Shown: positions 1-64,000 of the stretch, in pieces
How the letters are laid out: every line of letters begins with the position of its first letter
How positions within the stretch are numbered: position 1 is the first letter of the stretch
Assembly (NCBI RefSeq): GCF_019200975.1
Contig: NZ_JAHTMR010000006.1
Location: 186,001 to 250,000 of the forward strand
Length of the DNA: 64,000 nt
Direction: 5' to 3'
Origin: Pseudomonas sp. PD9R
GTDB taxonomy: Bacteria; Pseudomonadota; Gammaproteobacteria; Pseudomonadales; Pseudomonadaceae
Made by a program: the position numbers and the translations under genes
Notes under the pieces: generated by a model
Database searches by the model: none
What the model saw: the letters and a program-made list of their open reading frames with translations, nothing else
Told to the model about the DNA's origin: nothing

Positions 1-1146
1 AATGCCGCCGACGGTTTGCGCTCGCTGCTGTACCTCGAAGAGAAAACCCGTCAGCGCCTGGAGCAGGAAGCCAAACCGGCAGACAACCTCGACATTCTGT
101 TCGAGACGCCGAAGGCCAGCGAGTACAACGGTATCGAGTTTCTCGAATTCGCCGTGGACGAAAGCCTCGGCGCCAAGCTCTCCCATTGGCTGGAACGCCT
201 GGGCTTCGTCAAGGCTGGCCAGCATCGCTCCAAAAGCGTCAGTCTGCTGCGTCAGGGTGATATCAATCTGATCCTAAACTCCGAACCGTACTCGTTCGCC
301 CACAGCTTTTTCGAAGCGCACGGCCCATCGCTGTGCGCTACCGCCGTACGGGTCAAAGACAGCGCCAGTGCGCTGGCCCGGGCCGTGGCTTACAAAGGTC
401 AGCCCTATCGCGGGCTCGTCGGCCCGAATGAGCTGGAACTTGCCGCGGTGCGCGCGCCGGATGGCAGCCTGATTTACCTGGTGGATCAGCACGCCGACGT
501 CTATGGCACCGACTTCAACCTGCAGCCGAACGCGGCGGCCAGCGGCGGTCTCAAGCGCATCGACCACATGGCGATGGCGCTACCCGCCGACAGCCTCGAC
601 AGTTGGGTGCTGTTCTACAAGAGCCTGCTGGATTTTGAGGCCGACGATGAAGTGGTGTTGCCCGATCCTTATGGCCTGGTGAAGAGCCGTGCATTGCGCA
701 GTCGTGACAGTTCGATTCGTCTGCCGTTGAACATTTCCGAGAACCGCAACACCGCGATCTCACACGCACTGTCGAGTTATCGCGGGTCCGGCGTGCATCA
801 CATTGCGTTTGATTGCGACGATATCTTTGCCGAGGTCAGTCGGGCCAAAGAGGCGGGCGTCCCGCTGCTGGATATTCCGCTCAACTACTACGATGACCTG
901 GCGGCGCGGTTCGATTTCGATGACGAATTCCTCAGCGAGCTGGCGTACTACAACGTTCTGTATGACCGGGACGCGCAGGGCGGGGAGTTGTTTCATGTCT
1001 ATACCGAGCCGTTCGAGGGGCGGTTCTTCTTCGAGATCATCCAGCGCAAGAACGGCTATGCCGGTTACGGCGCAGCCAACGTCGCGGTGCGACTGGCGGC
1101 CATGGCCAAGTCTCGAAGTGGTGCCGTCCGTCAGGCGAAGTTGTAG
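1..1146 (+). CDS. quiC: 3-dehydroshikimate dehydratase, C-terminal part (5' end outside window)
   Basis: The reading frame is open to base 1, so the start lies upstream. The visible 381 residues are the C-terminal part of the two-domain Pseudomonas enzyme (TIM-barrel isomerase-like domain followed by a 4-hydroxyphenylpyruvate-dioxygenase-like VOC domain, about 630 residues in the family). Two VOC repeats can be seen, with putative metal ligands in HMAMAL, HHIAFD and FFEIIQR. The family converts 3-dehydroshikimate to protocatechuate in quinate/shikimate catabolism. Its neighbours fit: a TetR regulator immediately downstream and aroQ/aroE paralogues just beyond. The gene symbol rests on domain architecture and context. 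Confidence 0.85.
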   Translation, partial: NAADGLRSLLYLEEKTRQRLEQEAKPADNLDILFETPKASEYNGIEFLEFAVDESLGAKLSHWLERLGFVKAGQHRSKSVSLLRQGDINLILNSEPYSFAHSFFEAHGPSLCATAVRVKDSASALARAVAYKGQPYRGLVGPNELELAAVRAPDGSLIYLVDQHADVYGTDFNLQPNAAASGGLKRIDHMAMALPADSLDSWVLFYKSLLDFEADDEVVLPDPYGLVKSRALRSRDSSIRLPLNISENRNTAISHALSSYRGSGVHHIAFDCDDIFAEVSRAKEAGVPLLDIPLNYYDDLAARFDFDDEFLSELAYYNVLYDRDAQGGELFHVYTEPFEGRFFFEIIQRKNGYAGYGAANVAVRLAAMAKSRSGAVRQAKL

Positions 1147-1248
1147 GAAATTCGTAACCGCGGGGGTAATCCATTGCCGCATGGCTTCCTTCAGTGTGCG
1201 GCGCAGCCCATAATCGCCAGCTTGTGCAGTGATGGCCGTGAGCCCGCA

Positions 1249-1926
1249 ATGACAATGACTTCAGAACTCTCCGTAACGCCCGACGAACCTGTTGCCGAGC
1301 CGCGCAAGAGTCGCAAGAACAACCCGGAAAAAACCCGCGAGAACATCCTTCAAGAAGCCATTGTCGAGTTCGTTCAGCAGGGGCTTTCCGGTGCGCGCGT
1401 CGATGCCATCGCCGAGCGAATCCACACCTCCAAACGGATGATCTATTACTACTTCGGCAGTAAGGAGCAACTCTACGTCGAGGTGCTGGAGAAGCTTTAC
1501 GGCGATATCCGCAGCACCGAAAATCGTTTGCACCTGACCGAGCTGGCGCCAGTGGAAGCCATTCGGCGGTTGGTGGAATTCACCTTCGATCACCATGATC
1601 GCAACGTCGATTTTGTGCGCATCGTCAGCATCGAGAACATTCACAACGCCGAGTATGTAAAGCGCTCCGATGCGATCAAGGCAATGAACAACACCGTACT
1701 CGACTCACTGGGTGTGATTTTGCGCCGTGGCGCCGAAGAAGGGCTGTTCCGCGCGGGCCTTGAGCCGCTGGATGTGCATTTGCTGATCAGTTCGTTCTGC
1801 TTCTATCGCGTCTCGAACCGCCACACCTTTGGTGAGATTTTTCAGATCGACTTGCCGGACGAACGCATCAAGCAGCGTCATCGCGAGATGATTTGCGAGT
1901 CGGTTTTGCGGTATTTGCAGGCTTGA
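1249..1926 (+). CDS. TetR-family regulator of the quinate/shikimate locus
   Basis: A 225-residue TetR-family repressor. The N-terminal helix-turn-helix lies at about residues 25-70 (ENILQEAIVEF, then IHTSKRMIYYYFGSKEQLY), and the C-terminal two thirds form an all-helical ligand domain. The ATG at 1249 was chosen over an upstream in-frame ATG at 1174 because the family normally has only a short tail before the DNA-binding domain; ATG 1255 is also possible. It lies 102 bp after quiC on the same strand and faces the convergent aroQ-aroE pair. By position it probably senses quinate, shikimate or a metabolite of them; that is inference. Confidence 0.85.
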   Translation: MTMTSELSVTPDEPVAEPRKSRKNNPEKTRENILQEAIVEFVQQGLSGARVDAIAERIHTSKRMIYYYFGSKEQLYVEVLEKLYGDIRSTENRLHLTELAPVEAIRRLVEFTFDHHDRNVDFVRIVSIENIHNAEYVKRSDAIKAMNNTVLDSLGVILRRGAEEGLFRAGLEPLDVHLLISSFCFYRVSNRHTFGEIFQIDLPDERIKQRHREMICESVLRYLQA

Positions 1927-1935
1927 TGCTTTATT

Positions 1936-2022
1936 AAAAGATCGCAGCCTCGTTTCACTCGACAGCGCCTATAGCAAACCCCATGTAGGAGCTGTCGAGT
2001 GAAACGAGGCTGCGATCTTTTG
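1936..2022. repeat. REP-type inverted repeat, CGTTTCACTCGACAGC variant
   Basis: Two nearly perfect arms of about 31 bp (1936-1966 and 1991-2021) carry the common GATCGCAGCCT end, but the middle reads CGTTTCACTCGACAGC instead of TCGGCAGCTCC. It sits between the convergent TetR gene and aroE and could act as a bidirectional terminator. A sister copy of this variant is at 45834-45922. Confidence 0.85.
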
Positions 2023-2027
2023 CTTTT

Positions 2028-2891
2028 TCAACCCTTCATGCTTTGAAAATGCGCCAGCATTCGCTGGGCATCCGGCACCACACCGCTGAACAATTCGAAC
2101 GCTTTCACCGCCTGAAACACTGCCATGTTTCCGCCATCCAGCGTGCGGCAACCCAAGGCGCGGGCGTTGCGCAGCAGTTCGGTTTCCAGCGGGAAGTAAA
2201 CAATCTCCGCCACCCACAACTGCGCCCGAAGCATCTCGACCGGCACCGGCATGCCCGGCAGTTTTTTCATGCCCATTGGCGTGGTGTTCACCAGGCCGTC
2301 GGCTTCGGCCAGAGTCAGCGCCAGATCATGTCCGGCCACCGCACGACCACTGCCGAAATGTTGATTGAGGTTGTCGGCCAGGCTCTGGGCGCGGCTGATT
2401 TCCACATCGAAAATGTTCAGTTGCCGTACGCCTTCGCTTAACAGCGCGTGGGCCACTGCGGCACCGGCACCACCGGCGCCCATTTGTACTACCCGTTCAA
2501 TGGCGACGCCCTCCAAGCCACGGCGAAAGCCCTCGGCAAAACCCAGGCAATCGGTATTGTGGCCGATGCGTTTGCCGTCCTTCAGGACGACGGTGTTCAC
2601 CGCGCCAATGCCTCGGGCTTCTGGGGACAATTCGTCGAGCAGCGGGATGATCGCCTGCTTGCACGGAAAGGTGATGTTCAGCCCGGTGAAGTTCATGCGT
2701 TCGGCGGCATTCAACAAATCGGGCAGGGCGTTACTGTCGAGTTGCAATTGATCGAGGTCGATCAGGCGATAGAGGTACCGCAAGCCCTGGGCATCGCCTT
2801 CATGTTCGTGCAAAGCCGGGGTGCGCGAAGCCTGGATGCCGGCACCGATCAGTCCGGCCAATACCGTGTGGTTCTGCTTCACGATGCTCAC
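2028..2891 (-). CDS. aroE: Shikimate (quinate) dehydrogenase paralogue
   Basis: A 287-residue member of the shikimate dehydrogenase family. The N-terminal substrate domain reads [17 protein letters not shown], the SRTP form found in catabolic or quinate-type paralogues rather than the HSKSP-like form of the biosynthetic enzyme. NITFPCK supplies the catalytic lysine, GHNTDCLGF the catalytic Asp, and GAGGAGAA is the Rossmann dinucleotide loop. The start is GTG; its GTGA overlaps the aroQ stop by 4 bp, indicating translational coupling. Together with aroQ and quiC it should interconvert quinate/shikimate with their dehydro forms. Cofactor and substrate preference cannot be read from the sequence. 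Confidence 0.88.
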
Positions 2892-3328
2892 CCCTTCAGA
2901 CGCAGACTGAAATGCTCCAACGCCAGGCGATAGCCATGGCTGCCGAAACCGGCCATCACGGCGGTGGCAATCGCCGAGACGAACGAGTGATGACGGAAAG
3001 CTTCACGGGCATGGACGTTGGACAAGTGCACTTCGATCACTGGCAGTTCGCTGGCGACCAATGCATCGCGGATCGCCACCGAGGTGTGCGTCCAGGCGGC
3101 GGGGTTGATCACGATCCCGGCGCAACGGCCACGGGCGGCGTGAATCCAGTCGAGCAATTCGCCTTCATGGTTGGTTTGGCGAAACTCCACCGCCAGGTCG
3201 AACTCTTCGGCGGCGCGGCCGCAGAGGGCGGAGATGTCAGCGAGGGTTTCGTGACCGTAAGTCGCCGGTTCACGGGTGCCGAGCAGGTTCAGATTCGGGC
3301 CGTTGAGCACCAGAATGATCGGGGGCAT
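2888..3328 (-). CDS. aroQ: Type II 3-dehydroquinate dehydratase
   Basis: 146 residues with the type II signature [21 protein letters not shown], which includes the catalytic Tyr and Arg region, then [16 protein letters not shown] and the VEVHLSN-type segment [18 protein letters not shown]. The ATG at 3328 is preferred over one 30 nt upstream because a GGAG sits about 8 nt before it and the family begins almost directly with this strand. It is the first gene of a two-gene operon with aroE. In this setting it probably dehydrates 3-dehydroquinate for catabolism rather than for aromatic synthesis. Confidence 0.92.
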
Positions 3329-3385
3329 CGGTGTTTCTCCACTTATTATTTTTGGCATTGGCCGAGGGTTTCAGCCTGTGGAGAT

Positions 3386-3416
3386 AAATTGTACTAGCTA
3401 GTTAGTTTGGTCAATT
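3386..3416. promoter_or_regulatory. Candidate operator upstream of aroQ-aroE
   Basis: The perfect palindrome ACTAGCTAGT (3393-3402) lies within a longer run of CTAG/TTAG repeats in the aroQ promoter region, about 65 bp before the start. TetR-family operators are often palindromes of this kind, and a TetR gene lies 1.5 kb away. The assignment is by position and symmetry only. Confidence 0.35.
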
Positions 3417-3462
3417 AAAGAGGTCTGATCGCAAGCTATTGTGTTCGGTAATCGAACAAAGC

Positions 3463-3537
3463 AAAAGATCGCAGCCTGCGGCAGCACCTACAGGGAGCGC
3501 ATTTTTCTGTAGGTGCTGCCGCAGGCTGCGATCTTTT
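3463..3537. repeat. REP inverted repeat, GATCGCAGCCTGCGGCAGC type
   Basis: The two 31-bp arms are perfect complements around a short spacer. The right arm's terminal T-run contains the stop codon of the minus-strand LysR gene, so the hairpin forms directly behind that gene and may stop or protect its transcript. Confidence 0.9.
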
Positions 3538-4447
3538 ATCGGGGTAAATGCTCTACCAGAAAATCGATAAACGCCCTCAGCCGTAGAGGCATATGGCGAC
3601 TTTGCGGGTAGAGCAATGTAAAGGGCCGCGAGCGTCCGCCATAAGGCTTGAGCACTTCCACCAGCGAGCCATCGGCGAGTTCTTTCTCGACGATGAACCG
3701 ATAGGTCTGGAACAATCCCGCGCCGTTTTTTGCCAATGTCACGCCGCCCAACACATCGTCAGAGCAACTGAAGTTGCCCTCAGCCAGAATCTCCCGCTCC
3801 ACGCCATTGTCGTTGAACAGCCAGGCAATGCGCCGACCGCTGCTGGGCAGTTCGTACTGAATGCATTCGTGTTGTTGCAGATCGTCGAGGGTTTGCGGTG
3901 TGCCGGCCAGCTTGAGGTAATCGGGGCTGGCAATCATTACGAGGGCTGCGTCCTCAAGCGGCCGAGCGATCAGGCCGGAATCCGGGATCGCCCGCACGCG
4001 AATCGCCATGTCATAGCCTTCGCCGACAAAATCGATGTTGCGATTGCTGATGTGCGACTCGACCTTCACCGCTGGAAACCGCGCGCGAAACGCCGGCAAC
4101 AACGGCAGGATTCGATGGTGGGCATAGGTGGTCGGGATACTGATCCGCAGGTTCCCGGACGGCACTTGCTGTTGGCCCATGACTTCGCGCTGGGCTTCGA
4201 CCAATTGCGCCAGTGCCTGACGGCATTCTTCGTAATAACGGCGACCGCTGTCGGTCATTTTGACGCTGCGGGTGGTGCGCGCGAACAGCCGTACGCCCAG
4301 GCGTTCTTCCATGCGCGACACCGAGCGGCTCACGGCAGCCGGCGTGACGCCTGCCACCAGCGCGGCAGCAGTGAAGCTGCCAGCCTCGGCGGCCAGGCAA
4401 AACAGCTCGATGCTGCCCAACTGAAGATCGTCGAATTGTCGCTGCAT
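3536..4447 (-). CDS. LysR-family transcriptional regulator
   Basis: 303 residues. The N-terminal winged helix-turn-helix (residues about 10-68; FCLAAEAGSFTAAALVAGVTPAAVSRSVSRMEERLG) is typical of LysR proteins of the AaeR/DmlR-like branch. The substrate-binding domain starts near residue 95 (GNLRISIPTTYAHHRILPLLPAFRARFP). It is divergent from the tautomerase gene; the 119-bp spacer contains a GTGTG...CACAC inverted repeat (4475-4508) that could be its binding site. It probably controls itself and the tautomerase. The effector is unknown. Confidence 0.88.
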   Translation of the reverse strand: MQRQFDDLQLGSIELFCLAAEAGSFTAAALVAGVTPAAVSRSVSRMEERLGVRLFARTTRSVKMTDSGRRYYEECRQALAQLVEAQREVMGQQQVPSGNLRISIPTTYAHHRILPLLPAFRARFPAVKVESHISNRNIDFVGEGYDMAIRVRAIPDSGLIARPLEDAALVMIASPDYLKLAGTPQTLDDLQQHECIQYELPSSGRRIAWLFNDNGVEREILAEGNFSCSDDVLGGVTLAKNGAGLFQTYRFIVEKELADGSLVEVLKPYGGRSRPFTLLYPQSRHMPLRLRAFIDFLVEHLPR

Positions 4448-4566
4448 GATTGATTACACCGGGGATCAAATGAAGTGTGTGAATCAGTATTTATCAAATG
4501 CTTGCACACAGATACAGTGAGTTTGGAGTGGTCAGCCTTTCTTAATCAGCGAGCAGGAGAAGCAGC

Positions 4567-4773
4567 ATGCCTTTTGTCAGCGTACGTATTACCCGCGATG
4601 GCGTTACCCGAGAGCAGAAAGCCCAGGTCATCGCCGAAATCACCGAGACCCTACAGCGCGTCCTCGGCAAACCACCGGAGCTGACCCACATCGTGATCGA
4701 GGAAATCGACACCGATAACTGGGGATATAAGGGCATCACCACGACGGAGTTTCGAAAAAATCAGCCGGGGTGA
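4567..4773 (+). CDS. 4-oxalocrotonate-tautomerase-family enzyme
   Basis: A 68-residue protein of the small tautomerase superfamily. Pro2 becomes the N-terminal catalytic base after Met removal (MPFVSVRITRDG), and the family-typical segments EQKAQVIAEITETL and HIVIEEIDTDNWGY follow. A strong ribosome binding site (AGGAG) lies 8-9 nt before the ATG. It stands alone behind a divergent LysR regulator and ends at a strong terminator, so it is probably a single-gene unit. The physiological substrate cannot be inferred. Confidence 0.88.
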   Translation: MPFVSVRITRDGVTREQKAQVIAEITETLQRVLGKPPELTHIVIEEIDTDNWGYKGITTTEFRKNQPG

Positions 4774-4788
4774 TTCGGTTAAAAAACA

Positions 4789-4817
4789 AAAAAGCCGTCA
4801 TTAGAGACGGCTTTTTT
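4789..4817 (+). terminator. Rho-independent terminator after the tautomerase gene
   Basis: A GCCGTC/GACGGC stem flanked by an A-run and a T-run (AAAAAGCCGTC...GACGGCTTTTTT). The symmetric A and T tracts let it work in both directions, so it also serves the convergent trmA. Confidence 0.85.
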
Positions 4818-4834
4818 ATGTTTGGCATCCGCAA

Positions 4835-5914
4835 TCACCGCCGGGTCAACAACACCCCGGATTCCATGTGATGGGTCCACGGGAACTGATCGAACATCGC
4901 GCATTGGGTGATGCGGTGCGTGTCGTGCAGTTGGGCGATGTTGGCCGCCAGGGTTTGCGGATTACAGGAAATGTAGAGGATGTTGTCGAAGCGCCGGGTC
5001 AGCTCGCAGGTGTCCGGGTCCATGCCGGCGCGCGGCGGGTCGACGAAGACGCTACCGAACTCGTAGCTTTTCAGGTCGATGCCGTGCAGGCGACGGAACG
5101 GGCGCACTTCGTTCAGCGCTTCGGTCAGTTCTTCGGCGGACAGACGCACCAGCGTGACGTTATCCACAGCGTTTTCGCTGAGGTTGCTCAACGCCGCGTT
5201 GACCGAAGTCTTGCTGATTTCGGTGGCCAGTACCTTGCGCACGCGGGTCGCGAGCGGCAGGGTGAAGTTGCCATTGCCGCAATACAACTCCAGCAAGTCG
5301 TCGCAGCGATCGCCCAACGCGTCGTAAGCCCAGTTGAGCATCTTCTGGTTCACGGTGCCGTTTGGCTGGGTGAACGCGCCTTCGGGCTGGCGATAGCTGA
5401 AAGTACGGCCGCCGACATCCAGTTTTTCAACCACGTAATCGTGACCGATGACTTCGCGCTTGCCCTTGGAACGGCCGATCACGCTGACATTCAATTCAGT
5501 CGCCAGTTTGGTGGCGGCGGCATGCCAATGCTCGTCCAGCGGGCGGTGATAGCACAAAGTAATCATCGCATCGCCGGCCAGGGTGGTCAGGAACTCCACC
5601 TGGAACAGCTTGTGGCTCAAGGCAGCACTGGCTTGCCACGCCGCTTTGAGCTGCGGCATCAACTGGTTGATGCGCAGGCTGGCGATGGGGAATTCTTCGA
5701 TCAGGATCGGCGTGCGTTTGTCTTCCTGGGAAAACATCGCGTAGTGGCGCTCGCCGGCTTCGCGCCACAGGCGGAATTCAGCGCGCAAGCGGAAGTTCTG
5801 CAGCGGCGAGTCGAACACGGTCGGCTCCGGCGCATCGAACGGGGCCAGCAGGTCACGCAAACGCGTGACCTTTTCTTCGAGCTGAACGGCGTAGGCCTGG
5901 GAATCAAAAGTCAT
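4835..5914 (-). CDS. trmA: tRNA (uracil-54-C5)-methyltransferase
   Basis: 359 residues, the usual family length. It uses SAM to make m5U54 (ribothymidine) in the tRNA T-loop. Visible motifs are [16 protein letters not shown] (SAM binding), [11 protein letters not shown], and [12 protein letters not shown] with the catalytic Cys. The start at 5914 gives [16 protein letters not shown], the normal family N-terminus, and its ATG overlaps the stop of the upstream permease as ATGA. A further in-frame ATG 12 nt upstream lies inside the permease gene. Translation is probably coupled to the permease. Confidence 0.96.
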
Positions 5915-7206
5915 GCGTTGAACCAACCCAACTTGATCACAAACAGAATCGACAGAATCACCAGCGCCGGGTTCAGTTCACGGCCGCGACCGGACATCAG
6001 CTTGATGGCTGTCCAGGAAATGAAACCGAAGGCGATGCCGTTGGCGATGGAGTAAGTGAACGGCATGGCCAAAGAGGTGATTACGACTGGCGCGGCAACG
6101 GTGATGTCGTCCCAGTCTATTTCGGCCAGGCCGGAAGTCATCAGCACGGCGACGAACAGCAGCGCTGGTGCGGTGGCGAAGGCCGGAACGCTGGCGGCCA
6201 GTGGCGAGAAGAACAGCGCGAGCAAAAACAGGATCGCCACGACCACGGCGGTCAGGCCGGTGCGGCCACCGGCACTGACGCCAGCAGCGGATTCGATGTA
6301 GCTGGTGGTGGTCGAGGTGCCCAGCAGGGAACCGGCCATGGCGGCGGTACTGTCGGCGATCAGGGCGCGGCCCATTTTCGGCATGTGGCCGTCCTTGCCC
6401 ATCAGGCCGGCACGCTTGGCGACGCCGATCAGAGTGCCGGAGTTGTCGAACAGGTCAACGAACAGGAAAGCGAAAATCACGCTGACCAAACCGATGTCCA
6501 GTGCACCTTTGATGTCCAGTTGCAGGAAGGTCGGCGCCAGCGAAGGCGGCATCGACATCACGCCGCCGAACGGGGTGAAGCCCAAAGCGATCGAAGCGAT
6601 GGTCACCACGAGAATGCCGATCAGTACCGCACCGCGCACGGCGAGCGCTTCGAGGGCGACGATCAGGGCGAAGCCGAGGGTCGCGAGGATCGGCGCTGGT
6701 TGTTTCAGGTCACCGAGGCCGACCATGGTCGCCGGGTTGCTGACCACGATGCCGGCGTTGTGCAGGGCGATCAGTGCCAGGAACAGCCCGATACCAGCGG
6801 CAATAGCCGAGCGTAGCGGCAGCGGGATGCTGTTGATGATCCATTCACGAATGCGGAAGATCGACAGCAGGAAGAAGCACACTGCCGAGATAAACACCGC
6901 GCCCAGCGCCACTTGCCACGTGTGGCCCATGTGCAGGACCACGGTGTAGGTAAAGAAGGCGTTCAGGCCCATGCCCGGTGCGAGGGCGATCGGGTAGTTG
7001 GCGATCAGGCCCATGATCGTGGAGCCGATGGCGGCTGCCAGACAGGTCGCGACAAACACCGCGCCCTTGTCCATGCCGGTCTCGCCGAGGATGCTCGGGT
7101 TGACGAACAGAATGTAGGCCATGGCCAGGAAGGTCGTGACGCCCGCCAGAATCTCGGTGCGTACGTTGGTGTTGTGTGCCTTGAGTTGAAACAGCCTTTC
7201 CAGCAT
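5911..7206 (-). CDS. AzgA-type purine (adenine/guanine/hypoxanthine) permease
   Basis: 431 residues, with about 12-14 hydrophobic membrane segments. It belongs to the NCS2 AzgA-like branch, as shown by [21 protein letters not shown] near the N-terminus, [17 protein letters not shown], and the substrate motif region [17 protein letters not shown]. Family members import purine bases with protons across the inner membrane. The gene is first in a two-gene unit with trmA (4-bp overlap). Adenine versus guanine/hypoxanthine preference cannot be decided from sequence alone. Confidence 0.9.
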
Positions 7207-7425
7207 GTCTGCTCCCCGTGGCGCGCCCGGCGCCGTGAATGTATTGACCTCAACAGCAAAGCACAGACCACTGCAGGCGCCTGGGAATTTTCTATCGGTC
7301 GGAAAAAGCCGCGCATCATACCAGCAGCACAGGGTTATGGCTGCTGATGGCAGTGATCGTCGTCGATGTTTTGCGTTTGGCCCAAGTCAGCCATACTGCG
7401 CGCTGATTTTTGGGGTGGGTCACGC

Positions 7426-7866
7426 ATGAAAAAGCGTCTGTTTATCGGCATAGGATTTTTGTTGGCGTTGGGTGCACAAACCGTCTCGGCGGCCTCGGCA
7501 CCACCGTTGACTCAGTTGAAAGTGCTCAAGGTCGAATCGCCGGCCTGCGGTTTTGAGGACATTGCCGAAGGGCTGGCGCAGACACGCTGCGATCACACTG
7601 GGCCGAACATCCGGGTTTTTGTGCTGGAAGTCGGCTACGGGCGTGAGCCGCATGTCGCACTGGACGGTTTTGCAGTAAATGGAACCCGGACGCCGGTCTG
7701 TGCTTTTGATAACGGCAACCTGACCGATTGCACCGTCGGCAGAAAAACCGTCGGCTATCTGTACGTCTTCGATCTCGCGGGCAAGCAAGAGGGCACATTC
7801 ACCTTCAGCAACACCTCGATCAACGCGCCGGGCAATAAAATGTCGACGCAGCTTTACATCAAGTAA
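7426..7866 (+). CDS. Small secreted protein of unknown function
   Basis: 146 residues starting with a clear Sec signal peptide (MKKRLFIGIGFLLALG, cleavage near VSAASA, about residue 23). The mature part has four cysteines (SPACGF, TRCDH, PVCAF, LTDCTV), which would suit two disulfides in the periplasm, and ends in a beta-rich stretch. An upstream in-frame ATG at 7366 would hide the signal peptide, so 7426 was chosen. I do not recognise the family. Confidence 0.75.
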   Translation: MKKRLFIGIGFLLALGAQTVSAASAPPLTQLKVLKVESPACGFEDIAEGLAQTRCDHTGPNIRVFVLEVGYGREPHVALDGFAVNGTRTPVCAFDNGNLTDCTVGRKTVGYLYVFDLAGKQEGTFTFSNTSINAPGNKMSTQLYIK

Positions 7867-7933
7867 CGGCTGGGCTCGAACAAGGGGCGGGAAAGCTGAC
7901 TACGCTTTAAAGATCATTCCGTGGATTGCACTC

Positions 7934-8485
7934 ATGACCTTTAGAGCTTTGATTACCCTCGCCGAGGGCATCGATGACCTGCAAGCAGTGACCCTGGTCG
8001 ATGTGCTACGCCGCGCCAAGGTGGAGGTGGTGGTAGCCAGCATCGAGGGGCGGCGCATGCTGACATGCGCGCGCGGCACTCGCTTGACCACCGATGCGAT
8101 GCTGGTGGATTTACTGGCCCAGCCATTTGATTTGATCGTTCTGCCGGGCGGCGCTGTAGGGGCGCAGCATCTGGCTGCGCATCAACCCTTGCAACAATTG
8201 ATCAAGGACCAGGCCGCCGCCGGCCGGCTGTTCGCCGCTATCGCCGAAGCGCCGGCCCTGGCTTTGCAAGCCTTTGGCGTGTTGCGCCAGCGGCGCATGA
8301 CGTGCCTGCCTTCGGCCAGCCATCAACTGTCGGGCTGCAACTTCGTCGATCAACCGGTAGTGGTCGATGGCAACTGCATCACGGCGCAGGGTTCGGGGGC
8401 CGCGTTGGCGTTTGCCCTGACGCTGGTGGAACAGCTCTGCGGCAAGGCCACGCGGGCGGCGGTGGCGGGGGAGTTACTGATTTAG
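7934..8485 (+). CDS. DJ-1/ThiJ/YajL-like protein lacking the catalytic Cys and Glu
   Basis: 183 residues aligning along their whole length with YajL/DJ-1: LITLAEGIDDLQAVTLVDVL at the N-terminus, VLPGGAVGAQHL, the nucleophile-elbow region GRLFAAIAEAPALAL, and TAQGSGAALAFALTLVEQL. The elbow cysteine of the family (AAICA-P) is alanine here, and the partner Glu18 of DJ-1 (EEMETV) is glutamine (DDLQAV). The classical glyoxalase/deglycase chemistry is therefore unlikely; a binding or regulatory role is more plausible. It converges on the MFS gene with only 2 bp between the stops. Confidence 0.85.
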   Translation: MTFRALITLAEGIDDLQAVTLVDVLRRAKVEVVVASIEGRRMLTCARGTRLTTDAMLVDLLAQPFDLIVLPGGAVGAQHLAAHQPLQQLIKDQAAAGRLFAAIAEAPALALQAFGVLRQRRMTCLPSASHQLSGCNFVDQPVVVDGNCITAQGSGAALAFALTLVEQLCGKATRAAVAGELLI

Positions 8486-8487
8486 TC

Positions 8488-9726
8488 TCAGACCGTCGCC
8501 TCTTCCTTCGGCACATGCATACGATCGCGATTGGCCAGGCTCGGGAACAGTTTGATCCAGGTTCCGGTTACCACCAGCGTGCCGATCCCACCCATGACCA
8601 CTGCTGGCACGGTGCCAAACCAGTGGGCCGTGAGGCCGGATTCGAATTCGCCTAGCTGATTCGAAGCGCCGATGAACAGACCATTCACGGCGCTGACCCG
8701 GCCGCGCATTTCGTCAGGGGTTTCCAGTTGCACGAATGATGCGCGGATCACCATGCTGATCATGTCTGCCGCGCCCAACACCACCAGCACCGCCAGCGAG
8801 AACCAGAACGAGGTCGACAGGCCGAAGGCGATGGTCGCGACACCGAAAACACCCACCGCCGTGAACATCACTCGCCCGACGTTGCGCTCCACGGCAAACC
8901 GCGCCAAAAACAGCGACATCAGCAGCGCACCCACCGCCGGTGCCGAGCGCAGCAGGCCCAGCCCCCACGGGCCGGTGAGCAGAATGTCCTTGGCGAATAC
9001 CGGCAGCAACGCTGTCGCGCCACCCAGCAATACGGCGAACAGGTCCAGGGAGATCGCACCGAGAATGTCCGGGCGACTGCGAATGAAGCGAATACCCGCC
9101 AACAGCGAGTCCAGGGTGGCCTTGCCCTTGTTCAGTGGCGTTTGTCGCGCGGGCAGGTTGAGCATCAGCGTGCAGGCGATGATGTAGAGGATCACGGTCG
9201 GACCATAAACCCAGACGCTACCGAAGGCATAAAGCAAGCCACCGAGGGCCGGAGCGACGATGGTCGCCGATTGCTGGGCCGACTGCGCAGCGGCAACGGC
9301 CCGGGGAAACAGGGTGCTGGGAACAATGCTTGGTAGCAGGGCCTGGGTGGTCGGCATCTCGAAGGAACGGGCGGCGCCGAGCAGGAACGCGAGGATGAAG
9401 ATCATTTCCCGGGTGACGTGATCGGTCGCGCTACCAATAGCCAGCGACAAGGCGATTAGCGCTTGCAGGGATTGGCAGATTGCCGCGACCTTGCGCCGGT
9501 CGTAGCGGTCCGCGACGTGCCCGGTGTGCAGCATGAACAGCACGCGCGGGGCGAACTCCACCAGCCCGACCAAACCCAGGTCAAGCACGTTACCGGTCAG
9601 TTGGTACAGGTTCCAGCCAATCGCCACCGTGAGCATCTGAAACCCGCTCGCAGTAAAAACCCGGGCCAGCCAGAACGCGAGGAAAGGGCGGTGATGACGT
9701 AACAGCAAGGGCTCTTGGCTGGGCAT
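8488..9726 (-). CDS. MFS exporter, EntS-like
   Basis: 412 residues with about 12 membrane helices. The loop GHVADRYDRRKVAAI is the MFS motif between helices 2 and 3. MRGRVSAVNGLFIGASNQLGEFESG is characteristic of the MFS_3/EntS-like branch, which exports siderophores or drugs. No siderophore gene lies nearby, so the substrate is unknown. It is a single gene, followed in the opposite direction by an untranslated REP-containing region before cioA. Confidence 0.85.
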   Translation of the reverse strand: MPSQEPLLLRHHRPFLAFWLARVFTASGFQMLTVAIGWNLYQLTGNVLDLGLVGLVEFAPRVLFMLHTGHVADRYDRRKVAAICQSLQALIALSLAIGSATDHVTREMIFILAFLLGAARSFEMPTTQALLPSIVPSTLFPRAVAAAQSAQQSATIVAPALGGLLYAFGSVWVYGPTVILYIIACTLMLNLPARQTPLNKGKATLDSLLAGIRFIRSRPDILGAISLDLFAVLLGGATALLPVFAKDILLTGPWGLGLLRSAPAVGALLMSLFLARFAVERNVGRVMFTAVGVFGVATIAFGLSTSFWFSLAVLVVLGAADMISMVIRASFVQLETPDEMRGRVSAVNGLFIGASNQLGEFESGLTAHWFGTVPAVVMGGIGTLVVTGTWIKLFPSLANRDRMHVPKEEATV

Positions 9727-9840
9727 TTGAAGGCAGATCTGGGGGAGGGGAAGGGCGAGATTATCACCAAGCTGTAACAGGAAGTTGCCATGACAAAAAA
9801 TTTAGTTAGCCAGACATCGATATTCTGAGCCCTGCAATTC

Positions 9841-9936
9841 CCTGTAGGAGCGAGCCTGCTTGCGATTGCAGTGTGACATCCACCGATGATGTTGACTGAC
9901 CCTCCGCTATCGCGAGCAGGTTCGCGCCTACAGGGA
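9841..9936. repeat. REP inverted repeat, TGTAGGAGCGAGC type
   Basis: The left arm CTGTAGGAGCGAGCCTGCTTGCGAT and the imperfect right arm ATCGCGAGCAGGTTCGCGCCTACAG are separated by about 45 bp. It lies between the MFS gene and the cioAB promoter. Longest stretches of these arms are shared with the elements at 12644, 52359 and 53621. Confidence 0.85.
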
Positions 9937-10024
9937 TAGTGTTGATGCCCTATGAGGCAACTTGTCACGCGGCAAAAGACCACGCGGTTCAACCTCGCAA
10001 ATGGGACTACTCTTTCAACGTTGA

Positions 10025-10038
10025 TTGATCCAGATCAA
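10025..10038. promoter_or_regulatory. ANR/FNR box upstream of cioAB
   Basis: TTGAT-CCAG-ATCAA is a perfect match to the FNR/ANR consensus TTGATNNNNATCAA, placed about 154 bp before the cioA start. ANR is known to repress cioAB in P. aeruginosa at low oxygen, which fits an operator here. Confidence 0.75.
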
Positions 10039-10191
10039 AACCCTCAAAAGGAATTGATCCGGTGGCCAGACTCCCTGAGTTGTGATGCCGGTAAAAAAAA
10101 GAACGAATTCGAATTCGCCGCACTCCATACCGTGGGAACCGTGGATGCAGGCTCCCAGCCAGCAGCCGTACTACCTGACAGAGGAAGACTT

Positions 10192-11613
10192 ATGTTCGGT
10201 TTAGAGGCACTTGATCTCGCCCGAATTCAGTTCGCGTTTACCATCTCGTTTCACATCCTGTTTCCCGCCATCACCATTGGCCTGGCGAGTTACCTCGCGG
10301 TACTCGAAGGTCTTTGGCTGAAAACCCATAACGACACCTACCGCGACCTGTACCACTTCTGGTCGAAGATCTTTGCCGTCAACTTCGGCATGGGCGTGGT
10401 CTCGGGGTTGGTGATGGCCTATCAGTTCGGCACCAACTGGAGCCGTTTCTCCGACTTCGCCGGTTCCGTGACCGGGCCGCTGCTGACGTATGAAGTGCTG
10501 ACGGCATTCTTCCTTGAGGCCGGTTTCCTCGGCGTCATGCTGTTTGGCTGGAACAAGGTCGGACGCGGCCTGCACTTTTTCGCCACGGTCATGGTGGCCA
10601 TCGGCACGCTGATTTCGACCTTCTGGATTCTCGCCTCCAACAGCTGGATGCAGACCCCGCAAGGTTTCGAAATCATCAATGGCCAGGTCATTCCGACCGA
10701 CTGGCTGGCCGTGATCTTCAACCCGTCGTTCCCGTACCGCCTGATGCACATGGCGACGGCGGCGTTCGTCGCAACGGCGTTCTTCGTCGGTTCCTCGGCG
10801 GCCTGGCACTTGCTGCGCGGCAAGGACAACCCGGCAATCCGCACCATGCTCTCGATGGCCATGTGGATGGCGTTGATCGTGGCGCCGATTCAAGCGGTCA
10901 TCGGCGATTTCCACGGCCTCAACACCCTTGAGCATCAACCCGCGAAAATCGCTGCGATCGAGGGCCACTGGGAAAACAAGGGTAACGAGGCGACACCGCT
11001 GATCCTGTTCGGCTGGCCGGACATGAAGGAAGAGAGGACCAAATTCGCCGTAGAAATTCCCTATCTGGGCAGCCTGATCCTGACCCACTCGCTGGACAAG
11101 CAGGTGCCGGCACTCAAGGAATTCCCGCCTGAAGACCGGCCGAATTCGACCATTGTGTTCTGGTCATTTCGGGTCATGGTCGGTCTGGGCTTTTTGATGA
11201 TCTTCACCGGTTTGTGGAGCCTGTGGCTGCGTAAACGCGACAAGCTGTATACGTCGCGACCGTTCTTGTACCTGGCATTGTGGATGGGGCCGTCCGGCCT
11301 GATCGCGATCCTCGCCGGTTGGTTCACCACGGAAATTGGTCGTCAGCCGTGGGTGGTCTACGGGCTGATGCGCACGGCGGACGCGTCCTCCAACCACAGT
11401 TTCGTGCAGATGAGCATCACCCTCATCCTGTTCGTCGTGGTGTATTTCGCGCTGTTCGGTGCCGGCCTGGGCTACATGATGCGCCTGGTGCGCAAAGGGC
11501 CGAAGATCGACGAAGGCAAGGAAACCAACGACGGTGGGCCTGGCCAGCAACGCACGCCGGCGCGTCCGCTGTCCGCGGCCGAAGACGACCACAGCCTGAC
11601 CAAGGAGATTTGA
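10192..11613 (+). CDS. cioA: Cyanide-insensitive terminal oxidase subunit I
   Basis: 473 residues of the cytochrome bd quinol oxidase subunit I family. It oxidises ubiquinol and reduces oxygen in the inner membrane. His21 (TISFHILFPAITIG) and the His in PYRLMHMATAAF match the haem ligands. The GWFTTEIGRQPWVVYGLMRT segment and the short quinol loop are typical of the CIO subgroup, which tolerates cyanide. The frame is open upstream to 9952, but ATG 10192, with GAGGAA before it, gives the family N-terminus. It forms an operon with cioB (3-bp gap) and is probably ANR-controlled. Confidence 0.95.
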   Translation: MFGLEALDLARIQFAFTISFHILFPAITIGLASYLAVLEGLWLKTHNDTYRDLYHFWSKIFAVNFGMGVVSGLVMAYQFGTNWSRFSDFAGSVTGPLLTYEVLTAFFLEAGFLGVMLFGWNKVGRGLHFFATVMVAIGTLISTFWILASNSWMQTPQGFEIINGQVIPTDWLAVIFNPSFPYRLMHMATAAFVATAFFVGSSAAWHLLRGKDNPAIRTMLSMAMWMALIVAPIQAVIGDFHGLNTLEHQPAKIAAIEGHWENKGNEATPLILFGWPDMKEERTKFAVEIPYLGSLILTHSLDKQVPALKEFPPEDRPNSTIVFWSFRVMVGLGFLMIFTGLWSLWLRKRDKLYTSRPFLYLALWMGPSGLIAILAGWFTTEIGRQPWVVYGLMRTADASSNHSFVQMSITLILFVVVYFALFGAGLGYMMRLVRKGPKIDEGKETNDGGPGQQRTPARPLSAAEDDHSLTKEI

Positions 11614-11616
11614 ATC

Positions 11617-12624
11617 ATGGGTATTGATCTTCCGCTGATCTGGGCCGTGATCATCATCTTCGGCATCATGATGTACGTGGTTATGGACGGTTTCGACCTC
11701 GGGATCGGGATTCTCTTCCCGTTCATCCCGGGCAAGACTGATCGTGACGTAATGATGAACACCGTCGCACCCGTCTGGGACGGCAATGAAACCTGGCTGG
11801 TACTGGGTGGCGCGGCGTTGTTCGGCGCCTTCCCGCTGGCCTATTCGGTGGTGCTCTCGGCGTTGTACCTGCCGCTGATCTTCATGCTGATCGGGCTGAT
11901 TTTTCGTGGCGTCGCCTTCGAGTTTCGCTTCAAGGCCCGGGACGAAAAACGACACCTGTGGGACAAAGCGTTCATCGGTGGTTCGATTGCCGCAACGTTC
12001 TTCCAGGGCGTGGCGTTGGGCGCATTCATCGACGGCTTGCCGGTGGTCAATCGCCAGTTTGCCGGTGGCTCACTGGACTGGCTGACACCGTTCACCCTGT
12101 TCTGCGGCGCTGCGTTGGTGGTGGCTTATGCGCTGCTGGGTTGCACCTGGCTGATCATGAAGACCGAAGGCAAGTTGCAGGAGCAGATGCACGATCTGGC
12201 GCGGCCCCTGGCGTTCGTGTTGCTGGCAGTCATTGGCGTCGTCAGCATCTGGACTCCGCTGGCCCACAACGAGATCGCGGCACGCTGGTTCACATTACCG
12301 AACCTGTTCTGGTTCCTGCCGGTACCGATTCTGGTGCTGGTGACCTTGTACGGTCTGATCCGCGCGGTGGCCCGCAATGCGCACTACACGCCATTCCTGC
12401 TGACGCTGGTGCTGATCTTCCTCGGTTACAGCGGCCTGGGAATCAGCCTGTGGCCGAACATCGTGCCGCCGTCGATCTCGATCTGGGACGCCGCCGCGCC
12501 GCCGCAGAGCCAGGGCTTCATGCTGGTGGGCACGCTGTTCATCATCCCGTTCATCCTTGGGTACACCTTCTGGAGCTACTACGTGTTCCGCGGCAAGGTC
12601 ACCCACGAGGACGGTTACCACTAG
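11617..12624 (+). CDS. cioB: Cyanide-insensitive terminal oxidase subunit II
   Basis: 335 residues with eight or more membrane helices, the CydB-family partner of CioA. The N-terminal MYVVMDGFDLGIGILFPF and the segment MNTVAPVWDGNETWLVLGGAALFGAFPLAY are family signatures. It lacks a haem of its own and stabilises subunit I. It starts right after cioA with a GGAG-type ribosome site inside the cioA tail and is followed by a short REP remnant and a DUF2474-like gene. Confidence 0.95.
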   Translation: MGIDLPLIWAVIIIFGIMMYVVMDGFDLGIGILFPFIPGKTDRDVMMNTVAPVWDGNETWLVLGGAALFGAFPLAYSVVLSALYLPLIFMLIGLIFRGVAFEFRFKARDEKRHLWDKAFIGGSIAATFFQGVALGAFIDGLPVVNRQFAGGSLDWLTPFTLFCGAALVVAYALLGCTWLIMKTEGKLQEQMHDLARPLAFVLLAVIGVVSIWTPLAHNEIAARWFTLPNLFWFLPVPILVLVTLYGLIRAVARNAHYTPFLLTLVLIFLGYSGLGISLWPNIVPPSISIWDAAAPPQSQGFMLVGTLFIIPFILGYTFWSYYVFRGKVTHEDGYH

Positions 12625-12643
12625 TCTCCGCGCCCCGGTTCCG

Positions 12644-12671
12644 TGTAGGAGCGAGCCTGCTCGCGATGGCG
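12644..12671. repeat. Single REP arm (TGTAGGAGCGAGCCTGCTCGCGAT)
   Basis: One unpaired arm of the GAGC-type REP lies in the 85-bp gap between cioB and the DUF2474-like gene. No matching right arm was found nearby, so this looks like a remnant. Confidence 0.75.
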
Positions 12672-12709
12672 TCGGCAGCGGCGCCATTGATCTGAAGGAG
12701 ATCGAAGCA

Positions 12710-12877
12710 ATGAACGGCAAACATTCTTTGCAAGAAATTGAACACGCCGAAAAAAAGCCGCTGTGGCAGCGGCTTGGCTGGTTAGCCCTGATTTGGGTTT
12801 GCAGCGTCGGAACCTTGTTCATTGTGGCCAGCCTGATGCGCATGTTCATGAACGCCGCCGGCCTGACCACTCACTGA
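12710..12877 (+). CDS. DUF2474-like small membrane protein of the CIO operon
   Basis: A 55-residue protein: a charged N-terminus (EIEHAEKKPLWQRLGW), one membrane helix (LALIWVCSVGTLFIVASLMRMF) and a short tail. Small DUF2474 proteins are typically encoded after cioAB/cydAB and may be a third oxidase subunit comparable to CydX. The ATG at 12710 is preceded by AAGGAG at good spacing; the longer frame back to 12557 overlaps cioB and the REP and is not credible. It is followed by a strong terminator, so it is probably the last gene of the operon. Confidence 0.8.
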   Translation: MNGKHSLQEIEHAEKKPLWQRLGWLALIWVCSVGTLFIVASLMRMFMNAAGLTTH

Positions 12878-12918
12878 AAACCTGCATTCCATCCCGTCGC
12901 CTTCAGGCGCCGATTTGT

Positions 12919-12944
12919 AACCCTCCGATGGGAGGGTTTTTTTT
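12919..12944 (+). terminator. Terminator closing the cioAB operon
   Basis: AACCCTCC-GATG-GGAGGG followed by eight T. It lies directly before the convergent rlmG end. Confidence 0.9.
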
Positions 12945-12950
12945 GCCGTG

Positions 12951-14075
12951 TTACTTGCGGGCCTTGAGAATTACGAATTTCGGTGTCGATGCCACTTGCT
13001 CGACGCCACGGAACAACCGCGCGAGTTTGCTGTGGTAACCCAAGTGGCGATTACCAACGATGTACAACGCCCCGCCGACCACCAGCGCTTCCCGGGCTTG
13101 CTGGAACATCCGCCACGCCAGGAAGTCGCCAACGACTTGTTGCTGGTGAAACGGCGGGTTGCACAACACCACGTCCAGTGACTCGGGCTCTTGCCCGGCC
13201 AAACCATCGCCAGCACGTACGGTCACGTCGCGATCACCCAGCGCCCCACGCCAGTTTTCGGCGGCTGATTGCACGGCCATGAACGATTCGTCGACCAGCG
13301 TGTACTGGGCCTCGGGGTTTTGCAGGGCGCTGGCGATGGCCAGTACCCCATTGCCGCAACCGAGGTCAGCAACCCGTGCTGTCCCGAGGTTCTTCGGCAA
13401 GTGCGGCAAAAACGCGCGGGTGCCGATGTCCAGGCCTTCGCGGCAGAACACGTTGGCGTGATTGAGCAGTTCGATAGCCGGCGAGTCGAGCTGATAGCGT
13501 GTCGGGTAAGGAGAGGTGACCGGCGTTTTTGATTCTGCGGTGGCAATCAACAGACGTGCTTTCTTCACTGCCAGCGAAGCCTGAACCGGGCCGATGTAAC
13601 GCCCCAGCAGATCGCCCGCGGCACGCGGCAGGTGTTTGATCATCGCGCCCGCAATGACTTGGGCACCCGGCGCCAGTTGGCCTTGCAGACGAATCAGTTG
13701 TTCTTCGAGCAACGCGAGTGTTTTCGGGACGCGGATCAGCACGCGGTCAAATGGACCGGCAAATACTTGACTTGCGGGTACGTGTGCCACCGCATCAAAC
13801 GCCTGGCCATTACGGACCAGGTTCTTTTCCAGCCCCTGAAGGGCCAGAAATGAATCACCGCTGCTGGTCACGTTGACCTTGCCTGCCAGGCTGGCGGCCA
13901 GTGCGCCAAAGCTGTCGTTTAGCACCAGAACCCGTGTGTCGATCGAAGGCTGCTGTTCGGCCAGATGGTTGAGCAGGTACTCGTCTGCCGCATCAAAAGC
14001 CTGCAGCGGTTCGTTCTGCTGTTCGGGCTGGCGGATCAGGTCGAGGCTGGCGAAAGGTGTTTCGAGCAAAGGCAT
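12951..14075 (-). CDS. rlmG: 23S rRNA (guanine-1835-N2)-methyltransferase
   Basis: 374 residues of the RlmG/RsmC family: a degenerate N-terminal methyltransferase-like domain, then a C-terminal SAM domain with VADLGCGNGVLAIA (motif I) and the catalytic motif VLCNPPFHQQ (motif IV). The start at 14075 gives MPLLETPFASLDLIR; the frame extends 35 residues further but that part is Pro/Thr-rich and unlike the family. RlmG is preferred over RsmC because of the N-terminal LQAFDAADEYLL segment and the length. Confidence 0.88.
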   Translation of the reverse strand: MPLLETPFASLDLIRQPEQQNEPLQAFDAADEYLLNHLAEQQPSIDTRVLVLNDSFGALAASLAGKVNVTSSGDSFLALQGLEKNLVRNGQAFDAVAHVPASQVFAGPFDRVLIRVPKTLALLEEQLIRLQGQLAPGAQVIAGAMIKHLPRAAGDLLGRYIGPVQASLAVKKARLLIATAESKTPVTSPYPTRYQLDSPAIELLNHANVFCREGLDIGTRAFLPHLPKNLGTARVADLGCGNGVLAIASALQNPEAQYTLVDESFMAVQSAAENWRGALGDRDVTVRAGDGLAGQEPESLDVVLCNPPFHQQQVVGDFLAWRMFQQAREALVVGGALYIVGNRHLGYHSKLARLFRGVEQVASTPKFVILKARK

Positions 14076-14240
14076 GGGGCGGGGCTCTGGGTAATCAACG
14101 GGTATCCCGCGGCTCAGGGGCGTTGTAGCGGGCGGGGCCGTCCGAGTGCACTGCGTCGTGGAAAATTCACACGTCATCACTCAGGATGGGACCGCGAATG
14201 GTACGTTTTTTTGAATCGGATTACTCGCAGGTTTTTTGGC

Positions 14241-14972
14241 TCAGCGCATTGCGCCGCTGCTGAGATAGCCGGCCTTGACGGCGGCGATGACGGCGGAAAC
14301 CTTATTACTGACGCCGAGCTTTCGGATCGCTTCCTGCACATGGAAATTGATGGTACGGGCGCTGAGATTGAGAATTCTGGCGCTCTCATAGGCGGTCTTG
14401 CCGTCCGCCGCCAGCTTCAAAACGTCAACTTCCCGTGGTGATAAATGCGGTATGGGAGGTTTGGCAGATGACTTGGGCAGTGTCTGTGCGATCAACCGGT
14501 GCAGGTGTTGCCCAATGAACACGGAGAAACCGAAATTTTCATACAGCTCCCATGCGCTGACTGGGCAATGGCTTCTGGCCAGACTCAAAATGCTGCACAG
14601 ACCGCTCTGTTCGTCATGAACGGCTTGTGACCAGCCGTGCTGCAAGCCTTGTTGCTCAAGTGCATCCCATAACCATGGCGTGTCGCTATAAAGATCTTCA
14701 TCCCAGAGAACCGGCAGCATTGAGTGATTGCAATGCGCTACTACTGGGTCGATTGCGCTGCACTTGTTTTTTTCATACTCGGTGTTCCAGTCAGTCGGGT
14801 AATTGTTGAATCGTACGGTGTGAAACTGCTCGTTTTTTGTCGGATAACTTGTTGAAAAAGCAAAAAATTTAAACCCAATATTTTTCGCGAAACTTAGAGA
14901 TATACGGTAGGCGCTCTCAATTTCAGTCGTGTTGGACAACTGTGTGAGTTGTAGTTCCTTCCATCGTTCCAT
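14241..14972 (-). CDS. Unpaired LuxR-family quorum-sensing-type regulator
   Basis: 243 residues. The N-terminal autoinducer-binding domain keeps the usual acyl-homoserine-lactone contact residues by position: Trp62, Tyr66, Asp75, Pro76, Trp90 and Gly113. The C-terminal LuxR helix-turn-helix spans about residues 177-236 (LSPREVDVLKLAADG, then SARTINFHVQEAIRKL). No luxI-type synthase occurs in the window, so it is a LuxR solo. It is divergent from fpr across a 312-bp spacer. Whether it binds AHLs, plant compounds or other ligands is open. Confidence 0.88.
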   Translation of the reverse strand: MERWKELQLTQLSNTTEIESAYRISLSFAKNIGFKFFAFSTSYPTKNEQFHTVRFNNYPTDWNTEYEKNKCSAIDPVVAHCNHSMLPVLWDEDLYSDTPWLWDALEQQGLQHGWSQAVHDEQSGLCSILSLARSHCPVSAWELYENFGFSVFIGQHLHRLIAQTLPKSSAKPPIPHLSPREVDVLKLAADGKTAYESARILNLSARTINFHVQEAIRKLGVSNKVSAVIAAVKAGYLSSGAMR

Positions 14973-15126
14973 GATCGGCTCCCTACATTAGGTTGGAATT
15001 GGCGTTTGGATCCAATGGATCGGCGCGATTTGGAGTGTAGGATAATTCTTATATTCGTGTTGAGACTTTTTTGGTTTGCTGGCGTTAAATTAAACATATG
15101 TCTGGTTCTTAAGGGTTGTTTGTATG

Positions 15127-15142
15127 TTGATATTAATATCAA
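15127..15142. promoter_or_regulatory. Perfect 16-bp palindrome between luxR-type gene and fpr
   Basis: TTGATATTAATATCAA is fully self-complementary and sits about 140 bp before fpr and 155 bp before the LuxR gene. It resembles two FNR half-sites, but the spacing is 6 rather than 4, so it is not a standard ANR box. It is a candidate site for an unidentified regulator. Confidence 0.4.
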
Positions 15143-15284
15143 TGCTTTCTGCTTAACCAAGTAGTTAGCTGGGGCTTTGATATAAGTGAGAATAAGACTG
15201 CTTGCCTAAAAGACACTACAAAACACCGGTGTTTGTGGCGCCTGCTTTGCGAGACACTGCGCCTATCTGTTGATGGAGCCCCCC

Positions 15285-16061
15285 ATGACCGCCAGTGAAG
15301 AAAAATATACTCGCCAGACGTTGCTCGACGTTCAACGGTTGACCCCGAACCTGTTTACCCTGCGCGCCACCAGGGACTCGGGGTTTCGATTTCGTGCAGG
15401 GCAGTTTGCCCGGCTGGGCGTAACCAAAGCGGATGGCAGCACGGTCTGGCGCGCTTACTCCATGGTGTCTTCGCCCTTCGATGAGTTCCTTGAATTCTTT
15501 TCCATCGTCGTACCGGGAGGAGAGTTCACCAGCGAGCTCTGTCGACTGGGCGTTGGCGATACGCTGCTGGTAGACCGCCAGGCCTTCGGGTACCTGACGC
15601 TCGACCGTTTCGTAGACGGGCGGGACCTGTGGTTGTTATCCACCGGCACGGGGCTGGCACCGTTTCTGTCGATCCTGCAGGACTTTGAGGTGTGGGAAAA
15701 ATTTGAACGAATCATCCTGGTTTACAGCGTTCGCGAGTCAAAGGAGCTGGCTTATCAGGAGTTGATCGCCGGACTGGCACAGCGCGAGTATCTGACGGAG
15801 TACGCGCACAAGTTGCAGCTCATTAATACGGTGACTCGCGAGCAGCATCCTGGCGCCCTGAAAGGGCGGATCACCACGCTGATCGAAAATGGCGAGCTGG
15901 AGCGCGCTGCGGGAGTGGCGCTGACGCCCGAACACTCGCGAGTCATGCTTTGCGGCAACCCGCAGATGATTGATGACACGCGCAAATTGCTCAAGCAACG
16001 CGACATGCACTTGAGCCTCAGCCGACGGCCCGGTCAGGTGGCAGTGGAAAATTTCTGGTAG
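15285..16061 (+). CDS. fpr: Ferredoxin-NADP+ reductase
   Basis: 258 residues, the normal bacterial FPR length. It shuttles electrons between NADPH and ferredoxin or flavodoxin. The FAD site RAYSMVSSP (RxYS) is at about residues 50-58, the NADP site STGTGLAPFLSIL near residue 115, and the C-terminal VAVENFW carries the stacking aromatic residue. The ATG at 15285 has GGAG before it; two further ATGs just upstream in frame lack one. It is a single gene ending at a strong hairpin and faces mscL. Confidence 0.94.
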   Translation: MTASEEKYTRQTLLDVQRLTPNLFTLRATRDSGFRFRAGQFARLGVTKADGSTVWRAYSMVSSPFDEFLEFFSIVVPGGEFTSELCRLGVGDTLLVDRQAFGYLTLDRFVDGRDLWLLSTGTGLAPFLSILQDFEVWEKFERIILVYSVRESKELAYQELIAGLAQREYLTEYAHKLQLINTVTREQHPGALKGRITTLIENGELERAAGVALTPEHSRVMLCGNPQMIDDTRKLLKQRDMHLSLSRRPGQVAVENFW

Positions 16062-16065
16062 AAAA

Positions 16066-16091
16066 AACGGCGCCTCAAGGGCGCCGTTTTT
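16066..16091 (+). terminator. Terminator between fpr and mscL
   Basis: AACGGCGCC-TCAAG-GGCGCCGTT with T-runs on both strands, so it can serve both convergent genes. Confidence 0.88.
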
Positions 16092-16106
16092 GTGCAGCTA
16101 AAGCAT

Positions 16107-16520
16107 TCAAGGCCGGTTGTTCTGGGCCTTCAGCAGGTCGCGGATCTCGCCCAGCAACTCTTCTTCCTTGGTCGGAACTGGCGGCAGTGTAGGGGCGACG
16201 GCTTCTTCGCGTTTCAGGCGATTGATGGCTTTGACGCCCATGAAGATCGCGAAGGCGACGATGATGAAGTCGATCATGCTCTGGATGAATTTACCGTACG
16301 CCAGCACGACCGCCGGGACATTGCCGTCAGCGGCCTTGAGCGTGATGGCCAGGTCACTGAAGTCCACTCCGCCGATCAGCAGCCCGATGGGGGGCATGAC
16401 CACATCACCGACAAACGACGAAACGATCTTGCCGAACGCGGCGCCAATGATGATCCCGACGGCCATGTCGACCACATTGCCTTTGACCGCGAAGGCCTTG
16501 AACTCACTTAGCACGCCCAT
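16107..16520 (-). CDS. mscL: Large-conductance mechanosensitive channel
   Basis: 137 residues. MscL forms a homopentameric inner-membrane channel that opens under hypo-osmotic stress. Visible are the N-terminal amphipathic helix [15 protein letters not shown], the pore helix [21 protein letters not shown], a second helix [22 protein letters not shown], and the C-terminal charged bundle [14 protein letters not shown]. It is a single gene, convergent with fpr. Confidence 0.96.
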
Positions 16521-17263
16521 AGGTTATTTCCTTGTTACAGATGAGGTTGGTGAACGCAGTGTAAATCAGCAAGGTGCATCCTGCTCGACACAACTGCTTA
16601 CGGCGCTTGCCTGTAGTCGACCAGAGCAAGGTAGAAAAGTTTGCAGGACATTGAATGCTTTGGGCTTTCGATCATTTTGCGATCGTCGCCATAGGTGCTT
16701 TTAGCTGCTCCGGCGGTACTGTCCTGGTCGCAAATGAGCAGCCTCCGCGATTCGCCTTGATGATATCGATGACAATCCCGATTCGAAAAGAGCTAACACT
16801 CTATAAAGGCTTATAAGCATGTAGCCACTCGCGGACAGTCCGGAGAAATTTTGTCTGCCGAACAGTTGTAAATTTTAATTTAGTATTAAGATCGGATCGA
16901 ATGCGGTTGTTCTGGTTTTGATTGAGGGTGCTTTTCAATATTAACTTATACATTTTGTTCGTATGCTGTTAGGGGGTGTACAAGTTTTGTAGCGGGGTGG
17001 CTTGGTTTCTTTGAACTTTACGCAGTGAAAACTTAGACAATTTTATCTGAATGGTAAAAGTACAGATGTCATCCAAAGCTTAAGTCGTTAGCTGTCGTTG
17101 TTTAATTGGTAAAGTTTCTTGTTATATAGATGAAGCCGTTTTTGATTCTCCCACTCAACACCTGCTGCTTCTTAAGCCCGGAGAAGAGCTGCATGCCAGG
17201 ACAACCGCTCGCGCTGATCCGGCTCACCTGAGCTATCATCGCGTTTTTTTGTCGGGGGTTCAG
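16521..17263. other. 743-bp non-coding gap, AT-rich in its second half
   Basis: No plausible coding frame, REP element or strong terminator was seen. From about 16790 to 17150 the base composition drops well below that of the neighbours. It must contain the promoters of mscL and radA, which diverge here. The space could hold a small RNA gene, but no recognisable family or clear terminator supports that. Confidence 0.5.
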
Positions 17264-18631
17264 ATGGCCAAGGCCAAGCGCATGTACGGCTGCACCGAGT
17301 GCGGCTCAACCTTCCCTAAGTGGGCCGGCCAGTGCGGTGAATGCGGCGCCTGGAACACGCTGACCGAGACCATGGTGGAAAGTGGCGGGGCAGCAGCGCC
17401 CAGCGGTCGCACCGGCTGGACCGGCCAGCAGGCGCAGATCAAGACCCTGGCCGAAGTCAGCGTCGAAGAGATCCCGCGCTTTTCCACTGCCTCCAGCGAG
17501 CTGGATCGGGTGCTGGGCGGTGGCCTGGTGGATGGTTCTGTGGTGCTGATCGGCGGTGATCCCGGTATCGGCAAGTCGACCATTTTGCTGCAAACCTTGT
17601 GCAACCTCGCCAAGGTCATGCCGGCGCTCTACGTCACAGGCGAAGAATCCCAGCAGCAAGTGGCCATGCGTGCCCGACGCCTTGGCTTGCCGCAAGATCA
17701 GTTGCGGGTCATGACCGAAACCTGCATCGAAACCATCATCGCCACGGCCCGGCAGGAAAAGCCCAAAGTCATGGTGATCGATTCGATCCAGACGATTTTC
17801 ACTGAGCAACTGCAATCGGCGCCGGGTGGCGTTTCCCAGGTCCGCGAAAGTGCGGCATTACTGGTGCGTTATGCCAAGCAAAGCGGTACGGCGATTTTCC
17901 TGGTGGGCCATGTCACTAAAGAAGGTGCGCTGGCCGGGCCTCGCGTGCTGGAGCACATGGTCGATACCGTTCTGTATTTTGAAGGCGAGTCCGATGGGCG
18001 GTTGCGCTTGCTGCGAGCGGTGAAAAACCGTTTCGGCGCGGTCAACGAGCTGGGCGTGTTCGGCATGACCGACAAAGGCCTTAAAGAAGTCTCCAACCCG
18101 TCGGCGATTTTTCTGACCCGCGCTCAGGAAGAAGTCCCGGGCAGTGTGGTCATGGCGACGTGGGAAGGTACGCGGCCGATGTTGGTGGAAGTCCAGGCGT
18201 TGGTGGACGACAGCCACTTGGCCAACCCGCGTCGAGTAACGCTGGGGCTGGATCAGAATCGTCTGGCGATGTTGTTGGCGGTGCTCCACCGTCATGGCGG
18301 TATTCCCACCCACGACCAAGATGTGTTCCTCAATGTGGTTGGCGGCGTGAAGGTGTTGGAAACGGCCTCCGACCTGGCGCTGATGGCGGCCGTCATGTCC
18401 AGCCTGCGTAACCGGCCGCTGCCCCATGATCTGCTGGTATTCGGTGAGGTCGGGCTGTCGGGTGAGGTGCGTCCTGTGCCGAGCGGTCAGGAGCGTCTGA
18501 AAGAGGCGGCCAAGCACGGCTTCAAGCGCGCCATCGTGCCCAAGGGCAATGCGCCAAAAGAGTCGCCGCCGGGGCTGCAGATCATCGCCGTGACCCGTCT
18601 CGAACAGGCCCTCGACGCGTTATTCGAATAG
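17264..18631 (+). CDS. radA: DNA repair protein RadA (branch-migration helicase)
   Basis: 455 residues. The N-terminal C4 zinc finger is Cys10, Cys13, Cys24 and Cys27 (CTECGSTFPKWAGQCGEC); the RecA-like ATPase Walker A is GGDPGIGKST (97-106); the RadA signature KNRFG lies in the middle; and the C-terminus is a Lon-protease-like fold without protease function. RadA helps process recombination intermediates. The start at 17264 gives MAKAKRMYGC, the family N-terminus. Confidence 0.97.
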   Translation: MAKAKRMYGCTECGSTFPKWAGQCGECGAWNTLTETMVESGGAAAPSGRTGWTGQQAQIKTLAEVSVEEIPRFSTASSELDRVLGGGLVDGSVVLIGGDPGIGKSTILLQTLCNLAKVMPALYVTGEESQQQVAMRARRLGLPQDQLRVMTETCIETIIATARQEKPKVMVIDSIQTIFTEQLQSAPGGVSQVRESAALLVRYAKQSGTAIFLVGHVTKEGALAGPRVLEHMVDTVLYFEGESDGRLRLLRAVKNRFGAVNELGVFGMTDKGLKEVSNPSAIFLTRAQEEVPGSVVMATWEGTRPMLVEVQALVDDSHLANPRRVTLGLDQNRLAMLLAVLHRHGGIPTHDQDVFLNVVGGVKVLETASDLALMAAVMSSLRNRPLPHDLLVFGEVGLSGEVRPVPSGQERLKEAAKHGFKRAIVPKGNAPKESPPGLQIIAVTRLEQALDALFE

Positions 18632-18641
18632 CGTCAATCCC

Positions 18642-18721
18642 CTGTAGTAGCTGCCGAAGGCTGCGATCTTTTGATCTTAAAGAACAAGATCAAAAGATCG
18701 CAGCCTTCGGCAGCTCCTACG
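18642..18721. repeat. REP inverted repeat, GCAGCCTTCGGCAGC type
   Basis: The arms of about 36 bp are nearly perfect and read CTGTAGTAGCTGCCGAAGGC and its complement. It sits between the convergent radA and mapZ. Confidence 0.9.
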
Positions 18722-18729
18722 TAAAGCGG

Positions 18730-19098
18730 TCAAACCTCGATCAGGGCACCCAACTCTCGTTCCAGTTCGGCCTCGTCACCCAGATTAAGCTCAATCAATC
18801 GCCGCAGGCGTTCAATAGACTCCAGGCTGATGTGCCGGCAGACGAAGCCGAGCTGGCCGTGGTCTTCGTGGGTCAATTCCACATCCATGGCGATATCGAT
18901 GTCTTCACTCAGGTGAATGTCGACGAAAAAATCCTGCTGCGGATTGCCCAGCCACGGCTCAGGCCGCTCGATCAACAACCCCTTGAGTGACAGGTCGATC
19001 AGCTTTACAGGCCAGGTGAAATCCCCCTGACTCAGCTCGGTTTTGGCATCGAACGCAATACGTTTGAAGCGGCGGCGGTCGGCAGGGTGGTCGCTCAT
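18730..19098 (-). CDS. mapZ: PilZ-domain c-di-GMP receptor, MapZ-like
   Basis: 122 residues, a single PilZ domain. The c-di-GMP motif is present in both parts: RRRFKR near residue 8 (RxxxR) and DLSLKG (D/N-x-S-x-x-G) near residue 35. The C-terminal helix LRRLIELNLGDEAELERELG resembles P. aeruginosa PA4608 (MapZ), which also lies next to radA. MapZ binds the chemotaxis methyltransferase CheR1 in a c-di-GMP-dependent way. The ortholog call rests on sequence similarity recalled from memory plus neighbourhood. Confidence 0.82.
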   Translation of the reverse strand: MSDHPADRRRFKRIAFDAKTELSQGDFTWPVKLIDLSLKGLLIERPEPWLGNPQQDFFVDIHLSEDIDIAMDVELTHEDHGQLGFVCRHISLESIERLRRLIELNLGDEAELERELGALIEV

Positions 19099-19248
19099 GG
19101 CGCAATCCTCGAGATGTTCGCTGACTATAGACCCGCATTGCGCAAGGCTGCCAGCGCAGAGGGGGCGCTAGACCATTGTCGGGGTATGGCCTTTGCCGTC
19201 AGGAGAGCTAAACTCGGGGTGGCTGTCTTTCTTGTCCACTCTGGCTGG

Positions 19249-19271
19249 AATAATAAAATGAAAAATAATAA
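19249..19271 (+). promoter_or_regulatory. Crc/Hfq CA-motifs over the cstA start codon
   Basis: AATAATAA (19249-19256) directly before the ATG, and AAAAATAA/AATAATAA (19261-19271) directly after it, match the AANAANAA motif through which Hfq with Crc blocks translation in Pseudomonas. The position over ribosome site and start codon is the classical one. Confidence 0.6.
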
Positions 19272-21324
19272 TAGCCCGCTACGCCACCTACCCTGGCTGG
19301 TGCTGGCAATCATTGGTGCGTGCGCCCTGGGTGTCGTGGCATTGCGCCGAGGTGAGGCGATCAACGCCTTGTGGATTGTGGTTGCTGCGGTGGCCATCTA
19401 TCTGGTCGCGTATCGCTACTACAGTCTGTTCATCGCCAACAATGTGATGCAGCTTGATGCGCGACGGGCCACCCCCGCCGTGCTCAATAATGATGGTCTG
19501 GACTACGTTCCTACCAACAAACATATCCTCTTCGGTCACCACTTCGCGGCCATCGCTGGCGCGGGGCCTTTGGTCGGTCCGGTACTGGCGGCGCAGATGG
19601 GTTATTTGCCAGGTACGCTGTGGCTGATTGCTGGCGTGGTGCTGGCCGGTGCGGTGCAGGACTTTATGGTTCTGTTCATGTCCACTCGCCGCAATGGCCG
19701 TTCCCTGGGGGACATGGTCCGCGAAGAAATGGGCCGTATCCCCGGCACTATTGCGCTGTTCGGCTGCTTCCTGATCATGATCATCATCCTCGCGGTGCTG
19801 GCGCTGATCGTGGTCAAAGCCCTGGCCGAGTCTCCGTGGGGCATTTTCACGGTGATGGCGACCATTCCGATCGCGATGTTCATGGGCATTTACATGCGCT
19901 ACATCCGCCCAGGCCGCATCGGTGAAATATCCGTCATCGGCGTGCTGTTACTGCTGGGTTCGATCTGGCTGGGTGGGCAGATTGCCGCCGATCCGGTGTG
20001 GGCCAAAGCGTTCAGCTTCACCGGGATTCAGATCACCTGGATGCTGATCGGCTACGGTTTCGTCGCCGCGGTGTTGCCGGTGTGGCTGATTCTGGCACCG
20101 CGCGACTACCTGTCGACCTTCCTGAAAATCGGCACCATCATCGCCCTGGCGATTGGCATTCTGATCACCATGCCCGAGCTGAAAATGCCGGCTGTGACCC
20201 AGTTTATCGACGGCACGGGACCGGTGTGGAAGGGCGGGCTGTTTCCGTTCCTGTTTATCACCATTGCCTGTGGCGCGGTCTCCGGATTCCACGCGCTTAT
20301 CTCCTCCGGCACCACGCCGAAGCTGCTGGATAACGAGGTTAACGCCCGTTACATCGGTTACGGCGGCATGCTGATGGAGTCGTTCGTGGCGATCATGGCC
20401 ATCGTTGCTGCGTCGGTGATCGAGCCAGGTGTGTACTTCGCCATGAACAGCCCGGCAGCTGTGGTCGGCGGCGATGTGGTGGCCGTGGCGCAAGCGGTTA
20501 GCGGCTGGGGTTTCGCAATTACCCCGGAAGCTCTGCAAGCCGTGGCCCATGACATCGGTGAAACGACCGTTCTGGCGCGTGCCGGTGGTGCGCCGACCCT
20601 GGCGGTCGGTATCGCGCAAATCCTGCACAGTATCCTGCCGGGTGAAAACACCATGGCGTTCTGGTACCACTTCGCGATCCTGTTCGAAGCGCTGTTCATC
20701 CTGACCGCGGTGGACGCCGGTACGCGTGCCGGACGGTTCATGTTGCAGGATTTGCTCGGCTCGTTCGTGCCGGCGCTGCGTCGTACGGAATCCTGGACTG
20801 CCAACCTGATCGCCACCGGCGGTTGCGTGGCGATGTGGGGCTGGTTGCTGTATCAGGGCGTGATCGATCCGCTAGGCGGCATCAACACCTTGTGGCCGCT
20901 GTTCGGTATCTCCAATCAGATGCTGGCCGGTATCGCGCTGATGCTCGGCACGGTTGTGCTGATCAAAATGAAACGCCAGCGCTATATCTGGGTGACCTTG
21001 CTCCCAGCAGCCTGGCTGTTGATCTGTACCACCACCGCCGGCTTCATCAAGCTGTTCGACGCCAACCCGGCGATCGGCTTCCTGTCGCTGGCGAAAAAAT
21101 ACAGCGATGCCCTGGCCAATGGTCAGATCCTCGCCCCGGCCAAGGACATCACGCAGATGCAGCACGTGATCTTCAACGCCTACACCAACGCAGCGCTGAC
21201 CGCGCTGTTCCTGTTCGTGGTGTTCAGCATCCTGTTCTATGCACTCAAGGTCGGCATTGCCTCCTGGGGTCAAAAAGAGCGTACGGATAAAGAATCACCA
21301 TTCCAGGCCCTGCCGGATGCGTAA
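19258..21324 (+). CDS. cstA: CstA-family carbon-starvation / pyruvate transporter
   Basis: 688 residues with about 16-18 membrane helices. Family segments include NKHILFGHHFAAIAGAGPLVGPVLAAQMGYLPG (in the N-terminal CstA domain), SGFHALISSGTTPK, and the C-terminal LWPLFGISNQMLAGIAL. Members import pyruvate or peptides under carbon limitation; E. coli BtsT and CstA are relatives. ATG 19258 was chosen, as the 57 upstream residues do not resemble the family. The downstream ybdD-like gene is 15 bp away, the usual two-gene unit. Likely catabolite-repressed through CA motifs at its start. Confidence 0.93.
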   Translation: MKNNNSPLRHLPWLVLAIIGACALGVVALRRGEAINALWIVVAAVAIYLVAYRYYSLFIANNVMQLDARRATPAVLNNDGLDYVPTNKHILFGHHFAAIAGAGPLVGPVLAAQMGYLPGTLWLIAGVVLAGAVQDFMVLFMSTRRNGRSLGDMVREEMGRIPGTIALFGCFLIMIIILAVLALIVVKALAESPWGIFTVMATIPIAMFMGIYMRYIRPGRIGEISVIGVLLLLGSIWLGGQIAADPVWAKAFSFTGIQITWMLIGYGFVAAVLPVWLILAPRDYLSTFLKIGTIIALAIGILITMPELKMPAVTQFIDGTGPVWKGGLFPFLFITIACGAVSGFHALISSGTTPKLLDNEVNARYIGYGGMLMESFVAIMAIVAASVIEPGVYFAMNSPAAVVGGDVVAVAQAVSGWGFAITPEALQAVAHDIGETTVLARAGGAPTLAVGIAQILHSILPGENTMAFWYHFAILFEALFILTAVDAGTRAGRFMLQDLLGSFVPALRRTESWTANLIATGGCVAMWGWLLYQGVIDPLGGINTLWPLFGISNQMLAGIALMLGTVVLIKMKRQRYIWVTLLPAAWLLICTTTAGFIKLFDANPAIGFLSLAKKYSDALANGQILAPAKDITQMQHVIFNAYTNAALTALFLFVVFSILFYALKVGIASWGQKERTDKESPFQALPDA

Positions 21325-21339
21325 CCTGAGGATTGCAGC

Positions 21340-21537
21340 ATGTTCAATGACCTGAGTCGCCTCGGTAAATACCTCGGTCAGGCTGCACGCCTGATGGTCG
21401 GCATGCCCGACTACGACAATTACGTCGAGCATATGCAAACCAAACACCCGGACAAACCGGTGATGAGCTACGAGATGTTCTTCCGCGAACGCCAAGAAGC
21501 CCGTTACGGTGGCAAGGGTGGGCCGAAGTGCTGTTGA
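21340..21537 (+). CDS. YbdD/YjiX-family small protein
   Basis: 65 residues. The family signature is present: [21 protein letters not shown], then [16 protein letters not shown], ending in KCC. These proteins are nearly always encoded directly after cstA/btsT-type transporters and are thought to support transport. It begins 15 bp after cstA with GAGGA upstream. Confidence 0.92.
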
Positions 21538-21562
21538 TGCACCAAGCCTAGGCAACACAGCA

Positions 21563-21632
21563 CTGTAGGAGCACGGCTTGCCGGCGATAGCGATCTTCAG
21601 GACGCCATCGCCGGCAAGCCGTGCTCCTACAG
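21563..21632. repeat. REP inverted repeat, CACGGCTTGCCGGCGAT type
   Basis: The left arm CTGTAGGAGCACGGCTTGCC and its complement on the right enclose a 20-bp loop. It stands between the ybdD-like gene and the GTPase gene. The CACGG middle differs from every other REP in the window. Confidence 0.85.
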
Positions 21633-21658
21633 TTTTTTAGCGTATGGGAGATTCTGTT

Positions 21659-22630
21659 TTGCTCACTCCAATCCCTGTCACCATCCTCAGCGGCTTCCTA
21701 GGCGCTGGTAAAACCACCCTGCTGCGCCACCTGCTCAAGGCCGAGCACGGCCTTAAAATCGCCGTGATCGAAAACGAATTCAGCGACGCCGGTATCGACA
21801 CCCAGTTGCTGGGCGATGAGCCGGTACAAGTCATGACGCTGTCCAATGGCTGCGTCTGCTGCACCATCCACACCGACCTGACCAAGGCCCTGTACTTGCT
21901 GCTCGAACGCCTGGACAGCGGCGACATCGCCTTCGATCGTCTGGTGATCGAATGCACCGGCCTGGCCGACCCCGCACCGGTGGCGCAAACCTTTTTCATC
22001 GACGAAGAATTGCGCGAGCGCTACATTCTCGACGGCATCATCACCCTGGTGGACGCGGCACATGCCGAGCTGCACCTGACTCAGACCATCGCTCAGGCAC
22101 AAATCGGTTTCGCTGACCGCTTGCTGGTGAGCAAGCGTGATCTGGTGGATGAACCGACCTTTACCGCGTTGAGCGAGCGCCTGACCCGAATCAACCGCCG
22201 TGCACCCATCCGCGTGGTCGACCACGGCAACATCGACCTGGCCGAGTTGCTCGACGTGCGCGGTTTCAACCTCAATGCCGACCTCGGTGGCGGCGTGAGT
22301 TTGCGACCCGTTAGCCAAGCCGCGTCCATCGACCGCATTTCCAGCCTGGTGCTGCGTACCGACAAACCGCTGGATATCGACAAACTCAGCGAGTTCATGA
22401 ACGAACTGCTGGAAGAGCATGGCAAGCAATTGTTGCGCTACAAAGGTGTGCTGAGCATCGTTGGCGAGCCACGGCGCATGGTGTTTCAGGGTGTGCTGAA
22501 GCTGTACGGCTTTGACTGGGACACTGAGTGGGCCGAGGACGAAGTGCGCGAGAGCGTGATTGTGTTTATCGCCGATGATTTGCCGGCAGAGAAAATTCGG
22601 GAAGGGTTTGCGCGGGTCGAGGCTGCCTGA
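21659..22630 (+). CDS. yjiA: YjiA/CobW-like G3E GTPase
   Basis: About 323 residues of the G3E metallochaperone GTPase family. Walker A is SGFLGAGKTTLL, the metal-binding CxCC motif is NGCVCCTI, Walker B region is VIECTGLADPAP, and SKRDL is the base-recognition site. I chose the TTG at 21659, which has GGGAG 8 nt before it and gives MLTPIPVTILSG; an in-frame ATG at 21644 (328 residues) has no ribosome site. It follows cstA and ybdD, the same trio as yjiY-yjiX-yjiA in E. coli. The metal carried is not evident. Confidence 0.87.
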   Translation: MLTPIPVTILSGFLGAGKTTLLRHLLKAEHGLKIAVIENEFSDAGIDTQLLGDEPVQVMTLSNGCVCCTIHTDLTKALYLLLERLDSGDIAFDRLVIECTGLADPAPVAQTFFIDEELRERYILDGIITLVDAAHAELHLTQTIAQAQIGFADRLLVSKRDLVDEPTFTALSERLTRINRRAPIRVVDHGNIDLAELLDVRGFNLNADLGGGVSLRPVSQAASIDRISSLVLRTDKPLDIDKLSEFMNELLEEHGKQLLRYKGVLSIVGEPRRMVFQGVLKLYGFDWDTEWAEDEVRESVIVFIADDLPAEKIREGFARVEAA

Positions 22631-22670
22631 GAGAGCCTGTACTTGTCTTGAAACGAACAACGGAATATCG

Positions 22671-22695
22671 AACGCCCGCCTGATGCGGGCGTTTT
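22671..22695 (+). terminator. Terminator after yjiA
   Basis: ACGCCCGC-CTGAT-GCGGGCGT stem followed by TTTGTTTTTTT. It separates the core unit from the AT-rich lanthipeptide locus. Confidence 0.88.
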
Positions 22696-22997
22696 GTTTT
22701 TTTGAAAGTGAGAATAGTTAACTTATTTAAATAAAATCTCCTGGATTTGTTTGGTTCGGGTTTGCGTGAATTCAAGGTTTGTTTCATTCGGCAAGATATG
22801 CAGAGTTTCGGTTTTGTTGGGTTCTAGTGCTGAATGGGTGTTTTGTTGTTTCTTTTTGTTAGTTGAATTTCTCACCGGTTGGAAAGTTTTAATCTACATT
22901 TTACATTTGGTTTTGATTGGCTGGAGGTACAGCAAGCTAGTGAGTGCTACCTTTTGTCGGCGCCATTCAAGGCGACTTTTTTATCAGGAGAAACACT
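22696..22997 (+). promoter_or_regulatory. AT-rich leader of the lanthipeptide locus with attenuator-like hairpin
   Basis: About 300 bp without a credible gene and with much lower GC than the core around it. Immediately before the precursor's ribosome site, CGCC-ATTCAA-GGCG-AC-TTTTTT (about 22961-22982) forms a short stem followed by six T, resembling a weak terminator or attenuator. The promoter must lie upstream but no confident -35/-10 pair was picked. Confidence 0.45.
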
Positions 22998-23150
22998 ATG
23001 CAAGAACAAATTATGGATCTTTCCGGTGAACTGGATGCTGAGTTCGAAGCCTATGTAAATTCTGGTAGCGCCGGTGCTAAAGGTGGTGAAGTCATGTGCA
23101 CTATGCTTTCTTGCGAGACCTTGGGTTGCACCGTCCTCGGCTGCTGCTGA
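22998..23150 (+). CDS. lanA: Class II lanthipeptide precursor
   Basis: A 50-residue peptide with AGGAG 7-8 nt before the ATG. The leader (residues 1-30) is acidic (MDLSGELDAEFEAYVNSG) and ends in a double-glycine site, AKGG. The 20-residue core contains five Cys (core positions 4, 9, 14, 19, 20) and four Ser/Thr (Thr5, Ser8, Thr11, Thr15). Regular T-x3-C, T-x2-C and T-x3-C spacings suit thioether rings. The LanM gene follows 58 bp downstream on the same strand, which strongly supports the call. Cleavage after GG is inferred from class II leaders. Confidence 0.9.
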   Translation: MQEQIMDLSGELDAEFEAYVNSGSAGAKGGEVMCTMLSCETLGCTVLGCC

Positions 23151-23208
23151 TCCTCCAATAATACAGGGTGGGTCAGTGACCCGCCTTGTTCGTCGAGAGT
23201 GATTAGTG

Positions 23209-26200
23209 ATGTTGGCTAATGTTCTAGATTTCAAAGAGCGTAAAACATCTGGTGTGATAACTGCGCTAGATCAAGATATGTTGCGCAAGACACTGGAGCT
23301 TCTGCATAAAGATGATAAGGCTATCCAGCGTTACTTTGGTTTTGGTCGACAGGCACTGTTGAAAGATTGTCAGAACCTTTCAGTTTCGGCTAATAAGGAA
23401 AATGATTTTAAAGTTGGAGCGGTTGAGCAGAAAATCACGCTAGTTGTTTCGCTGTCATTCGGTTGCGACGTTGATCGGGATGAGTCTTTCGGCAATTTCT
23501 ACGCCCGTTGGTATAGTTATTTCAAATACGTTTTTTTACACGACAGTAAATACAGTTCCGTTTGTGAGTGGATTAGCGTTGAGGGATTTCTGCCCAGTGT
23601 CCGTCCGCATATAACCGCTCTGGTTAAAGGCTTGTCGGACAAGTCACTGGTTCATCAGTTGAACAGCCGGATCGCCGAAGACGCCGATTTCGATCTGGAA
23701 ACCTTCAACCGAGAGCTGGCAGATGAGGCACTGGTGCCGTTTCTGACATCGTACCCGCTGCTGACACACCTGCTGCTGGAGCGGATCGAAGATACAGTGG
23801 CCTACCTTTACAAGGTCATCGAACATTTCGTTGCAGACATTGATCGACTCGAGGCAGCTTACCCATTGGTCGGCAAGCGGATAGATTCGATAGACCTTGG
23901 TCTGGGGGATTCTCACGGTAATGGCGAAACAGTCTGCCGCGTTCAGGTCAGCGGTTATTCATTGGTGTACAAGCCCAGAAGCAACCGGGAAGCGGTTTTC
24001 TACAATGCATTGCTTGCACAACTGCAGTGCTCCTCAGGCAATGCCTGTTTTACCGTTTACTCACCAATCATGGTGTCTCTAGAGAACCGTTGCTGGATTG
24101 AAAACGTCGAAAACCTGGTCTGCGAAAACGAAAATGATCTGGTGCTTTTCTTTCAACGCCTCGGTGCCCAAGTTGCGGTAATCCACGCCTTGAATGGGAT
24201 CGACTTCCACTATGAGAACATCATTGCCTGCGGCAGCAGCCCGGTGATGATCGATCTGGAGTGCCTGTTCACACCGGTGATGGTCGACTTGAGGGTCAAT
24301 TTGCCTCACAGCCGCGCGCTATTCAAAACGATCAAGCTCAATAGCCAGTCGGTTTTCTCTAGCGGCTTCGTGCCATATTCGCCGGATTCCGACAATGACT
24401 ACAGTGGGCTGAGTCGGCAGAAACAATTCGTAGGCAGAAAAAAGCAGCTGGTTCGTGAGCAGGGTTTCTACCGCTTGAAACAGGTTGAGGTCGACAATCG
24501 ACCCATTATTCGGCACTTGCCCATTTTCGAAGGTGAGACGCGTTCGGTAGCTGACTACAAGGATGCATTTTTACTTGGCTTCGAGCGCGGTTACGATGAA
24601 ATGGTGAACTGTCGCAACGCTGTCCTTGAGTTGCTCACGCAGCATGCAGGGGCATTGAAATCCCGTGTCCTGATCAAAAACACCCAACGTTACGCCGACT
24701 TCATCGCAATGATGCTCCACCCCAGATTTACGCAATGCCGGGTCCAGCAGGAATTGCTAATGGCGACCTTGTGGTCGGAGTTGAGTGAAACACTCAACGA
24801 TTACGAGATTCCAAGGCATGAAATCATCGATCTGGAGAAGGCCAACTTTCCCTGTTTTACCTTGCCCTTGCTGTCCAACCACTTGTTGAATGCACATGGG
24901 CAGACCGTTGCCTCTTTGGCGATTGAGCGCCCGTTCGACAGTTGCCACCGCAAGTTGGATAGCCTTTCGCTCATAGACAAAGCTTTTCAGATACACATAT
25001 TGCAGATGTGCCTGTTTCCTGTTGCCAATGAAGACCTACCGTTGAACCGGGCGCATCAACTTAAGGCAGTGCCGCACCTGAGCCGCGCACACTACCTTCA
25101 AGGTGCCATACGCATTGCCGAGGTCATTGAAAAATGGCGCATAGAGGGGGATGAGGGTGATGTTGGCTGGACGTTCATGGACACGCACCCACGAACCCGG
25201 CGCAACTTTATTTCGCCGATGGGCAGCGGTTTGTACAGCGGGATGGGGGGATTGGCGATTTTCTACCTGAGCCTGTTCCGGGTTAGCGGGGCGGCGCATT
25301 ATCGGGACGAGGCCGAGAAAATCCTCTGTGCGATGGTCAAGTCCCATGGGCATTTTGCAAATGAGCTAACCGTGGGTGCTTATTTTGGGCTGACGTCTTA
25401 TTTATACGTTCTGGTGAATTACCAGCTTATGACTGGCCGGAAAACGTACCAGACGACTGTCGACGAGTTACTGCATAAGCTGGAAGTTTTTCCGCGCGAG
25501 GGCGATGAGTTCGATTTCATTCATGGTTGGTGCGGGACTGTGACTGTTCTGGTGAATCTCTATCAAATTGAAAAACGCGAAACGTTGCGGCATTTGATCG
25601 AAAAGTTCTCGCTAGCCATTCAGTCTGCTTTCACGCTGGAAAACGGAACATTGCTGCTCAAGGCCACGGGTAAACCTCTGTGGACCGGTTTTTCCCACGG
25701 TATCTCCGGAGCGTTACTGGCGATGGGCAAAGTGTGGGAAGTGACGAGAGATCCACTGTTGGCGAAATTGATCGCTCAGTGGCTGCAGGCGGAAAATCGC
25801 CTCACCGTCAATGGCTTCTGGGTTGATCTGCGTGAAACGGCGAAGTCGATATCCACCATCAAATGGTGTCATGGCGATGCAGGCATCCTCATTGCACGAG
25901 ATTGGCTGGTTCAGGTGATGGGTGAGGCATTCGACGACGACACCAAAGCTGCACTTGCGCGGGATATCGAACGCTGCGAACGCCATCTGTGGGATCAGGG
26001 GCTGGGTTCTGGATATAGCCTGTGCCATGGCGATTTCGGCAATCTTTTGTGCTTGCTGAAGTTCTATCGCGAGACCCGCAATGAGGAGGGTATCGCCAGA
26101 GTGAAGCAGGCGCTGTCTCAGGTGGCCCATAACTTCTTCAATGAAGACTTTCTTGATGAGCGCAATGTCCCCGACCTCGGCTTGATGCTGGGAATTTCGG

Positions 26201-26289
26201 GTGTCGGCCTGGCCCTGTTGAATACCGTGGATGACAGTTTGCCGGATGTGTTGTCGATGGAGTTTGCAAGGCCGATTACCGTCGCTTGA
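23209..26289 (+). CDS. lanM: Class II lanthipeptide synthetase LanM
   Basis: 1026 residues. The N-terminal dehydratase domain (DUF4135) shows the lipid-kinase-like active site: GDSHGNGETV with LVYKPRS, then GIDFHYENIIA and VMIDLECLF. The C-terminal cyclase (LanC-like) shows GFSHGISGALLAMG, WCHGDAG (Cys887, zinc) and LCHGDFGN (Cys939-His940, zinc). All residues expected for phosphorylation/elimination of Ser/Thr and thioether ring closure appear present, so the enzyme looks intact. The start is ATG 23209; a GTG at 23206 is adjacent. It is followed by a convergent GntR gene; no LanT protease-transporter or immunity gene is present. Confidence 0.94.
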   Translation: MLANVLDFKERKTSGVITALDQDMLRKTLELLHKDDKAIQRYFGFGRQALLKDCQNLSVSANKENDFKVGAVEQKITLVVSLSFGCDVDRDESFGNFYARWYSYFKYVFLHDSKYSSVCEWISVEGFLPSVRPHITALVKGLSDKSLVHQLNSRIAEDADFDLETFNRELADEALVPFLTSYPLLTHLLLERIEDTVAYLYKVIEHFVADIDRLEAAYPLVGKRIDSIDLGLGDSHGNGETVCRVQVSGYSLVYKPRSNREAVFYNALLAQLQCSSGNACFTVYSPIMVSLENRCWIENVENLVCENENDLVLFFQRLGAQVAVIHALNGIDFHYENIIACGSSPVMIDLECLFTPVMVDLRVNLPHSRALFKTIKLNSQSVFSSGFVPYSPDSDNDYSGLSRQKQFVGRKKQLVREQGFYRLKQVEVDNRPIIRHLPIFEGETRSVADYKDAFLLGFERGYDEMVNCRNAVLELLTQHAGALKSRVLIKNTQRYADFIAMMLHPRFTQCRVQQELLMATLWSELSETLNDYEIPRHEIIDLEKANFPCFTLPLLSNHLLNAHGQTVASLAIERPFDSCHRKLDSLSLIDKAFQIHILQMCLFPVANEDLPLNRAHQLKAVPHLSRAHYLQGAIRIAEVIEKWRIEGDEGDVGWTFMDTHPRTRRNFISPMGSGLYSGMGGLAIFYLSLFRVSGAAHYRDEAEKILCAMVKSHGHFANELTVGAYFGLTSYLYVLVNYQLMTGRKTYQTTVDELLHKLEVFPREGDEFDFIHGWCGTVTVLVNLYQIEKRETLRHLIEKFSLAIQSAFTLENGTLLLKATGKPLWTGFSHGISGALLAMGKVWEVTRDPLLAKLIAQWLQAENRLTVNGFWVDLRETAKSISTIKWCHGDAGILIARDWLVQVMGEAFDDDTKAALARDIERCERHLWDQGLGSGYSLCHGDFGNLLCLLKFYRETRNEEGIARVKQALSQVAHNFFNEDFLDERNVPDLGLMLGISGVGLALLNTVDDSLPDVLSMEFARPITVA

Positions 26290-26310
26290 GCATTGTTCCG
26301 GTCGATGGAC

Positions 26311-27012
26311 TCAGGGAGTCGTCCTGATCAGCCGTTGTTCAAGATCATCCAGATGTTGAGTCATCAACAGAACCGCTGAACTAGCGTCGGTTTGCTCCAG
26401 GGCGTCGACAACCGCAAGGTGTTTGCTCCAGGAGCAGTAACCATCAGCCTTTTCCTTGTGCTGTGCAATCGCCAGAGAGGTCAGTGGTACCAGGCTGTGG
26501 AGGAAGTGCGCCAATGGGGTGTTAGCCGACAGGTGGGCCAGTTGCAGGTGAAATTCGCCTGAGACGCGGATAGCCGAGCCGCGCTGGTCGCACTCCAGGT
26601 ATTGGCGATGTTTTTCGATCAATTCACGCAGCGCATACAGTCCGCCACGGCGAGGCTGCTGGCAGGCAAGTTGGATGAGCTTGGTTTCCGTCAGGCGACG
26701 CGCGTGGAGAATCTGCCGGGTTTGTTCGGGAGCAGGCGTTGCGACGCGTGGACGATGATTGGGACGCAGGATGATTACCTGTTCATGGGACAGACGCGTC
26801 AGCACCCGACGCATCTGGCTGCGGCTGGCGTCGAACATCTGCGCCAGGCTCTCTTCGGTAAAACGACTGGTCGGGGTGATGCGTTGCTCAAGAATGGCAT
26901 CGAATACACGCGGGTAGAGGTCATCCACCAAGGGCTTGGCACGATGCCCGCCGCAAAAGGGCAGGGCCGTTGGTAATTCGCGGGTGTACTGCGCTGTGGC
27001 GAAGCTGTTCAT
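26311..27012 (-). CDS. GntR-family regulator with FCD domain
   Basis: 233 residues. The N-terminal winged helix is at about residues 28-90 (YPRVFDAILEQRITPTSRFTEESLAQMFDASRSQMRRVLTRL), followed by an all-helical FCD effector domain with possible metal ligands (GEFHLQLAHLS, QHKEKADGYC). The sequence differs from the next GntR gene, so the two are not recent duplicates. It lies 25 bp downstream of that regulator on the same strand and converges on lanM with 21 bp between. Confidence 0.87.
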   Translation of the reverse strand: MNSFATAQYTRELPTALPFCGGHRAKPLVDDLYPRVFDAILEQRITPTSRFTEESLAQMFDASRSQMRRVLTRLSHEQVIILRPNHRPRVATPAPEQTRQILHARRLTETKLIQLACQQPRRGGLYALRELIEKHRQYLECDQRGSAIRVSGEFHLQLAHLSANTPLAHFLHSLVPLTSLAIAQHKEKADGYCSWSKHLAVVDALEQTDASSAVLLMTQHLDDLEQRLIRTTP

Positions 27013-27037
27013 GGCCTGTCTCCAGTTCGAAGAGAAT

Positions 27038-27778
27038 TCAACTGCGAAGGTTGTCGTCCGGGATGTTCAACTCGATGCCCATCCGTTGGCCTTCGCGCAG
27101 GATGTGCCGACGCATCTCGGCGCTGGCCTGTGCGCTGTTCTTGCTGCGGATCGCCCGCACCACGGCTTCGTTTTCTTCCAGGCGTTCGGCCAAATGTTCC
27201 GGGGAGTTGCGCAGTACCTCGGCACTTTGCTTGAGGGCATTGCTGGTCTGCTGAACCACGCTTTGGAAAATCGGGTTGGACGTCAGTGTGAACAACTCTT
27301 CGTGGAACGCGATGTAGGCGTTTACTCCCGCTTCACTGTCGTTGGCGTCCAGCGCTTCGCGCATGTCCATCAAAGTCAGGCGCAATTGCCCGACTTCCTT
27401 GCTGCTGATCGATTGCGCCACGAGGCCGACGATGAACGGTTCAAGGGTGTAGCGCAGTTGCAGCACGTCCTCCAGGCTTGCCGCCGCGACGGCGCTGTCG
27501 TGGGTTTGGCTGTCGCTGAGATTGGCCTCGAGTACCACCACACCTTTGCCCGGCATGGAACGCACCAGACCGAGGGTTTCCAGAACGATGACCGCCTCAC
27601 GCAAACTCGGGCGGCTGATGCCCAGTTGTTCGGCCAGTTCACGTTGCCCCGGCAACATTTCGCCGGAGCGCCACTGACCTCGAGCCAACGCGGCCCTGAG
27701 TTTTTCTACGACTGAATTTACAACGGTTGAAGTGGTAATCACTGATCGCTCCAGGAGCATCGAAGAGAGTGAGGGCAT
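27038..27778 (-). CDS. GntR-family regulator with FCD domain (LldR/PdhR-like)
   Basis: 246 residues. The winged helix (VVEKLRAALARGQWRSGEMLPGQRELAEQLGISRPSLREAV) spans residues about 20-75. The FCD domain shows AYIAFHEELFTLTSNPIF and MRRHILREGQRM, with His residues placed to bind a metal and a carboxylate ligand. It is encoded just downstream of the dicarboxylate transporter gene on the same strand (29-bp gap), so control of organic-acid uptake is likely. A second in-frame ATG at 27760 is possible but has no better ribosome site. Confidence 0.88.
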   Translation of the reverse strand: MPSLSSMLLERSVITTSTVVNSVVEKLRAALARGQWRSGEMLPGQRELAEQLGISRPSLREAVIVLETLGLVRSMPGKGVVVLEANLSDSQTHDSAVAAASLEDVLQLRYTLEPFIVGLVAQSISSKEVGQLRLTLMDMREALDANDSEAGVNAYIAFHEELFTLTSNPIFQSVVQQTSNALKQSAEVLRNSPEHLAERLEENEAVVRAIRSKNSAQASAEMRRHILREGQRMGIELNIPDDNLRS

Positions 27779-27807
27779 GCCTACCGTGAGGCAGGCACGC
27801 CGTTGCT

Positions 27808-29121
27808 TCAGAATTCCTGCTGATGTGCCGGTGCAACCGGCTTTCGCGGCTGGAAGGTATAACCCGCCTGGCCGGAAAGCACCTTGTTGGCTCGTTGCAC
27901 ATCGATGTCTTTTTCCCAGCGGGCGATGGCCACGGTGGCCACGCAGTTGCCGATCAGGTTGGTCAGTGCCCGACCGATGCCCATGAACCAGTCCACGGCC
28001 AGCACCAGCACCAGGCCCACCACCGGAATCGCCGGAATTGCTGTCAGGGTTGCCGCCAGAATCACCAGGGCTGAGCCAGGAATACCGTGCGCACCTTTGG
28101 ACGTGATCAGCGACACCAACAGAATCGTCAGCAGGTCGGTCATGGCCAGCGGTGTGCCGGTGGCGTTGGCGATGAACACGATGGCCAGCGTCAGGTAGAT
28201 AGAAAAACCATCAAGGTTGAAAGAGTAACCGGTAGGAATGACCAGTCCGACCGTCGAACTGCCAATGCCCAAATGTTCAAGCTTGCGCATGATTTGCGGC
28301 AGTACGGCGTCGGAAGAGGCGGTGCCCATCACGATCAGCAGTTCTTCGCGCAGGTATTTGAGCAACGGCCACATCCGCAGCCCGGAAAGGCGCATCACCA
28401 GGCCGAGCACCAACGCCACGAACGCTGTGCAAGTCAGGTAGAAAAGGCCGACCAGGCTGCCCAGGTGTTGCAGCGAATCCAGGCCATATTTGCTGGTGGT
28501 GAAGGCAATCGCGCCGAACACACCGATCGGTGCCAGGCGCACGATCATGCCCATGATGCGGAAGATCACATGGCTGAGTTCATTGATCAGACGTGAAATG
28601 CCTGACGCTGCTTCGCCTACCAGATTCAGCGCGCTGCCAAACAGCACTGAAAACAACAGGACTTGCAGGATGTTGTTGTCGGCAAATGCTCCGATCACCG
28701 AGGTGGGAATCAGGTCCATCAGGAACTGCGTGGTGGTGTGCATGTGCTGGCCGCGCTGGGCGATATCACCCATGTCGGCGGCGGAAAGCTGCTCCAGATG
28801 AATGTTCGCGCCGCTGCCAATACCGGTGCTGAAAGCGAACACCAAGCCAATCACCAGAGCAATGGTGGTCAGCACTTCGAAATAGATCACCGATTTCAGG
28901 CCGATGCGCCCGACCTTCTTCAGGTCGCCGGCACCACTGATGCCACTGACCACCACGCAGAACACGATCAGGCCGATGAGCATTTTGATCAGTTTGATAA
29001 AACCGTCACCAAGCGGTTTCAGTTGAGCGGAGTATTCGGGAAGGGTCAGCCCGCAGACGATGCCGAGCACCAGTCCGAGAACCACTTGGAGGAAGATTGA
29101 ACGCGAGCACCATCTGAGCAT
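27808..29121 (-). CDS. dctA: C4-dicarboxylate / proton symporter
   Basis: 437 residues of the DAACS family, with about eight helices and re-entrant loops. Visible signatures are FIKLIKMLIGLIVFCVVVSGI, ELLIVMGTASSDAVLPQIMRKLE (serine-rich hairpin) and GYSFNLDGFSIYLTLA with the downstream SKGAHGIPGSA. Members import succinate, fumarate, malate or acidic amino acids. First gene of a likely transcript continuing into the two GntR genes. Pseudomonads often carry several paralogues, so the exact substrate is uncertain. Confidence 0.87.
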   Translation of the reverse strand: MLRWCSRSIFLQVVLGLVLGIVCGLTLPEYSAQLKPLGDGFIKLIKMLIGLIVFCVVVSGISGAGDLKKVGRIGLKSVIYFEVLTTIALVIGLVFAFSTGIGSGANIHLEQLSAADMGDIAQRGQHMHTTTQFLMDLIPTSVIGAFADNNILQVLLFSVLFGSALNLVGEAASGISRLINELSHVIFRIMGMIVRLAPIGVFGAIAFTTSKYGLDSLQHLGSLVGLFYLTCTAFVALVLGLVMRLSGLRMWPLLKYLREELLIVMGTASSDAVLPQIMRKLEHLGIGSSTVGLVIPTGYSFNLDGFSIYLTLAIVFIANATGTPLAMTDLLTILLVSLITSKGAHGIPGSALVILAATLTAIPAIPVVGLVLVLAVDWFMGIGRALTNLIGNCVATVAIARWEKDIDVQRANKVLSGQAGYTFQPRKPVAPAHQQEF

Positions 29122-29299
29122 GGGAGGAATCCTGGTCGGTGTCCTGGCTGCCGGGGCGCAGAGCGCATCAGCTTCAGGATTTAATTATTGTGGTCTTACC
29201 GGTATGTCCAGTGCAGGCGCAGTCTACGCTCGATTTTTTTAGGATTACAAGGGGTGGCGGCAAAATTGGCATGACCGGTCTGACCAGTGGCGCCGGTCC

Positions 29300-29326
29300 C
29301 TGTAGGAGCAGTCTTCGGCAGCTCCA
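29300..29326. repeat. Degenerate single REP arm
   Basis: CTGTAGGAGCAGTCTTCGGCAGCTCC looks like a fused or decayed remnant of the GCAGCCTTCGGCAGC type, lying between the dctA start and the orphan gene's terminator. The rest of the 297-bp gap (29122-29418) shows only that terminator. Confidence 0.6.
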
Positions 29327-29354
29327 TAAAGGTGAGCGTGAGTTTGCGGATGAA

Positions 29355-29382
29355 AAAAAACCGGCCATCGCTGGCCGGTTTT
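29355..29382 (-). terminator. Terminator of the orphan gene
   Basis: AAAACCGGCCA-GCGA-TGGCCGG followed by eight T on the minus strand, 37 bp beyond the stop of the gene at 29419-29964. Confidence 0.85.
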
Positions 29383-29418
29383 CAGAGTTCTGCTCTCGAA
29401 GGTACTCGATCGATTTTT

Positions 29419-29964
29419 TTACATGGCGATATTGCGCTTAATGATTTTAAGTTCGAAGAATACTAATTTTCCACCACGCTTTTCGTAATCGGTAAGAACC
29501 GGGAAGTTTGGTGCGTCACCATAAGTATGAACCTCTCGGCGCTGTGGCCCGGTATGAAGGCGAATGGTATTGAGTTCGTCTGGCAGGTCGTCCAGATTAG
29601 AACTTTCACCCAGTCTGTTGATGATGCGAAAGTAAGTAGGGTCATTGCCGTTGAAAACTGACAAATTGCGAAGCTCGCCTTCCATGCTTGCAGTGCTTTG
29701 GAAGTTTCCGTCACTGCCTTCAATCTTGATGGTATAGACATCATCGTGATAATCGAAGAGGAACGTTTCAGGGATTACATTCTCTGTGTAACTCAGAAGA
29801 ACGTCTCCATAAAGTTCGAGCTTTTTTTCAAGGATAAGCTTGAAATCCTCAGCGATGTCAGGGGCTTCGAGCATTTTTCGAATGACCTTGCTGGCTAGCG
29901 CTACCGGCTTGTGATCCACAAAAAGTTGAGCCGTAAACGATTGGTTCTTATCTGTTTTTTGCAT
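29419..29964 (-). CDS. Protein of unknown function (accessory orphan)
   Basis: 181 residues, soluble, no signal peptide or membrane segment, with a high share of Asp/Glu/Lys and a C-terminus ending in basic residues (KIIKRNIAM). I recognise no domain. A GGAAGAG ribosome site precedes the ATG and a dedicated terminator follows the stop, so it is a real single-gene unit. The base composition is lower in GC than dctA and glyA on either side, suggesting acquisition. The 297-bp upstream gap (29965-30261) holds only AT-rich sequence and the glyA terminator. Confidence 0.72.
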   Translation of the reverse strand: MQKTDKNQSFTAQLFVDHKPVALASKVIRKMLEAPDIAEDFKLILEKKLELYGDVLLSYTENVIPETFLFDYHDDVYTIKIEGSDGNFQSTASMEGELRNLSVFNGNDPTYFRIINRLGESSNLDDLPDELNTIRLHTGPQRREVHTYGDAPNFPVLTDYEKRGGKLVFFELKIIKRNIAM

Positions 29965-30209
29965 GGTGGTATCTCTTCCTTGATAGTTGAATAACTTAGG
30001 CCGCTCGTTACATTGTGGGTTGGCGATTCGTTGTCCTGTAAAAAGTTTGGTCAGGCTATCATGAAGATTTTGGGGTGATGGTTTTTGGTGTGTTGCAAAA
30101 TAATAGGTTTTGTTTTGTGGTGATAATGGAGAAGAAGTTTGCTGTTTTAGAGAGGGGGTGTGTTTGACGGTTTATAAGGGGGAATGTGGCGATTAAAAAT
30201 CCCAGGTAT

Positions 30210-30238
30210 AAAAAAACCGGCACAGGTGCCGGTTTTTT
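30210..30238 (-). terminator. Terminator of glyA
   Basis: AAAAAACCGGCAC-AG-GTGCCGGTTTTTT. It is a strong symmetric hairpin 24 bp beyond the glyA stop. Confidence 0.9.
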
Positions 30239-30261
30239 CAACTGCGGTTTAGCGGGGCTGA

Positions 30262-31515
<1,254 letters not shown>

Positions 31516-31632
31516 GGCGGTCCTCAAGGATCGGGGCAGAAAAGGGGGGCATTCTAACCCAATGGGTTTTAGATGGCATATGAAACGGCATCATGTCGCA
31601 GACAAGTGGTTTTCATGGTCGGTGTGAGAGCC

Positions 31633-31709
31633 AAAAGATCGCAGCCTTCGGCAGCTCCTACTTTGGAATGCGTTCTCCTGTAGGCGCTGCCGAAGGCTGC
31701 GATCCTTTC
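31633..31709. repeat. REP inverted repeat, GCAGCCTTCGGCAGC type
   Basis: The arms AAAAGATCGCAGCCTTCGGC and the slightly diverged complement (CTGTAGGCGCTGCCGAAGGC, GATCCTTT) lie between the morA stop and the glyA start. Confidence 0.85.
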
Positions 31710-31726
31710 AGGGGAGGCGCAGCCAC

Positions 31727-34700
31727 TCAATCGAACATGAACAGCGCGTCATTGCTGAACTGCACTTCGAACTTGTCGGGCGGCATCGGACGACCGAACA
31801 GGTAGCCCTGAACCTCATCGCAACCGTGCTCGCGCAGGAAGTCCAGCTGCTCATGGGTTTCCACGCCCTCGGCGATTACCGCCAGGTTCAGACTGTGGGC
31901 CATGGCGATGATAGCGCGGGCAATCTGCGCATCCTGCTCACCCGACGGCAGACCGTCGACGAATGTTCGGTCGATTTTCAGCACGTCGATCGGGAACTGC
32001 TTGAGGTAGTTCAGCGAGGAATAACCGGTGCCGAAGTCGTCGACCGCAATGCTCAGGCCGAGGTTTTTCAGGCCGTCGAGGATCTGCATCGCCTCGCTGA
32101 CTTCGCGCATCAGGATACTTTCGGTCAGTTCCAACTCCAGGCACGCCGGCGGCAGGCCGGTTTCCTTGAGGATGGTGGCGATTCGCGTGCCGAGCTGACC
32201 GTCGGAGAATTGCCGGGCGGAAATGTTCACCGATACCTTTGGCACCCGCACTTTGGCCTGATGCCAGTGCTTGAGCTGACGGCACGCCTCGCTGATCACC
32301 CAGTCGCCCACATCCACTACCAGCCCGAGCTCTTCGAGCACCGGAATGAAATCCCCGGGCGGTACCAGGCCGCGTCGCGGATGACGCCAGCGCAGCAGGG
32401 CTTCGGCGCCAGTCAAACGTTTGCCATCGCCGCTGAATTGCGGCTGGTAATACAGCACGAATTCGTCCTGTTCCAGGGCGTGACGCAAATCGCTTTCCAG
32501 TTCCAGGCGCTCCAGGGCACTGGCGTTCATGTCGGCTTGATAGAACTGGAAGTTGTTCTTGCCACGCTCTTTGGCGTGGTACATCGCGGTGTCGGCGTTC
32601 TTCATCAACTGGCTGAGTTCATTGCCGTCCTGCGGGCTCAGGGCAATGCCGATACTGGCCGTGACGAAGAACTCGCGGCCTTCGAGCACAAAGGGTTTCA
32701 CCAGGCTGGCGAGGATCTGTTCCGCCACGTGAATCGCCCGGTTCAAGGCGATTTCACGGTTGGCCCGTGGTTGCAGGAGCAGCGTGAATTCATCGCCACC
32801 CATGCGCGCCACGGTGTCGTCATCGTCGACACAACCGAGCAAGCGCGTGGCCATTTCCTTGAGCATGCGGTCGCCGGCGGCGTGGCCCAGGGAGTCGTTG
32901 ATCGGTTTGAAGCGGTCGAGGTCGAGAAACATCAGCACCACCCACGACTTCTGCCGATCGGCTGCTTGCAGCGCGGTGTGCAGGCGATCCTGGAACAGTG
33001 TGCGGTTGGGCAGGTGGGTCAGGGCGTCGTAATAGGCGAGGCGGTGAATCCGCTGCTCACTGGCCTTGCGTTCGCTGATGTCACTGAAGAAGCACACATA
33101 ACTGGCCAGATCCCCTTCGTCGTCCAGCACCGCGGTGATACCGACCCAGGCCGGGTAGTGCTCGCCGTTGCGGCGTCGGAGCCAGACTTCGCCTTCCCAG
33201 GTGCTGTGTTGATTCAGCTGCTTGAGCACGTAACGCAGGTGGGCTTCCTGCTGCTCGTCGACGGTCAGCATGTTCGGCAGTTGGTCTAGCACTTGCTCCA
33301 CCGCATAACCGCTGACACGGCTGAAGGCTTCGTTGGCCTGGACGATGTAGCCGGCCGGGTCGGTGATCAGGATTGCCGACGTCGAATGTTCGAATACCGT
33401 GGCGGCCATGCGCAGGTCTTTCTCCGCGCGGCGTTGCTGACTGATGTCGCGTCCGACCCCCAGCACACCTTCAAATACCCCGTGTTCGTCCCAGACCAGC
33501 ACCAGTCGCAGCTCGATCGGGATCTTGCGCCCGTCGGCTCGCAGGCAGTCGAACAGGAACAATTGGGTCTGCACCTGGCTGCGCAACAACGCCAGCTGAT
33601 CAGGTTGATCCAGCGCTTTGCTGACCCGGTCCATCAGGCTGAAAATGCCGGCCAGCTGCTGTGGGTTGGCAATGGTCGATTGCCAGCCGTTCTGGAAAAT
33701 CCACTCGGCGTCGTAGCCGAGCACCGCTTGCACCGAAGGGCTCACGTAGTTGAGCGCCAATCGGTTATCGGTAGAGACAATCACGTCGCTGATGCTTTCG
33801 GCGAGCATCCGGTAGCGTTGTTCACTGTCGCGCAGCGATTCGCTGGCCTCTATCTGATCGGTGATGTCCTTGGCTACGCCGATAATTCGCGTGACCTGGT
33901 CGTGCTTGTCCCGCGCCAGCGCCTGTTCGCGAATCTCGAATCGCCGCCATTCGCCGTCACGGTGACGAAAGCGCAACTGACACTGCATCAACTGGCGATA
34001 ACCGGCTTGCCTTTGGGTCTGGCGCGAACGGTGATAGAAGTCGGCGTCTTCGGGGTGCAGGAGGATTTCCCAGAAGTACTCGCCCATCTGTTGCAGCTCA
34101 GTGCGGTTGTAGCCCAGCGTCTGTCCCAGATGGTGGTTGCTGAAGATCATCCGCTGGCTGATCACATCCTGCACATACAGGTGGTCCGGCACCGTACGCA
34201 CCACGTCGGACCAGAATCCTTCACGCTCCAGCAGGGACAGCTCGATAAGTTTGCGGCTGGTGATGTCGGTGATGCTCAGGATCACCGCTCTATAGTCCTC
34301 GGAATTTTCCGGCAGGCGCAGCACCAACCACAGGTGCTGGTCACGACCGTTGGCATCCTGGAGTTTGATTTCCAGTTCAAGCTTCTTCTGATGGCTGAGC
34401 AGCGCTTCGAGCACTTGATTACCGATGGCGTTGTCGTCGAGCGGGCTGCCATCGATCAGCTGTTTCCAGGCTTGACCGGCCGTCGTGACATTGAGCAGTT
34501 GCAGGGCGACCTGGTTGACCTCGGTAATGCGTAATTCCTGCAGTAATTGTCGGCGTTGCTCGGGGACCGCCAGCCATGCCTGCAGTTGCTCGTTACTTTG
34601 TAATTGGGCTTTTTCGAATACGCTTTTGAGACCAGACATGTCGAGCACGCACAGCGCTACGCCGGTGCCTTCGAAAATCTCCTGATAACGTCGGCGCCCC

Positions 34701-35575
34701 TCATGCAACTGGCGCTGGCGGCGGCGCATGTTCAACAGGACGATGAACGGCAGTAAGGAAAATGCCAGGCCCAGCAAACATTTGCCGATGAAGGCCGGCA
34801 GCAGCTCTTCTAGCACGCGCTGCCGATCGAACAGCCCGCGCAGTTGCCAGTCACTGCTGCTCAGCGGAACGGTGAGCACGCTGTTGGCCAGATCGTCCTG
34901 GGTCAGTGTGCCCGGGTTGATCAAGGGCAGCGCTTCATCGCGGCTGATGATCTGGTGATTGAGGCGGTTTTCCACCAGCCATAGCGGGCGATCGCTGGCT
35001 TCGTTGAGCTTGGTCAATGACGAAAAAAACGTCGGTTTCAGGCGTAAGGCCCAGTAGCCACGGGTGCTACCGCTGGCTTGATGCAAAAGCACATGCACCA
35101 TCGAACCGTCGATGGCGTTGCTGAAATAATGAGGCTGCGCGCGGCTACGGCGGACCAGGTCGCTCAGAAAATCCGCGTCTTCGCTGTTGCTGGCACTGTC
35201 AGAGATGATTCTGCCGGACGGGCTGAGCAATGCCAGGCTGATCAGGTCGGGCAGCGATTTTTGCAATTTGCGCAGCAGCTCCTGCTGTTCGTCGGCACTC
35301 TGCGGTTGCTCGACGATCGGTAGCAGGTTCAGGGCAATCTGCGCGCTGAGCGCCATGTTCAGGCTGACTTGTGCGGCCAGGTCGGCGGTGTAGTCAATGG
35401 TGTATTGACGCTGGGTTTTCTGGGTTTCGCGCAGTTGATCCAGCAACTGCCAAAACAGCAGGGCAAGCAGCAACAGCACAAGCGTCGCCAATGCACCTTT
35501 TAGTGTTCCGCGCAGGGGCGAGCCGGGCGCCGCTGTCGGTGCACTGGTGGTCAGGGACGGAGGGACATTGGACAA
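31727..35575 (-). CDS. morA: Membrane-bound GGDEF-EAL c-di-GMP enzyme with PAS domains (MorA)
   Basis: 1282 residues. Layout: an N-terminal membrane helix (LKGALATLVLLLLALLFW, about 26-44), a periplasmic sensor region, a second helix (about 268-286), several PAS/PAC domains (about 300-850), a GGDEF domain with intact GGDEF at 926-930, and an EAL domain with EAL at 1058-1060, VSVNISARQF and AVDDFGTGYSSL. Both catalytic signatures are intact, so it may make and break c-di-GMP. MorA regulates motility and biofilm in P. putida and P. aeruginosa, and there also lies beside a glyA copy. The gene symbol rests on architecture and neighbourhood. Confidence 0.85.
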   Translation of the reverse strand: MSNVPPSLTTSAPTAAPGSPLRGTLKGALATLVLLLLALLFWQLLDQLRETQKTQRQYTIDYTADLAAQVSLNMALSAQIALNLLPIVEQPQSADEQQELLRKLQKSLPDLISLALLSPSGRIISDSASNSEDADFLSDLVRRSRAQPHYFSNAIDGSMVHVLLHQASGSTRGYWALRLKPTFFSSLTKLNEASDRPLWLVENRLNHQIISRDEALPLINPGTLTQDDLANSVLTVPLSSSDWQLRGLFDRQRVLEELLPAFIGKCLLGLAFSLLPFIVLLNMRRRQRQLHEGRRRYQEIFEGTGVALCVLDMSGLKSVFEKAQLQSNEQLQAWLAVPEQRRQLLQELRITEVNQVALQLLNVTTAGQAWKQLIDGSPLDDNAIGNQVLEALLSHQKKLELEIKLQDANGRDQHLWLVLRLPENSEDYRAVILSITDITSRKLIELSLLEREGFWSDVVRTVPDHLYVQDVISQRMIFSNHHLGQTLGYNRTELQQMGEYFWEILLHPEDADFYHRSRQTQRQAGYRQLMQCQLRFRHRDGEWRRFEIREQALARDKHDQVTRIIGVAKDITDQIEASESLRDSEQRYRMLAESISDVIVSTDNRLALNYVSPSVQAVLGYDAEWIFQNGWQSTIANPQQLAGIFSLMDRVSKALDQPDQLALLRSQVQTQLFLFDCLRADGRKIPIELRLVLVWDEHGVFEGVLGVGRDISQQRRAEKDLRMAATVFEHSTSAILITDPAGYIVQANEAFSRVSGYAVEQVLDQLPNMLTVDEQQEAHLRYVLKQLNQHSTWEGEVWLRRRNGEHYPAWVGITAVLDDEGDLASYVCFFSDISERKASEQRIHRLAYYDALTHLPNRTLFQDRLHTALQAADRQKSWVVLMFLDLDRFKPINDSLGHAAGDRMLKEMATRLLGCVDDDDTVARMGGDEFTLLLQPRANREIALNRAIHVAEQILASLVKPFVLEGREFFVTASIGIALSPQDGNELSQLMKNADTAMYHAKERGKNNFQFYQADMNASALERLELESDLRHALEQDEFVLYYQPQFSGDGKRLTGAEALLRWRHPRRGLVPPGDFIPVLEELGLVVDVGDWVISEACRQLKHWHQAKVRVPKVSVNISARQFSDGQLGTRIATILKETGLPPACLELELTESILMREVSEAMQILDGLKNLGLSIAVDDFGTGYSSLNYLKQFPIDVLKIDRTFVDGLPSGEQDAQIARAIIAMAHSLNLAVIAEGVETHEQLDFLREHGCDEVQGYLFGRPMPPDKFEVQFSNDALFMFD

Positions 35576-35860
35576 ACTGTAATCCTGCGGTTTGGCTGGA
35601 CTGGCGCGACGTGCACTATAAGCCGGACGCCCGAAGGGCGGCTAGCATGCCTTGAGTTGTGGCAAAGTGCCAGCCCCGCTCGGCTGGACTGCCTTCTATC
35701 AATAAGGTAGCTTTGCGGGTTACGCGGGAGCGTTCCAGCTCCTAGACTCAGACTTTTTCAGCGCACACGAATTGGACTCATCAATCGGACGACGCGCACG
35801 GTCTGGCCGGGCATAAGCCTGCGCTCCAATCATTCATCAGTCACTGACCCTAGGTTCTCC

Positions 35861-37525
35861 ATGGCTCAATACGTATTCACCATGCATCGGCTGGGAAAAG
35901 TTGTTCCGCCGAAGCGGGAAATCCTGAAAAACATCTCTCTGTCCTTCTTCCCCGGCGCCAAGATCGGTGTGCTCGGCCTCAACGGTTCGGGTAAGTCCAC
36001 GCTGCTGAAAATCATGGCTGGCGTCGACACCGAGTTCGAGGGCGAAGCGCGTCCGATGCCGGAGCTGAACATCGGCTACCTCCCACAAGAGCCGATCCTG
36101 GACCCGACCAAGACCGTGCGTGAAGTGGTCGAGGAAGCGGTCAGCGTGATCAAGAACGCCCAGGCTCGCCTGGACGAGGTCTACGCGGCTTACGCTGATG
36201 AAGATGCCGATTTCGACAAGCTGGCTGCTGAACAGGCCAAACTTGAAGCCATCCTGCAAGCCAGCGACGGGCACAACCTGGATCGCCAACTGGAAGTCGC
36301 CGCCGATGCGCTGCGTCTGCCAGCATGGGATGCCAAGGTCGAATTCCTGTCCGGTGGTGAAAAACGTCGTGTGGCCCTGTGCCGCCTGCTGCTGTCCGCT
36401 CCGGACATGCTGTTGCTCGACGAACCGACCAACCACCTGGACGCCGATTCCGTCGCCTGGCTGGAGCACTTCCTGCACGACTTCCCGGGCACCGTGGTAG
36501 CGATCACGCACGACCGTTACTTCCTGGACAACGTTGCGGGCTGGATTCTGGAACTCGACCGCGGCGCGGGCATTCCTTACGAGGGCAACTACTCGGGCTG
36601 GCTGGAAGCCAAGTCGAATCGTCTGGCTGCCGAATCCAAGCAGCAGTCGGCTCACGAAAAAGCCATGAAGGAAGAGCTGGAGTGGGTGCGCAAAGGCGCC
36701 AAGGCCCGCCAGTCGAAATCCAAGGCTCGCCTGCAACGCTTCGAAGAAATGCAATCGCAGGAATTCCAGAAGCGCAGTGAAACCAACGAGATCTACATCC
36801 CGGCCGGTCCGCGCCTGGGTGACAAGGTCATCGAGTTCAAGAATGTCACCAAGGGCTACGGCGATCGCGTGTTGATCGACAACCTGTCGTTCTCTATGCC
36901 GAAAGGCGCCATCGTTGGCGTGATCGGCGGTAACGGTGCCGGTAAATCGACCCTGTTCCGCATGCTGATGGGCAAGGAAACGCCGGATTCGGGCAGCATC
37001 GAAGTCGGCGAAACCGTGCAACTGGCTTGCGTGGATCAGAGCCGCGAAGACCTGGACGGCAGCAAGACCGTGTTCCAGCAGATCTCCGACGGCTCCGACC
37101 AGATCCGCATCGGCAGCTACGAGATCCCGTCGCGTACCTACGTCGGTCGCTTCAACTTCAAGGGCGGCGATCAGCAGAAGTTCGTCAAGGACCTGTCCGG
37201 TGGTGAGCGCGGTCGCTTGCACCTGGCCCTGACCCTGAAGGAGGGCGGCAACGTCCTGCTGCTCGACGAACCGTCTAACGACCTCGACGTTGAAACCCTG
37301 CGTTCTTTGGAGGAAGCCCTGCTGGACTTCCCGGGCGCCGCCATTGTGATCTCTCACGATCGGTGGTTCCTTGACCGCGTCGCGACTCACATCCTGGCGT
37401 ACGAAGACGACTCGCAAGCGGTGTTCTTCGAAGGCAACTACACCGAATACGAAGCCGATCGCAAAAAGCGCCTTGGCGAAGCAGCAGCTCAGCCGCATCG
37501 TGTACGGCACAAGAAGTTGGCCTGA
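35861..37525 (+). CDS. ettA: Energy-dependent translational throttle ABC-F ATPase
   Basis: 554 residues with two ABC domains and no membrane segments. First Walker A is GLNGSGKST (39-47) with LSGGEKRR; second is GGNGAGKST with LSGGERGR; both Walker B motifs end in LLLDEP. The linker carries the P-site tRNA interaction helix pair (KSNRLAAESKQQSAHEKAMKEELEW region is split by charged turns). EttA binds the ribosomal E site and slows initiation-phase translation when ATP is low. It stands alone and ends at a strong terminator. The 285-bp upstream gap (35576-35860) shows nothing recognisable. Confidence 0.95.
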   Translation: MAQYVFTMHRLGKVVPPKREILKNISLSFFPGAKIGVLGLNGSGKSTLLKIMAGVDTEFEGEARPMPELNIGYLPQEPILDPTKTVREVVEEAVSVIKNAQARLDEVYAAYADEDADFDKLAAEQAKLEAILQASDGHNLDRQLEVAADALRLPAWDAKVEFLSGGEKRRVALCRLLLSAPDMLLLDEPTNHLDADSVAWLEHFLHDFPGTVVAITHDRYFLDNVAGWILELDRGAGIPYEGNYSGWLEAKSNRLAAESKQQSAHEKAMKEELEWVRKGAKARQSKSKARLQRFEEMQSQEFQKRSETNEIYIPAGPRLGDKVIEFKNVTKGYGDRVLIDNLSFSMPKGAIVGVIGGNGAGKSTLFRMLMGKETPDSGSIEVGETVQLACVDQSREDLDGSKTVFQQISDGSDQIRIGSYEIPSRTYVGRFNFKGGDQQKFVKDLSGGERGRLHLALTLKEGGNVLLLDEPSNDLDVETLRSLEEALLDFPGAAIVISHDRWFLDRVATHILAYEDDSQAVFFEGNYTEYEADRKKRLGEAAAQPHRVRHKKLA

Positions 37526-37603
37526 TTCGGTTGAATTGTTTGAACTGAGAGCAGTTCTTTCGGGTATCTAAGATGTAACGTCTCATTGTTGATTGCTTGA
37601 AAT

Positions 37604-37640
37604 AAAAATCCGATGCCTCGTAAGGCATCGGATTTTTTTT
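37604..37640 (+). terminator. Terminator of ettA
   Basis: AAAATCCGATGCC-TCGTA-GGCATCGGATTTTTTTTT. It marks the left border of the accessory operon region. Confidence 0.92.
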
Positions 37641-37708
37641 TGCCCGCTCGTCGTGGTCCGGATCAGTTCTTCGACCTTGAAATGACTGTTGCGTGTGAGA
37701 AAACCAAA

Positions 37709-37759
37709 CCTCCTAAACGAAGTATTGTAAGGAGGGAGTGTTACATGAGGTTGCTTTAG
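37709..37759 (+). other. Candidate four-codon leader peptide with sequesterable ribosome site
   Basis: A strong Shine-Dalgarno AGGAGG (37730-37735) precedes ATG AGG TTG CTT TAG (Met-Arg-Leu-Leu, 37745-37759). A perfect complement CCTCCT (37709-37714) lies 15 nt upstream, so the ribosome site can be hidden in a hairpin. It lies 183 bp before the accessory operon, whose AzlCD exporter family handles branched-chain amino acids. A regulatory role is speculative. Confidence 0.3.
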
Positions 37760-37893
37760 TTAGTGGGTTTTCCGTTTGTTTTATATTCTGAAATGATTGG
37801 AGGGTTCAATATTTTTTTCAGTGGGCTATTGTTCGCCGGAGTATTGCTGGAGAGACAGTTTTCATCTTGTTTCAGTAATTTAATTCCATTGTT

Positions 37894-37915
37894 GGTATCG
37901 CCTTCTGGCGATGCC
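37894..37915 (+). promoter_or_regulatory. Stable stem-loop in the leader of the accessory operon
   Basis: GGTATCGCC-TTCT-GGCGATGCC is a 9-bp stem with one G-U pair and a four-base loop, ending 26 nt before the first start codon and just upstream of its AAGGA ribosome site. There is no T-run, so it is not a simple terminator. The rest of 37641-37893 is AT-rich with no credible gene. Confidence 0.5.
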
Positions 37916-37941
37916 GAATATAAGCTGAAAGGAATATCATA

Positions 37942-38808
37942 ATGATAAAAGTCAGAGATAATAACCATGGTGGTGTGTGGCCGGAGTACGTAAGTGGTAC
38001 AGCCCAACAAAATTACTTAAAGGCTGAGGTCGGAATTCTTGAGGCTGCCAAGCAAGGTTACAGTCACTGGTATATAGACGGTAGTTTGCCGGGGGAGCGG
38101 CCTTCCGACTGGACGGAAAGTCGCATCGACGCGTTGCGTGAAACAATTTTGAAAACTGGCGTAAAACCTATTTATCATGGGAATTTTAAAGCACCCCTTG
38201 GAAGTGATGTTCAGGAAATAGGCACGGCTGCACTTGACTATATAAAACGGGAGGTTGACCTTAGTGCCGCATTGGGTGGCGCGCCTGTTATCGTGCATGG
38301 TGGTGGCGTCGTTGAGCCACGCTTGGTGATAGAGGCTCGGCGTATGGGGTTGACTGCCTTTATCGACAATCTTGGGGAACTTGTAGATTATGCGCGTGAG
38401 CGGAATGTTGAGATATGGCTGGAAAATCTCAGTAACTATACAAAGTTTCATCCGTTCTACTATATCTGCGTTACCGAAGATGAATACGCGGAGGTTCTGG
38501 GTAATGTTCCGGGCTTAAAGTTCTTTTTTGATGTGTCTCATGCCCATGTCAATGATGGTGACCCGGTCAAGGTTTTCGACCGGCTGCATCAATATGTGGT
38601 CGGCATGTCCTTCAGTGATAATAAAGGCGAACGTGATTCGCACTTTCCGCTGGGAAGAGGGTCGTTGGACTATCCCGGGTTGGTGAAAGCGATATTGAAG
38701 CATGAATGGCGTGGATTGGTTGGGTTTGAGACGCGCGGAAGCACGCTGTCAGACAGCGTTGCCTACCTCAACTCGATAGGCAGCAGGATCACCGATAAAG
38801 TTGCTTGA
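37942..38808 (+). CDS. Sugar-phosphate isomerase/epimerase-like TIM-barrel protein
   Basis: 288 residues of the AP-endonuclease-2/xylose-isomerase-like superfamily. Probable metal-site segments are VEIWLENLSNY (Glu), FFFDVSHAHV (Asp/His), FSDNKGERDSHFPLGRGSLDY (Asp, His) and GFETRG (Glu), all in the order expected for the barrel. It is cytosolic, with no signal peptide. First gene of a four-gene operon with AzlC, AzlD and an aminotransferase. The reaction is unknown; relatives include isomerases, epimerases and dehydratases. Base composition is lower in GC than the flanking ettA and gdhA. Confidence 0.8.
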   Translation: MIKVRDNNHGGVWPEYVSGTAQQNYLKAEVGILEAAKQGYSHWYIDGSLPGERPSDWTESRIDALRETILKTGVKPIYHGNFKAPLGSDVQEIGTAALDYIKREVDLSAALGGAPVIVHGGGVVEPRLVIEARRMGLTAFIDNLGELVDYARERNVEIWLENLSNYTKFHPFYYICVTEDEYAEVLGNVPGLKFFFDVSHAHVNDGDPVKVFDRLHQYVVGMSFSDNKGERDSHFPLGRGSLDYPGLVKAILKHEWRGLVGFETRGSTLSDSVAYLNSIGSRITDKVA

Positions 38809-38885
38809 TACAGGAATCCCTTCAGGTCATTTAGCGATAGTGACCTGATTTTCTGCTTACTTCCCGTCGAATAGAGGTGACCTCT

Positions 38886-39596
38886 GTGAGTGCCGTTCGA
38901 GAGAAATTTTTCCCCGGTAATGCCGATTTTGTAAAAGGTTGTATAGATTCGATCCCGGTTTGCCTCGCGTTTATGTTCATGTTTTTTTCCATTGGCGTGC
39001 TGTTGGCTTCGGCCGGATTTTCGCTGATTCAGTCAATTGTCATGACACTTGCCGTGCATGCTGCTCCACTTCAAGTGTTTATTGGACAATCGGATGGAGG
39101 TATAGGTGTTGGCGCGTTGATCATGATTACGCTCTTGGTGAATTTTCGATTCATGATCATGTCTTCAGTACTGTGTGAGCAATTCAAGTCAATATCTCTG
39201 ACTAAGATGATGTGGTCGGTGCAGTTGCTGTCCGTATCAACCTTCACACTTGCAAACTCCACGAAAACCAGTGCTCTGGACAGTTACCGGTATTATTTGG
39301 GCTGCGGTATTACCAGTCTGTCTGTTGCTGTTTTTGCAACGATTATGGGGTATCTCATACGTGCCGATTTGGGGGTTATGGCATATGCAGTCATTGCGAT
39401 GATATTGCCTATCCATTTCACGGCTCTTGTCGGAATGTCCTGGCCGAAGTGGCGCCCTGTTGTTGCCACCGCTATCGGGTTTATCGCTACGCCAATTGTC
39501 GGTTCATGGCTAGGCGTTTATCACGTTTTTGTTGTTCCATTGTTTCTGGGTGCTATATTTCTTTCCGTCGAGCGACTGAGTGGTAAGACATCATGA
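38886..39596 (+). CDS. AzlC-family amino-acid exporter, large subunit
   Basis: About 236 residues with six to seven membrane helices. Family segments are DSIPVCLAFMFMFFSIGVLLASAGFSL near the N-terminus, AVHAAPLQVFIGQ, LLVNFRFMIMSSVL, and a Trp-Pro-Lys-W loop near the end. AzlC works with AzlD to export branched-chain or other amino acids across the inner membrane. The GTG at 38886 has AGAGG 8 nt before it; the earlier GTG at 38877 overlaps that ribosome site. The stop overlaps the azlD start as ATGA. Confidence 0.87.
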   Translation: MSAVREKFFPGNADFVKGCIDSIPVCLAFMFMFFSIGVLLASAGFSLIQSIVMTLAVHAAPLQVFIGQSDGGIGVGALIMITLLVNFRFMIMSSVLCEQFKSISLTKMMWSVQLLSVSTFTLANSTKTSALDSYRYYLGCGITSLSVAVFATIMGYLIRADLGVMAYAVIAMILPIHFTALVGMSWPKWRPVVATAIGFIATPIVGSWLGVYHVFVVPLFLGAIFLSVERLSGKTS

Positions 39597-39928
39597 GTAA
39601 CTGGGGGCTAATACTGGTTGCTGCAAGCGTTTCGTATTGCTTGCGTTTTTTGCCTGTCTTGATTTTTCGAAAATACAAGATCAATGGCGATGGAAATGTT
39701 TATGTGTTTTTAAGCTATGCAGCCTGCGCAGTGATGGGCGGGATAATTTACTCAATCGCATTTGGAGATGCATTGTTTCTGGATTGGTCAGGACATTTTG
39801 AAGATGTTCAGTTGATGAAGTTGATAGTTATCCTGCTTTCATTTTTTGTTGCGGCTTTTACCCGCAGTGTCATCAAGTCGTTAGTCTGCTGTGCGTCGAT
39901 ATACGGTGTCGCCTTGTATTTGCTCTGA
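39593..39928 (+). CDS. AzlD-family amino-acid exporter, small subunit
   Basis: 111 residues with about four membrane helices (WGLILVAASVSYCLRFLPVLIF at the start, SYAACAVMGGIIYSIAFG, and a C-terminal pair). The Arg-Phe-Leu-Pro motif after helix 1 is typical of AzlD. It overlaps azlC by 4 bp, indicating coupled translation of the two-subunit carrier. The substrate is presumably the product of the neighbouring isomerase-like protein and aminotransferase. Confidence 0.87.
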   Translation: MSNWGLILVAASVSYCLRFLPVLIFRKYKINGDGNVYVFLSYAACAVMGGIIYSIAFGDALFLDWSGHFEDVQLMKLIVILLSFFVAAFTRSVIKSLVCCASIYGVALYLL

Positions 39929-39975
39929 TGGGGTTTCGTTCCGCCTCTGAACATCGCTAAAGAGAGTATTTAATA

Positions 39976-41259
39976 ATGAATATATTTGCAGGTTTCGATA
40001 AGCGACCTGGCGAACTGACTCGCCAACAACTTGAGGATTGCTATTATCGAGTCATGAATAACCCGCTTGATATCAATATGACTCGAGGTTTGCCCTCGCC
40101 CGCGCAATTGGATTTGGCTAACTCATTCCTGTTTCTACCCGGCCAATCAAGCTTCGTTTCTGCTCATGCTGTCGATTGGCGAAATTATGGCTGCCTGCAG
40201 GGCTTGCCAGAGGTGCGCAAGTTAGTTGCTGAAGCATTGCTGGGGCTGCCGGCCGATCAGATTGCCGTCGGTGAAAACTCCAGTCTTGCATTGATGCACG
40301 AGACGCTCGGCTACGCATTTAGCCATGGGCTCTGCACGAGTCCGCGTCCGTGGGGAAAAGAGCCATTGGTAAAGTTTCTCTGCCCTGTCCCAGGCTATGA
40401 CCGACATTTTGCGATGTGCGAAGAATTCAACATCGAAATGATCCCGGTACCCCTGCTCGAAACGGGTCCGGACATGGACATGATCGAACGTTTGGTGGCG
40501 TCGGATCCCACGATAAAAGGTATGTGGTGTGTACCCAAATACAGCAATCCGTCAGGTGCCGTTTACTGTGGCGAGACAGTGGCAAGACTCGCGAGAATGC
40601 CAACCGCCGCAGACGATTTCGTATTGTTTTGGGACAATGCCTATGCGGTTCATCATTTGACTGACGATGAGGTACAGAACCAGCCCATTGCGCAGTTATG
40701 TGAGGAGGCCAGGCATACCGATCGATACTTTATTTTCGCTTCAACCTCGAAAATTGTCCTGCCTGGAGCAGGTTTGGCGTTTATCGGCTCATCTACGACA
40801 AATTTGACTTGGTGGTTAAACCATCGCAAGTGCCGAACCATCGGTCCAGATAAGGTCAATCAGCTACGCCATCTGTTGTTTTTTCGTGACGACAAAGGCG
40901 TGTCGAATCACATGAAGAAACACCGTTCGTTACTTGCACCAAAATTCGAGAGGCTTGAGGTTGAGTTATCAAAAGGATTTAACGGGGTAGGTCAGGTGAG
41001 TTGGACGAGACCGCAAGGTGGGTACTTTGTCAGTCTGGACTTGCCCCAAGGATGCGCTAGCAGGGCCGTGGATCTTGCGCTACGAGTGGGCCTCGCGCTG
41101 ACGCAAGCAGGAGCAACCCACCCCAAAGGACTGGACCCCCTTGATAGCAACATTCGGCTGGCACCCACTTATCTGGATCTTGAAACTCTCGGAGTAGCTG
41201 CTCAAGTCCTTGTACTGTGCGTGTTGCTTTCGATTGCACAGCAGGAACGCACTCGATAG
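39976..41259 (+). CDS. PLP-dependent aminotransferase (fold type I, MocR/PF12897-like)
   Basis: 427 residues. SNPSGAVY and FWDNAYAVHHL are substrate/PLP contacts of the aspartate-aminotransferase fold. STSKIVLPGAGLAF carries the PLP lysine (Lys259), and the C-terminal SNIRLAPTY has the carboxylate-binding Arg. The N-terminus INMTRGLPSPAQLDL and YGCLQGLPEVRKLVAEALLG fit the PF12897 group rather than classical AspC. Last gene of the operon, 47 bp after azlD. With an exporter next door, it may form or break down an unusual amino acid; the substrate is unknown. Confidence 0.85.
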   Translation: MNIFAGFDKRPGELTRQQLEDCYYRVMNNPLDINMTRGLPSPAQLDLANSFLFLPGQSSFVSAHAVDWRNYGCLQGLPEVRKLVAEALLGLPADQIAVGENSSLALMHETLGYAFSHGLCTSPRPWGKEPLVKFLCPVPGYDRHFAMCEEFNIEMIPVPLLETGPDMDMIERLVASDPTIKGMWCVPKYSNPSGAVYCGETVARLARMPTAADDFVLFWDNAYAVHHLTDDEVQNQPIAQLCEEARHTDRYFIFASTSKIVLPGAGLAFIGSSTTNLTWWLNHRKCRTIGPDKVNQLRHLLFFRDDKGVSNHMKKHRSLLAPKFERLEVELSKGFNGVGQVSWTRPQGGYFVSLDLPQGCASRAVDLALRVGLALTQAGATHPKGLDPLDSNIRLAPTYLDLETLGVAAQVLVLCVLLSIAQQERTR

Positions 41260-41267
41260 CAGGCTTT

Positions 41268-43316
<2,049 letters not shown>

Positions 43317-43386
43317 GGTTTTCTCCCGATATAGGGTTTGGGCCATCGTCGCAGGCTTTTAGTTTCGAGGGATATAGGGCAGCGAC

Positions 43387-43743
43387 CTATTGCGAGTGAT
43401 AGGCCCGGGCGGCGTCCTGATCCTTCTGCTGCTGCCAGGCTTTATCTCGTTCGTCCCAATGACGATTGCGATAGTCATCACGGTCCTCGCTTTCGCGCAT
43501 GGCCTGGCACTGGCGAAAGCCGTCGCCCCAGCCTTCGGCGTAGTTTTTGTCTTTCAGATAGCGCGGGACGTTTTTGCGAAACTCACCGGTGATGGCACCG
43601 GCGGCCTGCCGGCCACTGCTGCAACCGTCATCGAAACCATCGGCGAATGCCGGTGGGTAACCTTTGGCAATCAGATCTTCGTGGGTCGTCTGGCAACCCG
43701 CGATCAACAGCAATAAACCGACTACACCTGCACAACGCCACAT
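43387..43743 (-). CDS. Putative lipoprotein of unknown function
   Basis: 118 residues. The signal peptide ends in a lipobox, LLIAGC, with the modified Cys at residue 17. The mature part has repeated GF-DGC and WGDGFRQC motifs (two Cys) and a charged, Arg/Asp/Gln-rich C-terminus that is likely helical. The family is common in Pseudomonas but I know no function. Confidence 0.75.
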   Translation of the reverse strand: MWRCAGVVGLLLLIAGCQTTHEDLIAKGYPPAFADGFDDGCSSGRQAAGAITGEFRKNVPRYLKDKNYAEGWGDGFRQCQAMRESEDRDDYRNRHWDERDKAWQQQKDQDAARAYHSQ

Positions 43744-43817
43744 CTTGGACTCCCGGGCCGCAATACGGCCTATAAGGAAAGTCTAGAAGCGGGTTCGTCG
43801 GCGGGGTGTGAAAGAAA

Positions 43818-43898
43818 GATCAAAAGATCGCAGTCTGCGGCAGCTACGGGAGTCGCATTTCAATGTAGGAGCTGCCGAAGGCTGCGATCTTTTGATCT
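43818..43898. repeat. REP inverted repeat, GCAGCCTTCGGCAGC type (imperfect)
   Basis: AGATCAAAAGATCGCAGTCTGCGGCAGCTAC on the left pairs with the complement of TGTAGGAGCTGCCGAAGGCTGCG on the right with several mismatches. Between the DUF4105 gene and the lipoprotein gene. Confidence 0.8.
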
Positions 43899-43923
43899 AC
43901 CTTGGCTCCGACCAAATTTCAGA

Positions 43924-45777
43924 TCAATAGTGATACCACTTCACCTCAAGCATCACTTCGTTCTCCGGCGTAGCCAAGTGGCTGAATTCACGCTGGGCAC
44001 TCAGCCGCAAGCCCAAGTTGCGCGACAGCTCCCACTGTTGATTCAGGCTCATACTGCGGCGCACTTCGCCATTGGTGAAGTAGTCGCCCTTGGCTTCCAG
44101 GCTGAAATTGCCCAGCGGGTTTTTCCACAGCAATCCTGTGTTGAAACCCGCTGCCGGGGCGATAAAACCGGCGAAGTCATTGTTGTGTTCCACGCGCACC
44201 GTACCCAAGGCAAAACCAAGTGTGTCGTCGCCGAGTTGCCAAGTGCCACCGCCACCGCCATTCACATGGCTGACCAGATTTTCGTCGTCATGTTTGCCCG
44301 GCACCCGTTCCAGGCCTCCCGTGACTTGCCACGACAGTGGTTGCAGTAACTCGTTGCGCGGCGTCAGTGAGCGGATGGTTGCCAGGTCCAGTTGCTGCAC
44401 CTGCCAGTCATTGCCTTCGTACTGACGCAGTTTCAGCTGGAGGATTTCGATCTGTGCACCGAGGGGGAAGCTTTCGGCATTGTCGTTGAGGTCGTGATAG
44501 GCCATGCGTAAGCCATACTCGCCAAAGGCCTTGTCACCACGAGTGCCGAGGCCCGCCTGCCAGGTGCGCGATTCGTGGCCGTCCTCGGGCAGGCCGGGTT
44601 GCGGGATGTCCAGCTCCGGTGCCGGGTTCTGGTTGATCGCCCGCAGCAGTTCGAAACTGCGTTGTGCCCGTTGCGGATCACGCTCCTGGCCATTGGCGCG
44701 GTAGCGTTCCAGACGATATGCGGCATCGATGATCAATGCCTGGCGTCCTCGGGGTAGAGCCTTGAACGCCGGTGTTTGCAATTGTTTCTGGTCGGCACTG
44801 ACCTTCAGCACCCACTGCTGTTCTTCATCGCTCAACGGCTCGGCGCGGCTTAGCAGTTCGCGCTCGCGAGACGGGCGGTACTGGATCGATTCCACCAGCC
44901 CGGCCTCTTTCACCGCTTTGACGGTGTCGGTAGGAATGGCGGTCAGCGGGAATTGCTCGGTCAGGCGCAGGCTCGGGCGGGCTACTTGCAGCAGTTCCAG
45001 CAGGCGATAGGAGCAGTTTTCGTCGAAGAAGAAATAGTCGAACTGAATCTGCTTCAACTCCCAGACGTGCTCGACCATGCGCGCGGTTTCTTCCTGGGTC
45101 AGATTAAGACGGTATTCCCATAAGTCGCGGTTTTCGAGGCTGCGGTATTCCGAGAGTTTTTCCTGATACGGCACCAGCGCGAACAGACCGGGATAGCCGC
45201 CCATCAAGCCTTTCCAGGCATAGAGGATGCTGTTGTCCGAGCCTTCGATGTAGGCGCCGAAGTTGATCGCGTAACTGAGCAATGAGGTCTTGTCGCTCTG
45301 TACGTCGGCCTGATCGATGCGCAGCAGGGTGTGGCCGAACATCGACGATGGGCTGTTGAGGTACGCCGCCGGGAAAATCATCACCGCGCTATGCGGCGAA
45401 ACGTCTTTGAACCATTGCTTGAACTCAGCGCAGTCCAGCGTCGGCAGATCGGTCAGGTTGAGTTGCGCCTTCAGCCAACGGGTACGGGCCGGGTAAACGC
45501 ACTGTGCATGCTGTTCGCCAGCGCTCGCCGGGGCATACAGCGCTTGTACGGTGGCCGCCAGTTCATGGTCCGGGTGTTCGTTGCCATCGGCAGCAAGAAA
45601 GAATTTTTTGTCGCTGACATAGCTGCGCCAGCCACCGAGTTTGGCGGTTTCGTAATGACCCAGGGAAATCCAGAAAGGGTCGTTGGCCAGTTGCTGCAAA
45701 CGTTGATTGTCGATAAGCGGCGCGGCGGACAGCGGCGCGCAGACACAGAGCGCCAGCCAGGCAAAGCGTTTGAGCAT
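43924..45777 (-). CDS. DUF4105-family envelope protein
   Basis: 617 residues. A Sec signal peptide (MLKRFAWLALCVCAPLSAAP) is followed by the DUF4105 domain: HSAVMIFPAAYLNSPSSMFGHTLLRI, SYAINFGAYIEGSDN and DYFFFDENCSYRLLELL, with His, Cys and Asn residues that resemble a papain-like or NlpC-type arrangement. The C-terminal third (from about 400) is beta-rich and ends in Tyr-His-Tyr, as outer-membrane barrels do. The start at 45777 restores the signal peptide. Function unknown. Confidence 0.83.
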   Translation of the reverse strand: MLKRFAWLALCVCAPLSAAPLIDNQRLQQLANDPFWISLGHYETAKLGGWRSYVSDKKFFLAADGNEHPDHELAATVQALYAPASAGEQHAQCVYPARTRWLKAQLNLTDLPTLDCAEFKQWFKDVSPHSAVMIFPAAYLNSPSSMFGHTLLRIDQADVQSDKTSLLSYAINFGAYIEGSDNSILYAWKGLMGGYPGLFALVPYQEKLSEYRSLENRDLWEYRLNLTQEETARMVEHVWELKQIQFDYFFFDENCSYRLLELLQVARPSLRLTEQFPLTAIPTDTVKAVKEAGLVESIQYRPSRERELLSRAEPLSDEEQQWVLKVSADQKQLQTPAFKALPRGRQALIIDAAYRLERYRANGQERDPQRAQRSFELLRAINQNPAPELDIPQPGLPEDGHESRTWQAGLGTRGDKAFGEYGLRMAYHDLNDNAESFPLGAQIEILQLKLRQYEGNDWQVQQLDLATIRSLTPRNELLQPLSWQVTGGLERVPGKHDDENLVSHVNGGGGGTWQLGDDTLGFALGTVRVEHNNDFAGFIAPAAGFNTGLLWKNPLGNFSLEAKGDYFTNGEVRRSMSLNQQWELSRNLGLRLSAQREFSHLATPENEVMLEVKWYHY

Positions 45778-45833
45778 AGTCGGCAACTTAAACAGGAAAA
45801 AACAAAGACCCGGCGCGGTCGATGCCACTTGCG

Positions 45834-45922
45834 GGTAGGAGCTGTCGAGTGCAACGAGGCGGCGATCTTTTGATCTTTTAAAAGCAAAGATCGCCGCCTC
45901 GTTGCACTCGACAGCTCCTACA
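45834..45922. repeat. REP inverted repeat, CGTTGCACTCGACAGC variant
   Basis: Nearly perfect arms of about 38 bp. The middle CGTTGCACTCGACAGC and GCCGCC differ from the standard type and match the element at 1936-2022, so the two form a small subfamily. Confidence 0.88.
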
Positions 45923-45954
45923 GGTGCATGGCATTACCCAAAGAGGGGCGGGCC

Positions 45955-45989
45955 CAAAAATAAAACCCGCTTCCCGAAAGAAGCGGGGT
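45955..45989 (-). terminator. Terminator of the DUF3015 gene
   Basis: On the minus strand CCCCGCTT-CTTTCGGG-AAGCGGG is followed by TTTTATTTTT, ten bases after the DUF3015 stop. Confidence 0.8.
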
Positions 45990-45998
45990 GGGTCGAGC

Positions 45999-46487
45999 TT
46001 AAGCTTGAGTCGCGTACTTGGCCAGACGAGGGTCGTTTTTCAGCACGGCCAGAGTGTTGGTATGCACGTCTTCCGCAGTGACGTCAGCCTTGCTGAAGAT
46101 CTGCTGGAAGTGCTCGTGAGTGACGGCGGCGAAGTGCGCACGGTCTTCCGGCGCCACGCCCAGTACCACGGCGTAAGTGGTCAGTGCTTCGCCCTGACCT
46201 TTAGCCATGTCTTCGGACAGCTCATTCATCATGCCATTCATGGCAAACCAGGATTTGCCGCCATAGGTCAGCGACGCGTTGGTCGCACAACCGTTGGTGC
46301 CGGAGGTCATACCGAAGGTTGCGTTGCCGGAGGTGCCGTTGGTGGTGGATGCCAGGAAGTGAGCCGGAGTACCACGCTGACCTTCGAACAGCATGTTGCC
46401 CCAACCGCAATCCGGCCCGCCTGGCGCCTGAGCCATGGCGTTGAGGGATACAACGGTGAAGAGAGTACCGAGAAGAATCCGTTTCAT
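45999..46487 (-). CDS. DUF3015-family periplasmic protein
   Basis: 162 residues with a Sec signal peptide (MKRILLGTLFTVVSLNAMAQ). The mature part begins PDCGWGNMLFEGQRG and includes FLASTTNGTSGNATFGMTSGT with NGCATN, the family signature; two Cys may pair. The C-terminal half is helical (YAVVLGV, HFAAVTHEHFQQIF). Widespread in Pseudomonas, role unknown. Own terminator downstream. Confidence 0.88.
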   Translation of the reverse strand: MKRILLGTLFTVVSLNAMAQAPGGPDCGWGNMLFEGQRGTPAHFLASTTNGTSGNATFGMTSGTNGCATNASLTYGGKSWFAMNGMMNELSEDMAKGQGEALTTYAVVLGVAPEDRAHFAAVTHEHFQQIFSKADVTAEDVHTNTLAVLKNDPRLAKYATQA

Positions 46488-46765
46488 AGCTTTGTTCTCT
46501 TTATGTGCATACCAATGGACAAGGGAGTTTGGCCCGTGTCGGCGCCAGTTGGGCCGGTTATTAGTCCAGCCGCGCAGTTTGGAGTTTAGGCACGATCACG
46601 GGGTTCCGTGATTTTTTGCAAAACAATCGTTGAAATCAGGGATTTGGCGCCGCTCTGCATCGAGGTTTCGACTTGTCTATGCTTTGGCCTGAGGCGCTCC
46701 TTGCCAGTCGGGCATAGGCAGCGCCAGAATGCCGCTATCTGCCCCGCCTGATGTAAGGAAGCCCG

Positions 46766-49204
46766 ATGCCTGATCCTGTTGCTGCCAGCTTGCGTCTAGC
46801 GCCCGAAGCGCTGACCCGTCCGTTTTCCGCTGAACAGTTCAGCTTCTCTACCACCAATGATCTGGAGCCCTTTCGCGGTGTGCTTGGCCAGGAACGTGCG
46901 GTCGAAGCGTTGCAGTTCGGCGTGGCCATGCCACGCCCCGGTTACAACGTATTCGTCATGGGCGAGCCAGGCACCGGCCGGTTTTCGTTCGTCAAACGCT
47001 ACCTGAAAGCCGAAGGCAAGCGCCTGCAGACCCCGGCGGACTGGGTCTATGTCAATAATTTCGATGAGCCGCGCGAGCCTCGCGCACTGGAATTGCCGTC
47101 AGGCACTGCTGGCGCTTTCATCGGTGACATCAACGGCTTGATCGATAACCTGCTGGCAACCTTTCCAGCGGTGTTTGAACACCCGTCGTACCAGCAAAAG
47201 AAGAGCGCCATCGACCGCGCCTTCAATCAGCGCTACGACAAGGCGCTGGACATCATCGAACGCCTGGCCCTGGAAAAAGACGTCGCGCTCTACCGTGACA
47301 GCAGCAACATCGCTTTCACGCCGATGGCAGAAGGCAAGGCGCTGGACGAAGCGGAATTCGCCCAATTGCCGGAAGCTGAGCGTGAACGCTTCCACGAGGA
47401 CATTTCGGCCCTCGAAGAACGTTTGAATGAAGAGCTCGCCAGCCTGCCGCAATGGAAGCGCGAGTCGAGCAATCAACTGCGTCATCTCAACGAAGAAACC
47501 ATCACCCTGGCCTTGCAGCCGTTGCTGTCGCCGTTGTCGGAGAAATACGCCGAGAACGCCGCCGTGTGCGGTTACCTGCAAGCGATGCAGGTGTATTTGC
47601 TCAAGACCGTGGTCGAGCAACTGGTGGACGACAGCAAGACCGACGCCGTCGCTCGCAAGCTGCTGGAAGAGCAATACGCGCCGAGCCTGGTTGTCGGTCA
47701 CTCCGCCAGCGGCGGTGCGCCCGTGGTGTTCGAACCGCACCCGACCTACGAAAACCTGTTCGGCCGCATCGAATACAGCACCGATCAAGGCGCGCTGTAC
47801 ACGACGTATCGGCAGTTGCGACCAGGTGCATTGCACCGGGCCAACGGCGGTTTCCTGATCCTCGAAGCGGAAAAAATGCTCAGCGAGCCGTTCGTGTGGG
47901 ACGCGCTGAAACGTGCGTTGCAATCGCGCAAGCTGAAAATGGAATCGCCGCTGGGTGAGCTGGGTCGTCTGGCGACCGTAACCCTGACCCCGCAACACAT
48001 TCCGTTGCAGGTCAAAGTGGTGATCATCGGCGCTCGTTCGCTCTATTACACGTTGCAAGACCTCGATCCGGACTTCCAGGAGATGTTCCGCGTCCTGGTG
48101 GATTTCGATGAAGACATCCCGATGGTCGACGAAAGCCTGGAACAGTTCGCCCAGTTGCTGAAAACCCGTACTTCGGAAGAAGGCATGGCGCCGTTGACCG
48201 CCGATGCGGTGGCGCGTCTGGCGACTTACAGCGCGCGTCTGGCCGAGCATCAGGGACGATTGTCGGCGCGCATCGGTGATTTGTTTCAACTGGTCAGCGA
48301 GGCGGACTTCATTCGTCACCTGGCCTCGGACGAAATGACCGATGCCGGTCATATCGAGCGTGCGCTCAAGGCCAAGGCCACCCGCACCGGTCGTGTGTCG
48401 GCGCGGATTCTCGATGACATGCTGGCCGGAATCATCCTGATTGACACCGATGGCGCAGCGGTCGGCAAGTGCAACGGCTTGACCGTGCTTGAGGTCGGCG
48501 ACTCGGCCTTTGGTGTGCCGGCGCGGATTTCCGCCACGGTGTATCCGGGCGGCAGCGGCATCGTCGACATCGAGCGTGAGGTCAACCTCGGTCAGCCGAT
48601 TCACTCCAAAGGCGTGATGATCCTCACCGGGTACCTGGGCAGCCGTTACGCCCAGGAATTCCCGCTGGCGATTTCCGCGAGTATCGCTCTGGAGCAGTCG
48701 TACGGTTACGTCGATGGTGACAGTGCGTCCTTGGGTGAGGCGTGCACGCTGATCTCGGCCTTGTCGAAAACCCCGCTCAAGCAATGTTTTGCAATCACCG
48801 GTTCGATCAACCAGTTCGGTGAAGTGCAGGCGGTGGGCGGAGTCAACGAGAAGATCGAAGGCTTCTTCCGTCTTTGCGAGGCCCGCGGGCTTACCGGCGA
48901 ACAGGGAGCGATCATTCCGCATGCCAACGTCGCCACGCTGATGCTCGACGAAAAAGTGCTGTCCGCGGTGCGCGCGGGGCAGTTCCATGTTTACGCGGTG
49001 AGACAGGCCGATGAGGCTTTGAGCCTGCTGGTCGGTGAGCCAGCGGGTGCGCCGGATGAAAATGGCGAGTTTCCTGAAGGCAGCGTCAACGCACGGGTGG
49101 TGGAGCGCTTGCGGGTCATTGCGGAAATGATCAGCGAAGAAGACCTCAAGGAAGCAGAGAAAGAGTTGGCGGTCGAGGCGCTGGCGGAGGCCAAACCTGC
49201 GTAA
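46766..49204 (+). CDS. Lon-family ATP-dependent protease (LonB-like, AAA_32 type)
   Basis: 812 residues. The N-terminal ATPase part has P-loop GEPGTGRFS (66-74) with Arg where Lon has Lys; this form is common in this protein group. The middle has the helical insertion. The C-terminal Lon protease domain has Ser653 (GDSAS) and Lys696 (VNEKIEG), 43 residues apart exactly as in E. coli Lon (679/722), so the Ser-Lys dyad is intact. AAGGA precedes the ATG. The 278-bp gap upstream shows no other feature. Probably degrades damaged or regulatory proteins. Confidence 0.93.
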   Translation: MPDPVAASLRLAPEALTRPFSAEQFSFSTTNDLEPFRGVLGQERAVEALQFGVAMPRPGYNVFVMGEPGTGRFSFVKRYLKAEGKRLQTPADWVYVNNFDEPREPRALELPSGTAGAFIGDINGLIDNLLATFPAVFEHPSYQQKKSAIDRAFNQRYDKALDIIERLALEKDVALYRDSSNIAFTPMAEGKALDEAEFAQLPEAERERFHEDISALEERLNEELASLPQWKRESSNQLRHLNEETITLALQPLLSPLSEKYAENAAVCGYLQAMQVYLLKTVVEQLVDDSKTDAVARKLLEEQYAPSLVVGHSASGGAPVVFEPHPTYENLFGRIEYSTDQGALYTTYRQLRPGALHRANGGFLILEAEKMLSEPFVWDALKRALQSRKLKMESPLGELGRLATVTLTPQHIPLQVKVVIIGARSLYYTLQDLDPDFQEMFRVLVDFDEDIPMVDESLEQFAQLLKTRTSEEGMAPLTADAVARLATYSARLAEHQGRLSARIGDLFQLVSEADFIRHLASDEMTDAGHIERALKAKATRTGRVSARILDDMLAGIILIDTDGAAVGKCNGLTVLEVGDSAFGVPARISATVYPGGSGIVDIEREVNLGQPIHSKGVMILTGYLGSRYAQEFPLAISASIALEQSYGYVDGDSASLGEACTLISALSKTPLKQCFAITGSINQFGEVQAVGGVNEKIEGFFRLCEARGLTGEQGAIIPHANVATLMLDEKVLSAVRAGQFHVYAVRQADEALSLLVGEPAGAPDENGEFPEGSVNARVVERLRVIAEMISEEDLKEAEKELAVEALAEAKPA

Positions 49205-49212
49205 CACCCACC

Positions 49213-49308
49213 CCTGTAGGAGCCGAGCTTGCTCGCGATGGCGGACTTTCAGTCAACATAAATGTTGAATGTCAGTGACCTATCGCGAGCAAGCTCGGCT
49301 CCCACAGG
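49213..49308. repeat. REP inverted repeat, GAGCCGAGCTTGCTCGCGAT type
   Basis: Perfect arms CTGTAGGAGCCGAGCTTGCT and the complement on the right around a 45-bp loop. It carries an extra C (GAGCCGAGC) relative to the elements at 52359 and 53621. Nothing else is recognisable in the gap 49205-49505. Confidence 0.88.
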
Positions 49309-49505
49309 GATCTTTGATTAATCCGCAAAGTGCCATCACTCTGACGTCAATATTCACACAGTGACCATTCGGCACCTTCTGGTCTCGCCAGGCGTGCTCT
49401 TCAGACTTTTCTTCTATTATCTGCTCAGGGATATCGACAGTAATCACTGGATCGAGACAGCCTTCCCGTGGAGGCTGAATACCGGATCTACCGAGGGTCG
49501 CCGCC

Positions 49506-49847
49506 ATGTCGCGCAACCTCTGCCTCACCCGTCAATGCCTGGGTCTTGTGACCCGTATCGAATGCGCCATCAAGCCGCTGGCCGGCGATACGGGCATGTG
49601 GACCTTGCTCTTTGCCGCCGGAATGGCCGGCGAGCAACCTTCAGCCATCAAAGCCCAAGGCCCGTTTCATGGCCCTTTCGTGGCTGAATCGATCCTCGAC
49701 ACCATCGTTGAAAGCCTGACTCTGCATGGCTATGAACTGGCCGATGATCCGCAAATCTGGTGCCTGCATCTGCAAGCCCAGCTGCGGGAAATCAACGGTG
49801 GTCGTTGCCGAAACGTCGGCGGCTTCGAGTTCCGGCCTGAGCACTGA
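49506..49847 (+). CDS. Hypothetical protein conserved in Pseudomonas
   Basis: 113 residues, soluble, no signal peptide. N-terminus CLTRQCLGLVTRIECAIKPLAGDTGMWTLLF, then hydrophobic and charged stretches (IVESLTLHGYELADDPQIWCLHLQAQL). No recognised domain. A comparable gene sits at this place next to the Lon-like protease in P. aeruginosa as I recall, which supports its being real. It converges on the lipoprotein gene with 6 bp between stops. Confidence 0.65.
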   Translation: MSRNLCLTRQCLGLVTRIECAIKPLAGDTGMWTLLFAAGMAGEQPSAIKAQGPFHGPFVAESILDTIVESLTLHGYELADDPQIWCLHLQAQLREINGGRCRNVGGFEFRPEH

Positions 49848-49853
49848 CCTGCG

Positions 49854-51683
49854 CTACTGGGCCAGGTGGGAGATGTCGGCCTTGTCGAGCTTGACCTCAA
49901 AACCATATTGCACGGTGGCGAGGTCAGTTCGCTGATAGGTCTCCAGGTGCGTGGGTTGCCCGTAGAAGTAATGCACGGCAAACAGCGCCGGGCCTTCTGT
50001 GCTCGCGTCATGGTTGACCGCGAGAATTTCCTTCAGGTAATTGCCGCTATCGTCCTTGGCGAAAAAACGCCAGTCCTGATCGGGAAACACTTTCAGATCC
50101 ACCACCAGTGCGTTGTTTTTGAGCTCAAGTCCTTTCGGCAATTGATGGGCATCGAGGGCCTTCTTTTCGACCGTGGCCAGAAACAGCGGTACGGAACCCA
50201 CCACGTAAGCCGGTGTTTCCGGAAACAGGTTCAAGTCGTAAGTGATTGTGCCGCGCAGGGGATCGACTTGATACGCCTCCGGTGGTAACTCGATCGGCTC
50301 ATCACGTTTGCCGCGACTGTCCTCGGTGAAGAAGCTGACCGGGCTGTCGCCGGGATTGAAGGATGTGCCGAGCAGTTCGTCATTGAAGCTCTTGAGGTGA
50401 CTGAACTCGACTCGCGCAGCGCTGGGGTCTTCAACCGATTGGCTGATGCTGACCCCTTTCTTCAGTTGTTCCTCGGTCAGCGTCGCGCCCTTGAGCCAGG
50501 CCGTGGCCTGATCGTCATACACCACCACCGGCATGTTCAGGGGCTGGATGGTCTTCTCCGTGGTGTGGCGGTCGAAGCGCCGGACCGGCAGGTTCAAGTC
50601 CTTGCGAGTCACGGTCGCGGCGGAAAAATCCAGCAGGCTGACTTCAAGGGTTTCGATCGGCCCGTTGAAGTACACCTTCGAGTAATGGTGGGTTTGTTGT
50701 TTCTCGAACTGGCGCTGTTCTTCATCCAGTTGCTTACCGAACGCCTCACTCCAGGTCTTCTGTTGCTGCATTTTCGCCAGCTGTTGTTGATAGAAGGCGA
50801 TTTGCGCGGCGGTCTCATTGATTGAGCCGGAGCGAGTGAGAAATTGTCCGGTAGCATCCCTGGCCTGGACGATCAGCGGGTTAAGCGGGGTTTCACCAAT
50901 CTCGGGAGCCAATGGCGCGCTGTTGTTGAACTCGACTTCGGCATAATTATTGGTCAGTTTCAGCAGCGTGACGCTGAGGTTATCGTTGGTGCGGGGCTGG
51001 CCAACGTCCTTCTTCGTCAGGTCGAAGCTGTAGAGCCGGCGCGGTGCAATGACTTCCAGCTTGCCTTGCAGGCTTACCGGTTGGGGCTGTTTATTGGGGT
51101 CGATGTCGAGGCCTTCTATGTACGGGTAGGCCACAGTCAGGTCATCAGGGTTGGTCAGCGTGGAGCTCGACGGGCTCAGCTGAATGCCGGGATCGGTTTC
51201 CGACCATTCCGGCTGGAAGGCGATTACCCGTTTGTTGCTCAGAGTGACTGACTGCCATTCCAGGCCATGGGGGAACAGGAACGCTGCCGGAATGCTGAAC
51301 GCGAAAGGAAACACCGGTTGCAGGTCGGTCAGGTAATCGGAGCTGGAGTCTTTGCGCAGCACGAACAATCCGTTGATGAACGTGTCGACCAGGGCTTGTG
51401 GCGTGGGGTAATGCTTTAGCACGGCGAGGACGTCTTCGCCGTATTCGGTTTCCGCGGGTTTGCTGTCGAGCTTGAGTTGTGCGCGTTCAAGCAACAGCAG
51501 CGAGCCGCCGAGTTCGGCTACTGCATCCTTGAGTTTCGGGTCTGTGATCGCATCCAGAGACTTCTCGAACTGCGCGGTTTTTTCCTCAAGGCTGACTTGA
51601 TGCTTCTCGTCGCTGGGCGAGCAAGCAGTCATCAGCAAGGCCAGGCAAATTCCGGCGCTGGTTAAAGGTAAACGCACATCCAT
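49854..51683 (-). CDS. Large lipoprotein of unknown function
   Basis: 609 residues. Signal peptide with lipobox LLMTAC (Cys at residue 21). The mature part starts with a helical stretch (QVSLEEKTAQFEKSLDAITDPKLK), then beta-rich modules, a coiled-coil (AAQIAFYQQQLAKMQQQKTW, about 285-325), and more beta structure with FNGPIETLEVSLLDF. No enzyme motif found. Probably faces the periplasm or is at the outer membrane. Function unknown. Confidence 0.78.
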   Translation of the reverse strand: MDVRLPLTSAGICLALLMTACSPSDEKHQVSLEEKTAQFEKSLDAITDPKLKDAVAELGGSLLLLERAQLKLDSKPAETEYGEDVLAVLKHYPTPQALVDTFINGLFVLRKDSSSDYLTDLQPVFPFAFSIPAAFLFPHGLEWQSVTLSNKRVIAFQPEWSETDPGIQLSPSSSTLTNPDDLTVAYPYIEGLDIDPNKQPQPVSLQGKLEVIAPRRLYSFDLTKKDVGQPRTNDNLSVTLLKLTNNYAEVEFNNSAPLAPEIGETPLNPLIVQARDATGQFLTRSGSINETAAQIAFYQQQLAKMQQQKTWSEAFGKQLDEEQRQFEKQQTHHYSKVYFNGPIETLEVSLLDFSAATVTRKDLNLPVRRFDRHTTEKTIQPLNMPVVVYDDQATAWLKGATLTEEQLKKGVSISQSVEDPSAARVEFSHLKSFNDELLGTSFNPGDSPVSFFTEDSRGKRDEPIELPPEAYQVDPLRGTITYDLNLFPETPAYVVGSVPLFLATVEKKALDAHQLPKGLELKNNALVVDLKVFPDQDWRFFAKDDSGNYLKEILAVNHDASTEGPALFAVHYFYGQPTHLETYQRTDLATVQYGFEVKLDKADISHLAQ

Positions 51684-51854
51684 TTCCAGTCTTCCTGTCC
51701 GATATCACGCAGCTGTCGATGGTTTGGACACTAGCAGAAAAACCTTGATACACACGCGCAGGTGGCGGATTCCATGACGGTTTCTGGCTGGCTTCTTGGG
51801 ATTGACGGGTGACTGTTATACTCGCGGCCATTTTCAGACCACGTGTGAGATTCA

Positions 51855-52343
51855 ATGGAACGCTTTATCGAAAACGCAATGTATGCCTCCCGCTGGCTGC
51901 TGGCGCCGATCTATTTCGGCCTGTCGCTGGGGCTGTTGGCGCTGGCACTGAAATTCTTTCAGGAAGTTTTCCACGTCATCCCTAACGTCTTTTCGATGGC
52001 CGAGTCGGACCTGATCCTGGTGCTGCTGTCGTTGATCGACATGGCGCTGGTAGGCGGCTTGCTGGTGATGGTGATGATTTCCGGTTACGAAAACTTTGTT
52101 TCCCAACTGGATATCGATGACAGCAAGGAAAAGCTCAACTGGCTGGGCACCATGGATTCGTCTTCCCTGAAGATGAAGGTGGCCGCGTCTATCGTGGCGA
52201 TTTCCTCCATTCACCTGCTGCGGATTTTTATGGACGCCAAGAACGTCGATCCTGAGCATTTGAAGTGGTACGTGATTATTCACATGACCTTTGTGGTGTC
52301 GGCATTTGCCATGGGTTACCTGGATAAGCTGACCAAGCACTGA
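51855..52343 (+). CDS. YqhA-family (UPF0114) inner-membrane protein
   Basis: 162 residues with four membrane helices ([78 protein letters not shown]). The sequence [20 protein letters not shown] and [12 protein letters not shown] are UPF0114 signatures. Function not established. Single gene followed by a REP hairpin. Confidence 0.92.
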
Positions 52344-52358
52344 TCCTGCATCACCACT

Positions 52359-52459
52359 TGTAGGAGCGAGCTTGCTCGCGATGGTCGTTAACGATAACGC
52401 GTGATTACTGGCTGAATGCGGCGTTCTTGAGTTCATCGCGAGCAGGCTCGCTCCTACAG
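52359..52459. repeat. REP inverted repeat, TGTAGGAGCGAGCTTGCTCGCGAT type
   Basis: The arms TGTAGGAGCGAGCTTGCTCG and ATCGCGAGCAGGCTCGCTCC flank a 50-bp loop; directly after the YqhA stop. Confidence 0.88.
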
Positions 52460-52559
52460 AGAGCAAAACAGACAAACGGCATGGTTTTTGGCTTGTGCTT
52501 TGATGCGCCGAGGCATATCCCTGTAAAGGTCTTGGCTCGCCAATGCGTGAGGTGCGTTC

Positions 52560-52868
52560 ATGAACCTGCAAGAGTTGAATGCCTATGCCGTCGCCGGGAA
52601 GGTCGATGAGCTGAACCTGATCTCGATGGAAGGTGGTATCTACCTGCTCGAAGCACGGATGCATGGCGCGGCGTATCCACTAAAGGATGCTCACGACCAC
52701 ATGATGCACCTGCGTTCGGTGGAGCATGCCCGTGACGTGCTGCGCTCCTTTCCCAAGCTGAACTTCAATCTCGTGCATACCTTGGTGCACGACGAAATGT
52801 GCGGCCTCGGTGATATTGAAGAAAGCCTGAAAGTACCGATCGACCTCCGTTCCTCGCGACAGGGCTGA
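52560..52868 (+). CDS. DUF6482-like small cytosolic protein
   Basis: 102 residues. N-terminus LQELNAYAVAGKVDELNLISMEGGIYLLEARM, then HMMHLRSVEHARDVLRSF, VHTLVHDEMCG; the pattern matches a small conserved Pseudomonas family (DUF6482 as I recall). ATG 52560 lies directly after GAGGTGCGTTC, which contains a usable ribosome site. Position next to fklB is conserved. Role unknown. Confidence 0.72.
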   Translation: MNLQELNAYAVAGKVDELNLISMEGGIYLLEARMHGAAYPLKDAHDHMMHLRSVEHARDVLRSFPKLNFNLVHTLVHDEMCGLGDIEESLKVPIDLRSSRQG

Positions 52869-52989
52869 CGGCCCTCATCAACACGATGGCATCTGTGCTA
52901 GTCTGCTGGCCCTTTTGGTTCCGGGCGCTCCGGGACGCGCTGTGCACGCACGGCAAGTCTCCGGGCCGTCCGCACAGCGGAGCAGTGTC

Positions 52990-53607
52990 ATGTCCGAAGT
53001 AAATCTGTCCACCGACGAAACCCGCGTCAGCTACGGCATTGGCCGTCAGTTGGGCGACCAACTGCGCGATAACCCGCCACCGGGCGTTAACCTGGACGCG
53101 ATCCTGGCGGGTCTGACTGACGCTTTTGCTGGCAAGGAAAGCCGTGTTGGCCAGGAAGAAATGTCCGCCAGCTTCAAAGTGATTCGCGAAATCATGCAAG
53201 CCGAAGCTGCAGCCAAGGCTGAAGCGGCCGCTGGCGAAGGCCTGGCCTTCCTGGCTGAAAACGCCAAGCGTGATGGCATCACCACTCTGGCTTCCGGCCT
53301 GCAGTTCGAAGTACTGACTGCCGGTGAAGGCGCCAAGCCATCCCGTGAAGACACCGTGCGTACCCATTACCACGGCACTCTCATCGACGGCACTGTGTTC
53401 GACAGCTCCTACGAGCGCGGTCAGCCTGCAGAATTCCCGGTCGGCGGCGTGATCGCTGGCTGGACCGAAGCCCTGCAACTGATGAATGCCGGCAGCAAAT
53501 GGCGTCTGTACGTGCCGAGCGAACTGGCTTACGGCGCTCAAGGCGTTGGCAGCATTCCGCCGCACAGCGTACTGGTATTCGACGTCGAGCTGCTCGACGT
53601 TCTGTAA
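52990..53607 (+). CDS. fklB: FKBP-type peptidyl-prolyl isomerase
   Basis: 205 residues. An N-terminal helical dimerisation region (VSYGIGRQLGDQLRDNP to about residue 95) is followed by the FKBP domain (THYHGTLIDGTVFDSSYERG, ELAYGAQGVGSIPPHSVLVFDVEL). It lacks a signal peptide, so it is cytosolic FklB rather than periplasmic FkpA. ATG 52990 gives MSEVNLSTDETRVSYGIG; the frame runs 25 codons further upstream through a GC-rich spacer that does not look coding. Followed by a REP. Confidence 0.92.
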   Translation: MSEVNLSTDETRVSYGIGRQLGDQLRDNPPPGVNLDAILAGLTDAFAGKESRVGQEEMSASFKVIREIMQAEAAAKAEAAAGEGLAFLAENAKRDGITTLASGLQFEVLTAGEGAKPSREDTVRTHYHGTLIDGTVFDSSYERGQPAEFPVGGVIAGWTEALQLMNAGSKWRLYVPSELAYGAQGVGSIPPHSVLVFDVELLDVL

Positions 53608-53620
53608 GAAGCGCTAATTA

Positions 53621-53723
53621 CCTGTAGGAGCGAGCTTGCTCGCGATGGGCGTCAACGATAATGCGAGCATTCCGAATGAACGCGGTGTCGGTGAGTTTTC
53701 GCGAGCAAGCTCGCTCCTACAGG
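53621..53723. repeat. REP inverted repeat, TGTAGGAGCGAGCTTGCTCGCGAT type
   Basis: The arms CCTGTAGGAGCGAGCTTGCT and its complement enclose a 50-bp loop between fklB and the convergent iron-box gene. Confidence 0.9.
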
Positions 53724-53737
53724 TTTTGCAGCGCTGC

Positions 53738-53995
53738 TCATATTTCGATCTTGTGGTGCAGTTCATGCGCAGGGCGCAACGCCCGGGCATAGCAGAACAG
53801 AAACAGATTTCGCACCACTTCCTTGAGCACCACGGGCTCGCTGGAATTCAAGCCGTTGAGGTCCAGGTCACCCTGATCCTGCAGTTCGCTCAAGGCTTCT
53901 TCTTCAAGTACCGCACAGACTTCCCCGGTTTCCCGATGCAGGATTCTGAGGTAAGGGTGTGGCCGGTCCAGCCAGGCATCGATCAAATAAGTCAT
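53738..53995 (-). CDS. Small protein of unknown function behind a Fur box
   Basis: About 85 residues, acidic, no signal or membrane segment (MTYLIDAWLDRPHPYLRIL, then EVCAVLEEEALSELQDQGDLDL, CYARALRPAHELHHKIEI). ATG 53995 has GGAG at 9 nt; another ATG lies 15 nt upstream. A 19-bp Fur-type palindrome lies 27 bp before the start. The gene stands next to fklB and ispB like PA4570 of P. aeruginosa, which I recall being induced by iron limitation. Function unknown, but iron-responsive expression is well supported by the site. Confidence 0.75.
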   Translation of the reverse strand: MTYLIDAWLDRPHPYLRILHRETGEVCAVLEEEALSELQDQGDLDLNGLNSSEPVVLKEVVRNLFLFCYARALRPAHELHHKIEI

Positions 53996-54021
53996 GGTTC
54001 TCATCTCCATTGAAAGGTTTC

Positions 54022-54040
54022 AATGAGAATAATTCTTATT
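54022..54040. promoter_or_regulatory. Fur box
   Basis: AATGAGAAT-A-ATTCTTATT is a 9-1-9 inverted repeat with one mismatch. It matches the 19-bp Fur consensus GATAATGATAATCATTATC at 12 positions and has the usual AT-rich core. It overlaps the likely promoter of the small gene ending at 53738. Confidence 0.72.
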
Positions 54041-54166
54041 CATCAAATAGCAAGGGCCTATTAGCGGATTGTGGTTTTTCCTGGGTAAAGATTGCGTCCA
54101 GGTCAAAACGGCTGGCGTTTGGCTATAGCGAGGGAGTGTGGGGTGGAGCGGGGGAGGGCAAAGCAC

Positions 54167-54189
54167 CATCCCACGCCGGGCGTGGGATG
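54167..54189 (-). terminator. Hairpin after yjdM
   Basis: CATCCCACGC-CGG-GCGTGGGATG is a perfect 10-bp stem 14 bp after the yjdM stop. It has no T-run on either strand, so it is a weak intrinsic terminator at best, or a transcript-end stabiliser. Confidence 0.5.
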
Positions 54190-54202
54190 GAATACAGCGT
54201 AA

Positions 54203-54544
54203 TCAGACTTTTCTGACGAACTCGGACTTCAGCTTCATCGGGCCGATGCCGTCGATCTTGCAATCAATGTCGTGATCGCCATCGCACAGGCGGATGTTCT
54301 TGACCTTGGTGCCGACCTTGACCACCAGCGATGTGCCTTTGACCTTGAGGTCCTTGATCACGGTGATGGTGTCGCCGTCCTGCAGGACATTACCGACCGA
54401 ATCCTTTTTCACCGCATCATCGGACACAGCGTCGGCTTCGCCGCTGGCGGACCATTCGTGGGCGCACTCGGGGCAGATCAGCTGGGCGCCGTCTTCATAG
54501 GTGTATTCGGAATTGCATTTCGGGCAGGGTGGCAACGTGCTCAC
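54203..54544 (-). CDS. yjdM: YjdM (PhnA-like) zinc-ribbon protein
   Basis: 113 residues. The N-terminal zinc ribbon [21 protein letters not shown] has the two CxxC pairs. The C-terminal domain ([42 protein letters not shown]) is the PhnA/YjdM fold. Despite the old PhnA name it is not known to hydrolyse phosphonates. A single gene. The start at 54544 follows AAGGAGCC, a good ribosome site. Confidence 0.94.
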
Positions 54545-54618
54545 TAAGGCTCCTTGGATTCAGGATCGCTAAAAAGCGCACATTGTATAGGGTTTTTCGG
54601 GCGCGGGGAGCTGAAAGC

Positions 54619-54686
54619 AGAAGATCGCAGCCTTCGGCAGCTCCTACATGGGCGTCTGTAGGAGCTGCCGAAGGCTGCGATCTTTT
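54619..54686. repeat. REP inverted repeat, GCAGCCTTCGGCAGC type
   Basis: The arms AGATCGCAGCCTTCGGCAGC and its complement are perfect around a short loop, between yjdM and the ispB end. Confidence 0.9.
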
Positions 54687-54702
54687 GATCTTGCTGTCGC
54701 GA

Positions 54703-55671
54703 TCAGTGCGTACGCGCGACCGCAAACTCGCTCAACTCGACCAATGCATCGCGGTATTCGCTGGCAGGCAGCGCGTCGAGGCATTTGATCGCACGGGCCA
54801 CATAGTCACGGGCCAATTGCGCGGTGTATTCCAGTGAGCCAGAGGCTTCTACGGCTTCGCGGATGGTTTCCAGATCTTCGATGCCACCTTTCTGGATCGC
54901 CTTGCGCACCAGGGCGGCCTGTTCCGGCGTGCCTTCGCGCATGGTGAAGATCAGTGGCAGGGTCGGCTTGCCTTCGGCCAGATCGTCGCCGACGTTCTTG
55001 CCCAGCGTTTCGGCGTCGCCCTTATAGTCCAGCAGGTCGTCGACCAGTTGGAACGCTACGCCCAGGTGATCGCCAAAGGTGCGCAGGGCTTCAGCCTGCT
55101 CCGGCGTGGCTTCGCACAGGGCCGCGGCGCTATGGGTCGAGGCTTCGAAGAGCATCGCGGTCTTGCCACGGATGACTTCCATGTAGGTTTCTTCGGTAGT
55201 GCTGGCGTCGCGGACCTTCGACAGCTGCAACACTTCGCCTTCGGCGATGATGCGCGTAGCTTGCGACAGGATCTTCATCACCGGCATCGAACCGAGCTCA
55301 ACCATCATCTCGAAGGAGCGCGAGTACAGGAAGTCGCCCACCAGCACGCTTGGCGCATTGCCCCACATGGCGTTGGCGGTCGAGCGGCCACGGCGCATGC
55401 CGGACATGTCGACCACATCGTCATGCAGCAGCGTCGCGGTGTGCAGGAATTCGATGGTGGCGGCCAGCAGGCGCAGGTCATCGCCTTCGCGGCCCAGGGC
55501 CTTGCCACACAGCAGCACTAATAAAGGACGCAGGCGTTTACCGCCAGCCGAGGTGATGTAATCGCCGATTTTCGATACCAGCGGCACTCGGGAAGTCAGC
55601 TGCTTCTTGATGATGCCGTCGACGGCGCTAAAATCGTCCGCCACCGCGCGGTAGAAAGCTTGGGGTTGCAT
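54703..55671 (-). CDS. ispB: Polyprenyl (octa-/nonaprenyl) diphosphate synthase
   Basis: 322 residues. First aspartate-rich motif LLHDDVVDMSGMRRG and second FQLVDDLLDYKGD are intact, with GGKRLRP near residue 44. It makes the side chain of ubiquinone by adding isopentenyl units to farnesyl diphosphate; pseudomonads normally make a nonaprenyl chain. Divergent from rplU-rpmA-obgE across a 240-bp spacer that holds both promoters. Confidence 0.95.
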   Translation of the reverse strand: MQPQAFYRAVADDFSAVDGIIKKQLTSRVPLVSKIGDYITSAGGKRLRPLLVLLCGKALGREGDDLRLLAATIEFLHTATLLHDDVVDMSGMRRGRSTANAMWGNAPSVLVGDFLYSRSFEMMVELGSMPVMKILSQATRIIAEGEVLQLSKVRDASTTEETYMEVIRGKTAMLFEASTHSAAALCEATPEQAEALRTFGDHLGVAFQLVDDLLDYKGDAETLGKNVGDDLAEGKPTLPLIFTMREGTPEQAALVRKAIQKGGIEDLETIREAVEASGSLEYTAQLARDYVARAIKCLDALPASEYRDALVELSEFAVARTH

Positions 55672-55911
55672 CAGCGACAGTTGCTCCAGAAGGGTTGCGC
55701 GGCATGCTAGGACCCACGTCGGCAGGTGTCAAGGCGCGATGGACGGCCTATTGCAAGGCGCTCGTGCCTTGCGTACAATCGCGCACCCTGAACTTCCTGG
55801 GCAGCACCTGCCTTACGCAATTGCAAACGGGCCTTCCAGCCCAATGCAGCCATGCCAGCCAATACCTCTTCTTATAAAGAGCTGGGTGAGCAGGATTATC
55901 GGAGAAATACC

Positions 55912-56226
55912 ATGTCTTATGCAGTAATCGTTACTGGCGGCAAGCAGTACAAAGTCGCCCCAGGTGAATACCTGAAGATCGAAAAACTGGAAATCGCTAC
56001 CGGCGAATCCGTTACCTTTGATCGCGTTCTGTTGGTTGCCAATGGCGACGACGTGAATATCGGCGCTCCAGTTGTTGCTGGCGCTACCGTTGTGGCTGAA
56101 GTGATCTCCCAAGGTCGTCACGATAAAGTCCGCATCATCAAGTTCCGTCGTCGTAAGCACCACATGAAGCGTATGGGCCACCGCCAGTGGTACACCGAGA
56201 TCAAAATCACCGGTATTCAGGCTTAA
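55912..56226 (+). CDS. rplU: 50S ribosomal protein L21
   Basis: 104 residues, the normal length ([43 protein letters not shown]). The ATG at 55912 has GGAG 8-9 nt before it; the frame extends 20 codons upstream without family similarity. First gene of the L21-L27 operon. Confidence 0.98.
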
Positions 56227-56261
56227 TTTCAGCCTAATTCCTCACTAGGAGAATTGAACTC

Positions 56262-56537
56262 ATGGCACACAAAAAAGCTGGTGGTAGTACCCGTAACGGT
56301 CGCGACTCAGAAGCCAAACGCCTTGGCGTGAAGATGTATGGCGGCCAGGTTATCATTCCGGGCAACATCATCGTGCGTCAGCGCGGTACCCAATTCCACG
56401 CTGGCTACGGCGTTGGTATGGGCAAGGATCACACTCTGTTCGCTAAAATCGACGGCGTGATCAAGTTCGAAGTAAAAGGCGCTTTCAATCGCCGTTACGT
56501 AAGCATTGTCCCGAAGACTGACGTCGTCGCGGCATAA
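56262..56537 (+). CDS. rpmA: 50S ribosomal protein L27
   Basis: 91 residues ([45 protein letters not shown]). The N-terminal tail reaches the peptidyl-transferase centre. AGGAG lies before the ATG. It follows rplU by 35 bp and is closed by a terminator. Confidence 0.98.
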
Positions 56538-56552
56538 TTACGTGGTTGCTGG

Positions 56553-56582
56553 AAAAGCCCTGTCTTGCGACGGGGCTTTTTC
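56553..56582 (+). terminator. Terminator after rplU-rpmA
   Basis: AAAAGCCC and GGGCTTTTTC form the stem base around TGTCTTGCGAC. obgE begins 150 bp later, so read-through or a second promoter is needed for it. Confidence 0.8.
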
Positions 56583-56691
56583 GTTTGTGGGGTGAGTCTC
56601 TTGCAAAGCTGTTTGTAATGGGCTCCAGCGCTGGATTTGCGGTCGTTGATTGAGGTCGCTGCGCTCATTTTTGCAAGAGTCTTATGTCTAG

Positions 56692-57954
<1,263 letters not shown>

Positions 57955-57973
57955 TTCGTTGCAGTAAACTTAA

Positions 57974-57997
57974 GCGCCGCTCAATTGAGCGGCGTTT
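57974..57997 (+). terminator. Terminator after obgE
   Basis: CGCCGCTCAA-TTGAGCGGCG is a perfect 10-bp palindrome followed by TTTT. Its short T-run suggests partial termination, allowing some transcription into proB. Confidence 0.75.
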
Positions 57998-58087
57998 TAG
58001 TATCTGGAAATCGGAAGTCAGGAATTACCACGAATAACGTCATGGGTAGCGCTAAGTCGCGCTGTCCTCAAGCTAAGGTTGAAGATG

Positions 58088-59206
58088 ATGCGGAGCAAGG
58101 TGACAGGTGCGCAGCGTTGGGTCGTGAAGATCGGCAGCGCTTTGCTGACGGCGGACGGCAAGGGCCTGGATCGCGCGGCAATGGGTGTCTGGGTTGAGCA
58201 GATGGTGGCCTTGCACGAGGCGGGTGTCGAACTGGTGCTGGTGTCCTCCGGGGCAGTGGCTGCCGGTATGAGTCGTCTGGGCTGGACCGCGCGACCCAGT
58301 GCAATGCACGAGCTCCAGGCTGCTGCTGCAATCGGCCAGATGGGGTTGGTGCAGGCCTGGGAGTCGAGCTTTGCCGAGCATGGCCGGCACACTGCGCAGA
58401 TTCTCCTGACCCACGATGACCTGTCCGACCGCAAGCGCTACCTGAACGCCCGCAGCACCTTGCGTGCGCTGGTCGAGTTGAAGGTCATTCCGGTGATCAA
58501 CGAAAACGACACCGTGGTCACCGACGAAATCCGTTTCGGCGATAACGACACCCTGGCGGCGCTGGTGGCCAACCTGGTCGAAGCTGACTTGCTGGTGATC
58601 CTGACGGATCGCGACGGCATGTTCGACGCTGATCCGCGCAATAACCCTGATGCCCAGCTGATTTACGAAGCGCGCGCCGATGATCCGGCACTCGATGCTG
58701 TGGCGGGCGGCACTGGGGGTGCGCTGGGGCGCGGCGGCATGCAGACCAAGTTGCGTGCGGCGCGTCTGGCTGCGCGGTCCGGTGCGCATACGATCATCGT
58801 TGGTGGGCGCCTTGAGCGTGTGCTGGATCGCCTGAAGGCAGGTGAGCGCATCGGCACCTTGCTCTCGCCTGAGCGAGGCATGCTGGCGGCACGCAAGCAG
58901 TGGCTGGCTGGTCATTTGCAAACTCGCGGCACTCTGGTGCTGGATGCGGGGGCGGTAACGGCATTGTCCCAGGGCAACAAGAGTTTGCTGCCGGTCGGGG
59001 TCAAGCTGGTTCAAGGCAGCTTCCGTCGCGGTGAGATGGTGGTGTGCGTGGCGCCGGATGGGCGTGAGATCGCCCGGGGCCTGGCCAACTACAGTGCCTT
59101 GGAAGCGCAAAAAATCATCGGTCAGTCGTCCGAGGCGATTGTCGGTCTGTTGGGTTACATGGCGGAGCCGGAACTGGTTCACCGCGATAACCTGATTCTG
59201 GTCTGA
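58088..59206 (+). CDS. proB: Glutamate 5-kinase
   Basis: 372 residues. The amino-acid kinase domain ([40 protein letters not shown]) makes glutamyl-5-phosphate, the first step of proline synthesis. The C-terminal PUA domain (about 275-372, [25 protein letters not shown]) is present. ATG 58088 has AAGG 9 nt upstream and gives [11 protein letters not shown], the Pseudomonas N-terminus; ATG 58085 and a TTG at 58079 precede it in frame. Confidence 0.95.
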
Positions 59207-59217
59207 AGGAATACTGA

Positions 59218-59676
59218 ATGCGCGTGGCAAAAGGATTGTTGGGGTTGCTGCTGGCGGTGCCGTTGCTGGCATCGGCCGAGGAAATTGGCCAGGTGTCGAC
59301 GGTTTTCAAATTTGTCGGCCCGAACGACCGGATAGTCGTTGAGGCGTTTGATGATCCGAAGGTTGAGGGTGTGACCTGCTACCTCTCTCGCGCCAAGACG
59401 GGCGGCGTGAAGGGTGGATTGGGTCTGGCTGAGGATCGTGCCGAGGCCTCCATCGCTTGTCGGCAGGTCGGTCCGATCAGCTTTAAGGGCGAGTTGAAGG
59501 ACGGTGATGAGGTGTTCAAGGAGCGCACGTCGCTGGTGTTCAAGACCATGCAGGTGGTGCGTTTCCTCGACAAGAAGCGCAATACGCTGGTGTACCTTGT
59601 CTACAGCGATCGCTTGATCGAGGGCAGTCCGCAGAATGCGGTGACGGCGATTCCGATTTTGCCGTGGGAAGAGTAG
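59218..59676 (+). CDS. creA: CreA-family secreted protein
   Basis: 152 residues with a short Sec signal peptide ([22 protein letters not shown]) and the CreA domain ([81 protein letters not shown]). Two Cys may form a disulfide. It follows proB by 11 bp and may share its transcript. Function unknown despite the name. It marks the last core gene before the low-GC cluster. Confidence 0.92.
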
Positions 59677-59752
59677 AACAGATTCCGGTATGTCGTATTA
59701 TGGAGCCGGTAGACTGGCTCCGTATAAAGTTCTGTAGCACATAGTAAAATAC

Positions 59753-61522
59753 TTAAAGATCGGTAATTTTTGCGTATATATTTTGATCATGAAATCTGGC
59801 ATTGATTTTTTCTGCTTTCATCAAAGTTCCTTCAAGAGAGAAGCCGTTATTTAGTGCAACTCTATTGCTCTTTTTATTTGCTACGGCGCATTTAATGACG
59901 AAGCGCTGAATTGAACAAGATTTAGAGTAATGATCAATTAAAAATGTCAGGCTGCAGGAGATAATGCCTTTCCCCTGCGCTTTTACATCTAGCCAGTATC
60001 CTAGATAAACGGTGGAGTTCTGAGTGTCAATCGAATTGATTGATATTGTCCCGACACATTTCTCGTGATAATAAATTAAATACGTTTTTGATGTGCCAGC
60101 CTTGTGCTGTTTTGCGGAGCTTGTCAAAAAATCTCGTGTATCACTTATTGAGTTTGTGTAGCGGGGCCAGTCTAGAAAGGCTTGAAGATGGTTTTTATTT
60201 TTTATATAAGTAGCATGTAGATCGTTAGCGTATTTTTCGTTCGCCGCTCTCAGTTTTATATGCTCTGAGGCATGTAGCGTTTCACTCAAGTAAGGTATGT
60301 CCCTATCCCTGAAATTCGTAGTTTCATGGGCTCCTCTGCTGATGTAAAACCCGTTTGCATCAAAAGAAAATATTTTCGCAGCAGCACGAGTCCAATAGTT
60401 CGCCGTCTGGAGGTCATATGCGCCGCATCCTCTAACTATAAAATATTCATTGACCTCTAGACCTATATTGTTAGCATTAGAAGTAAGGTAATCTTGTTCG
60501 AAACAATTAAAGCCAGTTATGACTTGCCTGCTTGATGAAAGTGGCGGCATAGCATTGAGCGGTTCTATGGAGTGTGCCCAGTTTTTTATGGATGGAATCC
60601 AGTTAATTCCTATATTACTTTGTAATAGTTGCGTGTTTTCTCTTTTTTTTGATGAAATAATTTTAGCTACAAAATAACCACAATCTTCGACTAGGCAACG
60701 TCCAGGCTCGAATATGATTTTAATCTTCTTAGCTCGACTCCCTAATGTACGGTCAACTGCTAACTGTATTGTTTGCATGAATTCTTTGATTGCGGGTGTA
60801 GGTTCGTTCGTAATAGATGAAAATGAATCTGCGGGGAAGCCGCTTCCAAGGTCAAGCCATCCGTCATCTGGTAAAAAACGTAGGATGAGAAGGGAGTATT
60901 CGGATAGTTCGGACACTAATCTCTCAGCTGATGTCAAGTTCGAACCAACATGTATGTGGAAACCAGTTAAGTTTACGTGGTTGTTGTTAAGTAAGTTTCT
61001 TTGTACGGCCTCTTCTACTTCATATCTATCGAAGCCGAATCTGGAGTACGAACTTCCGTATTTATGAGATAGCCTCAGCGATACGTCATATTTTATATTT
61101 TGAGATGAGCAAATTTCATTGATTGTTTGAAGTTCATTTATGCTGTCCACTTGAATTCTGATTTTTTTTTCAATAGCGAATTCTAATTCGTATCGAGTTT
61201 TTAAAGGGCCATCGAAAATAATTTTCGAAGGTGAGAAGCCATCCGCCAATGCACAGTGAATTTCTTCCAGCGAAACAGTTTCTGCAGAAAAACCTAAGGA
61301 GCACAGGGTGCTCCCAATAGAGGAAATATTGTTTGTTTTATACGAGTAAGCGATTTCTAACTTACTAAACTCTTTAATGGCGAAGGTTTGAAATGAAACC
61401 GCTCTTTTGCGGACTTCTATCATGTCAATAAGCTGAAAAGCCGCGTCCGGTAGTACAGATTGGCTCTCAATGATCTTTAATGCGGTGGCTTTTACACGCC
61501 GCGGTATTATTTTTTGCGCCAT
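59753..61522 (-). CDS. PLP-dependent amino-acid decarboxylase fused to GNAT acetyltransferase
   Basis: 589 residues. Residues about 30-410 form a fold-III (Orn/DAP/Arg decarboxylase group 2) enzyme: AYSYKTNN with PLP Lys62, HIHVGSNL, the glycine-rich phosphate site LGSGFPA, FEPGRCLVEDCGYF (EPGR), and FNCFEQDYL, which matches the substrate-Cys/Asp region. Residues about 430-589 form a RimJ/RimL-type GNAT domain with GYWLDVKAQGKGI (acetyl-CoA loop) and ANKKSNRVALNNGFSLEG. This fusion is not one I know. Last gene of the operon; its first 16 bp overlap the methyltransferase end. Low GC. Substrate unknown. Confidence 0.85.
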   Translation of the reverse strand: MAQKIIPRRVKATALKIIESQSVLPDAAFQLIDMIEVRKRAVSFQTFAIKEFSKLEIAYSYKTNNISSIGSTLCSLGFSAETVSLEEIHCALADGFSPSKIIFDGPLKTRYELEFAIEKKIRIQVDSINELQTINEICSSQNIKYDVSLRLSHKYGSSYSRFGFDRYEVEEAVQRNLLNNNHVNLTGFHIHVGSNLTSAERLVSELSEYSLLILRFLPDDGWLDLGSGFPADSFSSITNEPTPAIKEFMQTIQLAVDRTLGSRAKKIKIIFEPGRCLVEDCGYFVAKIISSKKRENTQLLQSNIGINWIPSIKNWAHSIEPLNAMPPLSSSRQVITGFNCFEQDYLTSNANNIGLEVNEYFIVRGCGAYDLQTANYWTRAAAKIFSFDANGFYISRGAHETTNFRDRDIPYLSETLHASEHIKLRAANEKYANDLHATYIKNKNHLQAFLDWPRYTNSISDTRDFLTSSAKQHKAGTSKTYLIYYHEKCVGTISINSIDTQNSTVYLGYWLDVKAQGKGIISCSLTFLIDHYSKSCSIQRFVIKCAVANKKSNRVALNNGFSLEGTLMKAEKINARFHDQNIYAKITDL

Positions 61523-62328
61523 AGCTGTAATGATACTCCTTGGTAGTCACGTTGAATGTTTAGTGGCCTTCGTATTTCAAGGAAGTGGGAGAGAATCTCT
61601 TCTTTTAATTCGGTGGGAAGGAGCGATGTAAAGTTGTTTGTGTTGAAGATATATTGCCTTATTGAACGATAAAGATCGTCGTCAGAAAAGCGATGTAAGT
61701 CATAGTTTTTTTCGTCAATTAGCTCCAGTTCGACGCTATTAAAAAAATCAGTCCAGAAATTTAAGTCCCAGTGAGGTCCTGGCTTGAAACCCAAAGAGTG
61801 GCTAACTGAGTCCAATAGATCCTCGGGCGGGAGCTTTCGATAAAAAAAGTTGGAAGAGCAAAGAATTCCTTGGTTTGATAACGTCCGAGCGGATTCTAAA
61901 AGTGCAATATTTCTATCGTGTATGAATGCGAAGTTGCATCCCGCCAATATGTGAGTGAACACGCCGTCTTTGAACGGGAGTTTGCATGCATCGGCGACAA
62001 GAAAATCTAAGTGAGTCGTCGCCTTTAATTCGATAGTTTTTTCTCGCGCAATCTCAATTGATGATTTTGATATATCGATACCTTCTGCAGAGCAATGAAC
62101 TTTCTCAAAACAGTATCTTGAGCTATATCCCGTTGAGCATGCCAAGTCCAGTAGATATGAGTGGGGTTTTATATTGCTATTTCTGATCCAATAGTTGAGT
62201 GTAGCGTCTCCCCCGGGCGGTGTATTATCTTGTTTCATAAAAGCTATGAAGTCGGGGTAGGACATGTCGCTGATACGTGGAATGTCTGCACGTGCTTTCT
62301 TCACAAAATTTTTCCTAGGATTAGCCAA
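61507..62328 (-). CDS. SAM-dependent methyltransferase
   Basis: 273 residues, class I methyltransferase of the Methyltransf_11/25 type. Motif I is LLDLACSTGYSSRYC (about 59-73), the acidic post-I residue is in GIDISKSS, and LVADACKLPFKDGVFTHILAG covers motifs II-IV. No signal peptide, so cytosolic. It overlaps the flavoprotein gene by 8 bp and the decarboxylase-GNAT gene by 16 bp, so the three are translationally coupled. Target is probably a small molecule; not determinable. Confidence 0.85.
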   Translation of the reverse strand: MANPRKNFVKKARADIPRISDMSYPDFIAFMKQDNTPPGGDATLNYWIRNSNIKPHSYLLDLACSTGYSSRYCFEKVHCSAEGIDISKSSIEIAREKTIELKATTHLDFLVADACKLPFKDGVFTHILAGCNFAFIHDRNIALLESARTLSNQGILCSSNFFYRKLPPEDLLDSVSHSLGFKPGPHWDLNFWTDFFNSVELELIDEKNYDLHRFSDDDLYRSIRQYIFNTNNFTSLLPTELKEEILSHFLEIRRPLNIQRDYQGVSLQLWRKK

Positions 62329-63634
62329 AAGCTTCAGATGTTATTGTGTTAAACATGCTATATGCAGCTTCCGATTCCTTTAGGTGGTGTTCATCAGTGG
62401 AAGTAATGGGGGTGTTCTTTAGGTTGTTTATCTCAAGTATGTTGGTATTTTTATCTCTTAAGTAGCTTATTAGAACTGAAATACCGTAGTTCTCAGCACA
62501 AAGGCTATAGCAAACGTTCATGAACTCAGGGTCTGGGGGCTCTTGCTCCTTGAATAGACTATAAATTGCTATTGCGCATACTCGTGCTTGGCATGCAGCA
62601 GCAAAGGCAGACTTTGGTAACATCTCAGCATAAGCTGAGTCTCCTATAATATGTATCTCTGGTATAAGTAATGATTCAAATGTTTTTGTGTTAACAGGGC
62701 ACCAGTTATATTGTTGTGCTAGTCCATTTTTGTATGAAAAAGTGTCGGCATGCTGAGGTGGGACTATATTTATAACGTTTCCTTTTATCTTTCCAAAGTC
62801 AGTAGTTATTTCTAAATGTCGTTCATCAACCGCAAGTATTGTGCCTCCTTGTTTTCTTCCTATCCAATTGATGTAGCTATGGGAAGTACCGTAGCCATAT
62901 AACTTTTCCCAGGCTGACTCGAATTGCTGTTGCTTCGGGAAACTATCTTTACTGTCCAGAATAATAATGCGTGATCGAGGTTTGTTGATTTTGAGATATT
63001 CAGCTATCAGGCTGGCGCGTTCGTATGGGCCAGGAGGGCACTTGTAGTCGTCAGGTGGAGCTGTAATAATAATCACACCACCGTCGGTCATATTAGAAAT
63101 CTGATTCTTTAGCAACGAATGTTGGTGGCCACCTTGCCAAGCGTGGGGGATTCTTTCCGCGACTTCTTTGCTATAACCATCTATTGCTTCGTAATGAAAT
63201 CCAATGCCTGATGCTACAATGCATCTATCATAGCTGAAGGCTCCAGCTTCCTTTGTAAATACTCGTTTAGATTCATGGTCAATAAGTGTGGCGTAATCAT
63301 GGACTACATTTATTTGATAGTTACTTGTCAGTGTTTTGTAGCTGAACGTTAATGAATTAGCTGAGCGTCGGCCTATGAGATACTCAGCTCCTAGAATACA
63401 GGTGTGATAAATTTTATTGGGTTCTATTAGTGTTATTTCGATGGACTTATCTAGTATGCGTAAGGAGCGGGCAAATGTAGCACCAGCGAAACCTCCTCCA
63501 ATAATAACTACTTTCTTTGGTTTTTTATTAGATGCTGGAGTTTTCGCTGGCGCACTTGCAAAGCTTGCTAGTAAAAGCTTTAACGCATTTCTACGGGTGA
63601 TTGCATCCAATAGGGTTTTTTGGCTCATATTCAA
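62321..63634 (-). CDS. Tat-exported flavocytochrome c/sulfide dehydrogenase-type flavoprotein
   Basis: 437 residues. A twin-arginine signal (ITRRNALKLLLASFASAPA, Arg14-Arg15) is followed by the FAD loop GGGFAG (46-51). Cys199 in KCPPGPYERAS and Cys312 in WCPVNTKTFES occupy the places of the active-site disulfide in flavocytochrome c sulfide dehydrogenase, and IHIIGDSAYAEMLPKSAF is the second FAD site. It likely oxidises sulfide or a thiol and passes electrons to the cytochrome encoded upstream. Cofactor assembly before Tat export is expected. Low GC. The exact substrate is unknown. Confidence 0.87.
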   Translation of the reverse strand: MNMSQKTLLDAITRRNALKLLLASFASAPAKTPASNKKPKKVVIIGGGFAGATFARSLRILDKSIEITLIEPNKIYHTCILGAEYLIGRRSANSLTFSYKTLTSNYQINVVHDYATLIDHESKRVFTKEAGAFSYDRCIVASGIGFHYEAIDGYSKEVAERIPHAWQGGHQHSLLKNQISNMTDGGVIIITAPPDDYKCPPGPYERASLIAEYLKINKPRSRIIILDSKDSFPKQQQFESAWEKLYGYGTSHSYINWIGRKQGGTILAVDERHLEITTDFGKIKGNVINIVPPQHADTFSYKNGLAQQYNWCPVNTKTFESLLIPEIHIIGDSAYAEMLPKSAFAAACQARVCAIAIYSLFKEQEPPDPEFMNVCYSLCAENYGISVLISYLRDKNTNILEINNLKNTPITSTDEHHLKESEAAYSMFNTITSEAFG

Positions 63635-63706
63635 CTGTCAATGGTTGCTTAAGTAGGGAGTAGGGGCGTGTGCACTCTATTGGTTTGGTAATACATTTTT
63701 GAATTG

Positions 63707-64000
63707 CTAAATTAATGGCTTGTGTTCGTGGCATTTTCCACAAGTGCTTTTATCTGTGTTGTACGAGTTTAAAGTGTTTATTTTTGAATAATGATCTGCT
63801 AGTTCGGTTATTTCTTTGTCGTTATGTTTCTCCATGATGCGATTCATAATTGTGCCATTTATAGAGTTGTCTCTATATCCTTGAAGTCTGTCAATGAGAT
63901 ATTTTTTTGGTAATCCTGCAATGGATGGGATTCCCTTCGTGCTAACCCCGCGCATGCCATGGCAGTTTGTACAGCTATTAGCAATCATTGGAATGCTTGG
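63707..64000 (-). CDS. Small dihaem c-type cytochrome, N-terminal part outside window
   Basis: The reading frame is open to base 64000, so the start and signal peptide lie beyond the window. The visible 97 residues contain two CxxCH haem sites: CTNCH with the following GMRGVSTKGIPSIAGLP, and CGKCH near the C-terminus. The internal segment LIDRLQGYRDNSINGTIMNRIM is typical of small cytochromes of the SoxX/FccA class. It lies 72 bp before the flavoprotein gene and is the likely electron acceptor subunit. Confidence 0.85.
   Translation of the reverse strand, partial: PSIPMIANSCTNCHGMRGVSTKGIPSIAGLPKKYLIDRLQGYRDNSINGTIMNRIMEKHNDKEITELADHYSKINTLNSYNTDKSTCGKCHEHKPLI

What the first reader, a model, noticed from the sequence alone, without database searches (positions are those of the whole stretch)
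22696..26289. Minimal class II lanthipeptide locus in a Pseudomonas chromosome
A 50-residue precursor with double-glycine leader and a Cys/Thr-rich core lies 58 bp before an apparently intact LanM. It is AT-rich and inserted between the core genes yjiA and a GntR/dctA unit. Class II lanthipeptides are rarely described from Pseudomonas, so the product may be new.
Basis: partly seen in the sequence, partly recalled or inferred. Interest (0 to 1): 0.85.

Follow-up and report, generated by a model that had tools for sequence, protein, structure and literature searches.

The report
Minimal Pseudomonas class II lanthipeptide locus
Two adjacent genes in a Pseudomonas chromosome encode a small peptide and the enzyme expected to knit it into thioether rings; they belong to a patchy Pseudomonas family with no recognisable exporter or leader-cutting enzyme of its own, so how the product is finished and released is an open question.

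Summary
A 50-aa precursor (lanA, 22998-23150) lies 58 nt before an intact 1026-aa LanM (23209-26289) with the dehydratase and zinc-cyclase motifs in place. Both genes are under purifying selection and occur together in the same 19 of 398 genus genomes, with no orphan precursor found.

New here: (i) Three groups of loci sit among core genes; I recognised no peptide exporter, leader protease or immunity gene beside them, and the own genome's only C39 proteins are FapD and a LapB-type transporter. (ii) The 'double glycine' is not conserved (8 of 38 precursors). Conserved are a leader motif (S9-G10...F16) and, in 24 of 38, a three-ring core pattern T-x3-C-x-T-x2-C-T-x(2-4)-C. (iii) In 9 of 11 group A precursors two extra Cys flank that pattern, present or absent together, which suggests a disulfide clamp. 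(iv) A covarying hairpin separates lanA from lanM.

The rarity claim is half right: papers list such clusters from antiSMASH, and a P. ogarae class II peptide (LanII-23, four rings) was made in E. coli in 2022, probably the sister group's other precursor type. Filed as a new member of a known kind, with an unsolved export and processing step.

The parts
22670..22694 (+). terminator-like hairpin with T tail after yjiA, upstream boundary of the locus
   Evidence: pattern scan; the number of terminator-like sites in the region is not above shuffles
22696..22997 (+). AT-rich leader region upstream of lanA (37.2% GC), presumed promoter region; no promoter call above chance
22998..23150 (+). lanA, 50-aa lanthipeptide precursor; leader about residues 1-30, core about 31-50 (EVMCTMLSCETLGCTVLGCC)
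   Evidence: cleavage point inferred
23163..23189 (+). 12-bp hairpin between lanA and lanM, conserved by compensatory changes
23209..26289 (+). lanM, class II lanthipeptide synthetase, 1026 aa (in-frame GTG at 23206)
21644..22630 (+). yjiA-type GTPase, upstream core neighbour (not part of the pathway)
26311..27012 (-). GntR/FCD regulator, downstream neighbour; also present in genomes without lanM

Best explanation
A two-gene class II lanthipeptide pathway. LanM binds the conserved N-terminal leader of LanA (E-x-I-x-x-[LM]-S-G-[DE]...F), dehydrates Thr/Ser of the C-terminal core and adds Cys thiols to give three tandem methyllanthionine rings, Thr35-Cys39, Thr41-Cys44 and Thr45-Cys49; Cys34 and Cys50 are left over and most simply form a disulfide. 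A hairpin between the genes lets lanA be made in excess over lanM. Leader removal and export use proteins encoded elsewhere (for the leader, host proteases such as TldD/TldE are candidates). The product most likely serves in competition between bacteria. Shown by sequence: intact enzyme, motifs, co-occurrence, purifying selection, conserved ring pattern, hairpin. Inferred: activity, ring connectivity, disulfide, processing, export and biological role.
For: LanM family call and fold; the dehydratase motifs GDSHGNG, KPR, DFHYEN, IDLE and the cyclase motifs TGFSHG, KWCHG, LCHG present and aligned to the same motifs of LicM2. dN/dS of lanM 0.13-0.19 in 9 pairs and of lanA 0.11-0.19 in 2 pairs (dS is near saturation in the group A lanM pairs). 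The precursor profile hits exactly the 19 of 398 genus genomes that carry lanM; 4 of those 19 were not in the profile. Ring pattern in 24 of 38 precursors: 11 of 11 group A, 11 of 12 group B A1, 1 of 1 third precursor, 1 of 1 group C, 0 of 13 group B A2. The one failing A1 (L019, middle Cys replaced by Tyr) is in the one genome whose lanM is split into two frames. Hairpin: 95.4% of cells paired, 7 of 12 pairs with changes on both sides. A Pseudomonas class II peptide, LanII-23, was dehydrated five times and carried four rings when made in E. coli (PMC9576775, section 9 read).
Against: No experiment on this peptide. The core has 5 Cys and 4 Ser/Thr, so not every Cys can sit in a ring. No exporter, protease or immunity gene was recognised nearby, so secretion and an antibacterial role are unsupported by the locus. 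Promoter scan not above chance. LanM divergence does not follow that of a flanking core gene, so the locus is exchanged or turns over and could be decaying in some strains. The AlphaFold model is of middling quality (mean pLDDT 68.2, pTM 0.54; TM to LicM2 and CylM only 0.44-0.51). That the LanII-23 gene belongs to this family was not verified.
Confidence: 0.8

Rival explanations
1. Classical double-glycine route: leader cut after GG30 and peptide exported by a PCAT (LanT-like) encoded elsewhere in the genome, giving an ordinary secreted lantibiotic.
For: GG at 29-30 in the window and GG, AA or GA at the matching place in 10 of 11 group A precursors. One of the 18 other carriers, G210, has a strong C39-ABC candidate (139.6 bits).
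Against: The own genome (100% complete by the tool's estimate) has only two PF03412 hits: FapD of the functional-amyloid operon, and a LapB-type protein whose match starts past profile position 17. In the 18 other carriers the loci examined were FapD-like in 18, LapB-like in 10, HlyB-like in 1 and PCAT-like in 1; five weak hits (26.9 bits or less, frames of 724-725 aa) were not inspected. 24 of 26 group B precursors have no GG near the core.
Confidence: 0.2
2. The modified peptide is not secreted as an antibiotic but acts inside or at the surface of the producer, for example as a metal-binding, redox or signalling peptide.
For: No exporter or immunity gene recognised beside lanAM in 24 carriers (with Pfam scans of the neighbours); housekeeping surroundings; spare Cys pair in 9 of 11 group A precursors.
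Against: Patchy presence (19 of 398) and fast divergence (mean LanM distance 0.375 against 0.079 for a core neighbour in group A) look like a competition trait; trans-encoded proteases are known for other peptides of this kind (PMC10885120, passages).
Confidence: 0.2
3. A decaying remnant without function.
For: One of 19 genus carriers (G389) has a lanM split into two frames; patchy distribution.
Against: Open 1026-aa frame with all checked motifs, dN/dS well below 1 for both genes, covarying hairpin, conserved Shine-Dalgarno region and ring pattern.
Confidence: 0.05

Closest known systems
LanII-23 from Pseudomonas ogarae (PMC9576775; section 9 and passages read)
   Same: Pseudomonas class II lanthipeptide whose precursor is modified when made in E. 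coli; [quoted passage not shown]
   Different: Four (methyl)lanthionines and five dehydrations. This count fits the four-Cys A2 precursors of group B, not the window's three-ring pattern with five Cys. Sequence identity not checked: the accession is in a supplement I could not open.
'Lanthipeptide' gene clusters of P. fluorescens potato-field strains (PMC8719888; passages)
   Same: Putative precursor encoded alongside a LanM (TIGR03897), as here.
   Different: Listed only; no sequence, product, leader analysis or export question in the passages seen.
LicM2 (6st5) and CylM (5dzt)
   Same: Same two-domain class II synthetase family and catalytic motifs.
   Different: 19-21% identity; from my own knowledge these belong to two-component lantibiotic clusters with dedicated exporter-proteases.
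Rhodanocins (Dyella LanII, DUF6229; PMC9576775 passages)
   Same: Gammaproteobacterial class II peptide with a possible GG motif that the C39 protease LahT150 did not cut.
   Different: None of 23 precursors scanned matches a DUF6229 model.

Membership tests
Class II lanthipeptides (LanM pathway) | Single synthetase with DUF4135 dehydratase and LanC-like cyclase domains | tested here: met
   TIGR03897 540.6 bits; PF13575 and PF05147 above cut-off
Class II lanthipeptides (LanM pathway) | Catalytic and zinc-ligand motifs present | tested here: met
   motifs aligned to LicM2; the K255-P-R257, H236, C887-H888-G and C939-H940-G columns are invariant in 18 LanMs; residue roles recalled
Class II lanthipeptides (LanM pathway) | Precursor with leader and Ser/Thr/Cys core next to lanM | tested here: met
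Class II lanthipeptides (LanM pathway) | (Methyl)lanthionine rings in the product | not testable with these tools
   needs co-expression and mass spectrometry
Double-glycine/PCAT-exported class II lantibiotics | Conserved GG (or GA) cleavage motif | tested here: not met
   GG in 8 of 38 precursors; present in the window's own copy
Double-glycine/PCAT-exported class II lantibiotics | C39 peptidase-ABC transporter in the cluster or genome | tested here: not met
   own genome: FapD and LapB-type only; 1 of 18 other carriers has a strong candidate
Named precursor families (Pfam, NCBIfam) | Match to a curated lanthipeptide precursor model | tested here: not met
   23 precursors scanned, no lanthipeptide model matched in either library up to E 10
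Same family as LanII-23 (P. ogarae) | Sequence similarity of precursor and LanM | not tested
   accession only in a supplement; ring count fits group B A2

The most novel reading that the evidence does not exclude
The window's product is a new lanthipeptide architecture: a ladder of three tandem methyllanthionine rings clamped end to end by a disulfide between Cys34 and Cys50. Its leader family has no conserved double glycine, is matured by general host proteases, and is released, or kept inside, without any dedicated exporter; a genus-restricted lanthipeptide system that may not be a conventional secreted lantibiotic.
Probability: 0.25. Interest if true: 0.65.

Novelty: new member of a known kind. 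Interest (0 to 1): 0.42.

Why it matters
Characterized lanthipeptides from Gram-negative bacteria are few (PMC9576775 calls its two the first from gammaproteobacteria). This family gives 24 natural loci in Pseudomonas with 38 precursors, a conserved leader and a conserved ring pattern, and it poses a clean question: how does a Gram-negative cell trim and release a lanthipeptide whose locus and, for this strain, genome hold no recognisable exporter-protease of the usual kind? Deleting two genes would test its role.

Tried and rejected
Mobile-element origin: no plasmid record holds a close relative of LanM (160 records matched, listed identities 20.6-27.2%) and no phage record matched the precursor; the gaps in genomes without the locus hold REP-like palindromes (my reading) but no attachment site was apparent. 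Link with the GntR regulators, dctA or the orphan at 29419-29964: these occur without lanM, or lanM without them, in other genomes. Vertical descent at a fixed site: not supported, since LanM distances do not follow those of the GGDEF/EAL neighbour (Mantel rho -0.23 in group A, 0.27 in group B, permutation p 0.85 and 0.17); homologous exchange through the flanks is the simplest reading, untested. A terminator reading of the lanA-lanM hairpin: the scan did not list it as one. Rhodanocin/DUF6229 membership: no match. Promoter search: not above chance. The three groups are by identity and precursor type; no tree was built. Neighbour calling used ORFs of at least 90 aa with greedy overlap removal, so a small immunity protein could be missed. 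A stray look-up used an accession number that does not exist and returned nothing.

Full report
Observation. lanA (22998-23150, 50 aa) and lanM (23209-26289, 1026 aa) are as described, 58 nt apart. LanM matches TIGR03897 at 540.6 bits (cut-off 304), Pfam DUF4135 and LANC_like, and among solved proteins LicM2 (E 4.3e-66) and CylM (E 3.3e-35). The motifs GDSHGNG (233), VYKPR (253), DFHYEN (332), MIDLE (347), TGFSHG (826), KWCHG (885) and LCHG (938) are present and align with the same motifs of LicM2; their roles are recalled knowledge. An AlphaFold model from 18 sequences (mean pLDDT 68.2, pTM 0.54) has LicM2 and CylM as its first two PDB matches (E 1.1e-25 and 7.4e-21, TM 0.44-0.51). The precursor matches no Pfam or NCBIfam family; in scans of 23 family members only chance-level hits appeared.

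Relatives. A LanM search over 398 genomes of the genus gave 25 with a match: 19 with a close LanM (36.9-100% identity, 491 bits or more, including one split into two frames) and 6 with only weak hits of 28 bits or less. A scan of named genomes added loci from, among others, P. fluorescens C2, P. koreensis B1M1-15, P. migulae NBRC 103157 and Pseudomonas sp. Root562 (8 loci, of which three are contigs already seen). Together 24 distinct carriers: group A (window and 10 more, 53-73% to the window's LanM), group B (12, 42-47%) and group C (1, 37%). Groups are by identity and precursor type; no tree was built. In 369 genomes of the class, 10 besides the own one have only distant LanMs (108 bits or less, against 1780 for the own one) and none besides the own one has the precursor; in a draw of 248 genomes of the family only the own genome and one distant hit (74 bits, same genus) matched. 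These are samples, not the whole groups.

Coupling and selection. A precursor profile of 23 rows found precursors in exactly the 19 genus genomes with lanM and in none of the other 379; 4 of those 19 genomes were not in the profile. dN/dS was 0.126-0.193 for nine lanM pairs and 0.187 and 0.113 for two lanA pairs; synonymous change is near saturation in the group A lanM pairs.

Precursor anatomy. Invariant in 23 aligned precursors: M1, S9, G10, F16, T35, C39, C44, C49; 90% or more: E3, I5, Y19, T41. In two group B A1 copies outside that alignment (L007, L014) the Ser is Pro and the Phe is Leu. In 38 precursors the pattern [ST]-x3-C-x-[ST]-x2-C-[ST]-x(2-4)-C is found in 24: 11 of 11 group A, 11 of 12 group B A1, the third precursor of L015, and group C; the 13 group B A2 precursors have four Cys in another spacing. 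The A1 that fails (L019: the middle Cys is Tyr) is in G389, whose lanM is split into two frames, so enzyme and substrate seem to decay together. Cys34 and the C-terminal extra Cys occur together in 9 group A precursors and are both absent in the other two (L005, L006). This may be one evolutionary event, so it is a hint of pairing, not proof. GG near the core is found in 6 of 11 group A and 2 of 26 group B precursors and not in group C; three group A copies have AA, one GA and one GL. Group B loci have two precursors as a rule; L015 has a third one downstream of lanM and L017 a duplicated A2.

Hairpin. Between lanA and lanM all 24 carriers have a G+C-rich stem. In the 110-nt folds it forms in 22; in L002 and L016 a competing fold wins (the L033 stretch was cut at a wrong place there and located properly). 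Seven stretches folded alone gave z-scores of -3.2 to -4.8. On 11 group A hairpins, trimmed by eye to the stem, 95.4% of cells pair (shuffles 86.1%), 7 of 12 pairs change on both sides (shuffled mean 3.0), and sliding the partner drops pairing to 37-47%. Trimming leans towards the structure. I read it as an element that lets more lanA than lanM be made; that is inference from lantibiotic operons in general (recalled).

Neighbourhood. The gntR-gntR-dctA block is missing in some carriers. Group C lies between a branched-chain amino-acid transporter and the succinyl-CoA ligase genes. So the neighbours are core genes; some are transporters or a protease by family (dctA, the branched-chain transporter, LonB-like), but none is a peptide exporter or leader protease that recurs with lanM. 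Of 30 yjiA loci from 59 genomes, 2 have lanM; 17 go to gntR and 11 to glyA. LanM distances do not follow those of the GGDEF/EAL protein (rho -0.23 and 0.27, not significant), and LanM is about five times more diverged (0.375 against 0.079 in group A). Exchange of the locus between strains through the flanks is likely.

Export and processing. The own genome has two C39 hits: FapD, beside FapC/E/F-like genes (my reading), and a LapB-type ABC protein beside a TolC-like gene. The 18 other carriers in the genus sample all have the FapD-like hit; G210 alone has a strong C39-ABC (139.6 bits), G058 a HlyB-like one; five weak hits were not inspected. Three PmbA/TldD family genes are in the own genome; TldD/E proteases remove leaders of other modified peptides although not encoded in their clusters, and host proteases outside the cluster are common (PMC10885120, passages). 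TldD/E is therefore a candidate, untested.

Literature. Full-text searches (listings and abstract starts seen) and passages of nine papers (one whole section of PMC9576775). PMC9576775: LanII-23 from P. ogarae, 5 dehydrations and 4 (methyl)lanthionines, in E. coli. PMC8719888: putative precursor with LanM in P. fluorescens strains. PMC8704066, PMC4528175, PMC8515041 and PMC6433849: antiSMASH or similar mentions of lantipeptide clusters in Pseudomonas. I found no description of a window-type product in these searches; subscription papers and supplements were not searchable.

Verdict. A real, intact, probably functional class II lanthipeptide locus in a genus-restricted family of which one relative has probably been made already. 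Ordinary in kind; the interest lies in the missing exporter and protease, the non-conserved GG, and the three-ring core with its spare Cys pair.

Noticed in passing
window 29419-29964 (-): AT-rich 181-aa orphan without Pfam or NCBIfam match; a 40% identical relative lies near lanM in L036, and another orphan family fills the gap between glyA and yjiA in group B genomes.
   Followed up: partly
window 26311-27012 (-): First GntR regulator is only about 46-67% identical between species while its neighbour gntR2 is 87-99% identical.
   Followed up: partly
L019/L053 (genome G389): lanM split into two frames, and its A1 precursor has lost the middle Cys: apparent joint decay.
   Followed up: partly
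L015 5098-5247; L017 1020-1175: Extra precursor genes: a third one downstream of lanM, and a duplicated A2.
   Followed up: no
L090: A distant LanM in another gammaproteobacterial genome has an 82-aa Cys-rich small ORF nearby (from position 872 on the reverse-complemented strand) that looks like a rhodanocin-type precursor; recalled resemblance only.
   Followed up: no
six genus genomes G006, G105, G169, G204, G231, G386: Weak LanM-like hits of 28 bits or less in frames of 457-988 aa, possibly other lanthipeptide synthetase classes.
   Followed up: no
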